A stretch of DNA of 64,000 nt, from positions 1-64,000 of the forward strand of contig JACXUV010000012.1 of NCBI GenBank assembly GCA_014763715.1, in the 5' to 3' direction. The notes beneath the pieces are model-generated. The model had not been told where the DNA came from. It searched no databases and saw only the letters and a list, made by a program, of their open reading frames with translations. Below, one piece after another: positions 1-64,000 of the stretch (positions are counted from its first letter, which is position 1; each line of letters starts with the position of its first letter). Source of the stretch: Rhodobacterales bacterium (lineage in GTDB: Bacteria; Pseudomonadota; Alphaproteobacteria; Caulobacterales; Hyphomonadaceae). A program made the translations under genes and the position numbers.

Positions 1-603
1 GAACGTGCCGGCGACCTTCTTCACCTCGTTCGGGATGAACCGCCCTGCCCCGGCCGCCGCCAGGTCACGCGCGATGCCCTGCACGCCCAGCCAGTCCGGA
101 CGGTTCGGCGTCACTTCGAAATCGATCACCGGATCGGCCAACCCCAGCGCCTCGGCAGCCGGCGTGCCGAGCGGGATCGAATTGTCCAGATCAGCGATGC
201 CGTCATGGTCGTCGCCCGCTTCGATCTCCCTTGTGGAGCACATCATGCCATGGCTTTCCACGCCGCGGATCTTGCGGGGTTTCTTGTCCAGCGCGAAGTC
301 CAGCCCCGGAATCCAGGTGCCGAGCGGCGCATAGATGGCCGTCATGCCCGCGCGGGCATTCGGCGCACCGCAGACGATCTGCTTCACGCCATCCACGGTT
401 TCCACCTTGCACACGCGCAGCTTGTCCGCATCCGGATGCGGCTCCGCTTCGAGAACCTTGCAGACGGTAAAGGCCTTCAGCTTCTCGCGCGGGTCATGCA
501 CTTCCTCGACCTCAAGGCCGGCCTTCAGCATGCAGGCAAGAATCTCGTCCAGCGTTGCCTTGGACGCGATGTGGTCGCTCAGCCAGGAAAGGGTGAATTT
601 CAT
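1..603 (-). CDS. pheT: phenylalanyl-tRNA synthetase beta subunit (N-terminal part, cut by window edge)
   Basis: Beta subunit of the cytoplasmic alpha2-beta2 phenylalanyl-tRNA synthetase, which charges tRNA-Phe. Only the first 201 residues are present; the frame stays open to base 1, so the truncation is the window boundary. Residues about 40-150 form the EMAP-like tRNA-binding domain of PheT, with [21 protein letters not shown] and the [10 protein letters not shown] stretch all recognisable. The start of the next domain (residues about 155-200, [12 protein letters not shown]) follows. The ATG at 603 lies three bases beyond the stop of the preceding gene, so translation is probably coupled to it. 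Last visible gene of the infC-rpmI-rplT-pheS operon. Confidence 0.96.
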
Positions 604-606
604 CGT

Positions 607-1215
607 CTATTCCAGTTCAGGATCTAATACGTCTTGGACCTGCGTCACCGGGGACAGGTCCTCAAAAATGTCTTTGTCGCTGCGCTTGCAGGCCTTCACC
701 CGCCGCGCAGGCGTGTTCTCCGCCAGGCCATCGACCTCCCAGCACCGCTTGAACACAGAGCAATAGCAGACCTGCATGGTCAGCCCGCCCCACTTCGCTG
801 CGGTCTCGGCCTGCTGAACGGGGCTGATTTCGTCCGCTGGCCAGGAAATGCGCAAGGCATTGATCGTCTCACCCGGCGCCACGGCACGGCCGACCATGCT
901 CGTCCAGGACAGATCATAGCCCTCTTGCAGCTCATCACGATACGAGATGAGGCTGTCCATGCGTTCGCCGTCTTTCAGCAGATCGACAGATTCGATCAGC
1001 GCCGGGCCGACGCCGCTGTTGCGGAACCGGACGCCGATTTCGCGCACATGCGGGTCTGCCGAAACATAGCCATCCGCCTGCAGAACAGGATATACCGCGC
1101 CATGCTGCTGGGCCCGCATGACGCGGCCCTGGTCCCAGGCAATGAAGACCGCGATTGCGCTGGTGATCACCGCGCAGACCGCAATCAGCATTTCAGCCTT
1201 GTTACCGTTGCCCAT
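607..1215 (-). CDS. uncharacterised membrane-anchored protein between pheS and pheT
   Basis: 202 residues, family not recognised. Residues about 8-27 form one hydrophobic segment (MLIAVCAVITSAIAVFIAW), predicted as an N-terminal anchor. The rest is soluble and contains FRNSGVGPALIESV, a phrase common in small proteins with an anchored beta-sandwich. A cysteine cluster CYCSVFKRCW lies near residue 150. Ten bases separate it from the pheS stop and three from the pheT start, so it is cotranscribed and probably coupled with pheT. It interrupts the usually contiguous pheS-pheT pair. Codon use looks like its neighbours. The frame is intact and I judge it a real gene; function unknown. Confidence 0.8.
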   Translation of the reverse strand: MGNGNKAEMLIAVCAVITSAIAVFIAWDQGRVMRAQQHGAVYPVLQADGYVSADPHVREIGVRFRNSGVGPALIESVDLLKDGERMDSLISYRDELQEGYDLSWTSMVGRAVAPGETINALRISWPADEISPVQQAETAAKWGGLTMQVCYCSVFKRCWEVDGLAENTPARRVKACKRSDKDIFEDLSPVTQVQDVLDPELE

Positions 1216-1225
1216 GGGCGTGTCC

Positions 1226-2302
1226 TCAGCTCAGCCCGCCGCTCACGCTCGGCGTGCTCCACGGCGCGAAGCCGTAATGGCGGGTCCATTGCGGATCAGC
1301 CTCGAAATACGGGCGCAGGTCCGGCATGCCGTATTTCAGCATGGCCAGACGGTCGATGCCCATGCCGAAGGCGAAGCCCTGATACTCGTTCGGGTCGATG
1401 CCGCAATTGCGCAGTACGTTCGGGTGCACCATGCCGGAGCCGAGGATCTCCATCCAGCTGTCGCCAGCGCCAATCTCGATTGTCTCGCCCTTGCGGGTGT
1501 ACTTTACGTCCATCTCGGCCGAAGGCTCCGTGAACGGAAAGAAGTGCGGACGGAAGCGCGCTTCCACATTATCCACCTCGAAGAAGGCCCGCACGAAGTC
1601 GATCAGGCAGCCTTTCAGGTGCCCCATATGGGTGCCCTTCTCGATAACGAGGCCTTCGACCTGGTGGAACATCGGCGTGTGCGTCGCGTCCCAGTCGTTC
1701 CGGTAAACCCGGCCCGGCACGAGAATGCGGATCGGCGGTTTCTGCTCCATCATGGTGCGGATCTGCACCGGCGAGGTATGCGTGCGCAGCACTTTCGGCG
1801 TGTCGCCTTCCTGCGCCCTCATGAAGAAGGTGTCGTGCGTTTCGCGCGCCGGGTGCCCTTCCGGGAAGTTCAGCGCGGTGAAATTGTGCCAGTCGTCTTC
1901 AACGTCCGGCCCTTCGGCGACGGTGAAGCCCATGTCGCCGAAAATGGCGGCCACTTCCTCGAACACCTGCATCACCGGGTGCAGCGCGCCCGGTTTCGGG
2001 CCGGGGCTTGGCGGCAGGGTCAGGTCCAGCCTTTCGCTGACCAGCTGTTTCTCCAGCGCCTCGGCTTCCAGTTCGGCCTTGCGGGCCTTCACGGCATCAT
2101 CGACGCGGTTCTTCAGCGCGTTCAACTTCGGGCCGTTCTCCTTGCGCTCTTCCGGGCTCATCTTGCCCAGCGAGCCCATCAGGCCGGAGACCCTGCCCTT
2201 CTTGCCAAGCTCCGCCACGCGGACCGCGTCCAGCGCGTCCAGGTCTCCCGCTGCGGCGATGGCCGCCAACGCTTCTTTTTCGATCGTCGTAATATCGGAC
2301 AA
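1226..2302 (-). CDS. pheS: phenylalanyl-tRNA synthetase alpha subunit
   Basis: Catalytic class II subunit of phenylalanyl-tRNA synthetase, 358 residues from the chosen start. The N-terminal coiled-coil arm (about 1-90) contains [17 protein letters not shown]. The catalytic core has motif 2 ([10 protein letters not shown]) and motif 3 ([17 protein letters not shown]), plus [10 protein letters not shown] of the PheS family. I chose the TTG at 2302 because a Shine-Dalgarno-like AAGGGG sits about 8 bases upstream and residues after it ([14 protein letters not shown]) resemble a usual PheS N-terminus. Another in-frame TTG at 2359 would add 19 unusual residues. A hairpin terminator of the rplT operon lies between it and the upstream small gene, so pheS may have its own promoter or depend on read-through. 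Confidence 0.96.
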
Positions 2303-2373
2303 GGCCTTGCCCCTTATCTGGTTCCGCGGGCTTTTTAGGCGCTTCGCGGGATCATGCAAATCCGGAAACGGAA

Positions 2374-2396
2374 AAGCCCGGCACTGGGCCGGGCTT
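2374..2396 (-). terminator. hairpin terminator after the rpmI-rplT-smORF53 genes
   Basis: AAGCCCGGC and GCCGGGCTT form a perfect 9-bp stem with a 5-base loop. On the minus strand the stem runs into TTTTCC, giving a factor-independent terminator shape. It lies between the small basic gene (stop at 2461) and pheS, so it probably limits read-through of ribosomal protein messages into pheS-pheT. Confidence 0.75.
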
Positions 2397-2460
2397 CTCG
2401 CGGAATGGGTCGGCGCCTGCCCTCACGGGCCGTCACCGGCGGCGCGTTGCTCGCAAAGGC

Positions 2461-2622
2461 TTACTTGCCGGCAGCCTTTTTGCGGGCGAGACGCGCACGC
2501 TTGGTGTTGCCAAACACGCGGACTTTCGCGCGCTTGCCGAGATTGGCCCGCCATGTGGCGTTGCGGCGCTTGTTCCGCGGCTTCTTCGACGGGTGCAGAA
2601 CGGAGTTCGGGGACTTCGACAT
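2461..2622 (-). CDS. small, extremely basic protein downstream of rplT (smORF53)
   Basis: 53 residues starting MSKSPNSVLHPSK and ending ARLARKKAAGK. I count 10 Lys and 9 Arg and no Asp or Glu, a composition typical of ribosomal or nucleic-acid-binding proteins. It starts 28 bases after the rplT stop with an AGGA-containing ribosome-binding site 8-9 bases ahead of the ATG, and a terminator follows 65 bases after its stop. It is therefore the last gene of the rpmI-rplT transcript. It does not match bL32, bL34, bL35 or bTHX as I know them. A lineage-specific ribosomal or RNA-binding protein is the best inference; the exact function is unknown. Confidence 0.8.
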   Translation of the reverse strand: MSKSPNSVLHPSKKPRNKRRNATWRANLGKRAKVRVFGNTKRARLARKKAAGK

Positions 2623-2650
2623 CGGGGAATTCCTGTCTGGTCTTTATAGA

Positions 2651-3013
2651 TTAAGCGAGCGCGGCTTTGGCCTGGTCAACCAGGGCGCCGAATGCTGCCG
2701 GGTCCTTGATGGCGATGTCGGACATGACTTTCCGGTCGACTTCGATGCCAGCCTTGGTCAGGCCGTTGATGAAGGTCGAGTAGTTCATGTTCTCGTCGTG
2801 CAGGCGGACAGCAGCGTTGATGCGCTGGATCCAGAGCGAGCGGAACTTCCGCTTTTTGACTTTACGGCCGACATAGGCGTACTGGCCGGCTTCCCAGACG
2901 GACTGGTTCGCAATGCGGAACGTATTCTTGCGGCGGTTGCGGAAACCTTTGGCCTGCTTCAGAATCTTCTTGTGGCGGGCGTGGGCGGGTACTTTAGCGC
3001 GGGAACGGGGCAT
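2651..3013 (-). CDS. rplT: 50S ribosomal protein bL20
   Basis: 120 residues, full length for bL20. It begins [18 protein letters not shown] and contains the conserved [17 protein letters not shown] and [20 protein letters not shown] segments. bL20 binds 23S rRNA early in 50S assembly and in enterobacteria represses its own operon; whether it does so here is not visible. It follows rpmI by 46 bases and precedes the small basic gene by 28 bases. A strong GGAGG-type ribosome-binding site (GGAGGCTCAG) precedes the ATG. Confidence 0.98.
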
Positions 3014-3059
3014 CTGAGCCTCCTTGTTTCAAGATCAGGTATAAGACAGCGACGGCGGC

Positions 3060-3260
3060 TTAGAGGCCGTACGGCAGGTACTTTTTCACGCGGGCTTCAT
3101 CAGCCTTGGCGCCGACGGACGTGCCGCGGTTCTGGCGGATGTACTTCGCATTGTGGTTGATCAGGCGGTGGCGTTTGCCGGCAACGCCGTGCTTCAGCTT
3201 GCCCGATGCGGTGATCTTGAAGCGCTTTGCAGCGGCCTTCTTGGTCTTCATCTTCGGCAT
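3060..3260 (-). CDS. rpmI: 50S ribosomal protein bL35
   Basis: 66 residues, standard bL35 length, beginning [20 protein letters not shown] and ending VKKYLPYGL. The ATG at 3260 is preceded by a strong AAGGAG Shine-Dalgarno. A longer in-frame extension upstream exists but is not bL35-like, so I excluded it. Cotranscribed with rplT. The 162-base gap upstream toward orf119 may contain a promoter or a leader structure (a short CCACT/AGTGG stem is present), but nothing certain. Confidence 0.98.
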
Positions 3261-3422
3261 TTCATTCTCCTTTTTATGGAGCTCGCACCCTGACGGGCGG
3301 CCCGGTCTGTCATGAGTGGAGGGCATGCCGTTCGCCAGCACCACTCGGAAGTGGCGGCTTATGACGGATCAGCGGAACGGAATCAAGGGGGCTAAACCGC
3401 AGGAAATGCAGGTAAATCGCAC

Positions 3423-3782
3423 TCAGGATGGACTGCTCTCGGCATTCAGCCGCCTGATACACAAAAACATGGCATCCCGGGTCTCGGTCCTGGCTTTTGA
3501 TGGTTCAGTACCGCCATGATATCTGAACCGGATGAACTCCAGAAAACTGTAGTGCTTTCGGGCTTCCGGAACCGCACATGCACACACCGCCGAGCGGTCA
3601 AATGGCTCCATGTAAGGTATTTGTTCCCGGTGACAGATCGTCCTGACGCGGGCCCATTCCACTTGCCGGGCAATGATCACCAAGATCACGCCCAACAAGA
3701 TGAAATAACCAACCCACCGGAGGTAATGTATCGCGACCCCGAGTTCGGTCTCAGAGTCAGGCTCCGGTGGTGTGAGAATCAC
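3423..3782 (-). CDS. small membrane protein translationally coupled to infC
   Basis: 119 residues, family not recognised. One clear hydrophobic segment at about residues 22-40 ([18 protein letters not shown]) is followed by a cytoplasm-like basic and cysteine-containing region ([15 protein letters not shown]). The start is GTG and its last two bases overlap the infC stop in the 4-base sequence GTGA, a classic termination-reinitiation junction, which supports a real gene. It sits between infC and rpmI, normally adjacent genes. Function unknown. Confidence 0.65.
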
Positions 3783-4318
3783 CGCGGCGCGAGCACCATG
3801 GTCATCTGGCGGCCTTCGAGCTTCGGTTCCAGCTCCACCTTCGCCATTTCGTCGAAATCAGCCTTCACGCGCTGAAGCAGTTCCATGCCGAGATGCTGGT
3901 GAGCCATTTCCCGGCCGCGGAAGCGCAGGGTGACCTTCACCTTGTCGCCCGCTTCGAAGAAACGCATCATCGCCTTCGCCTTGACCTCATAGTCATGCGT
4001 ATCGATGTTCGGGCGCATCTTGATTTCTTTGAGTTCTGAAGACTTCTGCTTCTTCTTCGCGGCGGCTTTTTTCTTCCGCTCCTCGAAGCGAAGCTTACCA
4101 TAGTCGAGAATCTTGACGACAGGCACTTCCTGGTTCGGCGAAACCTCGACGAGATCCATGCTGGCTTCACGCGCAGCATCGAGCGCGGCGGCCAGCGGCA
4201 TGACGCCCTGCTTCTCACCGTTCTCGTCGATCAGCAGGACCTTTGCGGCCCGGATCTCCTCATTCGTGCGCGGTCCCTTTTCCTTCTGGGGCGCCTCGTT
4301 CATTGGTCTGCGAGCTAT
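3779..4318 (-). CDS. infC: translation initiation factor IF-3 with an AUA start codon
   Basis: IF3 binds the 30S subunit, blocks 50S joining and discriminates against non-canonical start codons. 179 residues from the chosen start. The N-domain ([21 protein letters not shown], to about residue 80), Lys-rich linker and C-domain ([31 protein letters not shown]) are all present, ending [11 protein letters not shown]. An in-frame ATG at 4303 has no ribosome-binding site. Five codons earlier an ATA at 4316-4318 sits 7 bases after AAAGGAG and gives [10 protein letters not shown], the N-terminus expected of alphaproteobacterial IF3. Use of AUA fits the known IF3 autoregulation through rare start codons (AUU in E. 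coli). Confidence 0.95.
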
Positions 4319-4325
4319 GGCCGGT

Positions 4326-4332
4326 CTCCTTT
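4326..4332 (-). promoter_or_regulatory. ribosome-binding site that fixes the infC AUA start
   Basis: AAAGGAG read on the minus strand, 7 bases from the ATA at 4318 but 22 bases from the ATG at 4303. The spacing strongly favours ATA as the true initiation codon. Confidence 0.8.
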
Positions 4333-4352
4333 GTGGCTATTTGCAGGATGCC

Positions 4353-4382
4353 TGAATATGCCTGTCGTTGCAGGGATATTCA
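4353..4382 (-). promoter_or_regulatory. long inverted repeat in the infC leader
   Basis: TGAATATGCCTG and CAGGGATATTCA pair over 12 positions with one G-G mismatch around a 6-base loop. It lies 34 bases upstream of the infC ATA codon and 34 bases after the end of the preceding glycosyltransferase gene. No T-run follows, so it is either a weak terminator for that gene or a leader structure or operator for infC. Confidence 0.5.
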
Positions 4383-4416
4383 AGGCAGAGCGCACTCGAC
4401 AATTTCTGGTTCCCGG

Positions 4417-5451
4417 TCAAGCGGGAAGCACACCCAGAGCCAGAATCGACCGCCAGACGGCATCGACCTCCAGTTCTGCGAGCGTCGGTGCCGAATTGAT
4501 GATCGGCGAGCGGGCCCCGCGCGGGGCGGCATGGTCAGGGTCGCTTTCATTGGTCGCGAACAGGGCAACGCCCGGCGCCCCGGCGATCGCCGCCATATGC
4601 ATGGGCCCCGTATCGTTGCCGACAACGAAGGCCGCCTTCTCCGCCAACGTGACGATCTGGAACAGGTCCGTCCGGGTAACGAGGCTTTTCGCCCGCTTCT
4701 CCAGCTTCAGGATGTCCTGCGCGATCTTGCCTTCGGCCTTGCCGCCGATAATCGCCGGGGTCACGCCCGCATCGGCGATCCGCTTGGCCAGTTCAGCGAA
4801 CCGTTCCACAGGCCAGCGCTTGGCTTCCCGGTGCTCCGACGCGCCCGGGATCAACAGCATGTAGGGCTGTTCCAGCCCGAAATAGGCCGGCTGCAGGCGC
4901 GGCGCATCGCGCAGTTTGGGGCGCACCCAGCTGAGATCCGGCTTCGGATAGTTCTGGCGGTTCCAGCGCCCGTCCGGCGCGACACCGGCGACGGCCAGCT
5001 GTTCGGCCAGCCGGTCGATCGAGTGCATCTTCCCACGCTCGGGATTGTCGTGGAAGAAGGCCGCCTTCTCATGATGGCCAGACCACAACGGCGCCTTCCC
5101 CGTGCGGCTGAGCGCGGTGAAATAGTTCTTCGTGCGCCCGGATGTCTGGAAATCGTAGATGATGTCGTATTTCTGCTTGCGGATACGGTTCAGCAGCGCC
5201 GTCGTCGCCTTCATCGTGGCGGGGCGCCCGTCGGTCTCGATCCGGTCGAAATACGGGCAGTGGCTGGCAAGGTCTTCAAAGGGCGGCGTGGTCAGCAACG
5301 TGATGCGGGCCGAGGGATGAAACTCCCGCACAGCCTTCATGGCGCCCAGCGCCAGCACGAAATCGCCGAGCGCGCTCAGCTTGATGACCAGTACTTCCTT
5401 TGCGCTTGCCCCCGGATTGACCGGGCTGGCGAGCCGTGCGGTTTTTGCCAT
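4417..5451 (-). CDS. glycosyltransferase family 9 (heptosyltransferase-like)
   Basis: 344 residues, usual size for GT9 enzymes such as the ADP-heptose:LPS heptosyltransferases of the inner-membrane cytoplasmic face. The N-terminal Rossmann domain opens with VLVIKLSALGDFVLALGAM, the GDxx acceptor-site signature. The C-terminal donor-binding domain has LLIPGASEHREAKRWP and the diagnostic VVGNDTGPMHMAAIAGAP motif. A Lys/Ala-rich stretch of about 18 residues precedes the first strand. It follows a GT4 gene by 18 bases, so the pair probably builds LPS core or another surface glycan. Exact sugar unknown. Confidence 0.9.
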   Translation of the reverse strand: MAKTARLASPVNPGASAKEVLVIKLSALGDFVLALGAMKAVREFHPSARITLLTTPPFEDLASHCPYFDRIETDGRPATMKATTALLNRIRKQKYDIIYDFQTSGRTKNYFTALSRTGKAPLWSGHHEKAAFFHDNPERGKMHSIDRLAEQLAVAGVAPDGRWNRQNYPKPDLSWVRPKLRDAPRLQPAYFGLEQPYMLLIPGASEHREAKRWPVERFAELAKRIADAGVTPAIIGGKAEGKIAQDILKLEKRAKSLVTRTDLFQIVTLAEKAAFVVGNDTGPMHMAAIAGAPGVALFATNESDPDHAAPRGARSPIINSAPTLAELEVDAVWRSILALGVLPA

Positions 5452-5469
5452 GCCTACCTCGACGGTCCC

Positions 5470-6642
5470 CTAACCGATCAGGCGCTTATAGACGCCGAGG
5501 GTAGCCATCTGAAGCCCCCGCTTGGAGAAATGGCTGCGCACATGCGCCTGCCCGGCCTTGCCCATGCCCGCACGGGCCGTCTTGCCGACCGCCAGCAGCG
5601 CCCGGATCGCACCCGCCAGCGCCGCGGCATCGCCCGGCTCGACCCGCGCGCCGGTTTCCCCGTCCAGCACGGTCTCGCGGCCGCCGCCATGGTCCGAAAC
5701 GATCACCGGCCGCGCCATGGCCGAGCCTTCGGCAGCCACCCGGCCGAAGGCTTCCGGCCGCGTCGACGGCGCCATCACGATGTCGCTGGCAAGATAAGCA
5801 GCCGGCATGTCCGTCTCATGGCCCACCACAAGCACCTGCCCGTCCAGCTGCAAATGGCGGATCGTGTCATAGATCCGGCCCTCATAGGCGGTGCGCCCCT
5901 GCGCATCCCCGGCCAGTACCAGCACCAGGCCGGCGCGCTCCTCCGGCGCCAGATGGCCCAGCGCCTCGATGGCCAGCAGCTGGCCTTTCCACTCGGTCAG
6001 CCGCCCCGGCAGGAAAAGCGTAAGCCGCGTATCGCCCTTCAGGCCCCAGCGTTCGCGCACCGCGTCGATCCGGCTCTGCGCCACGTTGACCGGGTCGAAG
6101 GCCACAAGGTCCACCCCGCGCGGAATGGTCACGATCCGCTCGGGCGGCAGGCCGTGCACCTTCTGGACATGTTCGGCGATCCAGCGGGAATTGGCGATCA
6201 CCAGTTCCCCCTTCGCCATGACGGAATTGTATTTCAGCTTCAGGCCAGACGTGCCGGAATAGGCCCCGTGATAGGTCGTCACGAAAGGCACGCCCGTCGC
6301 CTTCGCGGCGGCGTAAGCGCTCCACGCAGGCGCGCGGGACCGGGCATGGACAAGGTGAACGCCCTCCCCCCGGATGATCCGCTTCAGCTTGCCTTCATTG
6401 GCCTTCAGCACCAGCGGGTTCTTGGATTTGGCGTCCATGCGGAACAGCTCGCCACCCAGCCGCTCGAATTCGCCTTCCAGGCGACCGCCACGGCTGGCCA
6501 GCAGCGCCCGGCCGCCCGCCTCCACGATGGCTTCGGTCACTTCCAGTACGGTGCGTTCCACCCCGCCTGCTGAGAGTTCGGGGGCGACCTGCAGGATTGT
6601 CTTGCCGGTCAGATCGGGGAGAGGTTCCAAGGCGCGCGCCAC
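5470..6642 (-). CDS. glycosyltransferase family 4
   Basis: About 390 residues, retaining GT-B glycosyltransferase. The N-terminal domain starts TILQVAPELSAGGVERTV. The C-terminal domain has LFLPGRLTEWKGQLLAIEAL and MAPSTRPEAFGRVAAEGSAMARPVIVS, the EX7E-type donor-binding region of GT4. The start is uncertain. The GTG at 6642 avoids overlap with the divergent hydrolase gene. An ATG at 6705 has a good AGGAG site but adds 21 residues unlike this family and overlaps the hydrolase start by 20 bases. It is the first gene of a two-gene unit with the GT9 gene. Confidence 0.9.
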   Translation of the reverse strand: MARALEPLPDLTGKTILQVAPELSAGGVERTVLEVTEAIVEAGGRALLASRGGRLEGEFERLGGELFRMDAKSKNPLVLKANEGKLKRIIRGEGVHLVHARSRAPAWSAYAAAKATGVPFVTTYHGAYSGTSGLKLKYNSVMAKGELVIANSRWIAEHVQKVHGLPPERIVTIPRGVDLVAFDPVNVAQSRIDAVRERWGLKGDTRLTLFLPGRLTEWKGQLLAIEALGHLAPEERAGLVLVLAGDAQGRTAYEGRIYDTIRHLQLDGQVLVVGHETDMPAAYLASDIVMAPSTRPEAFGRVAAEGSAMARPVIVSDHGGGRETVLDGETGARVEPGDAAALAGAIRALLAVGKTARAGMGKAGQAHVRSHFSKRGLQMATLGVYKRLIG

Positions 6643-6685
6643 CCATTCGCTTGACAGGCGAGAGAGATGGCGGAACGGACAGAGT

Positions 6686-7444
6686 ATGACAACCGAACAT
6701 TTCATCTCTCCTCACGGCAGACAGCTCGCTTATCGCCGTTTCGCCCCTGTCCGCAGCGACCTGACCTATGTGTGGCTGTGCGGTTTCAAGTCCGACATTA
6801 CCGGCTCCAAGGTCATGTGCCTTGAGCAGTGGGCGAAGGATCAGGGCCACGGCTTCCTCGCCTTCGACTATTCCGGACATGGCGAATCAGGCGGCGCGTT
6901 CGAGGATGGCACCATCTCCCAGTGGCGCGAGGATGCGCTGGATGCAATCGACGCGCTGACGGACGGGCCGCTGGTCCTCGTCGGCTCCAGCATGGGCGGG
7001 TGGATGGCGCTGCTCGCCGGTCTCGCCCGGCGCGAGCGCCTCGCCGGCATGGTGCTGATCGCCCCCGCGCCTGACTTTACCGAAAAGCTGATGTGGCCGG
7101 AATTCACGCCCCGCCAGCAGGAAGAGATAATGCAGCAAGGCATGACCCTCCGCCCGTCGGACTACGGCGAGCCCTACCCCATCACGAAAGCGCTGATCGA
7201 GGATGGACGCGGCTGGCAGCTGCTGGACGAAACAATCGACCTCGAATGCCCCGTGCGCATCCTGCAGGGCGCCGAAGACCCGGACGTGCCCTGGCGCCAC
7301 GCCTTCCGCCTCGTCGAGGCGATGAGCACGAAGGATCTCGTCTTCACCCTGATCAAGGATGGCGACCACCGCCTTTCCCGCGATCAGGACATTGCCCGCC
7401 TGCTGGCGACGTGCGCGGAAATCTCCGCCATTACAAATCAGTAA
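6686..7444 (+). CDS. alpha/beta hydrolase
   Basis: 252 residues, typical single-domain alpha/beta hydrolase. It begins MTTEHFISPHGRQLAYRRF. The nucleophile elbow is GSSMGGW (Ser near residue 103). The acid is probably the Asp in GAEDPDVPW and the base the His in DGDHRLS, giving a complete triad. Family members are carboxylesterases or thioesterases; substrate unknown. It is divergent from the GT4 gene and convergent with the Rieske gene. No strong ribosome-binding site is visible. Confidence 0.88.
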   Translation: MTTEHFISPHGRQLAYRRFAPVRSDLTYVWLCGFKSDITGSKVMCLEQWAKDQGHGFLAFDYSGHGESGGAFEDGTISQWREDALDAIDALTDGPLVLVGSSMGGWMALLAGLARRERLAGMVLIAPAPDFTEKLMWPEFTPRQQEEIMQQGMTLRPSDYGEPYPITKALIEDGRGWQLLDETIDLECPVRILQGAEDPDVPWRHAFRLVEAMSTKDLVFTLIKDGDHRLSRDQDIARLLATCAEISAITNQ

Positions 7445-7511
7445 GCGCCGGTGGAAAGCTGGAGTGCCGCCGCCCGCCCCGCTAAACCCGGCGCGCTGGT
7501 CCGCCTCCGGA

Positions 7512-8627
7512 TCAGAATCCCATCTGATCCAGCCACCACTGGTTCATCTGCCAGATCGACTTTTCCAGCGGCGACAGGCGCCCGGCACGCGACAAGGGCG
7601 CCTTCAGCCCGGTCCAGACCAGATCGTTGGCGGCGATGTCTTCTTCATGCACCGCGCGCATGGAGGCTTCCGCGCCGTCGACGATTGCCCCGTACTCCTC
7701 CATCCCCTGCATCCAGTACGGAAAGCAGAGATGGATCTTCAGGTCCAGCCGGCCGGGCGCCAGCGGCACCATCTGGTACCAGGCGACGAACGGCCCCTGC
7801 ACCGCCAGCAGCAGGCCCGGAAAGGCGATGGCCGCCACCAGGTCACGCAGCTGCCAGTCTTCCAGCCCCGGCACAGGCGGCTGGGGCGCCTCCCTGTCGG
7901 CGGCGGGCATATGCAGGATGGACCAGGGCTGGTCCGTATCCGGAACCTGTGAGTCGCGGGCATGGAAACCGGGCTCCAGCGTCGCCGAATGCGTCGCGAT
8001 ATGGTGGTAGGCCTCCATGAAATTCTCGGCCAGCACCTTCCAGTTCCAGTCATGGCTGTAGTCCAGCGTGCGCGCGACATGGAAATCGCCCAGACGGTAA
8101 TTCTCGAAATAGTCCGCCAGCCCGCTGACCTGCGGCGCGAAGGCGGGCGCCTCCTCGTCCAGCGTCGCCATGACGAAGCCTTCCCAGATCTCCGAGCGGA
8201 TCTCGCGCAGGCCGAGCCCCGCAGGATCGAACCCCTCCGCCCCTTCCATCAACGGCGCCCGCACAAGATTGCCCTTCGTATCGTACGACCACGCATGATA
8301 CGGGCAGGTGAACAGCTTCCGGCAGCCGTGCCCCTCTGCTACCAGCGCAGAGCGGTGCCGGCACACGCGCGACAGCACACGCACCGTGCCGTCATCCCCG
8401 CGCACCACCATGACCGGTTCGCCCGCAAGGTCTGCCGAGAGATAATCGCCTGCCCCCGGCACCTGGTCCACACGCGCCAGCGGCAGCCAGCCGCGCGCCA
8501 GAACGCGCGTTCGCTCCCGCTCCCAGATCCCCTCATCCGTGTAGGCAACGGGCGGCAAGGTAGCCGCTTCCTTCAGCGGCAGGCGGCAGGCTGAAACGTC
8601 TTCAGCGGCAAGAAACGTACGTGTCAT
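7512..8627 (-). CDS. Rieske non-haem iron oxygenase, alpha subunit
   Basis: 371 residues, aromatic-ring-hydroxylating dioxygenase large-subunit family. The Rieske [2Fe-2S] ligands are CRH and CPYH around residues 85-110 (CRHRSALV and FTCPYHAWSY). The mononuclear iron site follows as ENFMEAYHHIATH (residues about 197-210). No small subunit, ferredoxin or reductase gene is adjacent, although a flavodoxin-like gene lies 0.4 kb away. Such stand-alone enzymes often demethylate or hydroxylate betaine- or aromatic-type substrates; the substrate cannot be named. A perfect palindrome lies 19 bases upstream of its ATG. Confidence 0.93.
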   Translation of the reverse strand: MTRTFLAAEDVSACRLPLKEAATLPPVAYTDEGIWERERTRVLARGWLPLARVDQVPGAGDYLSADLAGEPVMVVRGDDGTVRVLSRVCRHRSALVAEGHGCRKLFTCPYHAWSYDTKGNLVRAPLMEGAEGFDPAGLGLREIRSEIWEGFVMATLDEEAPAFAPQVSGLADYFENYRLGDFHVARTLDYSHDWNWKVLAENFMEAYHHIATHSATLEPGFHARDSQVPDTDQPWSILHMPAADREAPQPPVPGLEDWQLRDLVAAIAFPGLLLAVQGPFVAWYQMVPLAPGRLDLKIHLCFPYWMQGMEEYGAIVDGAEASMRAVHEEDIAANDLVWTGLKAPLSRAGRLSPLEKSIWQMNQWWLDQMGF

Positions 8628-8645
8628 GCCTCACCCTAAAAAAGA

Positions 8646-8659
8646 TGACGCATGCGTCA
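8646..8659. promoter_or_regulatory. 14-bp perfect palindrome upstream of the Rieske oxygenase
   Basis: TGACGCATGCGTCA is its own reverse complement and sits 19-32 bases upstream of the Rieske ATG. On the minus strand it begins with a TTGACG that could be a -35 element. It looks like an operator for a dimeric repressor; no regulator gene is adjacent. Confidence 0.5.
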
Positions 8660-8716
8660 AGTTTTATCTCGCAACATTTTTCGCGAGGCACAGGCCCCGC
8701 CCGGCCTATAGCGCCT

Positions 8717-8917
8717 TCAGCCTGCTTCTGCCGGGAGGTCATGTTCCAGCCTGACCAGCCGGGCCAACATGCCGCGCGCGGCGATGGCGGGCGCTTTCGA
8801 GCGCACGGAATCCGTCATCGCCTGCATGCGATAGCGTGTCGTCAGCAGGTGGCCCTCCGTGCTGTAGCTGCCCTTGTAGGTCTTGCCGCCAATCCGGATC
8901 TCGATCGGTGTGGGCAT
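8717..8917 (-). CDS. small conserved-looking hypothetical protein
   Basis: 66 residues, family not recognised. It starts MPTPIEIRIGGKTYKGSYS, which reads as two beta strands, followed by an amphipathic helix-rich half (AIAARGMLARLVRLEHDL). A textbook AAGGAGG ribosome-binding site 6 bases ahead of the ATG is the main reason to accept it. It is transcribed divergently from the flavodoxin-like gene (75 bases between starts). Confidence 0.65.
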   Translation of the reverse strand: MPTPIEIRIGGKTYKGSYSTEGHLLTTRYRMQAMTDSVRSKAPAIAARGMLARLVRLEHDLPAEAG

Positions 8918-8991
8918 GGCTTTCCTCCTTTTTTATGTACGGAAAAGAAGCGGTGTCCTTTCCTGCGGCGCAGACTAACATACCCCCCGTC

Positions 8992-9477
8992 ATGGCCCAA
9001 TTACTGATCGTTTATCATTCCCGCACCGGCGGCACGCGCCAGATGGCCGAGGCCGCCTTCGCCGCCGCCAGCGAAGAGGCAGACACCGTGCTGAAGCGCG
9101 CGGAAGACACCATGCCGGAAGACCTGCTGGCCGCGGGCGGCTACCTCTTCGCCGCGCCGGAAAACCTCGCCGCCCTGTCTGGCGCAATGAAGGAATTCTT
9201 TGACCGCTGCTATTACCCCGTCCTTGGACGGATAGAGGGGCGCCCCTATGCCCTGATGATCTGCGCAGGCTCTGACGGGGAAGGCGCCGCCCGCCAGGCC
9301 GCCCGCATCGCAAAGGGCTGGCGCCTGCGCGAGGTGCAACCGCCGCTGATCGTCAACACCAGCGCTCAGACCCCGGAAGAAATCCTCGCAGAGAAGATCA
9401 TCCCGGAAGCGGATCTGGAAAAGTGCCGTGAACTGGGCGCGGCGCTGGGGGCTGGCCTGAAGATGGGGGTGTTCTGA
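8992..9477 (+). CDS. flavodoxin-like / NAD(P)H-dependent FMN reductase family protein
   Basis: 161 residues. The N-terminus LLIVYHSRTGGTRQMA is the phosphate-binding P-loop of flavodoxin-fold proteins, followed by the FAAPENLAALSGAMKEFFDRCYY segment typical of FMN-binding loops. It may be a short-chain flavoprotein reductase or electron carrier. The start ATG at 8992 is chosen because homologous folds begin directly with the first beta strand; the longer upstream extension overlaps the divergent small gene. Convergent with the TonB receptor gene, the two stops sharing a hairpin. Confidence 0.85.
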   Translation: MAQLLIVYHSRTGGTRQMAEAAFAAASEEADTVLKRAEDTMPEDLLAAGGYLFAAPENLAALSGAMKEFFDRCYYPVLGRIEGRPYALMICAGSDGEGAARQAARIAKGWRLREVQPPLIVNTSAQTPEEILAEKIIPEADLEKCRELGAALGAGLKMGVF

Positions 9478-9494
9478 GGCTCACGCCTCAGAAC
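9471..9494. terminator. bidirectional hairpin spanning two convergent stop codons
   Basis: GTTCTGAGGC and GCCTCAGAAC form a perfect 10-bp stem with a TCAC loop. Both TGA stops (9475-9477 plus strand, 9488-9490 minus strand) lie inside the arms because both genes end in TTC-TGA-GGC. No T-run follows, so it could act as a two-way terminator or as a 3' end stabiliser. Confidence 0.6.
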
Positions 9495-11758
9495 GACACC
9501 TCAATCCCCATCAGGAACTCGAACGGCTTGCCAGGGCGCAGGCCTGCCGGATCGATTGAGGCGACATAGACCTCGTCGAACAGGTTCTCGGCCTTGGCCC
9601 GCACGCGGATGCGGTCGGTCAGGTCAACCCAGACAGCCATGTCAGCCACCCAACGCGCCTCGATCAGCTCGCGTTCCGGAATGCTCCCCTGCCCGGCACG
9701 TGCCCGCGAATCTGCAACATAGTTGCCCGACAGGCTGGCACCCCAGCGGGCTGCTTCGAGACCGGCGCTCAGCGTCAGCTGCTGGTCGGCGATATAGGGC
9801 AACTCATCTCCGGCAACGACATCGCCCCACGGCTCATAGTCACTCTCGAAGCTCGTCTGGAATTCCGCATCCGTCAGCGTGTAGACAAGGCTTACAGGAA
9901 TGGAGAGTTCCGTATCCAGAACGGCGGCAGCATCCCAGCTGGCCGTCAGTTCCAGACCCTTCACATCCACTTCGCCGCCATTGAACTGGTCGCCGACCGT
10001 GCAGCCACCGCCCGACGAGGCCGTGCAGGTGCCGAGCAGGTTCGAATAGTCGTTGAAATAGGCGATCGCTTCCAGTTCGAATTCGCCGCGTGAATAGCGT
10101 CCGCCGAATTCCCAGTTCACGCTTTCCTCAACATCGGCGTCTGTCGTGCCCGGGCTGGCAATGGCGAAGCCGCGATGCACGCCAGCTAACAGCGTTGTCG
10201 TCTCACTGATCTCATAGAGCGCGCTGAGGCCCGGCACGACAACCGAGTCGGAGAGCTTCCGCACCTGCGTCGGACCCGCGGCGCGGGTCGGATCGCTGGT
10301 GGCATAGTCTTCCCGCGTCAGTTCGTAATCCTCAAATCGCGCACCGCCTGTCACTGACAGACGCCCGATGGTGAACTTGTCCTGCACGAACAGGGCCAGC
10401 GCCTCGCCGGACGAAACGCGGTTCGCCTGGCTGCCCGCAGCGCCTGCCGTGGTCAGGATCAGCTGCCCGCCCTCAAGGCGATAGGCATCCTCTTCCTGGA
10501 ACCGGTCTTCCTCATCCTGATGAATACGGGCGCCGATAGTCAGGTCGTGGTCGATCCCACCGAAGGCCGTCTTCCAGTTGAGGACCGACTGGATCCCCTC
10601 ACTGGAATAGGCGCGGCGGTTGGCGCGGTAGACGATGGAATCGTCGAGGCTGGCGGTTCCCACTGTCAGATCATATTCCGCGGCATAAGTCACCGGATCG
10701 GCCAGCACGCTGGAGATGGAGACATCCCCGCTCGCCCCGGTGCCGCCTGAATTGATGCCCTGCAGCTTGTACCAGTTGCGGGAAAAGTCGTGATGATAGG
10801 CAATCGTCGTCAGGCTGAGGTCCGGCGCGAGGTCGATCCGGTGGGTCAGCTGGAACAGCTCGTTCTCACCCTTGAACTGGTCGTCCGTGCTCGCATTATA
10901 GCGCCGGTAAGGATCGGCCCGGAAATCGTCCAGCGTCAGGCCCAGATAGGTCTCGTTCGAGGTCTCTTCCCGCGTCTGGTATTTCAGCTCCACGCTCTGC
11001 GGCATGGCGCCTTCGGCCTTGTACGCGCCGAGCTTCACGACCAGATCGTCCGCGTCGAAGCCGGTCGGCCCGCCATTGTCCAGCCGCTTGAAGCCGTCCG
11101 TCTCGTCGGTGAACACTTCAACGAGGCCGCCCAGTTGCCAGCCCGCCGCCGCGTCTGCCTTGCCGCCCAGCCAGAGGTGCGCGCGCTGGCGGTCATTCGT
11201 GCCGAACATGACCTGCCCGTAGCCCGAGGGAGCCTCCGGCACAGGCGTCGAGAACATGTTGATCGCCCCGCCCGTGGTGCGCGGGCCATAGAGGATCGCC
11301 GCCGGGCCCTTGGTCACCTCGATGGCGCTCATCCGGGCGATGGTGGGGAAGTAATAGGCCGACGGGGAGGCATAGGGTGCCGGCGAGATCGGCACGCCGT
11401 CTTCCATCAGCGCCACGCGCGAGGAGCGGTCGGAGCCGGAGCCGCGCAGGCCGATATTCGGGCGCAGGCCATAGCCGTCCTCTTCCTGGATGTTGACGCC
11501 CGGCACGGCGCGCAGGATGCGCAGCACGTCGCTCTGCGCCTGCACCGACAGGTCCGCATCGGTCAGGAACGAGACCGAGCCCGCCACTTCCAGCGCCGCC
11601 TCGGACGAGCCGGTCACAACAACCGTCGACAACAGGCGATAGGGATCATCCCCTTCCGTCGCGTCCGGCGCCTCTGCCCCGGCCGAAAGTGCCAGCACCG
11701 CCACCGATGCCATCAGGAAACTGCTCTTGAAACCGCTCACGCTGCCCTCGCTCCGCAT
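9488..11758 (-). CDS. TonB-dependent outer-membrane receptor
   Basis: 756 residues. Signal peptide (SSFLMASVAVLALSAGA), then a TonB-box-like STVVVTG, a plug domain (residues about 55-170, with LRILRAVPGVNIQEED and ITLYGPR-like AILYGPRTTGGAINMFST), and a 22-strand barrel ending in the aromatic terminus GIEVSF. It resembles the FecA / Fe-dicitrate branch. It imports a ferric chelate, vitamin or glycan across the outer membrane using TonB energy; the ligand is unknown. The divergent genes encode a small membrane protein and a PnuC-type vitamin transporter, so a vitamin precursor is possible. Confidence 0.92.
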   Translation of the reverse strand: MRSEGSVSGFKSSFLMASVAVLALSAGAEAPDATEGDDPYRLLSTVVVTGSSEAALEVAGSVSFLTDADLSVQAQSDVLRILRAVPGVNIQEEDGYGLRPNIGLRGSGSDRSSRVALMEDGVPISPAPYASPSAYYFPTIARMSAIEVTKGPAAILYGPRTTGGAINMFSTPVPEAPSGYGQVMFGTNDRQRAHLWLGGKADAAAGWQLGGLVEVFTDETDGFKRLDNGGPTGFDADDLVVKLGAYKAEGAMPQSVELKYQTREETSNETYLGLTLDDFRADPYRRYNASTDDQFKGENELFQLTHRIDLAPDLSLTTIAYHHDFSRNWYKLQGINSGGTGASGDVSISSVLADPVTYAAEYDLTVGTASLDDSIVYRANRRAYSSEGIQSVLNWKTAFGGIDHDLTIGARIHQDEEDRFQEEDAYRLEGGQLILTTAGAAGSQANRVSSGEALALFVQDKFTIGRLSVTGGARFEDYELTREDYATSDPTRAAGPTQVRKLSDSVVVPGLSALYEISETTTLLAGVHRGFAIASPGTTDADVEESVNWEFGGRYSRGEFELEAIAYFNDYSNLLGTCTASSGGGCTVGDQFNGGEVDVKGLELTASWDAAAVLDTELSIPVSLVYTLTDAEFQTSFESDYEPWGDVVAGDELPYIADQQLTLSAGLEAARWGASLSGNYVADSRARAGQGSIPERELIEARWVADMAVWVDLTDRIRVRAKAENLFDEVYVASIDPAGLRPGKPFEFLMGIEVSF

Positions 11759-11794
11759 ATTTTCTATTCAGGTCGCGGCTGTTTATTGGAGACA

Positions 11795-11827
11795 GATTGA
11801 GAATGCAAGTGCGACCCATTTGCAATC
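11795..11827. promoter_or_regulatory. possible operator upstream of the TonB receptor
   Basis: GATTG and CAATC bracket a 33-base stretch containing two TGCAA repeats. TTGAGAATGCAAGTG resembles half of an alphaproteobacterial Fur-type site but is not a full match. It sits 37 bases upstream of the receptor start in a 254-base divergent intergenic region. No TPP-riboswitch core was seen there. Confidence 0.25.
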
Positions 11828-12012
11828 TATGACCAGACTCAGCCCGCAAAGAAATGGCTGATAAGAAGACCATTCCCTTCGCAGCCCCCAACAAGCGCCC
11901 AAAATGGGCCCCGCGCTTCGCGCCGGGTTGAAAATTGGGACTTTCCAGCCAAACTGCTGCGATTCCGGCGGGCTACTAATTTTCTGAAAACAGTAAATGG
12001 AGAGGAGACGGA

Positions 12013-12291
12013 ATGATCCCCGTCATGATTGGTATCGGATACATCGGGATGATTCTGGTGATGTCCAACGATCACCCAAAAGGAGCGGATTTTGCGCTCA
12101 TGTTTGGTCTCGTCGCCTGGATCCCCTACATCTTTTTTTGGATGTCCCTGTCTGCGCCGTTCACCTTCACCACAAAGCGCAACGGCGAGAAAACCAGCAT
12201 CGGCGAGCGCTTCCTGCGCTGCTTTATCGGCCTGATCATCAGCGCCGCCCTCTTCACCGGCTTTTACATGGGCGTCGACGCCATCGTCTGA
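12013..12291 (+). CDS. small integral membrane protein
   Basis: 92 residues with three likely membrane segments (about 2-18 GIGYIGMILVM, 30-50 LMFGLVAWIPYIFFW, 70-90 FIGLIISAALFTGFYM). Family not recognised. A strong GAGGAG site lies 6 bases before the ATG. It is 30 bases upstream of the pnuC start and probably cotranscribed with it. Function unknown. Confidence 0.75.
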   Translation: MIPVMIGIGYIGMILVMSNDHPKGADFALMFGLVAWIPYIFFWMSLSAPFTFTTKRNGEKTSIGERFLRCFIGLIISAALFTGFYMGVDAIV

Positions 12292-12321
12292 TCGTGCGGA
12301 TTGGCAAAAAGGCTTCCTAGC

Positions 12322-12906
12322 ATGACCTGGACTGAAATCGCGGGCTTTGTAACTGGTGCGCTTTGCGTCTGGCTCGTCGTGAAGCGGAATATCTGGAATT
12401 TCCCGGTCGGGATCGCGAATTACGCGTTCTTCTTTATACTGTTCATCGGCGCCGGCCTCTATGCCGATGCGGGGTTGCAGGTGGTTTATTTCGGCCTTGC
12501 GCTTTATGGCTGGTATTCCTGGCTGCGCGGGGGCGAGGATCATACTGCGCTGACAGTGCACAACCCCACCCTGCCCCAGTTTCTCGCCTGCCTCGTGGCC
12601 GTGGGCGTGATCGCCGCTGGCATCCAGTTCGGTCTGCACCGTTTCACAGATTCCACCGTGGCCGGGTGGGACGCGATCACCACGGCGCTCAGCCTCGTCG
12701 CGCAGTTCATGTTGTCGCGTAAATGGATCGCCAACTGGTGGCTATGGATCGCGGCGGACCTGATCTACATCCCGCTCTATGCGTGGAAGGGCCTGTGGCT
12801 GACGGCCGGGCTCTACGCCATCTTCCTCGCCATGTGCGTGGTCGGCCTGATGGAATGGCGCGCCGCGCGGTCGACGATGCTCGCGCCGGTTCCTTCCGCC
12901 ACCTGA
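12322..12906 (+). CDS. pnuC: PnuC-family nicotinamide riboside / vitamin transporter
   Basis: 194 residues, seven predicted membrane helices. The family signature WNFPVGIANYAFFFILF with LYADAGLQVVYFGLALYGWYSWLRG is clear, and LSRKWIANWWLWIAADLIYIPLYAWKGL is the second PnuC half-repeat. PnuC proteins facilitate uptake of nicotinamide riboside; close relatives move thiamine (PnuT). Sequence alone does not decide between these. I start at ATG 12322 because the family begins just before the first helix. Its TGA abuts the stop of the convergent epimerase gene in the palindrome CTGATCAG. Confidence 0.9.
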   Translation: MTWTEIAGFVTGALCVWLVVKRNIWNFPVGIANYAFFFILFIGAGLYADAGLQVVYFGLALYGWYSWLRGGEDHTALTVHNPTLPQFLACLVAVGVIAAGIQFGLHRFTDSTVAGWDAITTALSLVAQFMLSRKWIANWWLWIAADLIYIPLYAWKGLWLTAGLYAIFLAMCVVGLMEWRAARSTMLAPVPSAT

Positions 12907-13800
12907 TCAGCTCTCACCCGCCAAAATCGCCGCGAGCCCCTCGCGGTAAGTCGGGTATTTCGGGCGCCAGTTCAGGGCGGCCTTGGTGCGGGCGTTGGAG
13001 ACGCGTTTGCACTCGGCATAGAAGCTCGCCGCCATGGGGCTGAGGCCTGCGTCCTCGAACGCCACTTCCGGCGGCGGGGGAATGCCGAGCAGGTCCGCGG
13101 CGTAGGCAATCACGTCCTGCGGCGGGGCGGGATCGTCGTCGCAGAGGTGGAACACGCCCCCTGCCCGCGCGGCCGCCTCGGGATGCTGGTGCAGCGCCAG
13201 AAGGCCGCCCGCGATGTCATCCACATGCACGCGGGAGAAGACCTGCCCCGGCTTCACGATGCGCCGCGCCGTGCCCTCCCTCAGCCGGTCGAAGGCGGAC
13301 CGGCCGGGGCCGTAGATGCCCGGCAGGCGGACGATGTTCACCCGGCCGCCGGTCGCGGCGCGCCACTGGTCCTCGGCGAGGACGCGGGCCTTCGCGCGGC
13401 GGCTCTGCGGGCGGGTCTCGCTCCACTCGAACGCCCAGCCGCCGCCAAGGTCTCCATAGACGCCGGTGGTCGACAGATAAGTCACGCGGAAGTCATGGAT
13501 TGGTCCGGTATAGTCATGGCGAAGTCCGGCATGATCATGGCCCAGTCCGGTATGCACATGGCGTAGTACGGGGCAGCCATGCGCATCCGGCGGGATCGTC
13601 ACAAGAACGCATGCATTATCGGGCAGGTGCAGCGGGCTCTCCCCGTCCCAGACGCGGGCGTCGATGCCCTCCGCCTGCAACGCCTTCGCCTTGCCCTCGC
13701 TGCGCACCGTGCCGGCCACCGGGCCCGGCCAGATCCGCGCCAGCTGTGTGGCACTATAGCCAAGCCCGGCGACAAAAAGCAGAGATGGCTGAACTGTCAT
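12907..13800 (-). CDS. NAD-dependent epimerase/dehydratase family protein with His-rich repeat insertion
   Basis: 297 residues, extended SDR fold of the YeeZ type. The N-terminal nucleotide-binding start is LLFVAGLGYSATQLA. The family features STTGVYGD (active-site region), RLPGIYGPGRSAFDRL and RVHVDDIAGGLLAL are intact. Between beta strands at about residues 77-106 there is an insertion of three heptapeptides (LRHVHTG, LGHDHAG, LRHDYTG) encoded by a 21-bp tandem repeat. The repeat keeps the frame. A sugar-nucleotide or coenzyme epimerase/reductase role is likely but unspecific. Confidence 0.88.
   Translation of the reverse strand: MTVQPSLLFVAGLGYSATQLARIWPGPVAGTVRSEGKAKALQAEGIDARVWDGESPLHLPDNACVLVTIPPDAHGCPVLRHVHTGLGHDHAGLRHDYTGPIHDFRVTYLSTTGVYGDLGGGWAFEWSETRPQSRRAKARVLAEDQWRAATGGRVNIVRLPGIYGPGRSAFDRLREGTARRIVKPGQVFSRVHVDDIAGGLLALHQHPEAAARAGGVFHLCDDDPAPPQDVIAYAADLLGIPPPPEVAFEDAGLSPMAASFYAECKRVSNARTKAALNWRPKYPTYREGLAAILAGES
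13503..13572. repeat. 21-bp in-frame tandem repeat inside the epimerase gene
   Basis: Units begin with GTCCGG at 13503, 13524 and 13545, with a decayed fourth copy (GTACGG) at 13566. Each unit encodes seven residues rich in His and Gly. The period is a multiple of three, so copy-number change would not shift the frame. Confidence 0.85.
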
Positions 13801-13861
13801 TTGCGTGTGCCGATCCCATTGTATCTATGGAATTTGTTACAGGTTCCGGAGTGTCCGATCC

Positions 13862-14545
13862 ATGCCATTTCTCGCCGCTGCTGCCATGTCGCTCGCCCTG
13901 TTGCAGTCGACGGGAGACCTCATCGCCGCAGAGGAACAGGCCCGGCTGGACGCCTGCCTCACCAGGATCGAGAGCGATCCGGAAGAAGCCTATGAGGACG
14001 GCCTCGCCTGGCTGTACCAGGGCAACCGTCCTGGCGCCCGCCAGTGCACCGCCCTGGCCCTCATCGCCCTCGGCCATCAGGCAGAAGGCGCCGAACGCCT
14101 GAAAAACCTCGCAAATTCAACGGACGGCGGCACGCTGGAGCAGCGCGCGGCCTACCTCTCCCAGGCCGGGAATGCCTGGATCGAGGCAGACGATCCGGAT
14201 GCGGCCCTGCAGGCTTTCGATGCCGCACTGAAGATCGCCCCGGACGCACCGGAGCTGCTGCTGGACCGGGCCTCTGCCAATATCCTGCTGGAGAATTACG
14301 CCGAGGCCATCGACGATCTCGACGCCGTGCTGCTGCGCGTGCCAGGCCTGGGCGATGCCCACCAGATGCGCGGCGCCGCCTGGCTGGCCAAGGGCGATCC
14401 CGACAAGGCCATGCTGGACGTGACCGCCGCGATGGAGGCCGATCCGGAGAATGTCGACACGCTGGTCCTGCGTGGCCGTGTGCGCGAAGCGCTGCGCCTG
14501 CAGGAAGAAGCCGGCGGCCCGGTCGAGCGGCTCGACGTGAACTGA
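13862..14545 (+). CDS. periplasmic-type tetratricopeptide repeat protein
   Basis: 227 residues. A short hydrophobic N-terminus (FLAAAAMSLALLQS) may be a signal peptide. Helical repeats follow, the clearest TPR units at about residues 95-128 (AGNAWIEADDPDAALQAFD), 129-162 (DRASANILLENYAEAIDDLD) and 163-196 (RGAAWLAKGDPDKAMLDV). TPR proteins are scaffolds; the partner is unknown. ATG at 13862 chosen because upstream in-frame residues are not signal-like. It is divergent from the epimerase gene and convergent with arsC. Confidence 0.82.
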   Translation: MPFLAAAAMSLALLQSTGDLIAAEEQARLDACLTRIESDPEEAYEDGLAWLYQGNRPGARQCTALALIALGHQAEGAERLKNLANSTDGGTLEQRAAYLSQAGNAWIEADDPDAALQAFDAALKIAPDAPELLLDRASANILLENYAEAIDDLDAVLLRVPGLGDAHQMRGAAWLAKGDPDKAMLDVTAAMEADPENVDTLVLRGRVREALRLQEEAGGPVERLDVN

Positions 14546-14548
14546 GGC

Positions 14549-14968
14549 TCAGCCGACGCGCCTGCCGCTTTCGTCGATCAGCATTTCGCCGTCTTCCTTG
14601 TAGAGCGGCCCCGGCGGCAGCGTCTCCAGAAGGTCCAGTACCGCCTCGCTCGGCCGGCACAGGCGCACGCCCTTCGGGCTGCACACGATCGGCCGGTTCA
14701 CCAGCACAGGGTGCTGCAGCATCGCCTCCAGGATGGTATCGTCGCTGACCCCCTGCTCCAGCAGGCCCAGCTCCTTCGCCGGCGATTTCGTCTCCCGAAG
14801 CGCCATGCGTGGCGTCAGCCCCGCCGCCGCAAACAGGCCGAGCAACTGCGGCCGCGTCCAGCCTTGCTTCAGATACTCGATCACCACGGGCGTTTCGCCG
14901 CTCGCCTCGATGATGGCCAGCACATTCCGCGAAGTGCCGCAGTCCGGATTGTGATGAATGACGATCAT
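14549..14968 (-). CDS. arsC: arsenate reductase, glutaredoxin-coupled type
   Basis: 139 residues. The catalytic Cys10 lies in HNPDCGTSRN, the ArsC/Spx-fold signature, and the substrate-binding Arg residues are in RPIVCSPKGVRLCRPSE. It reduces arsenate to arsenite using glutathione and glutaredoxin. It follows the ArsC-VOC fusion gene by 12 bases, so the ars operon encodes two unrelated arsenate reductases. Its stop lies 3 bases from the convergent TPR gene. Confidence 0.93.
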   Translation of the reverse strand: MIVIHHNPDCGTSRNVLAIIEASGETPVVIEYLKQGWTRPQLLGLFAAAGLTPRMALRETKSPAKELGLLEQGVSDDTILEAMLQHPVLVNRPIVCSPKGVRLCRPSEAVLDLLETLPPGPLYKEDGEMLIDESGRRVG

Positions 14969-14980
14969 GGCCCCAACCCG

Positions 14981-15865
14981 CTATGCTGTGACCGGCTCGG
15001 TGCCGGGCACAAGAAAGACAGGCTCTTTGTCTGCCGGCATTGCCACAAGATCGGCATCCGTCATGCGCGCATAGATCTCTATCAGCGTTCCGTCCGGATC
15101 GCGCAGCCACAACTCGTGCAAAGGCGTGCCACGCCATGTCGATCGCGGCGGCTTCTCCACATGCGCGCCGAACGTCCGGGCCCTTTCATAGGCGTCGACC
15201 ACCGCATCGCGATCGGCAACTTCGATGCCCAGATGGTAGAGCGTATCGCCGCCCAATTGCTTTCCATCCGAGACCAGCAGAACGAAATTCAGATTGAGGT
15301 CCGGCCGGATGAAAGTAGCAAAACGGTGCGTCCAGTCTTTGGGCCAGGTATTGAGCAGCCAGGCATAGAATCGCACGCTGCTCGGCAGGTCGTTCACGCG
15401 GACGCTTGCATGGAACTCCTGCGACGCCGGGCCCTCCGGCAGATCCTGCAGGGCCATGAAAATCTTCAGCCGCGCCTCGATCTGGTCGCGCGCCCGTGAG
15501 AAGCGGGCGCGCATCTCTTCAGGGCTGATACCCGGATCGTCACTTGCCGGGTCATCAATTGCCCAATGCAACCGCTTCACCGATCCCGGCAGGAACGGGC
15601 AGACTTCCTCAGCACACAGGGTCACCACGTAATCAAAGTCTTCGGCCTTGAAATCCTGAACTGATTTGGAGGCGTGGCCGGTAATGTCGATCCCTTTCTC
15701 CCGCATGGCTTCGATGGCATAGGGATTCAGCCGGGTTGGGTTCGAGCCTGCACTGGCCACAACAGCCCCGTCCCCAAGCATGTGTCTGGCCAGCCCCTCG
15801 GCCATCTGGCTTCGCGCTGAATTGGCAACGCACAGAAAGAGAATTCGCATGGGGTCTCCGATCAT
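14981..15865 (-). CDS. fusion of LMW-phosphatase-type arsenate reductase and VOC (glyoxalase-fold) domain
   Basis: 294 residues. Residues about 6-140 are a thioredoxin-type ArsC: the P-loop CVANSARS (CX5R) and the two further redox cysteines in [12 protein letters not shown] are present. Residues about 148-275 form one VOC module with [24 protein letters not shown] and [14 protein letters not shown], whose His/His/Glu could bind metal. This VOC part lacks the vicinal cysteines of ArsI. The gene overlaps acr3 by ATGA. The first ATG gives MIGDPM; the second, with GGAG 5 bases upstream, may be the real start. Confidence 0.9.
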
Positions 15866-16884
15866 TCCTCAGGAAATGCCTGCCGGGTACGATTGGCGAA
15901 AGCGACCAGCGACAACATCACCGGCACTTCGACCAACACCCCAACCACGGTGGCCAGCGCGGCCCCCGAATTCAGGCCGAACAGACTGATTGCCACGGCG
16001 ACGGCCAGCTCAAAGAAATTCGATGTGCCGATCATGGCGCAGGGCGCGGCGATCTTGTGCGGCACTTTCCATGCCCATGCCGCAGCATAGGCAAGTGCAA
16101 AGATGCCATAGGACTGGATCAGGATCGGCACGGCGATCAGCGCGATCACAGCGGGCTGCGCCAGGATCGTCCCGCTCTGGAAGCCGAACAGCAGAACCAC
16201 GGTTGCAAGCAATCCGACGACAGAGAGCGGCTTGATCCGATGGGTAAAGCGGGTCACGGCCGCCTCCCCACCCTGCCGGGCAAGGGCATTGCGCGTCAGA
16301 ATACCAGCGATCAGGGGGATGACGACATAAAGCGCCACCGACAGGAGCAGTGTTTCCCAGGGCACGCGGATGTCCGTCACGCCCAGAAGGAAAGCCACGA
16401 TCGGTGCAAAGGCAAACACCATGACCGCATCGTTCACGCTGACCTGCACGAGCGTGTAGTTCGGGTCCCCGCGTGTCAGCTGGGACCAGACAAACACCAT
16501 CGCCGTGCACGGTGCCGCGCCCAGCAGGATGAGCCCGGCGATGTAGCCTTCCGCATCCGCAGCAGGGATCAGGCCAGCAAAGACATGGCGGAAGAACAGA
16601 ACCCCCAGCGCAGCCATGGTGAACGGCTTGATCAGCCAGTTCACGACCAGCGTGATGACCAGCCCCTTGGGCCGCTCCCCCACCCGGCGCATGGCCGAGA
16701 AGTCGATCCCGATCATCATGGGCCAGACCATCGCCCAGATCAGGATGGCGACCGCGAAATTGACGTTCGCATATTCCAGCGCCGCCAATGCGGAAAACGC
16801 ACCCGGCATGACGGCCCCAAGTCCGATCCCGATCAGGATGCAAAGGCCCACCCAGACCGAAAGGTATTTTTCGAAAACGCTCAC
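15862..16884 (-). CDS. acr3: Acr3-family arsenite efflux transporter
   Basis: 340 residues, ten predicted membrane segments. It starts [22 protein letters not shown], the normal Acr3 N-terminus, and has [15 protein letters not shown] with the conserved substrate-site cysteine. It extrudes arsenite, the product of both ArsC enzymes, across the inner membrane. The GTG at 16884 is chosen: it lies 4 bases past the arsI stop and yields the family N-terminus. The longer frame overlapping arsI is not Acr3-like. Confidence 0.93.
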
Positions 16885-16888
16885 AGGA

Positions 16889-17377
16889 TCAGCCGCAGCA
16901 AGAGGAGCTTTTCGGTTCAGGCATGGCCGGCGCGCAGCAGGCCCGTTCCACGGCCATACCGGTCGGTGTCGAGGCAAGACGCCCGTCATTCAGCTCCGGC
17001 CCGCCACCATAGACAGCGCTGTCGCCGGTCGTGTGGAACACTTCCCATGGCACACCGGCCGGATCGGAAACCCAGCTCTTCTCGGACTGGGCGTAGCAGC
17101 AGACTGTCGCCCCCTCTTCGAGCACCGGCGCGTCCGCCTTCTGGAGACGCGCATAAACTTCGGCGAGTTCCTCACCATTTTCCGCCTGGATGCCCAGATG
17201 CTCCACACCCGCCTTGGCACCGCGGGCGCTGATCGCGAGATTGACCCGCGGATCATCCAGCATCCACTTGGCGTAATCATCCTTGCGCACACTTGGGGGC
17301 GTGTCGAACAGGGTGGAGTAGAAGTCGATCGAGCGCTGAAGATCATCCACAGCGATATGGACATGCAGGCGTTTCAT
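16889..17377 (-). CDS. arsI: ArsI / CadI-type C-As lyase (VOC family)
   Basis: 162 residues. ArsI is a ferrous-iron dioxygenase that cleaves the C-As bond of trivalent organoarsenicals such as MAs(III). Metal ligands are probably His5 or His7, His60 (GVEHLGIQ) and Glu112 (PWEVFH). The arsenic-binding vicinal cysteines C93-C94 lie in the diagnostic [11 protein letters not shown] Cys-rich tail ([17 protein letters not shown]) could add metalloid binding. It is second in the ars operon, 23 bases after arsR. Confidence 0.9.
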
Positions 17378-17400
17378 GGGACGTCCTTTCGAATGACGTG

Positions 17401-17736
17401 TTAGCAGCAGGAGGATTGCGCGGCGGCCATGATGGGGCTGCAGACTTCTGCCCTGCCCTGACAGCAGTCCTCCATCAGGAAGAGGATCAGCCCGCTGATG
17501 GCATCATAGTTTGCCGTATAGATGATCGAGCGCCCCTGCCGGTTGCCCTCAACAAGGCCTGCATTCGACAGGATGTTGAGCTGTGCCGACAGCGTATTGG
17601 GCGGCACATCCAGTGCGGTGGCGATTTCCCCGGCAGGCAAGCCATCGCGCCCTGCCTTCACCAGAAGGCGGAACACGGCGAGCCGGTTTTCCTGAGCCAG
17701 GGCCGACAATTGAGAGAGCGCAAGTTTTGATTCCAT
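17401..17736 (-). CDS. arsR: ArsR/SmtB-family arsenic-responsive repressor
   Basis: 111 residues. Winged helix-turn-helix in residues about 10-80 (LAQENRLAVFRLLVKAG, LDVPPNTLSAQLNILSNAGLV). Instead of the alpha-3 CxC of E. coli ArsR, the Cys residues are C-terminal: a CC pair in LMEDCCQG, one Cys in EVCSP and a final CC. Such C-terminal arrangements occur in other As(III) or MAs(III) sensors. It is first in the operon arsR-arsI-acr3-arsC/VOC-arsC, and its start codon lies inside a perfect palindrome. Confidence 0.93.
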   Translation of the reverse strand: MESKLALSQLSALAQENRLAVFRLLVKAGRDGLPAGEIATALDVPPNTLSAQLNILSNAGLVEGNRQGRSIIYTANYDAISGLILFLMEDCCQGRAEVCSPIMAAAQSSCC

Positions 17737-17762
17737 ATTTCCACGATAATGGAAATATGGAA
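17731..17762. promoter_or_regulatory. ArsR operator: 13-bp perfect inverted repeat over the arsR start codon
   Basis: TTCCATATTTCCA and TGGAAATATGGAA flank a 6-base centre. The ATG of arsR (17734-17736) lies in the left arm. Symmetry, AT-rich arms and position mark it as the autoregulatory ArsR site. Confidence 0.8.
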
Positions 17763-17768
17763 TACGTC

Positions 17769-17792
17769 AAGCCCCCTACAAGAGCGGGGCTT
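17769..17792 (-). terminator. hairpin between pepA and arsR
   Basis: AAGCCCC and GGGGCTT with a 10-base loop, located in the 63-base gap between the aminopeptidase stop and arsR. It probably separates the two units; the following T-run is poor on the minus strand. Confidence 0.5.
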
Positions 17793-17799
17793 TACCACT

Positions 17800-19161
17800 T
17801 CAGCGGTAGCGTTTCTGCAACATGGTCCAGACGGCCCGCAGGCCACAGGCAGCGGCGCCTTCCGGCCGGCCATATTTGCCTTTACGCCATGCCCAGACAT
17901 CAAAGTGGGCCCAGCTTTTCGCGTCGACGAACTGTTTCAGGAACAGGGCTGCCGTGATCGAGCCCCCGAAACCGCTGCCTGAGTTCACGAGATCCGCGAT
18001 CGGGCTTTTCAGCTCTGACATGTATGGGTCCCATAGTGGCATGCGCCACACCGGATCGCCGGACTCGGCAGCCCCCGCCAGCACATCGGCCACCAGTTGC
18101 TCATCGTCGGAATAGACCGGGGCCAGATCGGCGCCGAGCGCCACGCGGGCCGCGCCGGTCAGGGTCGCGAAGTCGAGCAACAGGTCCGGATTGCCTTCGG
18201 AGGCCCGCGCCAGCGCATCCGCCAGGATCAGGCGGCCCTCGGCGTCGGTATTGTCGATCTCCACCGTCAGCCCCTTGCGGGACGGCAGGATGTCACCAGG
18301 ACGGAACGCATCGCCGCTGATCGCGTTCTCAACCGTCGGCACATAGAGCTTCAGATGAACAGGCAGCTTCGTCGCCATCACCAGGCGGGCAAGCGCGATG
18401 ACATGGGCCGAGCCGCCCATATCCTTCTTCATGATCCTCATGCCGCTGGACGGCTTGATGTCGAGGCCGCCGGAGTCGAACGTCACGCCCTTGCCGACCA
18501 GCGCCAGCTTCGGGTTCGAAGCATCACCCCATTCCAGCTCCAGGAAGCGTGGCGCGGCCTTTGCCGCCCGTCCAACCGCATGGACCATCGGATAGTTCTG
18601 TTCCAGCAGATCATCGCCCACGATGGCCGTCAGTTTCGCACCGAACTCCCCAGCCAGCTTTTCGATGGTTTCATGGATCCCCGCCGGGGTCATGTCCCCT
18701 GCCGGCGTGTTCACCAGGTCCCGCAACAGCGCGACCGCATCGGCCTCAGCCGAGAGCGCTTCCCCCTCTTCGCCCTCCGGTACAACCAGCTTCGGCGGAT
18801 TGGATTTGTCTTTCAGGTACCGGTCGAACCGGTAAGCGCCGTCTGCCCAGCCCGCTGCAATGGAAGCAACAGAGAGCCCACCATCTGCTGCGACCTCATA
18901 GTTTCCTTCCGGCAGCTTGCCGGAAAGCGCCGCCACGGCCAGCGCATCCTTGCCGTCGCCAATGCCGCCCAGCACATGCGCCAGCGCCCCATCCGCGCCC
19001 GGCACCAGCACCATCTGGCCCGCCCCGCCCTTGAACCCCTGCGCCGCACCGATGGCGCGGGCGGAAGGGAACGGATCGTTCTCCAGGGATTTGAACGCGT
19101 CTGCCGTATACAGCCAGACCCTGACCGATGCGTCGGCTTGGGTGGTGAAACTCTTGTGCAT
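17800..19161 (-). CDS. leucyl aminopeptidase, peptidase family M17
   Basis: 453 residues. The C-terminal catalytic domain carries the dinuclear metal site: GKGVTFDSGGLDIKPSSGMRIMKKDMGGSA and the family signature NTDAEGRLILADAL. The N-terminal domain (about 1-130) is divergent, as usual in M17. Hexameric cytosolic enzymes of this family remove N-terminal residues from peptides. Monocistronic appearance: arsR lies downstream past a hairpin, a TadD-like gene divergent upstream. Confidence 0.93.
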   Translation of the reverse strand: MHKSFTTQADASVRVWLYTADAFKSLENDPFPSARAIGAAQGFKGGAGQMVLVPGADGALAHVLGGIGDGKDALAVAALSGKLPEGNYEVAADGGLSVASIAAGWADGAYRFDRYLKDKSNPPKLVVPEGEEGEALSAEADAVALLRDLVNTPAGDMTPAGIHETIEKLAGEFGAKLTAIVGDDLLEQNYPMVHAVGRAAKAAPRFLELEWGDASNPKLALVGKGVTFDSGGLDIKPSSGMRIMKKDMGGSAHVIALARLVMATKLPVHLKLYVPTVENAISGDAFRPGDILPSRKGLTVEIDNTDAEGRLILADALARASEGNPDLLLDFATLTGAARVALGADLAPVYSDDEQLVADVLAGAAESGDPVWRMPLWDPYMSELKSPIADLVNSGSGFGGSITAALFLKQFVDAKSWAHFDVWAWRKGKYGRPEGAAACGLRAVWTMLQKRYR

Positions 19162-19278
19162 GAAAGTGGCCTCGTGCGGGCAAGTGTTAATGGAGTCCGC
19201 ATCGGCGTTAACCTATCCTTGACGCCCAATGGTTCAGACTCGCGCGGGAATACCCTGATTCAAACCCGGAGCGGTTCC

Positions 19279-20172
19279 ATGTCCAGAGCCAAAACCTCCC
19301 TGGCTGCACTTGCCATCGCCCTCGCCGGCGTGACGGCCTGCGCATCGACGCCTGATCCGGAGGCGGAAGCGGCTGCACAGCTGCAGGCCGCCATGGAAGA
19401 GGCCATGAAGCCCGCAACGCCAGAAGAGATCGAAGCAGCCAACAATGCAGACCCGCTGACCAAGGCGAATTTCTGGTCGAAGGAATACTCCAAGGACGCA
19501 GAAAATCTCGACAATGCCCTGACCTTTGCCGAGGCCCTGCGCGGGATCGGGTCGACCGAACGGGCGATCGAAGTGTTGTCTGAAGTGCTGGTCATCCATC
19601 CGGGGGAGCCGCGTATCCTGATGCCGCTCGGCCGGGCTCTCGCGGCCAATGGCAACCAGCTCGGCGCCGCGCGCGCCTTCGAGCAGGTCGCCGTCACCCA
19701 GCCGGAACGTGCAGAAGCCTGGGCGGCCCTTGGCACAGCGCTCGACCAGCTGGAAAACCACACCGGTGCCCAAGCGGCCTATGAGAAAGCGCTGGCCATC
19801 GAACCGGGGCGCGCCAGCACATTGTCGAACTACGGCCTGTCCCTCGCGCTGACCGGTGACCTGCCGGGCGCCGAGGCGAAATTGCGCCAAGCCTCCAGTG
19901 TCGCGCCGAATGACATCCGTGTCCGGGAAAACCTTGCCCTCATCCTCGGCCTGCAGGGGCGGTTCGAGGAAATGGAAAAAACCAGTGCAGGCTATGCGCC
20001 GGACAAGGTGGTCGAGCAGAATGTGGAACTCCTGAAGGAGATGATCCAGCCTGCCCGCGACATTGACTCTCTCAAGGACGCATCCGGGCCGGCGCCTGCG
20101 GCATCCCCCTCAACGGAAGAAAGCCCGCCTGCCGAAGCGACTGGGCTGCGCCTGCGCCGCACGGGCGGCTGA
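19279..20172 (+). CDS. tadD: TadD-like TPR lipoprotein
   Basis: 297 residues. The signal peptide ends in a lipobox (ALAGVTAC, Cys at residue 21), predicting an outer-membrane lipoprotein. TPR repeats fill residues about 75-230 (TFAEALRGIGSTERAIEVL, GRALAANGNQLGAARAFEQV, AALGTALDQLENHTGAQAAYEKAL). A Pro/Ala/Glu tail follows. TadD acts as a pilotin-like factor for the Tad secretin. It is convergent with tadC, 45 bases between the stops, which supports its assignment to the pilus locus. Confidence 0.85.
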   Translation: MSRAKTSLAALAIALAGVTACASTPDPEAEAAAQLQAAMEEAMKPATPEEIEAANNADPLTKANFWSKEYSKDAENLDNALTFAEALRGIGSTERAIEVLSEVLVIHPGEPRILMPLGRALAANGNQLGAARAFEQVAVTQPERAEAWAALGTALDQLENHTGAQAAYEKALAIEPGRASTLSNYGLSLALTGDLPGAEAKLRQASSVAPNDIRVRENLALILGLQGRFEEMEKTSAGYAPDKVVEQNVELLKEMIQPARDIDSLKDASGPAPAASPSTEESPPAEATGLRLRRTGG

Positions 20173-20217
20173 ACACTTCAGAAAACAGACACCGCAAGCG
20201 TGTCCCGCCCTGCGCAA

Positions 20218-21294
20218 TCAGGCGAGGATACGGACTTCCACACGCGGATCAACACCCATCAGGCTGCCAGCATCGGAACGGCGGTCACTGCCGCTTTGAC
20301 GCGTCAGGGAGGGAGCCGCCTCATTCTTCTTCTGCATGGCCTGGTACTTGATATAGGCAGGGCCGAGGACGACCAGGAACAGAACCGGAAGGAAGAAGAC
20401 AATCATCGGCACGGTCAGCTTTGCGGGCAGCGCGGCAGCCTTCTTCTCGGCCTCTGCCATACGCATGTCCCGGTTTTCCTTGGCCATAACGCGTAGTGCA
20501 TCGCCAAGCGGCGTACCGTACCGTTCCGCCTGCCCCAGTGCCATACAGACGGCTTTCACGCCCTCATGCCCCGTACGCCGGGCAAGGTTCTCATAGGCCT
20601 GACGGCGCTCTGGCAGATAGGCCAGTTCTGCCACGGTCAGGCCGAACTCCTCCGCCAGTTCCGGGGAAGCAGATCCGATTTCCTGGCCTACCTTGTGGAA
20701 GCCAAGTTCGATGGACATGCCGGACTCCACACAGATCAGAAGCATGTCGAGCGCATCCGGAAAGGCCCGCATGATGGAATGCTGGCGCTTCTGCGCGAGG
20801 TTGGAGACATAGAGGTTCGGGGCATAGAAGCCAGCCGCAGCGCCGAACAGGATGGAGCCATACTTCATCGCTGGCTGCATGCCGAAATCATTGACGAAGA
20901 ACACGTAGAAAAACACGACCAGCATACCAACGAATGGCAAGGTCATGCGTGCGAAATAGAATGCCGACACCGGACCTGGGCCGCGCATACCCGCCTTGTT
21001 CAGCATATCCTGCAGGTTGGGATCTTCCAGCGCCTTCGCCAGATTCAGGCGCGAAGAAATCTCGCCAATTGCGGAATCGTCTTTCCGGCGCAGGCCCTTC
21101 TTGCTCTCGAGCGCTGCCCGGCTCTGCTTGCGCAGCCGTTCCCGCTGCATCGAAACCGACTTCAGGCGCGTCTCAAGCTTGTTGCCTTGAAGATAGGGCA
21201 TGAACATGGTCAGCGCTGTGCCAAACACGGCAATTGCAACCAGGATCGAGGCCAGCGCCTCAGGCTTCGTCAGGGAAAGGAGAATCTCGTACAC
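20218..21294 (-). CDS. tadC: Tad pilus inner-membrane platform protein TadC
   Basis: 358 residues, T2SS GspF-type domain. One N-terminal membrane helix (LASILVAIAVFGTALTMFM) precedes a cytoplasmic stretch, then the GspF core with FPDALDMLLICVESGMSIELGFHKV and C-terminal helix MIVFFLPVLFLVVLGPAYI. With TadB it forms the membrane platform worked by the CpaF ATPase. Last gene of the minus-strand pilus operon, 9 bases after tadB. Confidence 0.93.
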   Translation of the reverse strand: MYEILLSLTKPEALASILVAIAVFGTALTMFMPYLQGNKLETRLKSVSMQRERLRKQSRAALESKKGLRRKDDSAIGEISSRLNLAKALEDPNLQDMLNKAGMRGPGPVSAFYFARMTLPFVGMLVVFFYVFFVNDFGMQPAMKYGSILFGAAAGFYAPNLYVSNLAQKRQHSIMRAFPDALDMLLICVESGMSIELGFHKVGQEIGSASPELAEEFGLTVAELAYLPERRQAYENLARRTGHEGVKAVCMALGQAERYGTPLGDALRVMAKENRDMRMAEAEKKAAALPAKLTVPMIVFFLPVLFLVVLGPAYIKYQAMQKKNEAAPSLTRQSGSDRRSDAGSLMGVDPRVEVRILA

Positions 21295-21303
21295 TGCGCC
21301 CGC

Positions 21304-22338
21304 CTAGATATCGAAATTGATCATCTTCTTCATCGTCATGATCCCCGTGAACATCAGGGTCGAGCCTGCAGCCAGAATGACGTGACCGGTTTCAGTGCGG
21401 AAAAGCTCCATGATGTAATCCGGCGTCGTCAGGAAGACGAGCAAGCCGACAGCAAACGGCAGGGAGCCGATGATCATCGCCGACGCCTTGGCTTCCGAGG
21501 ACATCGCCTTGATTTTCTCACGCATCATCTTGCGGGAACGAATAACGCTGGAAAGGTTGCCGAGCGCTTCTGACAAGTTACCGCCTGCCTTGGCCTGGAT
21601 CAGGAGAACGATCATGAAAAAGTTCACTTCCTGCAGCGGCACACGCTTGTAAAACATGCTCAGCGACCGCTCAGTGCCCGCCCCCATGGCCAGGTTATCC
21701 GCCAGTGTCGCAAACTCCGAACGCAGGGGCTCCGGGCTCTCCTTGGCAATGATCCGGATACATTCATTCAATGGCAGGCCGGACTTCACACCCCGCACAA
21801 TGATGTCCAGCGCGTCGGCAAACTGGTTGATCATCTTCTTGTGACGGCTGTTGATCATGAAATTGAGAATGAAACGCGGCAAGCCAAACCCACCGCCGAT
21901 AAAAGCCCCCAACACCAGAAGCGGGCGACTCTTCAGGGAAAGACCAGCAATGGTCAGCCCCTCAAAGCCCGACATGAAGACAAGGCCCGCACATACGCCG
22001 CCAAGCAAAACCGAGAACATCCAGAATGCAGAAAGCGGGACTTCCAAGCCGGCCTGCACCAGCTTCGTCTTGACTGTCTGAGCGCCGTTACTCCGACGCC
22101 TGGCTTCTCCCTGCTTGCGGAGGGAATCCAGCATTTCCTGCGTCTTGGCCCGCCGTTTTGCCGACTCGTCCATGACCTTGGCGCCCCTGCCCCTCCCGGA
22201 GAGAGTCGAACCGGTCCCAATGGCTCTGGCGCGCTTGCGCGCGGCTTCCTTGTCCCCTCCCGAAAAGGCAAGACCAACGCCGGCAATGGCAAGAAATGCC
22301 AGTACGGCGACTGCGATGGTCAGCAGGTTCCCATCCAT
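21304..22338 (-). CDS. tadB: Tad pilus inner-membrane platform protein TadB
   Basis: 344 residues, GspF-type domain. N-terminal helix (LLTIAVAVLAFLAIAGVGLAF), a basic cytoplasmic linker, then FADALDIIVRGVKSGLPLNECIRIIAKE and VNFFMIVLLIQAKAGGNLSEAL, the GspF signature. Only 3 bases separate it from cpaF upstream. Partner of TadC. Confidence 0.93.
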   Translation of the reverse strand: MDGNLLTIAVAVLAFLAIAGVGLAFSGGDKEAARKRARAIGTGSTLSGRGRGAKVMDESAKRRAKTQEMLDSLRKQGEARRRSNGAQTVKTKLVQAGLEVPLSAFWMFSVLLGGVCAGLVFMSGFEGLTIAGLSLKSRPLLVLGAFIGGGFGLPRFILNFMINSRHKKMINQFADALDIIVRGVKSGLPLNECIRIIAKESPEPLRSEFATLADNLAMGAGTERSLSMFYKRVPLQEVNFFMIVLLIQAKAGGNLSEALGNLSSVIRSRKMMREKIKAMSSEAKASAMIIGSLPFAVGLLVFLTTPDYIMELFRTETGHVILAAGSTLMFTGIMTMKKMINFDI

Positions 22339-22341
22339 GGA

Positions 22342-23835
22342 TCAGCCCCCCAGTTCGTCGAGCGCGAGAGCCAGTTCGCGTTCAAGATTGTAATAGGACG
22401 CACGATCCCAGAAGCGCGGACGACCAATCCCGGTGCCACGGTGCTTACCGACAACACGTCCGTTTTCGTCTTCGCCTTCAATCTCGTATTTGAGAACGTC
22501 CTGAAGAACGATCGTATCGCCTTCCAGGCCAAGAACTTCCGTGATGTTCATGATACGGCGCGAACCGTCGCGCAGACGCGACGCCTGCACCACGACATCA
22601 ATGGAGCCGACAATCATCTCCCGGATGGTCTTCGCCGGAAGCGAAAAACCGCCCATGGTAATCATGGATTCAATACGGCTCAGGGCTTCACGCGGGCTGT
22701 TGGCGTGCAGCGTGCCCATCGAGCCGTCGTGACCGGTGTTCATGGCCTGCAAAAGGTCGAAGGCTTCCGGTCCACGCACCTCGCCCACGATGATCCGTTC
22801 AGGACGCATACGCAGACAGTTCTTCACAAGATCACGCATCGTGATCTCGCCGGACCCTTCAATGTTCGGCGGGCGCGTTTCAAGACGCACAACATGAGGC
22901 TGCTGGAGCTGAAGTTCCGCAGAGTCTTCGCAGGTGATGACGCGTTCGCCGGGCTCAATGAAGCCCGTCAGACAGTTCAACAACGTCGTTTTGCCAGAGC
23001 CCGTACCGCCGGAAATCAGGATGTTACAGCGAGAGTGCCCGATGATCCGGAGTAGCTCGGCGCCCGGCTCACTGATGGATCCGAAATTCACCAGGTCCTG
23101 AAGGCGCAGCTTGTCCTTTTTGAACTTACGAATGGTGAGGGTCGGCCCATCGATTGCCAGCGGCGGGGCAATCACGTTCACACGAGACCCGTCCAGAAGG
23201 CGGGCGTCACAGATCGGTGAGGAATCATCGACCCGGCGGCCGACCTGGCTCACGATCCGCTGGCAGATGTTCATCAGCTGCGCATTGTCACGGAAGCGGA
23301 TATTGGTCCGCTCGATCTTGCCGTTGACCTCGATATAGGTCGTATCCGCGCCATTGACCATGATGTCGGCGATATCGTCGCGCGCCAGCAACGGCTCCAG
23401 CGGACCGTATCCGAGAACGTCGTTACAGATATCGTCGAGCAGCTGTTCCTGCTCGGACAGCGACATCACGACATTCTTGATGGAAATGATCTCGACGACG
23501 ATATCGCGGATCTCTTCACGTGCACTGTCAGAATCGAGCTGCGCCAGCTGGGACAGGTCGATCGTATCAATCAGCGCGTTGAAGATTGTGGTCTTCGTTG
23601 CGTAATATTGCTCAGACTGCTGCAGGACCTGGCGAACCTTCTCCTGCTTCGGTGGCGGAGCTGCCGGAGCGGGAGGTGGCGGAGCTTTCGGTGCCCCTTT
23701 TACGGCGACAGGTTCCGGAACGGATGACTTCACTGCAGCCTGCGGACGTGGGGCTGCCGGCATAGCCTTCGGCTCCGGCGCTATGGTCGGCGCCGCCGTC
23801 GGTGTCGCAGTTTGTGAGCGTTTCCCGAATGCCAT
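22342..23835 (-). CDS. cpaF: Tad pilus assembly/retraction ATPase CpaF (TadA)
   Basis: 497 residues, secretion ATPase of the VirB11/PilT family. The first 65 residues are Pro/Ala-rich linker. The core has Walker [15 protein letters not shown], Asp box [17 protein letters not shown], Walker [20 protein letters not shown] and the His box [14 protein letters not shown]. The hexamer powers both extension and retraction in Caulobacter Tad pili. It follows cpaE by 24 bases. Confidence 0.96.
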
Positions 23836-23859
23836 CAGCTTGTCCCGCTTCGTCAGACC

Positions 23860-25284
23860 TTATTTGCCCAGCAGTTTCTTGATGAAGGATTTCTGCTGCA
23901 CTTCGACTGACCGGCCGGTCAGCAGCGATGCCAGATGGTCGATCGCTTGAGAGGAACGCGCTGTGGCATCCGTCTCGGAAATCATCTGACCATTATTGGC
24001 AGCCGTACCGAACAACTCCGGTTCAAACGGCAGGATCACCTCAGGTTCCACACCGATTGCAGCACCAAAATCCTTCACCGGAATTTCCGGCCGCTTCGGC
24101 ACGCCGGACATATTGATGATCAGGCGCGGCGGCGTGTCGTTCGGTCGCGCGGCTTTCAGCTGGTCGATATAGTTCTTGCCATTCCGCAGGGATGCCAGAT
24201 CCGGCTGACAGACGATGATCACTTCATCGGAGGCCACCAGCGTACGCTGGACCCAGCGGCTCCAGACATGCGGCAGGTCGAGCACAAGGTAAGGAACGTT
24301 CCGCCGGACCACTTCGATCACCGACAGATATGACTCGTCCGGAATATCCATGATCTGGCCAATTGAGGCCGGCGCCGTAAACAGAGACAGGCGGTCGCTG
24401 GCCTTGGCCAAAAGACGCTCGATCACAGCATCGTCGGCACGCTCCGGCTGAAGCAGGGCGTCTGCGACGGTTTGCGTCGGCTCCTGGTTGAAGTCGAGCG
24501 CCGTCGTTCCGAACGACAGGTCCAGGTCAACCAGAGTTGTGTTCACCTTGGTCGTCTCGGCAAGCGCCCAGGCCAGGTTATGCGCGATCGTGGATGCCCC
24601 TACCCCGCCCTTGGCCCCGACCACAGAGATCTGCTTCCCAACGAAGGGGGCATCCGGATCCGCAAACAGCCCCGAAATCGTCCGGAGAATCTGCAGGGGC
24701 TGGAATGGCGGCACCATGTATTCACTGACACCGCGCGCCACGAGCTGGCGGTAAAGAGCAATATCGTTGATGGCACCGATCACCATCACCTTGACCGTCT
24801 CATCGCAATGCTCAGCCAGCCTGTCGATTTCCGACAGGAGCTGGGCCGAACGTGCCGTCGACTCGATCACCAGGAGATTTGGCGTTGGGTTTTGGCGCAT
24901 ATAGTCGATCGCAGCTGGAATGCCGCCAGCATGAGACTGAAGCGTTGCACGGCCCATGCGCCGGTCGCGCTCGCAAACCTCCATCAGGAGGCGCGTTTCA
25001 TCACGCTCATAGAAGACCTGGATCGAAATGGCCGGCAGAACAGCATCTCCGCCGACCCCATCGTCCATGGCGGTGAAAATCGGCTGATCGTGCTCAAGCT
25101 CGCGCTGAGGCGTCTCAAGATCGACAATGACGGGCGAATCCTGTGCTGGCACGGTAGCTTGCTCTTCCCTAGGCAACACCAGATCAGCCATCGGGTCGTC
25201 GGCAAAAACGTCTTCGAAATCAGATTCGAAATCGGACTCGAGGAGCGGATTTTCTTTGGGCATAGCCTGTAGATCCCTTGTCAT
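23860..25284 (-). CDS. cpaE: Tad pilus localisation ATPase CpaE (TadZ)
   Basis: 474 residues. An acidic N-terminus (about 1-60) precedes a receiver-like domain without obvious phosphorylation site (about 85-205). A MinD/ParA ATPase domain follows with deviant Walker A GAKGGVGASTIAHNLAWAL and TTLVDLDLSFGTTALDF. CpaE/TadZ directs the pilus machine to the cell pole. The C-terminus is basic (FIKKLLGK). It lies 5 bases after cpaD. Confidence 0.94.
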   Translation of the reverse strand: MTRDLQAMPKENPLLESDFESDFEDVFADDPMADLVLPREEQATVPAQDSPVIVDLETPQRELEHDQPIFTAMDDGVGGDAVLPAISIQVFYERDETRLLMEVCERDRRMGRATLQSHAGGIPAAIDYMRQNPTPNLLVIESTARSAQLLSEIDRLAEHCDETVKVMVIGAINDIALYRQLVARGVSEYMVPPFQPLQILRTISGLFADPDAPFVGKQISVVGAKGGVGASTIAHNLAWALAETTKVNTTLVDLDLSFGTTALDFNQEPTQTVADALLQPERADDAVIERLLAKASDRLSLFTAPASIGQIMDIPDESYLSVIEVVRRNVPYLVLDLPHVWSRWVQRTLVASDEVIIVCQPDLASLRNGKNYIDQLKAARPNDTPPRLIINMSGVPKRPEIPVKDFGAAIGVEPEVILPFEPELFGTAANNGQMISETDATARSSQAIDHLASLLTGRSVEVQQKSFIKKLLGK

Positions 25285-25289
25285 ACGCT

Positions 25290-26003
25290 CTAGTTCGAAA
25301 TGGCCTGAGACACGGTGCCAGACTCCTGGCTGGTACGTGTCGACCCGGTCGATTCACCCTCACGGAATTTTTCGAGGATAACGCCGCGGCGGATCGGGTC
25401 GCCCTTGTCCAGCGCCCGCGTACCCAGCAGGTCTGCCGGGTCCGCAATCATGGCAGCCAGATTTGACCGCACAGCGCACCCCAGATTCGACTGCTCATTG
25501 TTGGAGCTGAGATCGGCGAAATCCATTCCCGCTTGTGACGGACAATCCGGCGCAATGGCTTCATAGGCCTGGAAGGCAAGGATCATAGGCTCGGATACCG
25601 GTGAACCTTCGCCATGATGGGTGCCTTTGATTTCCTCATACTGCACGCCGTTCTCATATGCGATCGCTCGCGCTTCGGCGACGGCAGCAACAGCCAGCTG
25701 AGGGTTGGCGGAAGATTCCGGCAGCGACATGATCAATGGACCATGTCCGTGATCACGATAGGCCGCGACAAACCTTGTGATCGCGCTCCGGTCCGCCAGG
25801 CTGATCTGGGATGCCTGCGGATGGATCTCGATCTCCAGGAACTCTGTCTTCTTCTGAACGCTGATCGCATTGCGGTCGAGCACCGTACCCTGCAGGTAGG
25901 AAGCAGGTACATTCGTTGGCGCAGAACTCGCGCAGGCAGCCAGCACGGTCAGCCCAACACCGGCAGCCATCAGAGTGTATGTGGATTTCAGGATATTGGT
26001 CAC
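25290..26003 (-). CDS. cpaD: Tad pilus lipoprotein CpaD
   Basis: 237 residues. Signal peptide with lipobox LTVLAACAS (Cys at about 24). The CpaD domain includes LEIEIHPQASQISLADRSAI and the C-terminal DFADLSSNNEQSNLGCAVRSNLAAMIADPADLLGTR, the family's best-conserved block. It is thought to stabilise the CpaC secretin in the periplasm and outer membrane. Located 11 bases after cpaC. Confidence 0.93.
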   Translation of the reverse strand: MTNILKSTYTLMAAGVGLTVLAACASSAPTNVPASYLQGTVLDRNAISVQKKTEFLEIEIHPQASQISLADRSAITRFVAAYRDHGHGPLIMSLPESSANPQLAVAAVAEARAIAYENGVQYEEIKGTHHGEGSPVSEPMILAFQAYEAIAPDCPSQAGMDFADLSSNNEQSNLGCAVRSNLAAMIADPADLLGTRALDKGDPIRRGVILEKFREGESTGSTRTSQESGTVSQAISN

Positions 26004-26014
26004 CTTCTGCTCCC

Positions 26015-27571
26015 CTATTCCTCGATAAAGCCCACGGGGGCGCGGTATTCCGATGCCGGGACGGAGGCACCATCGCGGCCATATTGTTCATTCAGCTTGC
26101 CGAAGAAGATGGTCTTCGCATCCGACGCATTCGCATATCCGTCTGCCGGCGTTCTCAACTGGTTCTTGCTGGTCGGATCGACCAGGTAAGGCGTCACGAT
26201 GACAACCAGCTCCGTTTCTTCCTGAATGAAGTCACGCGAACGGAACAAGGCGCCCAGGATTGGAAGCTTTTTGAGCCCCGGAATCTGGTCCAGGCTCTGG
26301 CGGGATTTTGACTGGATGAGACCGGCCATCATCATGGAGCCACCCGAAGGAAGTTCAATGACCGACTCCGCCCTACGAACAGAAAGTGCCGGCAAAGTCA
26401 CACCTTCATAGGTCGTTGTGTTCCCCTGATTATCGACAATCGTGCTGCTTTCCCCCTGGAAAGCACCTTCCGAGCTCAGCTCTGAAACCTCGGTCGAAAC
26501 TTTTAGTGAAATACGGCCTTCGGAGAGCACGACCGGCGTAAAGCCAAGCCCAACACCATAGGGCTTGAATTCAATGGTGATCCGTCCGTTCTGGTCCTGC
26601 CCGACCGGCACAGGGAACTCACCACCGGCAAGGAATTTCGCGCTCTCTCCGGACATCGCAACAATGTTTGGTTCCGCCAATGTCTTGACGATACCAATCC
26701 GCTCCAAGGCATTCAGCTCAAGTCCGATACTCGACTGGAGATCGCTACCCACATAGTTCGTATAGGCTCCGCCTAACGAGAACCCGCCCAACGCACGCCC
26801 CTGAATTGGGTAGGTCAGGCCGGTGCCGATATCCGTAGAAACGTCGAATGGAAGACCAGGCGCCAGAACGGTCGTGTCGGCAGATACAGGCGGATTGCCC
26901 GTATAAAGCTGCTTCTCCACCAGATTGCTCAGATCACCGAAAGTTGGTGAGCCTGTGAGGTTGATCCCCAGCTGCTTGATCGCATTACGCTGCATCTCGA
27001 CAATGCGGACCTCAAGCAGAACCTGATCCTTCGCCGCGATGTCGATCATATTGACGATCTTGGTGGTTTCATCCGGACGTAGATAAGCCTCGACCAGACG
27101 CTGCACAGCATCCGATTCAGCGAGGCTGTCGGTTGTCCCGGTGATGACCACACTGCCATTCAGGCCTTCGATCTTCACACGCGCGCCCGGCACATGACGG
27201 GCAATCAATTGTTCGATGCTGGCCATGTCCATCTCGACATTGATTTCGAGATTGAGGAGCTGGTTACCATCGCGATCGAACACGAAAGCATTGGTCTGAC
27301 CGTAGTTGATACCCCGGAAGATAATCCGCTGAGATGTCTGGACAACGGCATCGGCGATATTTGGATTCGTGATGACGACATCCGCAGCCGGCGAACCAAG
27401 ATCGACAATAGTCGACTTGTTCAGACCAAGCGTCACTTGCTGGCTGAACGGGGAATCGCCTGGCTGGGTGATCTGCGTCGCGAGTCCATTCGGACCAGCG
27501 ATCGCCACTGGTCCCATGATGATCGACAATGCAAAAACCGCTGCCGATCTGACTGACAGAAAGACCTTCAT
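26015..27571 (-). CDS. cpaC: Tad pilus outer-membrane secretin CpaC (RcpA)
   Basis: 518 residues. Signal peptide, then an N-terminal domain (about 35-120, NPNIADAVVQTSQRIIF, DRDGNQLLNLE), a BON-like segment (GLNGSVVITGTTDSLAES) and the secretin domain (about 250-490) with ALERIGIVKTLAEPNIVAMSG and ELPSGGSMMMAGLIQSKSRQSLDQIPGLKKLPILGALFRS. It forms the outer-membrane channel for Flp pili. It starts 3 bases after the cpaB stop. Confidence 0.96.
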   Translation of the reverse strand: MKVFLSVRSAAVFALSIIMGPVAIAGPNGLATQITQPGDSPFSQQVTLGLNKSTIVDLGSPAADVVITNPNIADAVVQTSQRIIFRGINYGQTNAFVFDRDGNQLLNLEINVEMDMASIEQLIARHVPGARVKIEGLNGSVVITGTTDSLAESDAVQRLVEAYLRPDETTKIVNMIDIAAKDQVLLEVRIVEMQRNAIKQLGINLTGSPTFGDLSNLVEKQLYTGNPPVSADTTVLAPGLPFDVSTDIGTGLTYPIQGRALGGFSLGGAYTNYVGSDLQSSIGLELNALERIGIVKTLAEPNIVAMSGESAKFLAGGEFPVPVGQDQNGRITIEFKPYGVGLGFTPVVLSEGRISLKVSTEVSELSSEGAFQGESSTIVDNQGNTTTYEGVTLPALSVRRAESVIELPSGGSMMMAGLIQSKSRQSLDQIPGLKKLPILGALFRSRDFIQEETELVVIVTPYLVDPTSKNQLRTPADGYANASDAKTIFFGKLNEQYGRDGASVPASEYRAPVGFIEE

Positions 27572-27574
27572 AAC

Positions 27575-28417
27575 TCAGCTACCCCCAAGGCCGGCAGAGG
27601 CCTGGCCATTGCGATAAATTGTGACGCTGTTGCCAGGAGAATTCCCACCCTGGAGAAGATCCGTACGGGCACCCCGTGACCCGGTGTCGCGCGCATCCGC
27701 CCAGGGACGCAGCGACAGCGAGATCGTTCCGAGCCGCTGCGCATGCGCAATCAGTTCGGCTTCTTCTGGTTTCACTTCCAGGGTCGCCGTATTGCCGATC
27801 TGTGATGCCGCTTCCGACTCTCCCTGGTAAAACACCTGGTCGATTGCAAGCACCCGGACATTTTTAAGAATGGTTTCCGTTACCGGACGCTCAATGACAG
27901 CCTCCGCCATCGCAACCTGCGCCTGGTATGTCAGAATGACATCCACCCGGTCATCCGGAAGGATGAAGCCACCCGAAGCAGATTCCGTAGAGATCTCAAC
28001 GGAGATGGCCCGCATGCCAGGGGTCAGCAACGCAGCCATGAAGCCGGTCTCCCCTTTCTTCACGAGCTTCTGCGGCAGGATGGGCTCTTCTGCATAAATC
28101 GAAATGCGAACCACGCTGCCTGACAGTTCGGAAATCGCGTCCGCGTTGTCTTCTTCAGTCTGGTAACCGGCGACAACATTGTTTTCCGGCCAGGGGGCCC
28201 ACTCGAAGTCGTCCGGTGACAGAAGCTCTCCGACCACCAGGTCGCGCCGGGCGACCAGGACATTGGTTTCCGAGACTTCCTTGGTTTGAACCAGCGTCTG
28301 CTGCTCCGTGACGGTTTGCATCACGGTACGCGGTTGGGTCAGCCCCCGGACAAGAAACGCCGCAGCGATGGCCGCAGCGGCCGCGCCAACCAGAATAATG
28401 AGACGCATCGGCGACAT
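27575..28417 (-). CDS. cpaB: Tad pilus assembly protein CpaB (RcpC)
   Basis: 280 residues. N-terminal anchor (RLIILVGAAAAAIAAAFLV), then an SAF domain at about residues 50-120 (TNVLVARRDLVVGELLSPDDFEW) and the RcpC/CpaB domain with PGMRAISVEISTESASGGFILPDDRVDVILTY. It is a periplasmic factor coupling the secretin to the inner-membrane machine. The C-terminus is Ser/Gly-rich. First gene of the uninterrupted run cpaB-cpaC-cpaD-cpaE-cpaF-tadB-tadC. Confidence 0.94.
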   Translation of the reverse strand: MSPMRLIILVGAAAAAIAAAFLVRGLTQPRTVMQTVTEQQTLVQTKEVSETNVLVARRDLVVGELLSPDDFEWAPWPENNVVAGYQTEEDNADAISELSGSVVRISIYAEEPILPQKLVKKGETGFMAALLTPGMRAISVEISTESASGGFILPDDRVDVILTYQAQVAMAEAVIERPVTETILKNVRVLAIDQVFYQGESEAASQIGNTATLEVKPEEAELIAHAQRLGTISLSLRPWADARDTGSRGARTDLLQGGNSPGNSVTIYRNGQASAGLGGS

Positions 28418-28518
28418 GGAGCCTAACTCCCTTCAGTTACGGTACACGGGGACTCTGGCTGATCAGCGCTATGGTCCCCATCCATGCGCCAGATTCTCAC
28501 AGCTCGACTAAAGCAACG

Positions 28519-29049
28519 TTAACCGATTACTCCGGCAAATTTTAACGTTTGAGAAAGGATTGGAGACCCGGAAGCCGCCAGGAACACACCCGCTGCGATG
28601 GCCACGCCATAAGGCACGCCGGCGTTTTCCTCAAAGGGAGCCCGGACTGGTGCGGGCAGGATTGCAGCCGGCACCATGTTACGAACCAGAACGATAACAA
28701 CGGCGCAAAGGCCACCGACGACCGCCATGGCCAGCACGAATGGAAAAGCAGCCGAAGGACCGACCCAGAGCATAACGGCCGGGATCATCTTGGCGTCCCC
28801 TCCCCCGAATATACGGAAGGCGAACAGGGCAAAGCCGATGACGAATGCGGCAAGCCCCGCCAGGACATGACCAATGAGAACTTCTATCGGCAAACCCGAG
28901 ACCGCCGCTGCAGGAATGAACAGGCCCGCAAGGGTCAGGTTCAGCCAATTCGGAATTGTCAGGCTATTGATGTCGTGCAAAGCGGCGAAAAGGCATAGGG
29001 CCAGAAACAGACCACCCAGAACAAACAGAACCATATCCACATTCCCCAT
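28519..29049 (-). CDS. cpaA: prepilin peptidase CpaA (TadV), type IV leader peptidase family
   Basis: 176 residues, about six membrane helices. The two catalytic aspartates of the aspartic prepilin peptidases are in LHDINSLTIPNWLN and FGGGDAKMIPA (GxGD-type). It lacks the N-terminal methylase domain of PilD, as normal for TadV. It processes Flp and the two TadE-like pseudopilins after the conserved Gly. Separated from cpaB by 101 bases and from flp by 125 bases with a hairpin. Confidence 0.94.
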   Translation of the reverse strand: MGNVDMVLFVLGGLFLALCLFAALHDINSLTIPNWLNLTLAGLFIPAAAVSGLPIEVLIGHVLAGLAAFVIGFALFAFRIFGGGDAKMIPAVMLWVGPSAAFPFVLAMAVVGGLCAVVIVLVRNMVPAAILPAPVRAPFEENAGVPYGVAIAAGVFLAASGSPILSQTLKFAGVIG

Positions 29050-29126
29050 CTCGTGAGATGAGCGGGACCCTGCCTCCTAAATCCTAAGGAATGCTAATCG
29101 CGCCTTTTTTGAACGCCGGGCATAGA

Positions 29127-29158
29127 AAAAGGCCGCCAGGTTTCCCTAGCGGCCTTTT
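29127..29158 (-). terminator. hairpin terminator after flp
   Basis: AAAAGGCCGC and GCGGCCTTTT form a perfect 10-bp stem with a 12-base loop, followed on the minus strand by TTTTTC. It should end most flp transcripts, letting the major pilin be made in excess over the assembly genes. Confidence 0.8.
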
Positions 29159-29174
29159 CATGATCAGCCTGCGC

Positions 29175-29348
29175 TTACTGAGCAGCGTTGGCGTTAGCGA
29201 TCTCGGTGCTGACCTTCGAGAAGGTAGCGTTGGCGTTCGTGCCGAGGGCCGAAACACCACCGATGATGGCAACAGCGATCAGAGCGGCGATCAGGCCGTA
29301 TTCGATAGCGGTTGCGCCCGATTCGTCTTTCAGAAAACGTGCAAACAT
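29175..29348 (-). CDS. flp: Flp/Fap-type major pilin subunit
   Basis: 57 residues. The prepilin begins MFARFLKDESG, is cut after that Gly, and the mature protein starts ATAIEYGLIAALIAV, the Flp motif with Glu5 and adjacent Tyr. The rest (GGVSALGTNANATFSKV) is a short polar tail. It is the structural subunit of the Tad pilus. It has its own terminator and lies at the head of the minus-strand pilus genes. Confidence 0.96.
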   Translation of the reverse strand: MFARFLKDESGATAIEYGLIAALIAVAIIGGVSALGTNANATFSKVSTEIANANAAQ

Positions 29349-29640
29349 TGGAAACTCCCATCATGCATTTGTTAGCGCCCCGGATTGCTTTGTCTGCCGG
29401 AACAGGTCTGACCCTAGCTGATTATTGTTCACAGCCAGTTTAGAGAAACAGAAATTCCATGAAGGGGTTACAGGGATTTGTTTACTACCTGAATCCGGAT
29501 ACGGACAGGATCGGCCCCTGTGGCCGAGCTGGGATTCTTTATATACATAAACCACCTGGAAAAGCGAGTGCTTTACCAATTAGCACTCCTGAAACTTTCT
29601 TCAGACAAATTGCGCCAAACCGTTCCTGGAGTGACTGGAC
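29349..29640. promoter_or_regulatory. divergent promoter region between flp and the plus-strand pilus genes
   Basis: 292 bases without a gene, AT-richer than its surroundings. It contains TATATACAT near 29541, a plausible -10 for the plus strand, and the inverted repeat described separately. I saw no clear TTAA-N7-TTAA CtrA site. Promoters for both directions should lie here. Confidence 0.6.
29566..29588. promoter_or_regulatory. 7-bp inverted repeat upstream of the secretin-N-domain gene
   Basis: GAGTGCT and AGCACTC around a 9-base centre, about 50 bases before the ATG at 29641. A candidate operator or leader hairpin. Confidence 0.4.
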
Positions 29641-30084
29641 ATGAAGAATTTCGCCCGGACATGCGCATTCGGTCTGGCAAGCGGCCTGATGGTGCTGCCG
29701 GCTGTGGCAGGCCCTCTGACTGTTGAAGCCAACAAAACTGTCCCACTCAAGCTTAAGGGTACGGCGGCCAGTGTCGTGCTGGGCAACCAGAATATTGCCG
29801 ATGTCGCGGTTCATGATGAACATCTGATCTTCATTACAGGCAAAACCTTCGGCACCACGAACCTCATGGTGTTTGACCGGTCAGGAAATCAGCTCCTGAA
29901 TACTGAGGTTGTCGTAACGGTGAATTCCTCAAACCTGGTCACCGTAAACCGCAGCGGCACAAACTTTACCTATGACTGCGCACCGGCCTGTCGCCCAGTT
30001 GCCAGCCCAGGTGACAACGCTGAATTCTTCGATGAGCTGATGCAACAGCAACGCGGTATGCAGGCGCTGACAGAAGGCGATTGA
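29641..30084 (+). CDS. stand-alone pilus secretin N-terminal domain protein
   Basis: 147 residues. Signal peptide ending near MVLPAVAG. Residues about 25-105 match the N-terminal domain of CpaC from this same locus: NQNIADVAV versus NPNIADAVV, and DRSGNQLLNTE versus DRDGNQLLNLE, so it is the pilus-formation N-terminal (T2SS/T3SS N0-like) domain without a secretin. A Cys pair (YDCAPACRP) follows at about residues 116-121. It probably sits in the periplasm with the Tad machine, perhaps touching CpaC. Head of the divergent transcript with two TadE-like genes. Confidence 0.87.
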   Translation: MKNFARTCAFGLASGLMVLPAVAGPLTVEANKTVPLKLKGTAASVVLGNQNIADVAVHDEHLIFITGKTFGTTNLMVFDRSGNQLLNTEVVVTVNSSNLVTVNRSGTNFTYDCAPACRPVASPGDNAEFFDELMQQQRGMQALTEGD

Positions 30085-30220
30085 TCCTTCTGGCAGACCA
30101 GCCATGGATCGCCCCAGCCGCTCAGAAGTTATTCGGTGAAATTTTCAAGAACACCGAAACCGAAGACAAACCCCAATCTGATACTCAGGAAGTTGAGCGA
30201 CTCTGGAAGAGGGGTTTGGG

Positions 30221-30781
30221 ATGCGTTCACCACACAAGGGATTCCTTGTCTCCCGCCTGTCCCGCAAACTTGCGGAATGGACGGAGGAGCGCCGTGGGCA
30301 AGCCGCGGTGGAATTCGCACTGATCGCCGCGCCCTTCTTCTTTATTATCTTTGGACTGATGGAAATTTGCATGATTTTCATCATGTCGACAGTCCTGGAA
30401 CATGCAATATCGGATGCATCACGCGAAATCCGGACTGGCCAGGCACAGGGCGCAGGTTTTTCGGAAGTCGAATTCCGCAAGTCGGTCTGTGACAATATGT
30501 TCGGACTTATGAGCTGCGATTCAAAGCTGCATATCGACGTCAAACGCCTGAGCAGTTTCAGCTCTGCGGATCTCAGCTCCCCGCTGGATGCTGACGGCAA
30601 TTTCGACGATAGCGGCTTTGACTTCCAACCTGGCAGCGCCAACGACATTGTTGCAGTCCGCGTGTACTACGAATGGAGCCTGATCACACCGATCCTCTCG
30701 GCACCGCTCGCCAACATGCCTAATGGAAAGCGCATGCTCCAGGCCAGCGCCGTCTTCCGCAATGAACCGTTCGGAGACTGA
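30221..30781 (+). CDS. tadE: TadE-like minor pseudopilin
   Basis: 186 residues. After a basic leader, RRGQAAVEFALIAAPFFFIIFGLMEI is the TadE signature: predicted cleavage after Gly, Glu5-like residue, then a membrane helix at about residues 28-52. The extracytoplasmic part has two cysteines (SVCDNMFGLMSCDSK). TadE proteins are processed by the TadV/CpaA peptidase and prime Flp pilus assembly. The next gene follows after 2 bases. Confidence 0.9.
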   Translation: MRSPHKGFLVSRLSRKLAEWTEERRGQAAVEFALIAAPFFFIIFGLMEICMIFIMSTVLEHAISDASREIRTGQAQGAGFSEVEFRKSVCDNMFGLMSCDSKLHIDVKRLSSFSSADLSSPLDADGNFDDSGFDFQPGSANDIVAVRVYYEWSLITPILSAPLANMPNGKRMLQASAVFRNEPFGD

Positions 30782-30783
30782 TC

Positions 30784-31389
30784 ATGAAAATCAGCTGGCT
30801 TCTCTCCACTCTCAATCCCCGCCTCAAATGGCGTGGCTTCCGTGGTCTCTGCTATAATGAACAGGGGATTTCTGCAGTCGAATTCGCCCTGATCGCACCA
30901 CTTCTCATCCTGCTTTATCTGGGCTCGATCGAGCTCAGCCTGCTGATGCAGGCTGATCGGCGCGTCACTCAGACCAGCGCGAGCCTCGGCGACCTGACAG
31001 CACGTCTGACGACCGTTACGGATACCGATATGGAAGAGATGTTCGCTGCTGCCAAAATCCTTATGGCCCCCTACGACGCTGATGCAGCGGAGATGCGCAT
31101 TTCCAGCATCGTGGACAATGGCGATGGCAACCCCAGAGTTGCCTGGTCAGAGGCGCACAACATGACCGCCTATTCCAAAGGTGAAACGGTAACCCTCCCT
31201 GATGGCATCATGCCCTCGCCGGGATCGGTCATCATGGCTGAGGTCAGCTACGACTATGCAAGCCAGTTCGGCTACATCGTCTCAACCTCGACCACTATCA
31301 GCGACAAATTCTACCTGCGCCCACGTCGCGTGTCCGAAATCGCTCGTGTGACGACTGCAGGTTCCAACTCATTCGGCCCAACCAGCTGA
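30784..31389 (+). CDS. second TadE/TadG-like pseudopilin
   Basis: 201 residues. The motif EQGISAVEFALIAPLLILLYLGSIEL at about residues 25-50 repeats the pseudopilin leader and helix. The remaining periplasmic part (about 60-200) has no vWA domain, so it is a TadE/TadF-type rather than TadG. Coupled to the upstream tadE gene, spaced by 2 bases, and followed by a strong terminator. Confidence 0.88.
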   Translation: MKISWLLSTLNPRLKWRGFRGLCYNEQGISAVEFALIAPLLILLYLGSIELSLLMQADRRVTQTSASLGDLTARLTTVTDTDMEEMFAAAKILMAPYDADAAEMRISSIVDNGDGNPRVAWSEAHNMTAYSKGETVTLPDGIMPSPGSVIMAEVSYDYASQFGYIVSTSTTISDKFYLRPRRVSEIARVTTAGSNSFGPTS

Positions 31390-31420
31390 TTTCCAACTCC
31401 TCTCCCAGGAGCATTTACCG

Positions 31421-31452
31421 AAAGGCCGGCATCTTTACAGGTGCCGGCCTTT
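31421..31452 (+). terminator. terminator after the plus-strand pilus genes
   Basis: AAAGGCCGGCA and TGCCGGCCTTT form an 11-bp perfect stem with a 10-base loop, followed by TTC. It lies between the convergent pseudopilin and UMF1 transporter genes and could serve both. Confidence 0.85.
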
Positions 31453-31465
31453 TTCTATCTGCAAG

Positions 31466-32953
31466 TCAGCTGTCAAAGCCGCGTTTGGGCGCATGGACTT
31501 TCCAGAGGATGACGAGACCGATCAGGAACATGACCCCGATACCGCCCATGCCAATCCGCTGGTTTCCTGTGATCCATGTCAGCAGGCTGACAATACCGGG
31601 CCCCATCCAGACGGTCACTGTGCCAGCAATGGCATAGAGGCCAAAGAACTCCCCGATACGCTCACGCGGCGCAATATGCACCAGCATGTAACGGCTGGAT
31701 GTAATACAGGCGACCACAGCGATGGCGACCGGAATGACCAGCAGGAAATAGGTTATGTCGGACAGGCTGCTGAAGAATGGGCTGTCCCAGACGGGCATGG
31801 CGGCGGGGATTGCCCCAAAGAACATCGACTGCGGCGTAATCGACAGCTGAATCACCAGGAACAGGGTCAGTGCGGAAATCTCCCAGACAAGCGCGAGCTT
31901 GGGCCCCAATAGCCTGTCCAGATACCCGCCGACAAAGCCGCCAACGGCCCCAAACAGCACGCCTGTAATTCCGAAGAAGAGAATTTCCACGCCGCTCCAG
32001 CCAAGGAATGTGCCGGCATAGACAGCCCCAAGGGTCAAAAGCGCCGACATGGCATCGGCGTAGATTGTGCGCGCGATGAGGAAGCGCATGGTTTGCGGGT
32101 GTTCGCCAAACAAGCCTTTCAGGTAGCGAAGGAGAACCGTAATTCGTTCCCCCAGCCCCTGCGCCTCGCCGGTATTGCGGGCCTCCCCCCGGAACACGTC
32201 TGCGGCGGCCTCTTTCCAGGATTTCCCACCCTTGGCGCCGTCGGGCATGAACAGGAAAAACGGAACCAGAAGCACGGCCATCCAGACAGCCACGAATGGT
32301 CCGGAGAAACGTTCTGGCGCGAATGTCTCCCGGTCCAGCTTGATCACCTGTTCTGCAGGCGCAAAGGGCAGACCGGTTCCTGGCAACAGAAGACCAAACA
32401 GGAAAAAGAACAGGATCCCGACACTCAGGATATTGCCCAGCGAGAGGCCCAGACCGGAAATATACGGCAGCGCACTCGGACGTCCTGCAGTTGGCAGCAT
32501 CGCATTGTGCAGCACCTCGGAATAACCATAGCAGCAATAAGCCACAGCCAGGATCATCATGGTCGGCCACATGGTAAGCGGCCCTTCGGGACGGGCCCAC
32601 CAAAGGCTGAAGGAACATGCGATCATCAAGGCCATGAAGAACGCAATCGGCGGTTTGCGCCGGCCGGCCTTGTCGGCAATGACACCCAGAAACGGCGCCG
32701 TCAGGGCGGTCACCACGCCGGCAATCGTGATGGTCAGGCCCGACAGGCTGAGGCCATGCTCCCCTCCCCCGGCAAGTTGTTTCGCGAAGTAAGGCGCGAA
32801 CACATAAATGACGATCAGGTTGTAGTACGGGTTACGCGCGCCTTCGAAGATTGCCCAGGCCAGCCCCTTGATCCCGAACGGCCCGCCATCGGCGCGCTCC
32901 GTTTCAGTTTCGGGCACAGCAAGAGTCGGTCCGACCACCTGCGTATCGCTCAT
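31466..32953 (-). CDS. MFS transporter of the UMF1 / Atg22-like family
   Basis: 495 residues with about 12 membrane helices. IKGLAWAIFEGARNPYYNLIVIYVFAPYFA is characteristic of the UMF1 branch, and GVIADKAGRRKPPI is the MFS loop 2-3 motif. Substrate unknown; fungal Atg22 exports amino acids from the vacuole. It lies immediately after murC in the position where murB is expected, but is 108 bases away and functionally unrelated. Confidence 0.88.
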   Translation of the reverse strand: MSDTQVVGPTLAVPETETERADGGPFGIKGLAWAIFEGARNPYYNLIVIYVFAPYFAKQLAGGGEHGLSLSGLTITIAGVVTALTAPFLGVIADKAGRRKPPIAFFMALMIACSFSLWWARPEGPLTMWPTMMILAVAYCCYGYSEVLHNAMLPTAGRPSALPYISGLGLSLGNILSVGILFFFLFGLLLPGTGLPFAPAEQVIKLDRETFAPERFSGPFVAVWMAVLLVPFFLFMPDGAKGGKSWKEAAADVFRGEARNTGEAQGLGERITVLLRYLKGLFGEHPQTMRFLIARTIYADAMSALLTLGAVYAGTFLGWSGVEILFFGITGVLFGAVGGFVGGYLDRLLGPKLALVWEISALTLFLVIQLSITPQSMFFGAIPAAMPVWDSPFFSSLSDITYFLLVIPVAIAVVACITSSRYMLVHIAPRERIGEFFGLYAIAGTVTVWMGPGIVSLLTWITGNQRIGMGGIGVMFLIGLVILWKVHAPKRGFDS

Positions 32954-33061
32954 ATGCTCTCACTCCCTTGGCCATGGATCGCCTCTTGTCGGGCGTTGGC
33001 GTCCAACCTGCGACAATGGAAGACAAAGGGGAAGAGACCCGGCGCGGTACTTGCCGCGAGG

Positions 33062-34492
33062 TCAGCCTGCCGTTTGCAGCTTTGCGGCAAGCTCTCCGGC
33101 ATAGCGGGTGATGTCGCCTGCGCCGAGGCAGACCACCATCCCGCCTGCCTGCGCATGCGCCCGGATCACGTCCGGAAGACTGTCGAGCGAGTCCAGCAGG
33201 GAAACCGACCGGTGCCCATGACGGCGGATGGAGGCCACCAGGCTCTCCGCATCATATCCCTCTATCGGGCTTTCACCGGCCTCATAGACAGGCGCAACAA
33301 GAACCTCGTCCGCCTGATCGAAGCACCGGGAGAATTCCTCGAACAGGTCCCGCAACCGCGTGTAACGGTGCGGCTGGCACACGGCGATCAGCTGGCCCTG
33401 CCCCTGCATCGCGCGAGCCGCTTTCAGCACGGCCGTGATCTCCACCGGGTGGTGCCCATAATCGTCGATAATCCGCACAGGCGCTTCGCCCGGCACAGGC
33501 GTCCACTCACCGACAGACGTGAAGCGCCGCTTCACGCCGCCAAAGCCGATCAGCGCCTTGCGGATCTGTTCGTCCGTTGCGCCCAGCTCCAGCGCCACAG
33601 CAATGGCCGCCAGGGAGTTCTGGACATTGTGCTCCCCCGCCATTGGCAGGGTCAGTCCCTCGATCAGGCGCGGCATGGCAGAGCCCGGACGGCGCAGGGC
33701 CACATCGAAATGCGCTCCGGCAAGGTCTGTCTGCAGGTTGACGGCGCGGATATCGGCCTGGCGGTTGAAGCCGTAAGTGATGCGCCGGCGGTCTGTCACA
33801 CGGGCAGCAAGTGCCTGCACTTCCGGGTGATCCGTGCAGAGAACAGCAAAGCCGTAGAAGGGCAGGTTTTCCACGAACGTATCGAAAGCTTCGCGCAGCT
33901 TCTCCATGGTGCCGTAATGGTCCATGTGCTCCGGGTCGATATTGGTGACGATGGCGCAGGTTGGGTGCAGCTTCGCAAAGGTGCCGTCGCTCTCATCGCT
34001 CTCGACGACCATCCAGTCGCTCTCGCCCGCCTTGTAGTTCGAGCCATAGGCGTGGATGATCCCGCCATTGATGACAGTCGGGTCGATGCCTGCTCCATCC
34101 AGCAAGGCCGCGACCATGGACGTCGTCGTCGTCTTGCCATGCGTGCCCGCAACACAGACCGTGTATTTGAGGCGCGTTATCTCAGCCAGCATGTTCGCCC
34201 GGCGCACCACCGGGATACCAGCCGCACGCGCGGCGGCCACTTCCGGATTGTCGCCCTTGATGGCGGAGGAGATGATGACCGTTCCGGCGCCTTTGACGTT
34301 CTCGGCCTTGTGCCCGATGAACACTTTCGCACCGCGCTGGCGCAGGCGTTCAATGTTGTCGGAATCCTTGATGTCCGAGCCCTGCACATCATAGCCCATG
34401 GTCAGCATCACATCGGCGATGCCGGACATGCCGATGCCGCCGATGCCGACAATATGGGCCGGGCCGAGATCAAAAGGTGTGGGGGATGCCAT
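33062..34492 (-). CDS. murC: UDP-N-acetylmuramate--L-alanine ligase
   Basis: 476 residues, cytoplasmic Mur ligase adding L-Ala to UDP-MurNAc. N-domain [20 protein letters not shown] loop [17 protein letters not shown], and central FNRQADIRA and [11 protein letters not shown] motifs are intact. Last dcw gene present, 65 bases after murG. Confidence 0.97.
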
Positions 34493-34557
34493 GTCGGAAT
34501 GTCTCCGGATATCTGTTCTGTTTCATGCTGCGCCAAGTCGGGTTGACGGTCGAGATC

Positions 34558-35670
34558 TCAGTGCAGGGCCACTGCTTCGGCAAGATCGGCAAGGTCGCCT
34601 GCCGCGTTCACCTTGGCAGAGCTCTTCGCCGCTTCAGCGCGTTGTTTCAATTCCTCAGGATCTGACAGGCGCGCGGCGATCAACTCGCCCAGCAGAGCTG
34701 GATAGAGGTTCCCCTCAAGGATCATGTCGGCAGCGCCCACATCCGTCAGCGCCTCGGCATTGGCGGCCTGATGGTCGTCCATGGCGATGGCCAGCGGGAT
34801 GAGAATAGACGGCCGGCCAACGGCGACGAGTTCGCTCACCGTCCCTGCCCCGCTGCGTGCGATAACGAGGTGAGCCGCCGCCAGCTTCTCCGGCATGTCG
34901 GAGAAGAAAGGCGCAAGCTCTGCCTCGACCATGACCTTGTCATAGATCTCCTTCACCTTGTCCAACTGCTCTGCCCGTACCTGCTGGATCACCTTCAGGC
35001 GGGCGCGCAAGGGCGCCGGGATATGATTGGCGATGGCCAGCGGCACAGTCTCGCCAATGATCTGCGAGCCCTGGCTGCCCCCGGTAATCAGGAGGGTCAG
35101 CTTTCCATCCGTGGGCGGATACGGCTGTTCGCGCACGGCAAGAATGGGCTCCCGCACCGGGTTGCCCACCGCCTTGTGCGGCTTGCCGCCCGGCAAGCGA
35201 TCGAGACGCTCGAACCCGCTGGCGATAACGCTCGCACTCGACGCCATGTTCCGGTTCACCCGGCCAAGGACGGCGTTCTGTTCATGGATCAGGACCGGCA
35301 CTTTCATGGCCTTCGCCGCTGCAAGGGCCGGAAAGGCCGGATAGCCGCCAAAGCCCGCGACAAGAGCCGGTTTCTGGTCTTTCATGATCCGCTTGGCCAT
35401 GCCGATGCCCGCCTGGATCTTCAGGAAGGCCCCCAGCAGGGTCCACGGCTTGCGGAAGTTGGGGGATGCGGCGAACACCTCTTCCTTCCACTCGGCCGGG
35501 AAGTCGGTGGCATAATGCAGGCCGCGGCTATCGGAGATCAGGCCAACACGCCAGCCGCGCTTGCGCATTTCATCGGCAAAGGCCCTGGCGGGAAACATAT
35601 GCCCCCCGGTGCCACCTGCTGCGATGATGACCAGTTTTCCGCCCAGTTTTCCGTTCGTCTCGTCAGCCAT
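34558..35670 (-). CDS. murG: UDP-GlcNAc:lipid I GlcNAc transferase
   Basis: 370 residues, GT28 enzyme converting lipid I to lipid II at the inner face of the membrane. The Gly loops [14 protein letters not shown] and [10 protein letters not shown] and the donor site [24 protein letters not shown] are present. The ATG at 35670 is preferred: it overlaps the ftsW stop by 8 bases and gives the usual short N-terminus. A longer frame adds 16 residues inside ftsW. Confidence 0.96.
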
Positions 35671-36817
35671 ACCGGCCCCTTGTGCGCGTACCTTGTCCGC
35701 GCACAAGTGCCAGCGCAAGGCCCAGAGTCAATGCCGTGCCGAGCATAGAGGAGCCACCATAGGAAACAAATGGCAACGTCATGCCCTTCGGCGGGATAAG
35801 GGCCAGATTTACCGCCAGGTTTATGGCAGCCTGAAGACCGAAAAGCGTGAAAAGTCCGGCACTTGCCGCACGGGCGTAGCCGTCTTCCACATGGGCAGAT
35901 GCCCGGAAGCCGCGCAGCACGATCAGCGCGAAAGCCGCCAGCAGCACGATGGCCGCCACCAGGCCGAACTCCTCGGCCATGACGGCGAAGATAAAGTCTG
36001 TGTGCGCATCAGGAAGGCGTGCCTTCACGAGACCCTCCCCCGGCCCGACGCCGAACAGGCCGCCCCGCCCGATAGCCTCCGCCGCCCTGTCAATCTGCGA
36101 ATGGTCGCCGTGCTGGACATTGGCAAAGCCCCGGATCCGGTCGCGCACGTGCGGCAGCAGTGCATAGAGCAGGCCGCCCAGCGCGACGCCGCCGCCGGCA
36201 AAGGCTGCGCCCCAGCGCCAGGGTAGGCCGCTGACAAAGAAGGTGACGATAAAGGCAACGGTCAGCAGGAAGGACTGGCCGACATCCGGCTGCAGCAAGA
36301 AAAGGCCCACTGTCACGGCGAAGAAGATAAACGCCACGATCTCCCAGATCCGGTTCGGGTAGAGTTCGCGCTGCGCCAGCAGCCAGCCGGAGATAACGAT
36401 CAGCGCCGGTTTGGCCACCTCTGAAGGCTGCAGCGAAAACCCGGCAATCCGGATCCAGCGATGCGCGCCCTTCGCCTCGTGTCCGCCGCCGACGAGGATG
36501 TAGACCATCAATCCGATACAGCCGAACAGCAGCACCGCCGCGAAGCGCCGTGCCCAGGCCCGGTCCAGCATGCTCGTGCCCAGCAACAGGATCACACCGG
36601 CCGCAGCAAACATCGACTGGCGCATGGGAAAGAAATAAGGGTTCTCATAGCCGATGCGCGCTGCCGCGCTCGGACCAGCCGCCAGTGACATCAGCAGACC
36701 GATCGCCATCAGGAAGAACGCCCCCGCCAGGAGGCCCCAATCGACTGTTCGCCGCCATTCCGTGAACCAGGACGTATCTGACCGGGCAAGAAATGGCGCT
36801 GTGGCTGTATAGCTCAA
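35663..36817 (-). CDS. ftsW: septal peptidoglycan polymerase FtsW (SEDS family)
   Basis: 384 residues, ten membrane helices. The SEDS signatures [20 protein letters not shown] and [21 protein letters not shown] are clear. With FtsI it polymerises septal glycan from lipid II. It overlaps murD upstream by ATGA and murG downstream by 8 bases. Confidence 0.97.
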
Positions 36818-38229
36818 GCCAGTTCCCTCAGCTCTGTGGGCATCATCGCCTCCACGATCGACCGGAACGTATCGCCCCGGTGCTCAAAATCGCGGAACTG
36901 GTCGAAGCTCGCACAGGCTGGTGAAAGAAGAATGACCGGATTGTCGATTCCGGCGTTACGGGCGTCACGGAAAGCGGCCTGAACTGCATTTTCCAGCGTA
37001 CCGCAGCCCTGCGCGGGAACTTTCCCCTTCAGCACGGCGGCGAAAGCCTCTTCCGCCTCGCCGATCAGATAGGCTTTGTTGATGCGCGGGAAATACGGCG
37101 TCAGCGGCCCGATGCCATCGGATTTCGGCACGCCGCCGGCAATCCAGTAGATGTTCTCGTAGGCTTTCAGCGCCTGCTCTGCGGCTTGCGCATTGGTCGC
37201 CTTGGAGTCGTTGATGAAGCGTACGCCATCGATCTCGCCCACGCGTTCCATGCGGTGTGCGAGGCCCGGGAAGGATCTGAGGCCCGCCATGATCGTCCGC
37301 AGGTCGAGTCCCAAGGCACGGCAGGCTGCGTAGGCCGCCACGGCGTTCTGATGATTGTGCCTGCCCGGCAGCGCGGCACACTCGGCCAGATTGCCGACAA
37401 AGGCCGCATTGCCGCCATTGGAGTCATAAAGCCGTCCGTCCACGGCGCTTACCCCACGGCCAAGCGCGTAGCTGGACGAGACCTGAACCACTTTCGCCGG
37501 GCCGCGCGCGGCTAGACCGATCGCGATGGACTGGGTGATGACATCGTCGAACCCGACCACGGCGGTATCGCGCTCTGTCTGGTTCTGGAAAATGCGCATC
37601 TTGGCGGCCTGATAGCCTTCCATGCCGCCGTGACGATCCAGGTGATCCGGGCTGATGTTCAGGAGGACAGCCACATCGCAATGCAGGCTCTTCACCAGGT
37701 CCAGCTGGTAGGAGCTGAGTTCCAGCACATAGATCGCATTGGCATGCAGGGGCGCAAGGTCCAGCACGCCAGTGCCGATATTGCCGCCGATCCGCGCGTC
37801 GCGGCCCGCCTGCTTCAGGATATGCCCGATCAGCGCCGTCGTGGTGGACTTGCCGTTCGTGCCGGTGATCGCGACGATCTTCGGACGGCCGCGCTCCGGC
37901 AGGGCCTGCACGGCGCGGGCGAAGAGTTCCATGTCACCGACGATCGGCACGCCGGTCATCTCGGCCATGCGCACAATCCGGTGCGGTTGCGGGAACTTGT
38001 AGGGAATGCCCGGCGACAGGACGAGTGCGGCAAAGGTCTGCCAGTCGCGCTTGTTGATGTCAGAGAGGGTCAGGCCCGAGGCTTCCGCCTTGCGCCGGGT
38101 CTCTTCATTGTCATCCCACGCATGAACACGCGCGCCGCCGGCCTTCAGGGCCTTGGCAGCGGAAAGGCCGGTGCGGCCAAGGCCGAACACCGCAACATCC
38201 CTTCCTGCGTATTCCGTAATCGGGATCAT
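36814..38229 (-). CDS. murD: UDP-MurNAc-L-Ala--D-Glu ligase
   Basis: 471 residues. N-domain VAVFGLGRTGLSAAKAL, ATP loop AITGTNGKSTTTALIGHIL, and FINDSKATNAQAAEQAL are diagnostic of MurD. It starts 10 bases after mraY, the only non-overlapping junction in the upstream part of the cluster. Confidence 0.97.
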   Translation of the reverse strand: MIPITEYAGRDVAVFGLGRTGLSAAKALKAGGARVHAWDDNEETRRKAEASGLTLSDINKRDWQTFAALVLSPGIPYKFPQPHRIVRMAEMTGVPIVGDMELFARAVQALPERGRPKIVAITGTNGKSTTTALIGHILKQAGRDARIGGNIGTGVLDLAPLHANAIYVLELSSYQLDLVKSLHCDVAVLLNISPDHLDRHGGMEGYQAAKMRIFQNQTERDTAVVGFDDVITQSIAIGLAARGPAKVVQVSSSYALGRGVSAVDGRLYDSNGGNAAFVGNLAECAALPGRHNHQNAVAAYAACRALGLDLRTIMAGLRSFPGLAHRMERVGEIDGVRFINDSKATNAQAAEQALKAYENIYWIAGGVPKSDGIGPLTPYFPRINKAYLIGEAEEAFAAVLKGKVPAQGCGTLENAVQAAFRDARNAGIDNPVILLSPACASFDQFRDFEHRGDTFRSIVEAMMPTELRELA

Positions 38230-38239
38230 GCGCGCTCGC

Positions 38240-39436
38240 TCACCTCAGCTTCAGGGTTGCAAGGCCCGCAAGGGCGAACAGAACGGACACGATCCAGAAG
38301 CGGACGACGACACGGGTCTCCGGCCAGTTCTTCTTCTGGAAATGGTGGTGCAGCGGCGCCATCAGGAAGATGCGCTTGCCTTCGCCGGTCAGGCGGCGGG
38401 TCAGCTTGAACCAGCTGACCTGCATGATCACGGACAGCGCCTCGATCACGAACAGGCCGCCAATCACGACCAGCGCAAACTCATGCTTCGTCGCCACGGC
38501 CACAACGCCCAGCATGCCGCCAAGGCCAAGCGAGCCAGTGTCGCCCATGAACACTTTTGCCGGATAGGCATTGTACCAGAGGAACCCCATGCCCGCGCCC
38601 ATCATGGCGCCCAGCAATACGGCGAGTTCCCCTGCCCCCGGCGCGAACTGGATGCCGAGATATTCGGCGAAGACGAAGTTGCCGGTCAGGTAGGCGATCA
38701 TCGCATAGGAGGCAGCCGCGAACATCATCGGCACGATGGCCAGGCCATCAAGGCCATCGGTGAAGTTCACGGCATTTGCCGCGCCGACCACCACGATCAT
38801 CCCGAACAGGATGAAGAACATGCCGAGCGGCAGGAAGTAATTGTTGATGAAGGGCACAGCCACACCGCCTGAAAAGTCCGGATCGGCTGGGGTCACGCTC
38901 GTCTTCGGGGCGAGGGCTGCGATCTGTTCGGCGAGACCGTTCAAGGCGCCCCATTCGGCATGGCCGGCAGGCGTGTGGGCTCCATGCAGGCCCATGATGA
39001 AGGCACAGGCCACAGCCGCGATGCCGAACCCGGCCAGCAGGCGCACCTTGGCCGACACGCCAGCATCGGTCTGCTTGGTGACCTTGGCATAATCATCCAG
39101 AAAGCCGAGCAGGGCATAGGACAGGGTCACGAACAAGGTGACCCAGATGTAAGGATTATGCAGGTTCGCCCACAGCAGCACGCCAGCCAGCAGGCCCAGC
39201 CAGATCAGGAAGCCGCCCATGGTCGGTGTACCGCGCTTTTCCAGCTGCTGCTCCAGCGAAAGGTCGCGGATCGGCTGGCCCTTGCCCTGACGGGCGCGCA
39301 GGAAATTGATGATCTGGTCGCCAAAGATCACGGTCACCAGGAATGCCGTCACCACGGCCGCCCCAGTGCGGAAGGTAATGTAGTTGAGAACGTTCAGGAT
39401 GCCACTGTCAGTGGCGAGCCATTCATACAGCATCAA
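38240..39436 (-). CDS. mraY: phospho-MurNAc-pentapeptide translocase (lipid I synthase)
   Basis: 398 residues, integral membrane enzyme. The catalytic aspartates are in [10 protein letters not shown] and [11 protein letters not shown], and [14 protein letters not shown] and [11 protein letters not shown] are MraY signatures. It is longer than the usual 360 or so residues because of an Ala/Pro-rich insertion of about 40 residues ([17 protein letters not shown]) between helices at about residues 130-175. ATGA overlap with murF. Confidence 0.97.
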
Positions 39437-40869
39437 CCAACCCCTGCAGCACCTTCTGTGCCGCTAACCATCTTGCCCATGTCTGCCGCTGCACTCCATT
39501 GGCGCAAACGGTCTGCTAGTCGTCCCATCCCGGATGCATTCGAGCCTTTGATCAAGACCACGTCGCCATCCCGAAGTGCATTTTCCAGTGTATTAAAAAG
39601 TTCGTCGGCCCTGGGCGCCCATACTGCCTGCAGATCCGTCGGAAGGGCCTCTGCCAGGTGAGTCATTTTGTCTCCCGCAAGGAAGACTCCTTCCGCCCCG
39701 GCAGCCACGACATCCGTTGCCAGTCCGGCATGTTCCGCATCCGACCTATCGCCGATTTCCAGCATCTCGCCGAGCGCAACCAGGCGCCGGCCGCTACTGC
39801 GTTGTTTCAGTGAGGAAAGCGCTGCCCGCATGGAGGCCGGGTTGGCGTTGTAGGCATCGTCGATCAGCGTGAACGTGCCGCCACCGGGCAGGGCAAGACG
39901 CTCTGCCGTACCGCGCCCCGGCGGCGGGGCATAGCCGGACAGGGCCTCGGCGCACTCGGCAACAGCTGCGCCCGATTGCGTCGCGGCCAGCAGCGCCGCC
40001 GCCACATTCATTGCCCAATGTTCACCAACCGCTTCCAGCGTCACCTCTACAGGCTTGCCGACCACATCGACACGAACGCGGCTGGTCTTTCCGTCGGTCT
40101 CATAGCTGACAACGCGGGCCGTGGCGTCCGGCGACTTGCCGAACGTCTCCAGATTGCCCGTCGGGCACAGCACGCGCGCCCGGTCTGCCAGATACTCGAA
40201 GAAAGTGTCGTCGGAGGGCAGGATGAACGTGCCACCGGCCTCAAGCCCCGCAAAGATATCGGCTTTTTCGCGGGCCACCGCTTCCAGGCTGCCCAGCCCT
40301 TCAAGGTGGGCCCCGGCGATACAGGTGATCAGACCCGTGTGCGGACGAACCATGCGGCTGCGCGGGGCAATCTCGCCCGGCGTCGACATGCCGATCTCGA
40401 AGACGGCGCGTTCCGTCTCTTCCGGCATCCGGGCCAGCGTCAGCGGCACGCCCCAGTGATTGTTGAAACTTTTCTGGCTCCAGTGCGCCGGGCCAAGCGC
40501 GCGATAGATGCGCGCCAGCATTTCCTTGACGCTGGTCTTGCCTGCCGATCCGGTGATCGCCGTGCGGTGCGCGCCGCAGCGCGCCCGGGCCGCAACGCCC
40601 AGCTGCTCCAGCGCCGTCAGCGTGTCGTCGGTGATGACCTGCGGCCCTTCCCCCTTTTTGCGGGAGACGAGCGCGCCAGCTGCACCGGCGCCAAAGGCTG
40701 CCTCGACGAAGTCGTGCCCGTCGCGCTGGTCCTTCAGCGCAACGAACAGGTCACCCGGCTGGATGGACCGCGTGTCGATCGACACCGTGCCCGTCACCGT
40801 GAACGGCGCCGTGGCCACGCCGCCGGTGGTAAGGGCAATGTCGTCGGAGGTCCAGAGCGGTTTCGTCAT
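39433..40869 (-). CDS. murF: UDP-MurNAc-tripeptide--D-Ala-D-Ala ligase
   Basis: 478 residues. The N-domain [30 protein letters not shown] loop [14 protein letters not shown], and [17 protein letters not shown] motif identify MurF. Overlaps murE by 4 bases. Confidence 0.97.
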
Positions 40870-42308
40870 GCACGCTCCGCTTCCAGCGCTTCCCGCGCCG
40901 TGTCCTGATCGGAGAAGGGGTGAACCTCCTTGCCGATGATCTGCCCGGTCTCGTGACCCTTGCCGGCGATGACCAGCGTGTCGCCCTTCTTCAGCTCTGC
41001 GATGGCCGTGCGGATCGCTTCGCCCCGGTCGCCGATCTCGCGGGCGCCCGGACAGCCGGCCAGCACCTGCTTGCGGATCTCAGCAGCGTTTTCCGTGCGC
41101 GGATTGTCATCCGTGACGATCACGTCGTCGGCCTGCATCGCGGCAATCTCGCCCATCAGCGGACGCTTGCGGGCATCCCGGTCGCCGCCGCAGCCGAAGA
41201 TGACCTTCAGAGTCCCTGCCGTATGCGGGCGCACGGCGCGCAGCAGCACGTCCAGCCCGTCCGGCGTGTGGGCATAATCGACGAACACGGCCGCGCCGGA
41301 CTCCGTCTTGCCGATGAATTCCATCCGGCCCTTCACAGGTTCCAGATGCGTCAGCCCGTCGGCCACCTGGTCGAAATCCATGCCCAGCGACAGGCAGATC
41401 GCGGCAGCGGCCAGCGCATTCAGCGCCTGGAACTCCCCGATCAGCGGCAGTTCCAGCGGCTTCTGTTCCACATCGCGCCAGTAGAGGTTCAGAACCTGCC
41501 CGGTCGCACGCGGCATGATCTCGTCGATCCAGAGGTCCTCGCCGCGCCAGCCGAAGGACACGATCGGCATCTGCTGTCCAAGTGCAGCCGCCTCGAAGTC
41601 GTTGCACTGATCGCTGTCGGCATTGACGATCGCCGGCACGCCCGGCCGTCCCAGTTCGCGGAACAGGCGCAGCTTGGCGGTCAGGTATTCATCCATCGTC
41701 GAGTGATAATCGAGATGGTCCTGCGTGAAGTTCAGGAAGGCGACGGCGGACAGGTCCACCCCATCGAGGCGGTGCTGTTCAAGGCCATGGCTGGAGGCCT
41801 CCATCGCGCAATGGGTCACGCCCTGACGGACAAGTTCCGCCAGCGTTTCGCTAATGGTCACCGGATCCGGCGTCGTATGGCCGACATCGATCCGTCCTTC
41901 AGGCCCGATAGCGCCCAGCGTGCCCATGGAGGCAGACTTCAGCCCGGCCCGCGCCCAGATCTGGCGGCAGAAATCGACCGTGGAGGATTTCCCGTTCGTG
42001 CCGGTCACGGCCACCACGGTTCCCGGCTGGGAATGGTAGAAACGCTTGGCCGCCAGGGCCAGCGCCCGGCGCGGTTCCACGTCGATGACATGCGGCACGG
42101 TAACCCCTTCCGCCCCTGCATCGGACAGAATGGCTGCCGCGCCTTTGGCGATGGCATCCGGAATGAACTGGCGCCCGTCGGTGACGGTCCCATTCAGGGC
42201 CGCGAACAGATAGCCCGGCTTCACACGGCGGCTGTCTGCCGTCATGCCGGTGATGACTGTTTCGCCCTCAGGGGCATCCGGGAAAAGGTCTTTCAGTTTA
42301 CAGGTCAC
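40866..42308 (-). CDS. murE: UDP-MurNAc-L-Ala-D-Glu--meso-DAP ligase
   Basis: 480 residues. ATP loop VAVTGTNGKSSTVDFCRQ. The specificity motif DDNPR (VIVTDDNPRTENA) predicts meso-diaminopimelate, so the peptidoglycan is the Gram-negative A1-gamma type. ATGA-type overlap with ftsI. Confidence 0.97.
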   Translation of the reverse strand: MTCKLKDLFPDAPEGETVITGMTADSRRVKPGYLFAALNGTVTDGRQFIPDAIAKGAAAILSDAGAEGVTVPHVIDVEPRRALALAAKRFYHSQPGTVVAVTGTNGKSSTVDFCRQIWARAGLKSASMGTLGAIGPEGRIDVGHTTPDPVTISETLAELVRQGVTHCAMEASSHGLEQHRLDGVDLSAVAFLNFTQDHLDYHSTMDEYLTAKLRLFRELGRPGVPAIVNADSDQCNDFEAAALGQQMPIVSFGWRGEDLWIDEIMPRATGQVLNLYWRDVEQKPLELPLIGEFQALNALAAAAICLSLGMDFDQVADGLTHLEPVKGRMEFIGKTESGAAVFVDYAHTPDGLDVLLRAVRPHTAGTLKVIFGCGGDRDARKRPLMGEIAAMQADDVIVTDDNPRTENAAEIRKQVLAGCPGAREIGDRGEAIRTAIAELKKGDTLVIAGKGHETGQIIGKEVHPFSDQDTAREALEAERA

Positions 42309-43930
42309 AACGCGGTCCTCTCATCCGATCGGGCGCGGTAGCCGTCACCTGCAGGGCGGAAATCTTCAAAGCGTGGGGCGATGCCGAGCAGCGGCGCGAC
42401 ACGTTCTATGATGCGACCTGCGGTCGGCGCCGCATTCTGGGAAGCTACCGAACCTCCCGGCCCGGCTTTGGGATCATCCAGTGTCACAATCATGGCATAC
42501 TGCGGGCTGTCATAGGGAAAAATCGCCGCAAAGCTGGAGATATTGCGCCCATCATCATAGCCGCCCGGGACAGGCTTCTCCGCCGTGCCCGTTTTCCCTG
42601 CCACGCGATAGCCGGCCACTTCCGCATTCTTGCCCGTTCCGTTCAGCACGGCTTCGCGCATCATTGTGTTCACGATGTCCGCCGTGATGGCCGACATCAC
42701 ACGCACCGGCTGGGGCTTGCGCGTCTCGTCCACGATCAGGGTCGGCACCACCCGCTCTCCCCCATTGGCGAAGGCGGCAAAGGCGGACAGGAACGCCATC
42801 GGCGTCACCGCAATCCCGTGGCCATAGGCCATGGTGGCCGCCGTGAGGTCATCCATCCGCTCCGGCAGGATCGGCGCGGCGCTGCCGGACAGTTCCACAG
42901 GCGACCGCTCCAGCAGGCCCGCGACCTGCAGGAAAGCCTGCTGGCGGCGAGGGCCAAGCTTCTCGTTGATATGGACGGTGCCGATGTTCGAGCTTTCGGC
43001 GATGATCTTCGTAACGTCCGCACGCGACCCGATGGAGTGCAGGTCAGAGATCGTGTAGCCGCGCATCTCAATTGGTGTACGCACGTCGAACATGTCCGTC
43101 GGCTTGATCGCGCCTGCTTCAAGGGCCGCAGCCACCGTCAGCGGCTTGAACACGGAGCCGAGCTCATACAGCGCACCGGTGGCGCGGTTGAGGCGGGAAG
43201 GGTCGTCAATCGCTGTATCGGAGGCCCGGTTGGGATTGAACGGTGGCCAGCTGGCCATGGCGCGAACTTCGCCGGTACGCGCTTCCAGCAGGATGACAGC
43301 AGCGCCATCGAACCCGTCCGCCGCGGCGGAGGCAGCAAGCTCTGCCTCGACGGCCGCCTGTACGCCATTGTCGATGGTCAGGCGCAGCGGTTCGCCGCCC
43401 GCAGCAAGGCGCGCATTCTGGCTGTATTCAATGCCGCCCGCGCCGACGCCGTCCACATTGACTGAGCCCAGCAACTGCCCGGCCAGCGTCCCGCGCGGAT
43501 AGGCGCGGCTGGTTTCTTCCTTGAACCACAGGCCTTCCAGGCCAAGGTCGAACACGGTCTGGCGCTGGCGGGGCGTGAGGCCGCGCTTGACCCAGACAAA
43601 TTCCCGCGACTGGTCGGACAGGCGCTGCGTCAGGGTGTCGACATCAATATCCTGCAGCACGCCGGACAGGCGCGTCGCCACCTCGCGCGGATCCCAGATC
43701 AGCTGCGGATTGGCCACGAGAGAATAGACCGTGACGGATGTCGCCAGCTGTTCGCCATTCCGGTCGACAATGTCAGCCCGCACGATCTGTTCGCCAGCCC
43801 GCGCAACCAGGTCACCGGAATCCCGCCCAGGCGACAGTGCCAGGTAACCGGCCTTGCCGGCCAGCACCACAAACATCGCGCTGAGGCCGAGGCCGACCAG
43901 CCGTGTCCGGTGGCGCGACGCATCCGTCAT
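42305..43930 (-). CDS. ftsI: septal transpeptidase FtsI (PBP3)
   Basis: 541 residues. One N-terminal membrane helix (LGLSAMFVVLAGKAGYLAL), a pedestal domain, then the class B transpeptidase with SVFK (GSVFKPLTVAAAL), SSN (AESSNIGTVHI) and KTG (VAGKTGTAEKP) motifs. Cross-links septal peptidoglycan with FtsW. Overlaps ftsL by 4 bases. Confidence 0.97.
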   Translation of the reverse strand: MTDASRHRTRLVGLGLSAMFVVLAGKAGYLALSPGRDSGDLVARAGEQIVRADIVDRNGEQLATSVTVYSLVANPQLIWDPREVATRLSGVLQDIDVDTLTQRLSDQSREFVWVKRGLTPRQRQTVFDLGLEGLWFKEETSRAYPRGTLAGQLLGSVNVDGVGAGGIEYSQNARLAAGGEPLRLTIDNGVQAAVEAELAASAAADGFDGAAVILLEARTGEVRAMASWPPFNPNRASDTAIDDPSRLNRATGALYELGSVFKPLTVAAALEAGAIKPTDMFDVRTPIEMRGYTISDLHSIGSRADVTKIIAESSNIGTVHINEKLGPRRQQAFLQVAGLLERSPVELSGSAAPILPERMDDLTAATMAYGHGIAVTPMAFLSAFAAFANGGERVVPTLIVDETRKPQPVRVMSAITADIVNTMMREAVLNGTGKNAEVAGYRVAGKTGTAEKPVPGGYDDGRNISSFAAIFPYDSPQYAMIVTLDDPKAGPGGSVASQNAAPTAGRIIERVAPLLGIAPRFEDFRPAGDGYRARSDERTAL

Positions 43931-44262
43931 TCAGGCGCCTCCAGAGAGGCATCACCGGCATCGGCCGCGGGATCTGTTGGCAGGCCGATCAGCGCATCCA
44001 GATCGCGCTCATTCGCCATCTGCTCCGGACGCGGCGGGGCCATGCCCAGCTCGTTGCGGGCATATTCCTCGATCCATTCCCGGCGGCTCATATGGGACAG
44101 CTCGGTCTCCAGCAGCGCCTTTTCGTGACGCGCTTCCTCGATCTGGGCTTCCACCGCCATCAGTTCGGCAGCCGTGTCCTTGGCGCCGTATTTCGCGCGG
44201 TAGAGGCTGAACACCAGCAGCCCGACAATGACGAGACCCAGGATGAATACGCGGCGGCTCAT
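43927..44262 (-). CDS. ftsL: cell division protein FtsL
   Basis: 111 residues. Hydrophobic helix at about residues 5-22 (VFILGLVIVGLLVFSLYRA), then a coiled coil (AAELMAVEAQIEEARHEKALLETEL) and an acidic Pro-rich tail. Identified mainly by position between rsmH and ftsI and this topology. It links FtsQ/B to FtsWI; no ftsB is seen in this window. Confidence 0.88.
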   Translation of the reverse strand: MSRRVFILGLVIVGLLVFSLYRAKYGAKDTAAELMAVEAQIEEARHEKALLETELSHMSRREWIEEYARNELGMAPPRPEQMANERDLDALIGLPTDPAADAGDASLEAPE

Positions 44263-45287
44263 GACACGTCCTCCAGTTTCGAAAGCGGGGGCAGGTTCAT
44301 GCCGTCATCCGCTTCTTCGTCGATTACGGGCGCTTCCGTCCGGATCGCGGCCCGCAATTTTGCAGACCGTGCACGCGGATTGCCTTCCACTTCCTTATCC
44401 TGAGGCAGGATCGGCTTGTTTGGATGCAGTTCGAACGTCGCTTCCGGGCCTTTTGCCATCAGGGGCATATGGCGCGATCCGCCGGCATTCTTGCCGGACC
44501 GGTCACGCAACCACTGCTTCACCATGCGGTCTTCCAGCGAATGGAAGGTCACGATGACCAGGCGACCGCCCGGCTTCAGCAGGCGTTCGGCCGCGACGAG
44601 CGCCCGGGCAAGTTCGCCCAGTTCGTCGTTCACATACATGCGGATGGCCTGGAAGGTCAGCGTGGCGGGGTGAATGCGGCTGCCTTTGCGTCCGCCCACG
44701 GCGGTTTCCACCGTCTGGGCCAGGTCGAGCGTTGTCTCGAAGGGCTGTTCCTTGCGGCGATTGACGATCTGCCGGGCGATCCGGCGGGCCTGCTTCTCTT
44801 CACCAAGGCGGAAGATGACATTGGCGAGGTCGCCCTCGTCCATATGGTTGACCACGTCCGCCGCCGTCGGTCCGACTGCGCCCATGCGCATGTCCAGCGG
44901 GCCATCCTTGTTGAAGGAAAAGCCGCGATGGCCTTCGTCGATCTGGAAACTGGACACGCCGATATCCAGCACCACGCTGTCGACCTCTTCGCACCCGGTT
45001 GAGCGCACCAGCGTATCCATGTCGCCAAACCGGCCCAGCAGCGGGGTGATGCGGTCGGTCTCGGCGGCGAGCGCTTCGGCGCGCAGGATGGCGTCGAGGT
45101 CGCGGTCGATGGCAAAGACAGAGCAATTGGCCGCCGCGAGGATGGCGCGCGTATAGCCGCCGCCCCCGAAGGTGCCGTCGACGATCAGGTCGCCATCCTT
45201 CGGGGCGAGGGCGGCAAGCACCTCGTCCAGCATGACGGGCTTGTGTCCGGAAGGCTGGGCTTCAGGCCGGGATCCTGCGGTCATCAT
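44259..45287 (-). CDS. rsmH: 16S rRNA m4C1402 methyltransferase RsmH (MraW)
   Basis: 342 residues. AdoMet motif FGGGGYTRAIL, VVLDIGVSSFQIDEGHRGFSF and DMRMGAVGPTAADVVN are diagnostic. It methylates C1402 of 16S rRNA at the P site. ATGA overlaps with mraZ and ftsL. Confidence 0.97.
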   Translation of the reverse strand: MMTAGSRPEAQPSGHKPVMLDEVLAALAPKDGDLIVDGTFGGGGYTRAILAAANCSVFAIDRDLDAILRAEALAAETDRITPLLGRFGDMDTLVRSTGCEEVDSVVLDIGVSSFQIDEGHRGFSFNKDGPLDMRMGAVGPTAADVVNHMDEGDLANVIFRLGEEKQARRIARQIVNRRKEQPFETTLDLAQTVETAVGGRKGSRIHPATLTFQAIRMYVNDELGELARALVAAERLLKPGGRLVIVTFHSLEDRMVKQWLRDRSGKNAGGSRHMPLMAKGPEATFELHPNKPILPQDKEVEGNPRARSAKLRAAIRTEAPVIDEEADDGMNLPPLSKLEDVS

Positions 45288-45799
45288 CCTTCCCCTCCCT
45301 CAACCAGTTTGAGGTCCGGGTAGAGGCCCAGCTCATGCTGGCGCAGCACCTCGTTATAGGCCTGGCCCAGCGCTTCCAGGGTCTCCGGTTTCGCCGCCGT
45401 TTCGGACATGGCAGCGTGAAACTCTGCATGTTTGTCGGGGTTCCAGATCTGGAAGCTGTCCATGTTGCCTGCAAAAGTCACCCGGCCATCCAGCCCGGCC
45501 GCCGCGATCAGCTCATCGGTCAGCTTGATACGGCCGGTGTCGTCCATCTTCAGGTCAGCAGAGCCGGCAATGATCGTGGCAACAAGCGCTTTACGGACCG
45601 GAGATTGCGGGGGCAGGCGGGTCAGCGTCGCGCGGTACATGGCCATCAGGGCTTCGCCGCCGCCTTCCAGGCAGCCGGAACCGTCGAGGGCGCGCCACAG
45701 GAAAATCCGGTTTCCACCGCCCAGCGCGGCGCGAAAGGATGCCGGGATAGAAACCCGTCCTTTTGCATCAATAGCGCTTTCATAGGTGGATACGAACAC
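45284..45799 (-). CDS. mraZ: transcriptional regulator MraZ
   Basis: 171 residues, two SpoVT/AbrB-like domains (ESAIDAKGRVSIPASFR and MDDTGRIKLTDELIAAAG). MraZ represses its own dcw operon in E. coli. The GTG at 45799 is chosen because FVSTYESAIDAKG is the usual N-terminus; an ATG at 45835 would add 12 basic residues and has no ribosome-binding site. First gene of the cluster, with candidate MraZ repeats upstream. Confidence 0.95.
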   Translation of the reverse strand: MFVSTYESAIDAKGRVSIPASFRAALGGGNRIFLWRALDGSGCLEGGGEALMAMYRATLTRLPPQSPVRKALVATIIAGSADLKMDDTGRIKLTDELIAAAGLDGRVTFAGNMDSFQIWNPDKHAEFHAAMSETAAKPETLEALGQAYNEVLRQHELGLYPDLKLVEGGEG

Positions 45800-45833
45800 C
45801 CGCCAGCCCGTTCTTCGTTTGCCTAAACCCCGC

Positions 45834-45889
45834 ATGGGTAAACCATGTCTTAATTTGGAGTATCATGGGTCAGCATGGGTCTCAATGGG
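45834..45889. promoter_or_regulatory. proximal MraZ-binding-repeat candidates
   Basis: ATGGG occurs at 45834, 45865, 45875 and 45885 on the plus strand. The last three are spaced by exactly 10 bases, like the TGGG-N6 direct repeats bound by MraZ in E. coli. They lie on the strand opposite to mraZ coding. Confidence 0.65.
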
Positions 45890-45907
45890 CCGGGCGCCGG
45901 AATCGAA

Positions 45908-45916
45908 ATATCCACA
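45908..45916 (+). promoter_or_regulatory. DnaA-box-like sequence (ATATCCACA)
   Basis: Differs from TTATCCACA at one position. Upstream of mraZ. Confidence 0.35.
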
Positions 45917-45972
45917 ACACGCCCAACAAGGAACACTACGCGCACAAACAGAAAACAAACCGGAACAGACCT

Positions 45973-45987
45973 ATGGGCCAGTATGGG
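45973..45987. promoter_or_regulatory. distal MraZ-binding-repeat pair
   Basis: ATGGG at 45973 and 45983, again a 10-base period, 88 bases beyond the proximal cluster. Confidence 0.5.
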
Positions 45988-46037
45988 CGCGGTGTGAATT
46001 TTCTTTTTGAATCAGTTCGGTGTCGAAATTGAGTCCG

Positions 46038-46046
46038 TTATCCACA
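46038..46046 (+). promoter_or_regulatory. perfect DnaA box (TTATCCACA)
   Basis: Exact match to the E. coli high-affinity DnaA 9-mer, about 240 bases upstream of the mraZ start. Confidence 0.55.
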
Positions 46047-46073
46047 GGCAGATCAAAAGTTACTGACTTTTTA

Positions 46074-46082
46074 ACATCCACA
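46074..46082 (+). promoter_or_regulatory. DnaA-box-like sequence (ACATCCACA)
   Basis: Two mismatches to TTATCCACA, 36 bases from the perfect box and in the same orientation. Confidence 0.3.
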
Positions 46083-46639
46083 GCCTGCAATCCGGGCAAC
46101 CTATGTGAATTGCACAGACGATGACTTGGTTTCACTTCCCGAAAGCTTTGGTTTCAACTTGCCACGACAGGCAACAACATGGGTGATCCGGACAAAGCAC
46201 ACCGAGGTCCGCCAAAAGTCGCTCATGATCCATTATGATCATGCCAGGGTCTGCAGAAGTGGGGAAATAGGCCCGACAAGCCATCTGGCTTGGGAGGGGG
46301 ACGGTGCCGAGCGCCTTGATGGGTGACAGACGCATGTTCCGGCTTGCCGGGCCATTTTCGCCGTCCAGAGCGGGGGTCTTGGGTGGGGAGTTGGATATCC
46401 CGCCCCGAACGGTTCACAGGCAATATGTCTGAACGCCAGATTTGGTTCCAAAATTTCCCGCACCGGCAGAACTTTTTTCTGCCAAAGGTCGCCAGCCGCA
46501 CATGGCGGTCTAAATTTGAGACACGCATCGACAGATTTGCATTGTTTTTAATGTGTTTTTTGATCCCATAGCGAGACCAGAAACACGGGCGCATATCAGC
46601 ATGCGACAAAAAGAAATTTTGATCGCTTCGCCCAACCCT

Positions 46640-46654
46640 ATAGATTGTCCCTAT
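46640..46654 (+). promoter_or_regulatory. OxyR half-site overlapping the oxyR start codon
   Basis: ATAG-N7-CTAT, the OxyR recognition element, ends in the A and T of the oxyR ATG (46653-46655). The second ATAG-N7-CTAT unit of a full site is not evident upstream. Confidence 0.6.
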
Positions 46655-47561
46655 GATAATCCCGACACTCCGCCAGATGCAGTTCCTTGTCGCCCTCGGC
46701 GAAACGGGATCGTTCTCGCGCGCCGCCGAAGCCTGCCACGTCACCCAGCCCACTCTCTCGGCGGGCATTCGCGAGCTGGAGGACCTTCTGGGCGTGAAAC
46801 TGGCAGAGCGCGAAGCCCGCGGCGCCAGCCTCACCCATGCCGGAGAGATCGCGGTCGCCCGCGCCTCCGCCCTGCTGAACGATGCCCACGCGCTGGTGCA
46901 GGCAGTACAGAGCGCCGGCGCCCTGCTGACAGGTCCCTTCCATCTCGGCGCCATTCCGACCATTGCGCCTTTCGTCCTGCCGCAAACGGTGCGCGCCCTG
47001 AACGCCGCCTATCCGGACCTGAAGCTCTACCTGCATGAAGACAAGACCGGGCGCCTGATCGACCAGCTGCGCACGCGCACGCTGGACGCCGCCCTGATCG
47101 CCCTACCCTGGGATACGCCCGGCATCGAAACCATGACCCTGCTCGATGACGAGTTCCTGTTTGCTGCCCCGGCCAACCACCCGCTCGCAAAAAAGAACGG
47201 GCTCGCCCCGGAGGACCTGGCCGACGAGAACCTCCTCCTGCTGGAGGACGGCCATTGCCTGCGAGATCACGCCCTCTCCATCTGCCGCATGCGCACCGGC
47301 GCCTCGAAGGATCAGGTGGCCGCCACATCGCTCGGCACATTGGTGAACATGATCGCAGGCGGCCTCGGCGTTTCCCTCCTTCCCAAACTGGCCGTGGATC
47401 ATGGCCTGAATGTCGGCAGCGACGTCGCCGTCCGGGAGTTTGTCCGACCCGTCATCGGCCGCAGGATCGGCATCGCCTGGCGCGCCGGCAGCCCGCGCGA
47501 AGCCGATGCGCGCAAGGTGGGTGAAGTCATCCGGGAACAGCTCACCAAGCCCGGTTGCTGA
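46653..47561 (+). CDS. oxyR: hydrogen-peroxide sensor OxyR, LysR family
   Basis: 302 residues. HTH at residues about 5-60 (FSRAAEACHVTQPTLSAGIRELE). The redox pair C202 and C211 in LLLEDGHCLRDHALSICR has the same 9-residue spacing and flanking sequence as C199/C208 of E. coli OxyR. This separates it from generic LysR regulators. The tetramer activates peroxide defence genes; no katG or ahpC lies in the window. Confidence 0.93.
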   Translation: MIIPTLRQMQFLVALGETGSFSRAAEACHVTQPTLSAGIRELEDLLGVKLAEREARGASLTHAGEIAVARASALLNDAHALVQAVQSAGALLTGPFHLGAIPTIAPFVLPQTVRALNAAYPDLKLYLHEDKTGRLIDQLRTRTLDAALIALPWDTPGIETMTLLDDEFLFAAPANHPLAKKNGLAPEDLADENLLLLEDGHCLRDHALSICRMRTGASKDQVAATSLGTLVNMIAGGLGVSLLPKLAVDHGLNVGSDVAVREFVRPVIGRRIGIAWRAGSPREADARKVGEVIREQLTKPGC

Positions 47562-47622
47562 TTTTTTACGAGCCCCCTCAAATTCCGCTACACGGACAGG
47601 CACAAGCAGAGTAGTGCGATCC

Positions 47623-47636
47623 CGTTCATCTGAACG
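47623..47636. promoter_or_regulatory. palindrome upstream of the MFS gene
   Basis: CGTTCA-TC-TGAACG, a 6-bp perfect inverted repeat 58 bases before the ATG at 47694. A possible repressor operator. Confidence 0.3.
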
Positions 47637-47693
47637 TGATTGCGGATCCCCTGACATGTTAACCGGCCCATCCACCTTCAGCAGGCCCACCAC

Positions 47694-48899
47694 ATGCGCC
47701 TGAGCGATGCCTGGCGGGCCTCCCTCGCTGCGGGCGCCGTCAACCTCGTCCTCGGGGCGAACCTGCCATACCTGCCGGTCTGGATGGAGAAGGCAGGGGG
47801 CATGTCCGGCGCAGAGATTGCCGGGGCAGGCACGCTGGCCGCCCTGATCCGCATCTTCGCCGGGCCGCTCGCTGCAGGCCGCGCCCAGTCACATGGGCTC
47901 CGCTCCACCCTGGCCGCAACGATGGCCATCTGCCTGGCAGGCTATGCGCTTCTGTTTCCCCATCTGCCGCATGCCGCCGCGTTCCTGGTCTGCGTTGCGA
48001 TCTATAGCGCGACCAATGTCTCGGGGCCCCTGTTCGAAGCGGTCCTGATCTACGGCACACGGAACGCCCGTCCGGACTATGGGCAAGGCCGCGCGATTGC
48101 CTCGCTTGCCTTCGTCATTGCGAATCTTGCTGGCGGCGCCATCCTCTCCGCCTTCGGCCCCGACGGCATTCTGACATATCTGATCGGCGCAGGGCTTCTG
48201 GCAACGGCCGCCCCGCTCCTCACCCGGCAAGGCGCGCGTCAGGCGCTGCCAAGGCGCACGATCCTCAGCACTTTCGTTGAAGGATTTTCACTCTACCGCA
48301 TCCCGTCCGTCTTCGCCTTTGTGCTTGCCGCCGCGCTGATACAGGCAAGCCATGGCGTCTATTATGCCTTTTCCTCCGTGATCTGGGTTTCGCAGGGGAT
48401 TTCCGGCTCCAGCATCGGGGTGCTCTGGGCGGTTGGCGTTGTCACCGAGATTGCCCTGCTGATCCTCTCCGCCCGCCTGCTGCGCAGCTTCAGCCCTGTC
48501 GGCCTGCTCTGGCTGGGCGGGCTCGGCGCCATTCTTCGCTGGTCGGCGGCGGGGTTCGTACTGCCAGTCTTCGTCGCCGCCCTGTTCCAGACCCTGCATG
48601 CGGCTTCCTTCGCCCTCACGCATCTGGGAACCATGCGCTTCCTGCAGCAGGCCTTGCCTGACGAGCGCCTGCCGCTGGTTTATGCCGTCAACGGAGCGCT
48701 CGTCTTTGGCCCGATCCTCGCCCTGTCGACCTTCCTGTCAGGCGTCGCCTATGACGCCCTCGCCCCCGGCGGCCCGCCCGCACAAACGCACATCTACTGG
48801 CTGATGGTCATCGCCGCTGCTGCAGGCCTCGCCGTTGCCGCGATCACCCGCCCTGCCCCGGACAAAGCCGCAGCCTCGCTGCAGAGGCCCCAGACATAG
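47694..48899 (+). CDS. MFS permease, nucleoside/3-phenylpropionate transporter-like
   Basis: 401 residues, 12 membrane helices. The opening LAAGAVNLVLGANLPYLPVWMEKAGG resembles the HcaT/NupG-like MFS branch, and PLAAGRAQSHGLR takes the place of the loop 2-3 motif. Substrate not determinable. It follows oxyR by 132 bases on the same strand and probably has its own promoter. Confidence 0.82.
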   Translation: MRLSDAWRASLAAGAVNLVLGANLPYLPVWMEKAGGMSGAEIAGAGTLAALIRIFAGPLAAGRAQSHGLRSTLAATMAICLAGYALLFPHLPHAAAFLVCVAIYSATNVSGPLFEAVLIYGTRNARPDYGQGRAIASLAFVIANLAGGAILSAFGPDGILTYLIGAGLLATAAPLLTRQGARQALPRRTILSTFVEGFSLYRIPSVFAFVLAAALIQASHGVYYAFSSVIWVSQGISGSSIGVLWAVGVVTEIALLILSARLLRSFSPVGLLWLGGLGAILRWSAAGFVLPVFVAALFQTLHAASFALTHLGTMRFLQQALPDERLPLVYAVNGALVFGPILALSTFLSGVAYDALAPGGPPAQTHIYWLMVIAAAAGLAVAAITRPAPDKAAASLQRPQT

Positions 48900-48935
48900 C
48901 AGCAGAACAAAGCCGATAATCCCCCATTCTCCGGA

Positions 48936-48965
48936 TTGACATCTCAGTTACATAACTTGTTATAT
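48936..48965 (+). promoter_or_regulatory. promoter and operator of the MarR-GNAT gene
   Basis: A consensus TTGACA (-35, 48936-48941) and TTATAT (-10, 48960-48965) lie 18 bases apart. The inverted repeat ATAAC-TT-GTTAT (48952-48963) overlaps the -10, a fitting site for autorepression by the encoded MarR domain. Confidence 0.6.
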
Positions 48966-48991
48966 ATCATGCGAACTTGATGGAGACACGC

Positions 48992-49969
48992 ATGACACGC
49001 GACGTTCTGGCGGAGATGGGCCCCCTGGCGCTTGGTAGCCGGCTGAAGCGTCTGGCCGAGAGGATGCAGGCGGACGCAACACGCGTCTTTGCCGATCGTG
49101 GCCTGCCCATCCAGGGAACGCATTTCCCCCTGCTCGCCGCCCTGACGACCTACGGCCCGCTCAGCGTCAGCGAAGCCGTTGAAGCCGTCGGCATCAGCCA
49201 GCCTGCGGTGACCCGCATCCACAATTCCCTGCAGAAGCTCGGCCTGACAACGGTCACCCCGATTGAGGGCGACAGCCGCCAGAAGCAGATCCGCCTGACG
49301 CCGGAGGGCGAAGCACTCGTCAACGAGCTGAAGCGCGATCTCTGGCCTCAGGTGCGCCGGGCGGCCCAGCAGCTCTGCGAAGGGCCGGATGCCGACTTCC
49401 TGACCCAGATCGGACGTGTGGAAACGGCGCTCCAGAAGCGCTCGCTGCATGACCGGATTCTGGATCAAGGCGCGGGGCCAACGCTGCGCCTCGTCGAATA
49501 TGACGACCGGCTTGCCCCCGAATTCGATGCTATCACCCGGGAATGGGTGGAGGACATGTTCGTTCTCGAAAAGAAGGATATCGAGATCATCGAGCATCCA
49601 CGCGAGATGATCATCGACCGGGGCGGTGTCATCCTGTTCGTTGAAGCCACCGGCCTTGGCATCATCGGCACTTGCGCGCTGATGCCGGTGGACGGGGAAT
49701 CCTTCGAACTGACCAAGATGGGCGTTCGCGCCAGCGCCCGCGGACTTAAGGCCGGAGACTTCCTCCTGCAGCGGACGATCGAGCGCGCCCGGCAGATGCC
49801 AATTGGCGACCTGTTCCTGCTGACGAACAGGAAATGCGAGGCCGCCATCCATCTCTATGAGAAGGCCGGCTTCGTCCACGACGCAGACATCATGGAACGC
49901 TATGGCAAGCGTTATGCGCGCTGCGATGTGGCTATGTCATTCGACCTGTCGAGACCGCCTCAGGGTTGA
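48992..49969 (+). CDS. MarR-family regulator fused to GNAT acetyltransferase
   Basis: 325 residues. Residues about 1-145 are a MarR winged helix (VSEAVEAVGISQPAVTRIHNSLQKLGL, then wing EGDSRQKQIRLTPEG). Residues about 160-320 are a GNAT domain (RLVEYDDRLAPEFDAI, ELTKMGVRASARGLKAGDFLLQ with the acetyl-CoA loop, AAIHLYEKAGF). Upstream ATGs at 48980 exist, but the ATG at 48992 has GGAG 6 bases ahead. Target of acetylation unknown. Confidence 0.9.
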   Translation: MTRDVLAEMGPLALGSRLKRLAERMQADATRVFADRGLPIQGTHFPLLAALTTYGPLSVSEAVEAVGISQPAVTRIHNSLQKLGLTTVTPIEGDSRQKQIRLTPEGEALVNELKRDLWPQVRRAAQQLCEGPDADFLTQIGRVETALQKRSLHDRILDQGAGPTLRLVEYDDRLAPEFDAITREWVEDMFVLEKKDIEIIEHPREMIIDRGGVILFVEATGLGIIGTCALMPVDGESFELTKMGVRASARGLKAGDFLLQRTIERARQMPIGDLFLLTNRKCEAAIHLYEKAGFVHDADIMERYGKRYARCDVAMSFDLSRPPQG

Positions 49970-49994
49970 GGCAGTCCCAGACAGGCCGGAAGAC

Positions 49995-51464
49995 TTAGCT
50001 CGCTTCGCGCTCGTGCATGTCGAGGTCGTACTCGCGCACCTTGCGGTAAAGCGTTGAGCGGCCGATGCCGAGACGGCGGGACACTTCGCTCATATGGCCC
50101 TGGTAATAGTCGATCGCATACTGAAGGATGTCGCGTTCAATGTCCTGCAGTGGACGCATTTCACCATCCGGGTCCATGATCGAAACCGGGCCTTCGCCTG
50201 CACCGGTCACACCAGCAGAAACCGTTGCGGCCGGTGCTGGAGCAGCGGTGGCCACAGGCGCGGCCGGAAGGCTCGCAATATCCGGCATCTGGCCGGAAAT
50301 TTGCGGGAAGTCCTGAGGACGAAGCTTGTCGCCATCACACAGAACCACAGCGCGGAAGACGGCATTCTCCAGCTGGCGGACGTTGCCCGGCCAGTCGAAG
50401 GCATACAGTATTTTCATCGTGTCATCGGCGATGCCATTGACCTTCGTGCCTTCGCTTGCATTGAAGCGCGCAATGAAGTGCTCCACCAGGGCCGGAATGT
50501 CGTCCCGGCGTTCGCGCAGGCTCGGCATGTCGATCGGGAACACGTTGAGACGATAGAACAGGTCTTCCCGGAACGTGCCGTCAGCCACCTGCTGGGCAAG
50601 GTCACGGTTCGTTGCCGAGATGATCCGTACATCCACCTTGGTCGGACGGCGGGAACCAACGGCATCCACCTCCCCTTCCTGCAGGGCACGGAGCAGCTTG
50701 ACCTGGGCATCCAGCGGCAATTCGCCAACCTCATCGAGGAACAGCGTGCCGCCATCGGCCTCAACAAATTTGCCGAGCGCTTTCGAGACAGCGCCGGTAA
50801 AAGCGCCCTTCTCGTGACCGAACAGGATCGACTCAACCAGGTTTTCCGGGATCGCACCGCAGTTTACGGTCACGAATGGTTTGCCAACACGGGTCGACGC
50901 GCCCTGGATACAACGGGCAACGACTTCCTTACCCACACCGCTTTCACCGAGAATGAGGACAGGGATGTCAGAAACAGCAGCGCGTTCGGCAAGGCGGATC
51001 ACCTGACGCATCGGTGCAGCCGACGCGATCATGTCATCAAAGGCCATGCCGCCTTCGGCTTTCCGGGCAAGGCGCTTCACCTCACCCGTCAGCGACTGCA
51101 TCTTCAGGGCGTTCCGGATGCTGACGACAACCCGCTCCGGATTGGCCGGTTTCACGATGAAGTCGACTGCCCCGCCTCGCATGGACTGCACGATCGTGTC
51201 GATGCCGCTGGTCGCGGTGAGCATGATGACCGGCAGGTCCGGTCGTTTTGCAGCAAGACGCTCCAGCGTTTCCATCCCTGACAGGCCCGGCATGGTCAGG
51301 TCCAGGAGGACAACATCGATGCCGTCCTTCGGATCGGCCGCCAGCGCAATGCCAGCTTCACCGTCCGGCGCCGTGCGGCAGGCAAAGCCCGCCTTCTCAA
51401 CCGCTGCCTGAAGCAGCCGGCGCTGTGTCGGATCGTCATCAATAACGAGGACCGTCTTTGCCAT
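49995..51464 (-). CDS. sigma-54-dependent response regulator (NtrC family)
   Basis: 489 residues. Receiver domain at about 1-120 (VLVIDDDPTQ, phospho-acceptor Asp in VVLLDLTMPG, Lys in FIVKPA). AAA+ domain at about 145-380 with GESGVGKE, the GAFTGA loop that contacts sigma-54, and GTLFLDEVGELP. A Pro/Ala linker leads to a Fis-type HTH (MSEVSRRLGIGRSTLYRKVREY). The ATG at 51464 starts exactly at the receiver; an upstream extension is not conserved-looking. No partner histidine kinase is adjacent. Confidence 0.95.
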   Translation of the reverse strand: MAKTVLVIDDDPTQRRLLQAAVEKAGFACRTAPDGEAGIALAADPKDGIDVVLLDLTMPGLSGMETLERLAAKRPDLPVIMLTATSGIDTIVQSMRGGAVDFIVKPANPERVVVSIRNALKMQSLTGEVKRLARKAEGGMAFDDMIASAAPMRQVIRLAERAAVSDIPVLILGESGVGKEVVARCIQGASTRVGKPFVTVNCGAIPENLVESILFGHEKGAFTGAVSKALGKFVEADGGTLFLDEVGELPLDAQVKLLRALQEGEVDAVGSRRPTKVDVRIISATNRDLAQQVADGTFREDLFYRLNVFPIDMPSLRERRDDIPALVEHFIARFNASEGTKVNGIADDTMKILYAFDWPGNVRQLENAVFRAVVLCDGDKLRPQDFPQISGQMPDIASLPAAPVATAAPAPAATVSAGVTGAGEGPVSIMDPDGEMRPLQDIERDILQYAIDYYQGHMSEVSRRLGIGRSTLYRKVREYDLDMHEREAS

Positions 51465-51990
51465 GTTTTCATCACCCTGTTGATTGCCGGGCAGATCTGG
51501 CGCCCGCTCCGGCATGGTCATTTGTTCAATACGGCACATGAGACGTGCCACATCGTTACGGCCCGTTCTGACACACAGGGATGGAATTACGGTTGAACGA
51601 ATAGATGAAATTTTCCAGATCGGCAGGATCCCGATCATTCGGTTTATTTCGTCTTCAGCACCTGCCCAGGCAGCAGGTCTGATTCCCCATTTTCACTCCA
51701 CACCCGGCGGATATTCACAGATCCTGTCGAAAAAATTCGCTCTATGAAAAATGACATCCGGCCTGATGGTCACCCAGATGTGATACCCGTAATGTGTTAT
51801 AATCATTGCAGGCACATTATTTTTGCACTAATGGTGCCAATAGAAAGACCATGAGTACAGCCGACCAACCGTCCATGGGGCACTGCAACCGAAAAGAATC
51901 CGGCTGCAGTCACATTTCACCCTGTTATGGAAGGCGACGGAAGTGCCTCACAGAGAAACAGAAAAGCTGGCACATCCGGGAAGCGTTCTC
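51465..51990. other. divergent intergenic region between response regulator and NepR-like gene
   Basis: About 0.5 kb, or shorter if either gene uses an upstream start. A perfect TATAAT at 51798-51803 could serve the plus strand but no good -35 is visible. No EcfG-type GGAAC promoter was recognised. Nothing else supported. Confidence 0.4.
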
Positions 51991-52200
51991 ATGAAGGATA
52001 GTTTTCAGGACATTAACCGTCCCCAACGGTCGGCGGATTCGCGCTCGGAGAGCGCGGCCGAAACGGTCACTTCTGCGCTCCGCAAAACCTTTGAGTCGAT
52101 GCTGGAAGAACCCGTCCCCGAAAGACTTCAGGACCTGATCGAACGCATTCGCGACGAAGAAGTCCGCAAGATGCAGGATAAAAACAGCAGCGGACAGTAA
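51991..52200 (+). CDS. NepR-like anti-sigma factor
   Basis: 69 residues from this start. The segment SALRKTFESMLEEPVPERLQDLIERI matches the core of NepR, the short anti-sigma factor that holds EcfG until PhyR-P sequesters it. The EPVPxRLxDL phrase is the key feature. NepR genes normally neighbour phyR and ecfG; neither is present. An upstream GTG at 51943 with a weak ribosome-binding site would add 16 residues. An orphan or paralogous NepR is therefore likely. Confidence 0.75.
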   Translation: MKDSFQDINRPQRSADSRSESAAETVTSALRKTFESMLEEPVPERLQDLIERIRDEEVRKMQDKNSSGQ

Positions 52201-52297
52201 TACGCGGCTCTCCTGGCTCCACAAAAGCCAGAGCAAACTGGCCGCCAAAACCTCCGGCAAGATCCGACCGGCCAGGAGCCACCCGCGTCACGGATTG

Positions 52298-53380
52298 TCA
52301 GACGCCCGCCGTCTCTTTCAGCCATTGCGTATGAGGCACAAGGTCCATGCCCTGCGCCTTGATCCATGCCGGGTCGTAATAGGTATCGAGATACCGTTCC
52401 CCGCCATCGCAGATCAGGGTCGCAACCGATCCAGCCTTTCCGGCCGCCTTCATCTCGCACATCAGCTGCAGGGCCGCCCACACATTCGTGCCGGTGGAGC
52501 CACCGCATTTCCGTCCCAGAACACTCTCCAGCCAATGGACCGTCGCAACGGAGGCCGCATCCGGCACCTGCATCATCCGGTCAATCACGCGCGGCTGGAA
52601 CGAGGCCTCGACGCGCGGCCGGCCAATGCCTTCGATCCGGGACTTCGCACCGATCTTAAGCGACGGATCGCCCGTACGGTAATAGTCGTAGAAGACGGAA
52701 TTCTCCGGGTCTGCCACGCAAAGGCACGTCTTCGCGGCAAGGTCACAGCGATAGCGGATAAACCGGCCGATCGTGGCCGATGTACCGCCCGTACCGGCGC
52801 TCATCACCACCCAGTCCGGAATCGCATGGTCTTCCAGGGCCAGCTGGGCAAACAGACTGTCGGCAATGGAGTTGTTGCCGCGCCAGTCCGTCACGCGCTC
52901 GGCATAGGTGAACTGGTCCATGAAGTGGCCGCCCTCTTCCCGGGCAATCCGCTCCGCCTCGGCATAGATCTCGCCGGGCTCCACTTCATGCGGCTCGCCG
53001 CCATAGAAGGTGATCTTCTCGATTTTGCTGCAGGCCGTGCCCTTCGGCATCACCGCGATGAAGCGCAGGCCCAGAAGCCGCGCGAAATAGGCTTCCGACA
53101 CGGCGGTAGAGCCGGAGGAACATTCCACAATCACCGTATCCGGACCGATATGGCCGTTGCACAGGCCATAGAGGTAGAGCGAACGCGCCAGCCGGTGCTT
53201 CAGGCTGCCGGAGGGGTGGATCGACTCATCCTTCAGGTAGAGCGTCTGGTCCGGGAAGCCCGGCAGGTCCACCTTGATCAGGTGCGTGTCGGCAGAGCGG
53301 TTGAAATCCGCATTGATCTTCTGCACCGCCTCGCGCACCCAGGCGCGATCCATGATCGGCACCGAACAACCTTCCGCCAT
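52298..53380 (-). CDS. PLP-dependent cysteine synthase family protein (cysteine desulfhydrase-like)
   Basis: 360 residues, fold type II PLP enzyme. The Schiff-base Lys is in PSGSLKHRLARSLY and the phosphate-binding loop is SAGTGGTSATIGRF; SSGSTAVSEAYFARLLG is the substrate loop. Its length and MPKGTACSKIEKI segment fit the Cds1 group, which releases sulfide from cysteine, rather than CysK. The ATG at 53380 has AGGAGG 7 bases ahead. It is 32 bases after the EamA exporter gene and probably cotranscribed with it. Confidence 0.88.
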   Translation of the reverse strand: MAEGCSVPIMDRAWVREAVQKINADFNRSADTHLIKVDLPGFPDQTLYLKDESIHPSGSLKHRLARSLYLYGLCNGHIGPDTVIVECSSGSTAVSEAYFARLLGLRFIAVMPKGTACSKIEKITFYGGEPHEVEPGEIYAEAERIAREEGGHFMDQFTYAERVTDWRGNNSIADSLFAQLALEDHAIPDWVVMSAGTGGTSATIGRFIRYRCDLAAKTCLCVADPENSVFYDYYRTGDPSLKIGAKSRIEGIGRPRVEASFQPRVIDRMMQVPDAASVATVHWLESVLGRKCGGSTGTNVWAALQLMCEMKAAGKAGSVATLICDGGERYLDTYYDPAWIKAQGMDLVPHTQWLKETAGV

Positions 53381-53412
53381 ACCAGCCTCCTGTCTTCCGA
53401 ACTGCAGCGCCC

Positions 53413-54309
53413 TCAATGCGCCAGAAGCACCAGCGCGACAACACCGGCTGCCACAAGCAACACACCTGCAATCTCGCGCAGCGTGACCTTTTCCCGGAAG
53501 AACAGGATCGAGATGGCGAGCGTAATGATCACCTCCACCTGCCCCACAGCGCGCACATGCGCAGCATTTTCCAGCGTAAACGCCGTGAACCAGCACAAGG
53601 AGCCGAACATGCCGCTGATCCCCACAAGGGAGGCGACCCGCCAGGCCTGCAGGAGACGCGTCACTTCCCCCCGCTCACGCCAGGCCAGCCAGCCGAGAAT
53701 CGCAAGCGCCTGAAAAACGGTCACGAATGCCAGCGTCACGGACGCCCGCACCAGTACACTCCCCTCCGCCAGCGACAGGGAAGCCCCGCGATAGGCGACC
53801 GCCGACAGGCCAAACAGGCCGCCTGAGAGAACCCCGATCCAGACCTTGCGGTCGAGCTTCCAGCGGCGCGTCCCCTCGTCCTGCGGCATCGACACGAGGA
53901 TCACACCCACAAGGCTGATCACGATGCCGATGGCGGCCCCGGCCGTCAGCCGGTCACCCAGCAGCACGATCCCGAACAGGGCGGTCTGCAACGGCTCCGT
54001 CTTCGTAAAGGCGGTCGCAACGGCGAAATTGGTGTAGGAGAACAGATGGATCAGCAGGCCCGTCGCCACGATCTGCGCCAGGCCGCCCGCCATGCCCCAA
54101 AGATAGAAAACATGCGGCGGCTGGCCAGCACTCTCCCCTGTCGCCTGCAACAGGACCAGGCAGAACAGCACGGCCAGCGGCGCCGCGAAAACAAAACGAC
54201 TGGCCGTCGCGCCCCATGTGCTGAGGCGCCCTTTCAGCGTTTTCTGCAACGCATTGCGCACATTCTGGGAGAAGGCCGCCACAAGGGTGACCGGAATCCA
54301 GAGTTCCAT
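53413..54309 (-). CDS. DMT-superfamily (EamA) transporter
   Basis: 298 residues, ten membrane helices in two EamA repeats (about 5-140 and 150-298). TAFTKTEPLQTALFGIVLLGDRL and GQVEVIITLAISILFFREKV are the conserved ends of each half. These carriers export amino acids or metabolites; pairing with a cysteine-family enzyme hints at a thiol or amino acid, which is inference only. Confidence 0.85.
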   Translation of the reverse strand: MELWIPVTLVAAFSQNVRNALQKTLKGRLSTWGATASRFVFAAPLAVLFCLVLLQATGESAGQPPHVFYLWGMAGGLAQIVATGLLIHLFSYTNFAVATAFTKTEPLQTALFGIVLLGDRLTAGAAIGIVISLVGVILVSMPQDEGTRRWKLDRKVWIGVLSGGLFGLSAVAYRGASLSLAEGSVLVRASVTLAFVTVFQALAILGWLAWRERGEVTRLLQAWRVASLVGISGMFGSLCWFTAFTLENAAHVRAVGQVEVIITLAISILFFREKVTLREIAGVLLVAAGVVALVLLAH

Positions 54310-54388
54310 CAGACAGCCTCGTCAGCCCACGGCATACCCGCCTCCCCCGCGCCGGGCGCAGGAGAGAGGGAGACCGGTTTCAGGTAGG

Positions 54389-55924
54389 TCAGGCCGCCTG
54401 GCGCTTGGCCTTGCGGTTTTCCAGCTTGTTGACGGCATGGAGATAGGCCTTGGCGCTCGCCACCAGCGTATCCGGATCGGACGCGCGGCCGGTTGCCATG
54501 AAGCCATCGGCATCGTTGAGACGCACGGACACGGTGGCCTGCGCATCCGTGCCGCCAGTCACAGCATGCACCTGGTAGAGATCCAGCTTGCCGGAATGCG
54601 GAATCAGCGAGCGGATCGCATTGAACACTGCATCCACGGGGCCATTGCCGCGCGCGATAGCGAACTTGTCCTCGCCATCCATGACGAGGTCGATCTCGGC
54701 CGTCTGCGGGCCTTCCGTGCCAGCCACAACGCGCAGGCGCTTGAACATGGCACGCTCGCCATCTTCCGCCAGCTGATCATCGACCAAAGCCACGATGTCG
54801 TCATCGAAGACATGCTTCTTCTTGTCGGCCAGCGCTTTGAAGCGCTTGAAGGCATCGTTCAGCGCATCCTGCTCCAGCGTGTAGCCGAGCGATTCCAGCT
54901 TGTCGCGGAAGGCGTGACGGCCGGACAGCTTGCCCATCACCAGGGATGTCTTGGCGACGCCGACATCTTCCGGCTTCATGATCTCGTAGGTTTCGGAATT
55001 CTTCAGCATGCCATCCTGGTGGATGCCGCTTTCATGCGCAAAAGCATTCTTACCGACGATGGCCTTGTTGTACTGCACCGGGAAGCCGGTGATCCGGCTC
55101 AGCATGGCAGAGGCACGCGAGAGATATTCGCTCTTCACATTGGTCGTATAGGGCAGCGTATCCTGACGGACGCGCAAGGCCATGACCACTTCTTCCAGCG
55201 CCGCATTGCCGGCACGCTCGCCGAGGCCGTTGATCGCGCATTCCACCTGGCGCGCGCCATTGGCGACGGCGCTGATGGAGTTGGCGACCGCGAGGCCGAG
55301 GTCATTGTGGCAGTGCGCCGACCAGATCACCTTGTCGGAATTGGCGACATTTTCGATCAGGCGCTTGAACAGGCGGCCATACTCCTCCGGATGGGAATAG
55401 CCGACCGTGTCCGGAATATTGATCGTGGTCGCACCGCTCTGGATGGCCACATCGATACATTTGCACAGGAAGTCGAATTCGGTCCGGGTCGCGTCTTCCG
55501 CGCTCCATTCCACATCGTCCACCAGGTTACGGGCCTGCGCCACCGAGCGGCCGACGGCCTCCAGCACGGCGTTCGGCCCCATCTGCAGCTTGTGCTTCAT
55601 GTGCACGGGGCTGGTGGAGATGAAGGTGTGGATGCGCGGACGCGCGGCATTGCGTACCGCTTCGGCGCATCGCTCGATGTCCTTCTCGGTCGAGCGGGCG
55701 AGGCCGCAGATGATCGCCTCTTTCGAACGGCGGGCAATTTCGCTGACGGAGGCGAAGTCACCTTCGGAAGCTGCGGGGAAACCGGCTTCGATCACGTCGA
55801 CGCCCATGTCTTCCATCAGGGCGGCGAGTTCGAGTTTCTCGCCATGGGTCATGGACGCGCCGGGCGATTGTTCGCCGTCGCGCAAAGTGGTGTCGAAGAT
55901 GCGGATATGTTCTGGCTTGGTCAT
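54389..55924 (-). CDS. leuA: 2-isopropylmalate synthase
   Basis: 511 residues. Catalyses the first committed step of leucine synthesis, condensing acetyl-CoA with 2-oxoisovalerate. FDTTLRDGEQSPGASM is the catalytic entry motif, HCHNDLGLAVANSISAV holds the metal-binding HxH-type site, and GNAALEEVVMAL follows. The C-terminal LeuA dimer regulatory domain (about 385-500) for leucine feedback is complete. A leucine-rich leader peptide lies 75 bases upstream. Confidence 0.97.
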   Translation of the reverse strand: MTKPEHIRIFDTTLRDGEQSPGASMTHGEKLELAALMEDMGVDVIEAGFPAASEGDFASVSEIARRSKEAIICGLARSTEKDIERCAEAVRNAARPRIHTFISTSPVHMKHKLQMGPNAVLEAVGRSVAQARNLVDDVEWSAEDATRTEFDFLCKCIDVAIQSGATTINIPDTVGYSHPEEYGRLFKRLIENVANSDKVIWSAHCHNDLGLAVANSISAVANGARQVECAINGLGERAGNAALEEVVMALRVRQDTLPYTTNVKSEYLSRASAMLSRITGFPVQYNKAIVGKNAFAHESGIHQDGMLKNSETYEIMKPEDVGVAKTSLVMGKLSGRHAFRDKLESLGYTLEQDALNDAFKRFKALADKKKHVFDDDIVALVDDQLAEDGERAMFKRLRVVAGTEGPQTAEIDLVMDGEDKFAIARGNGPVDAVFNAIRSLIPHSGKLDLYQVHAVTGGTDAQATVSVRLNDADGFMATGRASDPDTLVASAKAYLHAVNKLENRKAKRQAA

Positions 55925-55998
55925 GGCAGGCTGCCTGGATCTGGGGAATGTCGGGAAATGGCTGGCTCAATATCCCCTGACCGCGCGCCTGCCCCCGA

Positions 55999-56067
55999 TT
56001 AGTTCGAGGCAGCCGGCACCGGCCAGGGGCCGGTAAGAAGCAGGAGTAGGGGCATATTCTTGCGCAT
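55999..56067 (-). CDS. leuL: leuA leader peptide with five consecutive Leu codons
   Basis: 22 residues reading MRKNMPLLLLLTGPWPV and ending in Ser-Asn. The five leucines use four different codons (CTA, CTC, CTG, CTT, CTT). Such a run just before leuA is the hallmark of ribosome-mediated attenuation. It begins 7 bases after the stop of the upstream membrane protein gene. It has no obvious ribosome-binding site, so the call is not certain. Confidence 0.7.
   Translation of the reverse strand: MRKNMPLLLLLTGPWPVPAASN
56018..56034 (-). promoter_or_regulatory. hairpin inside the leu leader
   Basis: ACCGGCC and GGCCGGT with a 3-base loop, overlapping codons 12-17 just after the Leu run. It would be covered by a ribosome stalled at the Leu codons. 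No T-run follows, so the switch may act on leuA translation (GGCAGG near 55984 can pair with CCTGCC next to the leuA ATG). Confidence 0.55.
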
Positions 56068-56074
56068 GGTGCGG

Positions 56075-56827
56075 TTAATCCGGCAGATCGCTCGAATTGT
56101 CAACCGCGCTTGTGCCGATCAGGGCAACAGATTGCCCCGATTTCCTGACCCTTTGGCGCACCCAGATGGCAATCGCAGCATAAACGCCCACCGCTGCCAA
56201 AGCCGCGAGCAGTGCCGTCACCGGATTGCCCGAAAGCGCCGCCAGCAGGCTGCGCCCGGCAAACGCAATCAGGATGATCTTGGGAAGCGTGCCAACGCCC
56301 ATGCCTGCCCAGAACGGCAGGAACCGCGCGTGGCTGACCCCGAATGCCATGTTCACCAGCAGGAGCGGCCCGGTCGGCACGTTGCGCACCACGGCGCTGG
56401 CGATGAAGGCATTGCGCCCGATAAAACCCGCCAGCCGGTTTGCCGTCTTGCCCGCATAACGTCGGAACGCCTGCTCCCCGGTCAGGCGGCCGACATAGAA
56501 GGTCAGCGCACCGGACACCATGGTCGCAAGCCAGGAATAGGCCGCCCCCGCCCATGGCCCGAACACGGCCACGGCGGCTGCGATCAGCACGAATTGCGGC
56601 ACGCCCAGAAAGGCGGCAACACAGAAGACGAGGATCAGCGCCGGCAGGCCCCAGGGGCTGTCGGCCATGCCGTCCATCCAGGCGGTAACGGCCGCGCCAC
56701 TGGGCAGAAACCCCAGCTTGCCGAGGCCAAATACGGCGAGCACCATAACCAGCATCACACCGCCCAGAACCATGGCGCGGTGCGCGGGCGTTTCCGTCTC
56801 CTGAGGGGGCTGGACCGTATCGTTCAT
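56075..56827 (-). CDS. TVP38/TMEM64 (DedA-like, VTT domain) membrane protein
   Basis: 250 residues, about six membrane segments. The central VTT region includes GLPALILVFCVAAFLGVPQFVLIAAAVAVFGPW, FYVGRLTGEQAFRRYAGK and RNVPTGPLLLVNMAFGVSHARFLPFW. Members scramble or transport lipids; specific role unknown. It precedes the leu leader by 7 bases. Confidence 0.88.
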   Translation of the reverse strand: MNDTVQPPQETETPAHRAMVLGGVMLVMVLAVFGLGKLGFLPSGAAVTAWMDGMADSPWGLPALILVFCVAAFLGVPQFVLIAAAVAVFGPWAGAAYSWLATMVSGALTFYVGRLTGEQAFRRYAGKTANRLAGFIGRNAFIASAVVRNVPTGPLLLVNMAFGVSHARFLPFWAGMGVGTLPKIILIAFAGRSLLAALSGNPVTALLAALAAVGVYAAIAIWVRQRVRKSGQSVALIGTSAVDNSSDLPD

Positions 56828-56936
56828 ACGCGCAGCGTGTGATCTGGCAGGTTGGTTTCGTCAAGCATCCACAAGCGATGAAACTGGTGTTCAAATTTTG
56901 GCACCATTGTTTTGCGCTGCCCCAGCCGTCCCTGTA

Positions 56937-57398
56937 TCACTCAGCTGCAAATGTGCTCTGGCGATGCCTCACCGCCAGCTCGACAATAATCGTTGCAAGG
57001 CCATGGCCTGCCACGCCGACCGTCCACCAGATCATCGGCCATTTCATGACAAAAATGCTGCCGCCGATTCCCAGGCTGATCCCCGCGAAGAGGATCATGC
57101 CGAAAACATAGCTGGCAGCGGAAATGAAAAAGCCGAGGCGCATTCCCGCGATCAGCTTGGCGTCCTTCTTCCGCACGATCTCTGCGGCCTCGGTGCCCGG
57201 ATCGACCGCCAGCGCCATGACATCGACATTGAAGGCCGCGGCCAGCGCTTTCATGGTTTCGCGCGAGGCAGGCTCGCCCTTCTCGATCCGCTGAACGGTC
57301 CGAAGGCCGATCCCCGCCAGATCGGCGAGGTGTTCCTGGGACCAATGACGCTCTTCGCGCCAGCGTTTGATCTTGGCTGCGTCGGCGTTGAATTGCAT
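56937..57398 (-). CDS. XRE-family HTH protein with C-terminal membrane segments
   Basis: 153 residues. HTH_3 at residues about 5-60 (IKRWREERHWSQEHLADLAGIGLRTVQRIEKG). Two to three hydrophobic segments follow (FFISAASYVFGMILFAGISLG and IWWTVGVAGHGLATIIVELAV). A membrane-tethered DNA-binding protein is suggested. A strong AAAGGAG site lies 6 bases before the ATG. Partners unknown. Confidence 0.85.
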   Translation of the reverse strand: MQFNADAAKIKRWREERHWSQEHLADLAGIGLRTVQRIEKGEPASRETMKALAAAFNVDVMALAVDPGTEAAEIVRKKDAKLIAGMRLGFFISAASYVFGMILFAGISLGIGGSIFVMKWPMIWWTVGVAGHGLATIIVELAVRHRQSTFAAE

Positions 57399-57535
57399 GG
57401 CGATCTCCTTTGTTAGGCCAGCTTAAGGCCTCCAAGGAAAGGGGGGAAACCGGCTGGCCCGCCACGCCACGAGGACGTCAGGGGCCCGCCAGTGTCACGC
57501 CACAGGGCCGCCACAGCAACCACCATGGCCCGAGA

Positions 57536-59248
57536 TCACTCCCGTTCGGCAGCGCTTGCGTCGCGCAGGCCCTTGAACTCGGAAGTCGGTTTCAGTTGCG
57601 GCCAGTCGTCCGAGTTTGCGAGGTCGCGGGTCATGTCCAGGAACAGTTCCACATCCTGCGCGGCGCCGCGCAGGTCCCAGTCGGCGCTCCAGGCGTCGTT
57701 CTGGTTGTGGTACTTGTTGCCGATATAGTCCGCCACCCAGGCATCGCCGGCCTCACGGCCGCCATCGACCAGGTCAGACCCGCCCGCGATACCCATGATC
57801 AGGATCACCGGAACGCCGCGCCGGGCCAGCGAGAAATGGTCCGCCCGGTAGAACAGGCCGTTCTCCGGCAAGCCCTCGGGAGACACGGTACGCCCCTGCT
57901 TCGCCGCAGCCGCTGCCATGCGCTCTTCCAGGTCGCTCTGCCCTTCGCCGACCTGGATCACATCGCGGGCCGGGCCAGCCGTCTGCAGGATGTCCAGCGT
58001 GAAGTTCGCAACCGTCTTCTCCAGCGGATAGATCGGGTTCTGCGCGTAGGCTTCAGAGCCGAGCAGACCGCTCTCTTCACCCGTCCATGCCGCGAAGACC
58101 ACGGTCCTCTCCGGAGCGGGCTCAGCCTCCAGGTTGCGGGCAACTTCCATGATCCCGGCAAGGCCCAGCGCATCGTCATTGGCACCCGGCATCACGGTAC
58201 GGCCCAGCTCGTCCGGCGCGCCGATGCCATAGGCATCCCAGTGGCCCGACAGCATGATCGTCTCGTCCGGTCGCTTCGTGCCGGTGATCTTGCCGATCAC
58301 GTTCTGGCTTTCGGCAGCTTCCACCGACAGGCCGAGATCGGCATTGAAGCGCAGATCGCCCAGCGTGAAAGCCTGGAAGTCCCGCTTCCGGGCCGCAACC
58401 CGCAGCGCGTCCAGATCATAGCCCGCCTCGGCCAGCCATTGCTTCGCCATGTCCTCCTGCAGCCAGCCCTGCAGGTCGACAGCCGGCTTCGCGGCACCGG
58501 CCACGGCATAGTTCTCACCCGGCGAGGAAGACGCGACGTTCCAGCCATAACCGGCTGCTTTCGCCTCGTGGATCACCAGCGCGGCAACCGCGCCGCGGCG
58601 GGCGGCTTCTTCGTATTTATAGGCCCAGCGGCCATAATAGGTCATGCGGCGGCCACCGAACACGCCCGCCACCGGGTCATCCTCTGCCACGCCGAAATCC
58701 GGATCGTTCACCAGGAACAGCGCGACCTTGCCGTGCAGGTCCATGTCGCCATAATCGTCCCAGTCGCGTTCCGGGGCGCTGGCACCGAAGCCGACGAACA
58801 CGACCGGCGCGTCTTCCACCTTGATGGTCTCACGCGGATTGGCGGAGCTGATCTCGATATCGCGGGCCTGTTCCATCGGAATGACCTCGTCGCCGAGGGT
58901 CACATTCAGTGTACGTATATCCGTAACCTGCGAGTGCTTGAGCCTGACAGGATCGGTCCATGCGCCATCCCGGCCGCCGGGCTCCAGACCCAGTGCCTTG
59001 AAGCGCTCGATCAGGTAGGCGACCGTTTTCGTCTCGCCTTCGGTGCCGGGCGCCCGGCCCATGAACTCATCGGAGGCGAGCACCCTTGCCGTCTCGGACA
59101 TGTTCGCCGTGCTGATCGGGGATACGTCAACAGCGGCTTCCGGGGCTACCTCAGGCACTGCGGTCTCCACAGTCTCCACTTCAGGCGCCGAGGCACAGGC
59201 CGCCAGAACCATGCCCGCACTTGCTGCTACCAATACCGCTCTGAACAT
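57536..59248 (-). CDS. M28-family metallopeptidase lipoprotein
   Basis: 570 residues. Lipoprotein signal peptide MFRAVLVAASAGMVLAAC gives a lipid-anchored exported enzyme. A PA domain insert lies at about residues 150-260. The dinuclear zinc site is visible as HWDAYG, GANDDALG, GEESGLLGS and KYHNQNDAW. Family members are aminopeptidases or carboxypeptidases in the periplasm. The ATG at 59248 gives the best lipoprotein signal; upstream ATGs at 59263 and 59290 are possible. Confidence 0.93.
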   Translation of the reverse strand: MFRAVLVAASAGMVLAACASAPEVETVETAVPEVAPEAAVDVSPISTANMSETARVLASDEFMGRAPGTEGETKTVAYLIERFKALGLEPGGRDGAWTDPVRLKHSQVTDIRTLNVTLGDEVIPMEQARDIEISSANPRETIKVEDAPVVFVGFGASAPERDWDDYGDMDLHGKVALFLVNDPDFGVAEDDPVAGVFGGRRMTYYGRWAYKYEEAARRGAVAALVIHEAKAAGYGWNVASSSPGENYAVAGAAKPAVDLQGWLQEDMAKQWLAEAGYDLDALRVAARKRDFQAFTLGDLRFNADLGLSVEAAESQNVIGKITGTKRPDETIMLSGHWDAYGIGAPDELGRTVMPGANDDALGLAGIMEVARNLEAEPAPERTVVFAAWTGEESGLLGSEAYAQNPIYPLEKTVANFTLDILQTAGPARDVIQVGEGQSDLEERMAAAAAKQGRTVSPEGLPENGLFYRADHFSLARRGVPVILIMGIAGGSDLVDGGREAGDAWVADYIGNKYHNQNDAWSADWDLRGAAQDVELFLDMTRDLANSDDWPQLKPTSEFKGLRDASAAERE

Positions 59249-59404
59249 CTGCGCTACCCTCATTCTGCCTGTCGCCGGAAATCTCACCATGGAACAGGGG
59301 GCACGCCCCTGCCGCGCGCAAACTCGCGCCCCGGAGCGAACGGGTCAACCGGGGCGAGACATGTGGATTGTCGCGGCAGCCGGCTCAGTCCCGCCGGCGA
59401 TCCT

Positions 59405-61534
59405 TCAGGCTGGCGTCCCCATTGCCGGGTCGGAGATGGAGTGGGAGCCCGTTTCCATCCGCCCCGCCAGGCGGCGTTCAAAGCCCTCGCCAGTCAGGGC
59501 CAGGTCATACCAATTGCCAGCCCCTTCCAGCGAAATCTCGCGTTGGACGCTGGCGCCGGGCGCCAGTTTCACGTGGCTCGCCTCTTTCACCCCGTACATG
59601 TCCGCAAGCGCCAGCTCGCAGGCCTGCTTGCCGACATTGCTGAGGTTCAGCTTCAGGCGGCGGCGGTCCGGCTCATACTGAACCTCCACTTCCGGCATTG
59701 CCCCATCGCCGGAGAGAGACCCGACATAGGTACGCATGAAGCCGTTCGGGCCAAGCACGAACAGGTCATAGCGCCCGGCATCCTCCCCCGTCTCCCAGAC
59801 ATCTGATAGTGACTTGCCCGCCTCGACCGTGTAGCGCCGCGGAATCCGGTCGAGGTGCAGCCTGTCATAGACATGGAACACAGCCCCCGCCGTCCCTTCA
59901 TTCGCGAAGGCCAGCGTCACACGCCCCGTGCCTGCATCGGCATCAGCCTTCGTCTTCAGGACATAGGGCAGCGCGCGCGACGGGCGCATGCCGGTCTCCT
60001 GATACAGCGACTGCGGCGTTTCCGGCGGCTGCACCTGCGGCTTCTGGATATGGGCCAGCATCGCCGCAGAGGAGCCGGACATGTCCGGCAGCTCCGGGAA
60101 GCTCGGATCGTTGGGCGAGACGAAATCAAACGCGGAGGTCAGGTCCGAACAGACCGCCCGGTGCCACGGGCTGATCGCCGGAATGGTGACATCGAAGCGC
60201 TTCTCCAGGAACTGGCCGACGGAGGTATGGTCGGCGACTTCCGAACTGACCCAGCCGCCACGCGACCAGGGGGAAATGATATACATCGGAACCCGCGCGC
60301 CCAGCCCCCAGGGGCGGACCGTTCCGCTGATCCGGTCATCCGCTTCCTGATACTTGCGCTCAGGGTCGGAGAAGTAGAAGCCCGACAGGTCCAGCGTGGA
60401 CTTGCCCGCCAGCGTACCATCCGCATTGTAGGAAGGCGGCGCGGACGCAGGCACATGGTCGAACTGCCCGTCATTCTCATCGAAGGTGAGGAAGAAGACC
60501 GTCTTTGCCCAGACATCCGGATTGGCCGTCAGCGCGTCCAGAACCCGCGCCGTGAACTCGGCGCCCTGGATCGGGGTGGAAGCCGACGGATGCTCAGACC
60601 ATTCCTTTGCAGGCAGGATCCACGACACCTGCGGCAGCGTGCCTTCCAGCACGTCTTTCTCCAGCTGTTCCAGCGACCAGTGGCGCATCCCGCGCTCATA
60701 CAGCGGCTCACCCGGCTTGCAGTTCCGGAAGCTCTCGAAGGCGAGCCCGCCATGCATGGCCCCGGTCCAGTTATTGTTCGGGTCCTGATAGATCCGCCAG
60801 TCGATCCCGGCAGCCTGCAGCACGTCCGGAATCGTCTGCCATGTCAGGGCCGATCCCTGATAGGTATAGCCCGGATCCGGCAGGCGGCCCTTGACCCAGC
60901 TGCGCAGATTGTTGGGCTCTGAATTCTCTTCGGTTCCGTTGATACCCTGCGCGCGCAGCACAGGATCGTGATTGGAGCCGGACCAGAAGACGATCCGGTT
61001 CGGGTCGGTCCCCGTGGTGATGGAACAGTGATAGGCATCGCAGATCGTGAAGGCCTCTGCCAGCGCGTACTGGAAGGGAATGTCCTCGCGCCGGTAATAC
61101 CCCATCGAGAAGGGGTTCTTATATTTCGGCCAATAGCCGAACTTGCCCTGGTTCCAGGCCGCCTGGCTGTCGGAGAAGGAGTGCGGCGTGCCAGGCACCT
61201 GCATGGCAGACGTCTTCTCCGTATCGAGATGATAAGGCGGGATCTCGCGCTTGCCGTCAGACTGGCTCCATACGGGCTTGCCGCTTTCCATGGGCACCGG
61301 ATGCCGGTCGCCGAAGCCGCGCACGCCGCGCATGGCCCCGAAATAATGATCGAAAGAGCGGTTTTCCTGCATCAGGATCACGACATGTTTCACATCCTGG
61401 ATCGTTCCGGCCGATTGCGCAGCTGGCAGGGCGAGCGCGCGTGAGATGCTGCCCGACAAGAGCGACATGCCGGCGGTGGTGCCCGCAGCGCCGCTGGCCA
61501 GTTTCAGGAAATCCCGTCTTCCAAAATTGGTCAT
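59405..61534 (-). CDS. phosphocholine-specific phospholipase C, Tat-exported
   Basis: 709 residues. The N-terminus NFGRRDFLKLASGAAGTTAGM is a twin-arginine signal. The phosphoesterase domain (about 45-420) has HVVILMQENRSFDHYFGAMRGVRGF and TFDENDGQFDHVPASAPP, the metal and nucleophile regions of bacterial PLC/AcpA enzymes. Two C-terminal DUF756 domains (about 500-690) are typical of the non-haemolytic PlcN group. It releases phosphocholine from phospholipids as a phosphate source. A Pho-box-like repeat lies 102 bases upstream. Confidence 0.94.
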   Translation of the reverse strand: MTNFGRRDFLKLASGAAGTTAGMSLLSGSISRALALPAAQSAGTIQDVKHVVILMQENRSFDHYFGAMRGVRGFGDRHPVPMESGKPVWSQSDGKREIPPYHLDTEKTSAMQVPGTPHSFSDSQAAWNQGKFGYWPKYKNPFSMGYYRREDIPFQYALAEAFTICDAYHCSITTGTDPNRIVFWSGSNHDPVLRAQGINGTEENSEPNNLRSWVKGRLPDPGYTYQGSALTWQTIPDVLQAAGIDWRIYQDPNNNWTGAMHGGLAFESFRNCKPGEPLYERGMRHWSLEQLEKDVLEGTLPQVSWILPAKEWSEHPSASTPIQGAEFTARVLDALTANPDVWAKTVFFLTFDENDGQFDHVPASAPPSYNADGTLAGKSTLDLSGFYFSDPERKYQEADDRISGTVRPWGLGARVPMYIISPWSRGGWVSSEVADHTSVGQFLEKRFDVTIPAISPWHRAVCSDLTSAFDFVSPNDPSFPELPDMSGSSAAMLAHIQKPQVQPPETPQSLYQETGMRPSRALPYVLKTKADADAGTGRVTLAFANEGTAGAVFHVYDRLHLDRIPRRYTVEAGKSLSDVWETGEDAGRYDLFVLGPNGFMRTYVGSLSGDGAMPEVEVQYEPDRRRLKLNLSNVGKQACELALADMYGVKEASHVKLAPGASVQREISLEGAGNWYDLALTGEGFERRLAGRMETGSHSISDPAMGTPA

Positions 61535-61635
61535 GATCGTCTTCGTCTCATTGTCTGGAGGCAGCCATGTGCCGGATAAGCAGAGAGGCTGGCGCCATCG
61601 CAGCGCGAGCCCCGTACCGCCCCTATACCGGCGGC

Positions 61636-61653
61636 ATGACACCGGAATGACGA
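61636..61653 (-). promoter_or_regulatory. Pho-box-like repeat upstream of phospholipase C
   Basis: On the minus strand TCGTCAT-TCCG-GTGTCAT: two 7-mers spaced by 4, matching CTGTCAT at 5 and 6 of 7 positions, oriented toward the phospholipase gene. Confidence 0.5.
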
Positions 61654-61706
61654 ACCGGTTTTTTCACTTTTCAGAAGATTGCGGGCCGCCTTTTGGTTGC
61701 GCCGCC

Positions 61707-62900
61707 CTACTCCGCCGCAGCGGCGCCGCTCGCCCAGGCCCATTGGAAATTGTAACCGCCAAGCCAGCCGGTCACATCCACGCATTCACCGATGAAATGC
61801 AGGCCCGGCACGTTGCGGCTTTCCAGCGTGCGGGAAGAGAGGCCGTCCGTATCCACGCCGCCCGCCGTCACTTCCGCCGTACGATAGCCTTCGGTCCCTG
61901 CCGGGTGCACCTGCCAGTTGGTGAGAGCCCCGGCGAGATCGTCCAGCGTTGCATGCGACAGGTCCGCCAGCCGCGCCGCCGGATTGAGCCCCTGCCGCCG
62001 CAGTACCAGCTCTGCCAGCCGCTTCACCAGCAGGCTCTCCAGGGCCGTCGCCAGCGTCTGCATCGGCCGCTCGCGTTTCGCCTCTTTCAACTGGCCCGCA
62101 ATATCCCTTGCCGGCAGCAGGGTGAGCTGCACCGCCTCGCCCGGTTGCCAATAGGAGGAGACCTGCAGGATCGCCGGGCCGGACAGGCCGCGATGGGTGA
62201 ACAGCATCGCCTCCTCGAACGCCGCCCCGCCTGCCACCGCCCGCACATCGCAGGCCACGCCGGAGATCGAGGCGAAGTCTTCATGATCCGCCCCGGTGAA
62301 CACGAAGGGCACCAGCGCCGCGCGGGTCGGCACGATGGCATGGCCGAACTGGCGGGCAATGTCATAGGCGAGCCCCGTCGCCCCCATTTTCGGGATGGAG
62401 AGCCCGCCCGTGGCAACGACCAGCTTCGGCGCCGTGAACACGCCGGATGACGTCTCCACTGTGAACAGGCCATCGGCATGGCGGACAGCGGTGATCCCGG
62501 TGCCGAGGCGCAAATCCCCCTGCCCGGCCGCCAGCTCGTCCAGCAGCAGCTGGATGATCGCGCCGGATTTCTGGTCACAGAACAGCTGGCCTAGCGTCTT
62601 CTCGTGCCAGGTCAGGCCATGCTTCGCCATCAGGTCCATGAAGTCCCATGGCGTATAACGGGCGAGCGCCGATTTCGCGAAATGCGGGTTCTGGCTGATG
62701 AACCGGTTTGCCGCGGTTTCGAGATTGGTGAAATTGCACCGCCCGCCGCCGGAGATGCGCACCTTTTCTGCGGGCTTTGCCGCATGGTCCAGCACCACGA
62801 CGCGCTGCCCCGCCTGCCCCATCCGCCCGGCACAGAACAGGCCCGCCGCCCCGGCGCCGAGCACGATCGCGTCATATCGGGAGGAAGCTGGCGCAGACAT
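61707..62900 (-). CDS. FAD-dependent oxidoreductase, HI0933 (YhiN/BaiN) family
   Basis: 397 residues. Dinucleotide-binding start YDAIVLGAGAAGLFCAGRMGQAG, then the family signature KVRISGGGRCNFTN. The C-terminal FAD segment VTAGGVDTDGLSSRTLESRNVPGLHFIGECVDVTGWLGGYNFQWAWASG is complete. Relatives include BaiN-type reductases; physiological substrate unknown. The ATG at 62900 begins just before the Rossmann strand; an upstream extension is not supported. Confidence 0.92.
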   Translation of the reverse strand: MSAPASSRYDAIVLGAGAAGLFCAGRMGQAGQRVVVLDHAAKPAEKVRISGGGRCNFTNLETAANRFISQNPHFAKSALARYTPWDFMDLMAKHGLTWHEKTLGQLFCDQKSGAIIQLLLDELAAGQGDLRLGTGITAVRHADGLFTVETSSGVFTAPKLVVATGGLSIPKMGATGLAYDIARQFGHAIVPTRAALVPFVFTGADHEDFASISGVACDVRAVAGGAAFEEAMLFTHRGLSGPAILQVSSYWQPGEAVQLTLLPARDIAGQLKEAKRERPMQTLATALESLLVKRLAELVLRRQGLNPAARLADLSHATLDDLAGALTNWQVHPAGTEGYRTAEVTAGGVDTDGLSSRTLESRNVPGLHFIGECVDVTGWLGGYNFQWAWASGAAAAE

Positions 62901-63056
62901 GAGCGGCCTATGCCGCAGGTCGGCAGCCCGGCGCAAGCGGGCGCGGCGGTTCCGGTCATGCTCCTCTGTTAGCCACCCCTGTAAGGTTACGTATTGATTT
63001 TTCACGGAACCGGGACGACCCTGCACGCCAGCATACGCAACGCACGGGAGGCGATT

Positions 63057-63212
63057 ATGGGGAATCTGACCGTCGACAATCTGGCCATCTACGCATTGAT
63101 TGGCTTTGGCTGCCTCGTCGCAATCATGATCGGCATCACGGCCTGGGTGGTCCGCAAGGCGTTCAGCGCGCCTGTGACCCCGCCGCAGGTCGAGCCGCCG
63201 AAGGAGCAGTAA
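63057..63212 (+). CDS. small single-pass membrane protein
   Basis: 51 residues. Helix at about residues 10-33 (LAIYALIGFGCLVAIMIGITAWVV), then a basic and Pro-rich tail (PPQVEPPKEQ). A GGGAGG site precedes the ATG. It ends 7 bases before the globin gene, indicating cotranscription. Family not recognised. Confidence 0.75.
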   Translation: MGNLTVDNLAIYALIGFGCLVAIMIGITAWVVRKAFSAPVTPPQVEPPKEQ

Positions 63213-63219
63213 GAGCGCC

Positions 63220-63651
63220 ATGACGGACGCGATGCGCCGTTCCGGCGAGGAACGGCAGGCCTCGATTGAGCAGAATGCCGCCGCCCTCGGCATTGACGAG
63301 GCACTGGTGTCGCGCCTGGTCGATACATTCTATGCCCGCGTGCGCGAGGACGACCTGATCGGCCCGGTCTTCCTGACGGCACTGGGGGATGACTGGGACG
63401 CGCACCTCGCCAAGCTCAAGGATTTCTGGTCGGCCATCGCGCTTGGCACGCGGCGCTATAATGGCCGCCCCATGCCCGCGCATCTACGCCTGCCGGGGCT
63501 GACCGAAGCACATTTCGGGCGCTGGCTGGGCCTGTTCCGCGAAACCGTGGACGAGCTGATGCCGAATCCCGCCGCCGCAGACTTCTTCTATGACCGCGCC
63601 AGCATGATCGGACGGAACTTTCAGGCCATGATATTCGCGCTGAACTCGTGA
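63220..63651 (+). CDS. group III truncated haemoglobin
   Basis: 143 residues. The trHb3 pattern is present: LVDTFYARVREDDLIGPVF, then WDAHLAKLKDFWSAIALGTRRYNGRPMPAHLRL, where the His of PAHLRL is the likely proximal ligand, and FGRWLGLFRETVDEL. Such globins bind O2 or NO under low oxygen. Cotranscribed with the small membrane protein upstream. Confidence 0.9.
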   Translation: MTDAMRRSGEERQASIEQNAAALGIDEALVSRLVDTFYARVREDDLIGPVFLTALGDDWDAHLAKLKDFWSAIALGTRRYNGRPMPAHLRLPGLTEAHFGRWLGLFRETVDELMPNPAAADFFYDRASMIGRNFQAMIFALNS

Positions 63652-63656
63652 GTTTC

Positions 63657-63674
63657 ATGACAGTCTTATGACAT
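63657..63674 (-). promoter_or_regulatory. Pho box upstream of the PiT gene
   Basis: On the minus strand ATGTCAT-AAGA-CTGTCAT: two 7-mers spaced by 4 with 6 and 7 of 7 matches to CTGTCAT and an A-rich spacer. It lies 86 bases before the PiT ATG, in reverse orientation to it. Confidence 0.65.
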
Positions 63675-63759
63675 CTACAGCCTGATCTTTCGAAACCGGT
63701 TGAAAATTCCTCCGGCATACGGCTGATGCGGCTCATCGCCTGTAAGCGAAGGGGCTCTT

Positions 63760-64000
63760 ATGGCTGACGGCAAGGAACCGACACTCGTCAAGGAAACCCT
63801 CGACAAGGACCTTGTGAAACTGCGCAAGGCCGAAGTTGCCGTTCAGACCACGGCGCGCAGCGTTGTCGCACCCGGCCTCGCTTTCCTGTTCCTCGCCGCC
63901 ATCGTCGTGATCGGCAGCGCCCTCATGGGCGGACAGGACAATGGCCTACTTATCATCGCCGCGGCCGCCATCGGCGGCTACATGGCCCTAAACATCGGCG
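63760..64000 (+). CDS. pit: PiT-family inorganic phosphate transporter (N-terminal part, cut by window edge)
   Basis: 80 residues visible, frame open at the right edge. A charged cytoplasmic N-terminus (KETLDKDLVKLRKAEVAVQ) precedes two helices (about 40-57 and 62-80). The last residues GGYMALNIG are the start of the PiT signature that continues as ANDxAN in this family. The charged extension of about 35 residues is longer than in E. coli PitA. A Pho box lies upstream. Confidence 0.8.
   Translation, partial: MADGKEPTLVKETLDKDLVKLRKAEVAVQTTARSVVAPGLAFLFLAAIVVIGSALMGGQDNGLLIIAAAAIGGYMALNIG

Follow-up and report, generated by a model that had tools for sequence, protein, structure and literature searches.

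Several small ribosomal proteins with restricted distributions have been described. According to passages of two reports (PMC10618245, PMC10085706), bS22 is small, very basic and easily missed by annotation, and it occurs only in certain lineages, among them Mycobacterium, Cutibacterium, Flavobacterium and Borrelia, with mS38/eL41 as analogues. It has 33 aa in C. acnes, is helical, lies on the 30S subunit and belongs to a group with 55–65% basic residues. The bL37 of actinobacteria, in the part of PMC10085706 that deals with it, is a small lineage-specific 50S protein binding 23S and 5S rRNA. bL38 of Flavobacterium and Borrelia is also a small lineage-specific 50S protein; passages of PMC10618245 place it in contact with H95/H97, uL6 and uL14 and report its finding by cryo-EM and mass spectrometry though it was unannotated. 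For msL1/msL2 of microsporidia, the authors of PMC10764239 infer that a small, positive, de novo protein was captured by rRNA.

The protein reported here, from a ribosomal-protein operon of Hyphomonas, differs from bS22 in having 53 aa and 36% K/R. A sequence relationship or match to bS22, bL37 or bL38 was not found among PDB chains up to E 10, a set in which the solved chains of these three were presumably included, and phmmer gave no match to any PDB chain up to the same value. The likeness to msL1/msL2, which are eukaryotic, is by description alone. The operon neighbours bL20 and bL35 are basic rRNA-binding proteins too, but an origin from either was rejected, with hhalign probabilities of 0.2 and 0.4% and no homology. 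No relative was found in Pfam, NCBIfam, PHROGs or PDB chains. A profile of the small protein retrieved from PDB only uS12 tails and a glycosyltransferase (E 0.3–0.85). Of these, the eukaryotic uS12 N-terminal tail (E 0.3 over 23 residues) is below significance; it was not accepted as a relative and serves as a lead only. The AlphaFold model (pLDDT 70, pTM 0.28) showed no confident fold. Searches of the open-access literature, on Hyphomonas and lineage-specific bacterial ribosomal proteins as well as on Caulobacter/Hyphomonas small proteins with rplT and bL35 co-evolution, did not show the small protein among the matches listed. A sequence-only reading of this DNA had suggested an undescribed ribosome-associated or RNA-binding protein. 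The word undescribed holds for the databases named and for the literature matches listed; the association with the ribosome gains indirect support from the co-variation with bL35 and 23S rRNA given below, from which we infer the binding itself. In manner the protein appears to be like bS22, bL37 and bL38, though by sequence a member of none of them.

The small gene and its operon

The operon lies on the minus strand of the window (the whole 64,000-nt stretch of DNA analysed) in the order infC, rpmI, rplT, small ORF, terminator, and then pheS. infC (3779..4303; TIGR00168, E 4.9e-67) encodes translation initiation factor IF-3, rpmI (3060..3260; PF01632, TIGR00001) encodes ribosomal protein bL35, rplT (2651..3013; PF00453, E 1.1e-41; TIGR01032) encodes bL20, and the downstream gene is pheS (1226..2302; TIGR00468, E 9.6e-94), whose TTG start was inferred from relatives. 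bL35 and bL20 were assigned by Pfam and NCBIfam, and PheS and IF-3 by NCBIfam alone. The small gene occupies 2461..2622 and runs on the minus strand from the ATG at 2622 to the end of the TAA stop codon at 2461. Its translation gave exactly the composition claimed in the sequence-only reading, 53 residues with 19 Lys/Arg and none acidic; one residue is His. That reading had also described a ribosome-binding site of its own, a position 28 bases after rplT and an operon terminator behind the gene, and each was recovered. A Shine-Dalgarno-like AGGA is located at 2631..2634, 8 nt upstream of the ATG, the gap to rplT was measured as 28 nt, and directly 3′ of the gene there is a hairpin with a T run at 2372..2396, which reads AAGCCCGGC-CCAGT-GCCGGGCTT plus the T run from 2396 to 2372.

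The leader upstream of rpmI (3261–3370, minus strand) was conserved throughout the genus and, in part, among the relatives of the genus, with the motifs CATAAGC.., GGCATGCC.., GGGCCGCC.. and GAGCTC. This mRNA leader may serve the autoregulation of bL20/bL35. Among the standard ribosomal proteins of the genomes, bL35 was present, bL20 was found, and many proteins of the S10-spc-alpha operons were recognised by eye.

Carriers and non-carriers within one genus

The small gene was found in 28 of the 105 family genomes, all within one of 10 genera, and this genus is Hyphomonas going by most of the named relatives. Twenty-eight of its 42 genomes carry the gene. Hyphomonas jannaschiana VP2 and H. polymorpha PS728 are named carriers. 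A profile search against 249 genomes of the order gave 13 strong matches, all from the same genus, plus three weak ones; against 385 genomes of the class it gave two strong matches, again from this genus, plus five weak ones. The eight weak matches were rejected as chance, being partial, in short or unrelated frames and, in several cases, under longer frames; this verdict was reached by reading the frames themselves. The rplT–pheS stretch of three weak-match genomes (G060, G151, G212) held no relative of the small gene. Of four weak matches in the genome itself, three frames were read and judged chance. No relative was confirmed in the phages, plasmids and viral contigs searched. A scan of one genome per species (84,980 species) confirmed close relatives at 20 loci, each with a 53-aa ORF. 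Judging from these searches the gene is confined to one genus, and the alphaproteobacteria-wide scope (rplT–pheS loci) set by the sequence-only reading was too wide, as about a third of even this genus is without it.

Four loci with the Hyphomonas-type rpmI-rplT-ORF arrangement (L015, L016, L017, L024) come from MAG records titled Acidobacteria or Sulfopaludibacter. These records are probably mislabelled, because their bL20 is 97.5–100% identical to that of one Hyphomonas sub-clade.

A tree of 33 proteins (8762 columns, 20 genomes, bL35 left out) placed non-carriers A1 with carriers A2 (support 100/100), and non-carriers B1 with carriers B2 (95/87). The tree of infC, rplT and pheS showed the same two clades. 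Single-gene trees disagreed: rpoB protein put A2 with B1 and rpoB nucleotides put A2 with A1, the 23S tree nested A2 inside A1 with B2 outermost, and rplT protein alone had B1 outermost. The kinship of B1 and B2 is therefore less sure than that of A1 and A2.

Fourteen of the 42 genomes were non-carriers, and 13 of these could be scored; G635 was left out, as rplT and rpmI were not found in its assembly, which is 83% complete. In all 13, rplT is followed by the terminator and then by pheS. In both carrier clades the small gene is encoded after rpmI-rplT and before the terminator, and the terminator hairpin follows the ORF in 28/28 carriers as it follows rplT in 13/13 non-carriers. In the 27 carriers with rplT read, the short stretch between rplT and the ORF was scanned and contained no terminator. 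The hairpin AAGCCCGGC...GCCGGGCTT (or GAGCCCGGC...) occurs in A1, B1 and A2 alike, in A2 with the ORF upstream of it; clade B2 has other hairpins in this place. The hairpin shared by A1, A2 and B1 suggests that the gene was inserted, or excised, just upstream of an older terminator. In sub-clade B2b (10 genomes) pheS is displaced (by 0.6–1.2 kb where both ends were seen) or lies beyond the stretch examined; despite this, the small gene still adjoins rplT. On gene order, then, rplT is the lasting neighbour of the small gene. At three B2b loci (L053, L052 and L108, of G041, G036 and G170) a protein of 333–352 aa starting with MGV[ST]KLS is encoded 3′ of the ORF, and it looks membrane-bound by eye.

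The ORF has 53 codons in 28/28 carriers and at 20/20 loci of the species-wide scan, and an ATG start in all 28 carriers. A Shine-Dalgarno-like tetramer precedes it in 28/28 carriers by a loose test (GGAG, AGGA, GAGG or AAGG anywhere in the 19 nt scanned), though the spacer varies in sequence and length between clades; the rplT-ORF gap is 28–35, 21 or 11–12 nt by sub-clade, and the Shine-Dalgarno sequence differs too. In a gapless alignment of 16 sequences (the window and 15 of the 20 scan loci), 33 of 53 columns were invariant. The protein has 17–20 K/R and 0–1 D/E in 28/28 carriers. The dN/dS of the small gene (Nei-Gojobori) was 0.26 in one carrier clade, 0.14 in the other and 0.25 between them, as compared with tighter values of 0.02–0.14 for rpmI and rplT; in B2-B2 and A2-B2 pairs, pS was 0.45–0.49 and pN was 0.09–0.18. 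The dN/dS of 0.14–0.26 indicates purifying selection on the small protein, and by these measures the ORF is a real protein-coding gene under purifying selection, which is weaker than on its neighbours. The sequence-only reading had named a lack of conservation or of coding constraint as the result that would count against it; with the gene in 28/42 genus genomes and this dN/dS, the reading was not refuted.

bL35 and 23S rRNA in carriers and non-carriers

The bL35 of carriers contains RGT[ST][VL]GAKADE[AS]RV-KK[YF]LPYGL in 27/27 carriers read and in 0/13 non-carriers of the genus, whose own form, RGTK[VL]A[AS].ADVARV[VM]KKFLPYGL, was found in 13/13. One carrier (G210) was left out since its rpmI is on another contig. 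Four columns separate the two groups without exception, i.e. S/T versus K at 48, G versus A at 50, E versus V at 55, and a one-residue gap. The window has the carrier-type allele: codons 48–58 (3087..3119, minus strand) include the carrier-specific S48, G50 and E55, with a one-codon deletion before K59. rpmI was single-copy in 43 of the 44 genomes searched, and none was found in G635. A group of another genus (the G046 group) has a bL35 of similar deletion type but no small gene, so this form is able to exist without the small gene. In the same operon, alignment column 113 of bL20, near its C-terminus, is A/D/S in carriers and K in non-carriers, a second charge change following the split.

Four of the 15 variable bL35 columns split carriers from non-carriers, whereas the 33 other proteins together had 48 such columns out of 1925 (outgroups excluded from both counts; the initial per-gene column test included them). 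bL35 ranked highest of the 34 proteins for this split (Fisher 5e-4; binomial multiplied by 34 proteins, 0.014), but the four columns may be one event, so these p-values mark an outlier and not four independent changes. The next were uL3 (5/63) and uL6 (6/88), with p ~0.02 each, uncorrected. Among the 1925 variable columns of the 33 proteins, 48 followed the carrier/non-carrier split, 70 the A/B split and 42 the third split; without uL1, which was not read in A1, the counts were 48, 69 and 33 of 1883. A general excess of carrier-split columns across the other proteins is at most slight. The groups in this test were small (4–5 genomes each, 3–5 for B2), 31 of the proteins were named from sequence and gene order without a family search, and infC, with one non-carrier, was too sparse for a column test.

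Five columns of 23S rRNA, at E. coli ~2144, 2151, 2352, 2356 and 2365, separated carriers from non-carriers among 20 full-length genes of the genus. We take the first two to be in H78 and the other three in H86. Positions 2144-2151 and 2356-2365 form base pairs, as read from the sequences. The H86 hairpin (E. coli ~2352–2365) was read in 22 genus genomes (20 with full-length and two with fragmentary genes) and is CGAGCTCGACGGAGCGAG in 11/11 carriers (seven A2 and four B2, one of them B2b) and in 0/11 non-carriers, which have three other versions. The 23S gene was not found in G631, G641, G643, G036 or G041, and was partial in G070.

In each of the eight contigs compared, the 23S gene is at least 0.4 Mb from rpmI. 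The least distance, 0.4 Mb, is that of G021, counted round its closed circle; rpmI and 23S lie at 0.41 and 2.01 Mb in G001, 0.69 and 2.54 Mb in G639, and 0.43 and 2.81 Mb in G200, on one contig each. H86 holds nine of the 329 variable 23S columns and three of the five separating ones (p 1e-4, or 0.002 with the base pair counted once), and it was picked for this test after the separating sites had been seen. Over the whole 23S gene there was no clear excess, with five carrier-split columns against 13 and two for two other splits.

Passages of PMC12721022 describe yeast mitochondrial bL35m as embedded by H31, H38 and H86, and in E. coli, according to part of PMC13372681, bL35 touches H13 and H88 near the E-site. 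H78 is not among the described neighbour helices of bL35; its pair ~2144/2151, in the L1 stalk and far from bL35, is compensatory, G-C in carriers and U-A in non-carriers. In the genome of the window itself (G000), a contig (C61:1-2190; L167, L169) holds pieces of a second, divergent 23S, 76–82% identical to its own, which are contamination or an acquired copy.

What this analysis adds is that the carriers fall into two clades and that a bL35 form and an unlinked H86 hairpin track the small gene. The tree implies perhaps two or three transitions behind this association, and not 40 independent cases.

History of the association and possible roles

As the carriers are not one clade, their shared bL35 form is not explained by simple descent. 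In the rpmI tree all the carriers form one group (UFBoot 98), adjacent to the G046 sequences, and A1+A2 was rejected in three settings (AU p 0.013 in the first, then 0.009 for protein and 0.0003 for nucleotides). Within it, the A2 sequences adjoin sub-clade B2a (UFBoot 72) and not their sister A1, and the difference at 4-fold sites is 0.30 for A2-B2 versus 0.39 for A2-A1. For rplT, a carrier clade was not rejected (AU 0.48, 0.32, 0.51), which leaves a single lateral transfer of the block as one way to account for the link with rpmI; the nucleotide ML tree had carriers together with 51 sequences and a tie within 0.07 log units with 27. However, with bL20 protein A1+A2 is ahead by 6.7 log units (AU for the alternative 0.32), none of these rplT differences being significant, and by eye the leader and spacer around A2 rpmI resemble those of A1/B1, not B2. 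These observations lean away from the transfer of one block. Two histories fit these trees: an origin of the carrier set in B2 followed by transfer to A2, or its presence in the common ancestor and two later losses in which the other bL35 returned. Under either, as far as the sequences tell, the ORF and the carrier form of bL35 stayed together, and the H86 hairpin with them.

We propose that the small protein is probably an unrecognised, genus-specific component of the large subunit. That it is a permanent 50S protein, probably near bL35, we regard as evenly balanced. It would be in the large subunit, or stay bound to it, in an amount proportionate to bL35 and bL20, because its gene is read from their operon. 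Its Lys/Arg residues would bind 23S rRNA, most likely in the area of bL35 and H86 towards the E-site; there the protein would stabilise the rRNA fold jointly with the matching H86 hairpin and the matching bL35 form, in which Lys48 is replaced by Ser/Thr and one residue fewer precedes the C-terminal KK[YF]LPYGL. It may perhaps take over the rRNA contact made by bL35 Lys48 in non-carriers. Presence on the ribosome, binding site and stabilising role are all, at this stage, what the comparison of sequences leads us to expect. A further step, possible but on the doubtful side, is that the genus-restricted 50S protein, one bL35 form and one H86 hairpin make up a co-adapted set, exchanged between clades or lost from them as a unit with its parts at two distant chromosomal places.

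The most serious alternative, which we think unlikely, is a basic protein that binds RNA or DNA in some other function (on mRNA, tRNA or the nucleoid); the operon would only set its expression level, and the bL35 type would co-travel with it through one DNA segment exchanged between the carrier clades. The position of A2 rpmI beside B2a, synonymous sites included, is what such a transfer would leave, and rplT is compatible with a block transfer; but the A1/B1-like leader and spacer and the non-significant lean of bL20 speak against it, and the unlinked H86 hairpin follows the same split. Less probable again is a factor that acts transiently on the 50S, in assembly or in storage (hibernation), and is not a permanent ribosomal protein. 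The operon, the charge and the bL35/H86 evidence would suit it equally, and non-carriers manage without the small protein, but the gene stands directly after rplT in a ribosomal-protein operon, and no separate promoter was seen, with 0 sigma-70-like sites in 2300–4400, although for these bacteria the test has little power. That the protein is exported, or is a peptide of the cationic antimicrobial type, or has such a side activity, is very improbable: it is small and very basic, and C. acnes bS22 and bL37 are reported, in a passage of PMC10085706, to inhibit bacterial growth, but no hydrophobic signal segment was seen by eye, and the gene has a fixed place in a ribosomal operon and co-varies with bL35. 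That what separates rplT from the terminator is a chance ORF or a regulatory RNA, as a short ORF without a known family might suggest, is hardly credible and was judged refuted by the fixed length of 53 codons, the large excess of synonymous over non-synonymous change and the constant Shine-Dalgarno-like site.

To return to the proposed large-subunit protein, the lineage-specific bacterial ribosomal proteins known to us are spread over large groups, and the gain of such a protein is therefore hard to watch. Ribosomal protein gain is an open question according to part of PMC10764239. The region around bL35 is also of interest since the E. coli protein neighbours the E-site, to which a depsipeptide antibiotic binds and at which truncated bL35 confers resistance (a passage of PMC13372681); natural variation in the bL35 patch thus bears on that site. 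In Hyphomonas, close relatives differ in the presence of the small protein, and the accompanying change in bL35 and H86 is testable by swaps. If the co-adapted set is true, a ribosome would here be seen to acquire or give up a protein inside a single genus, whose living carriers and non-carriers serve as matched controls.
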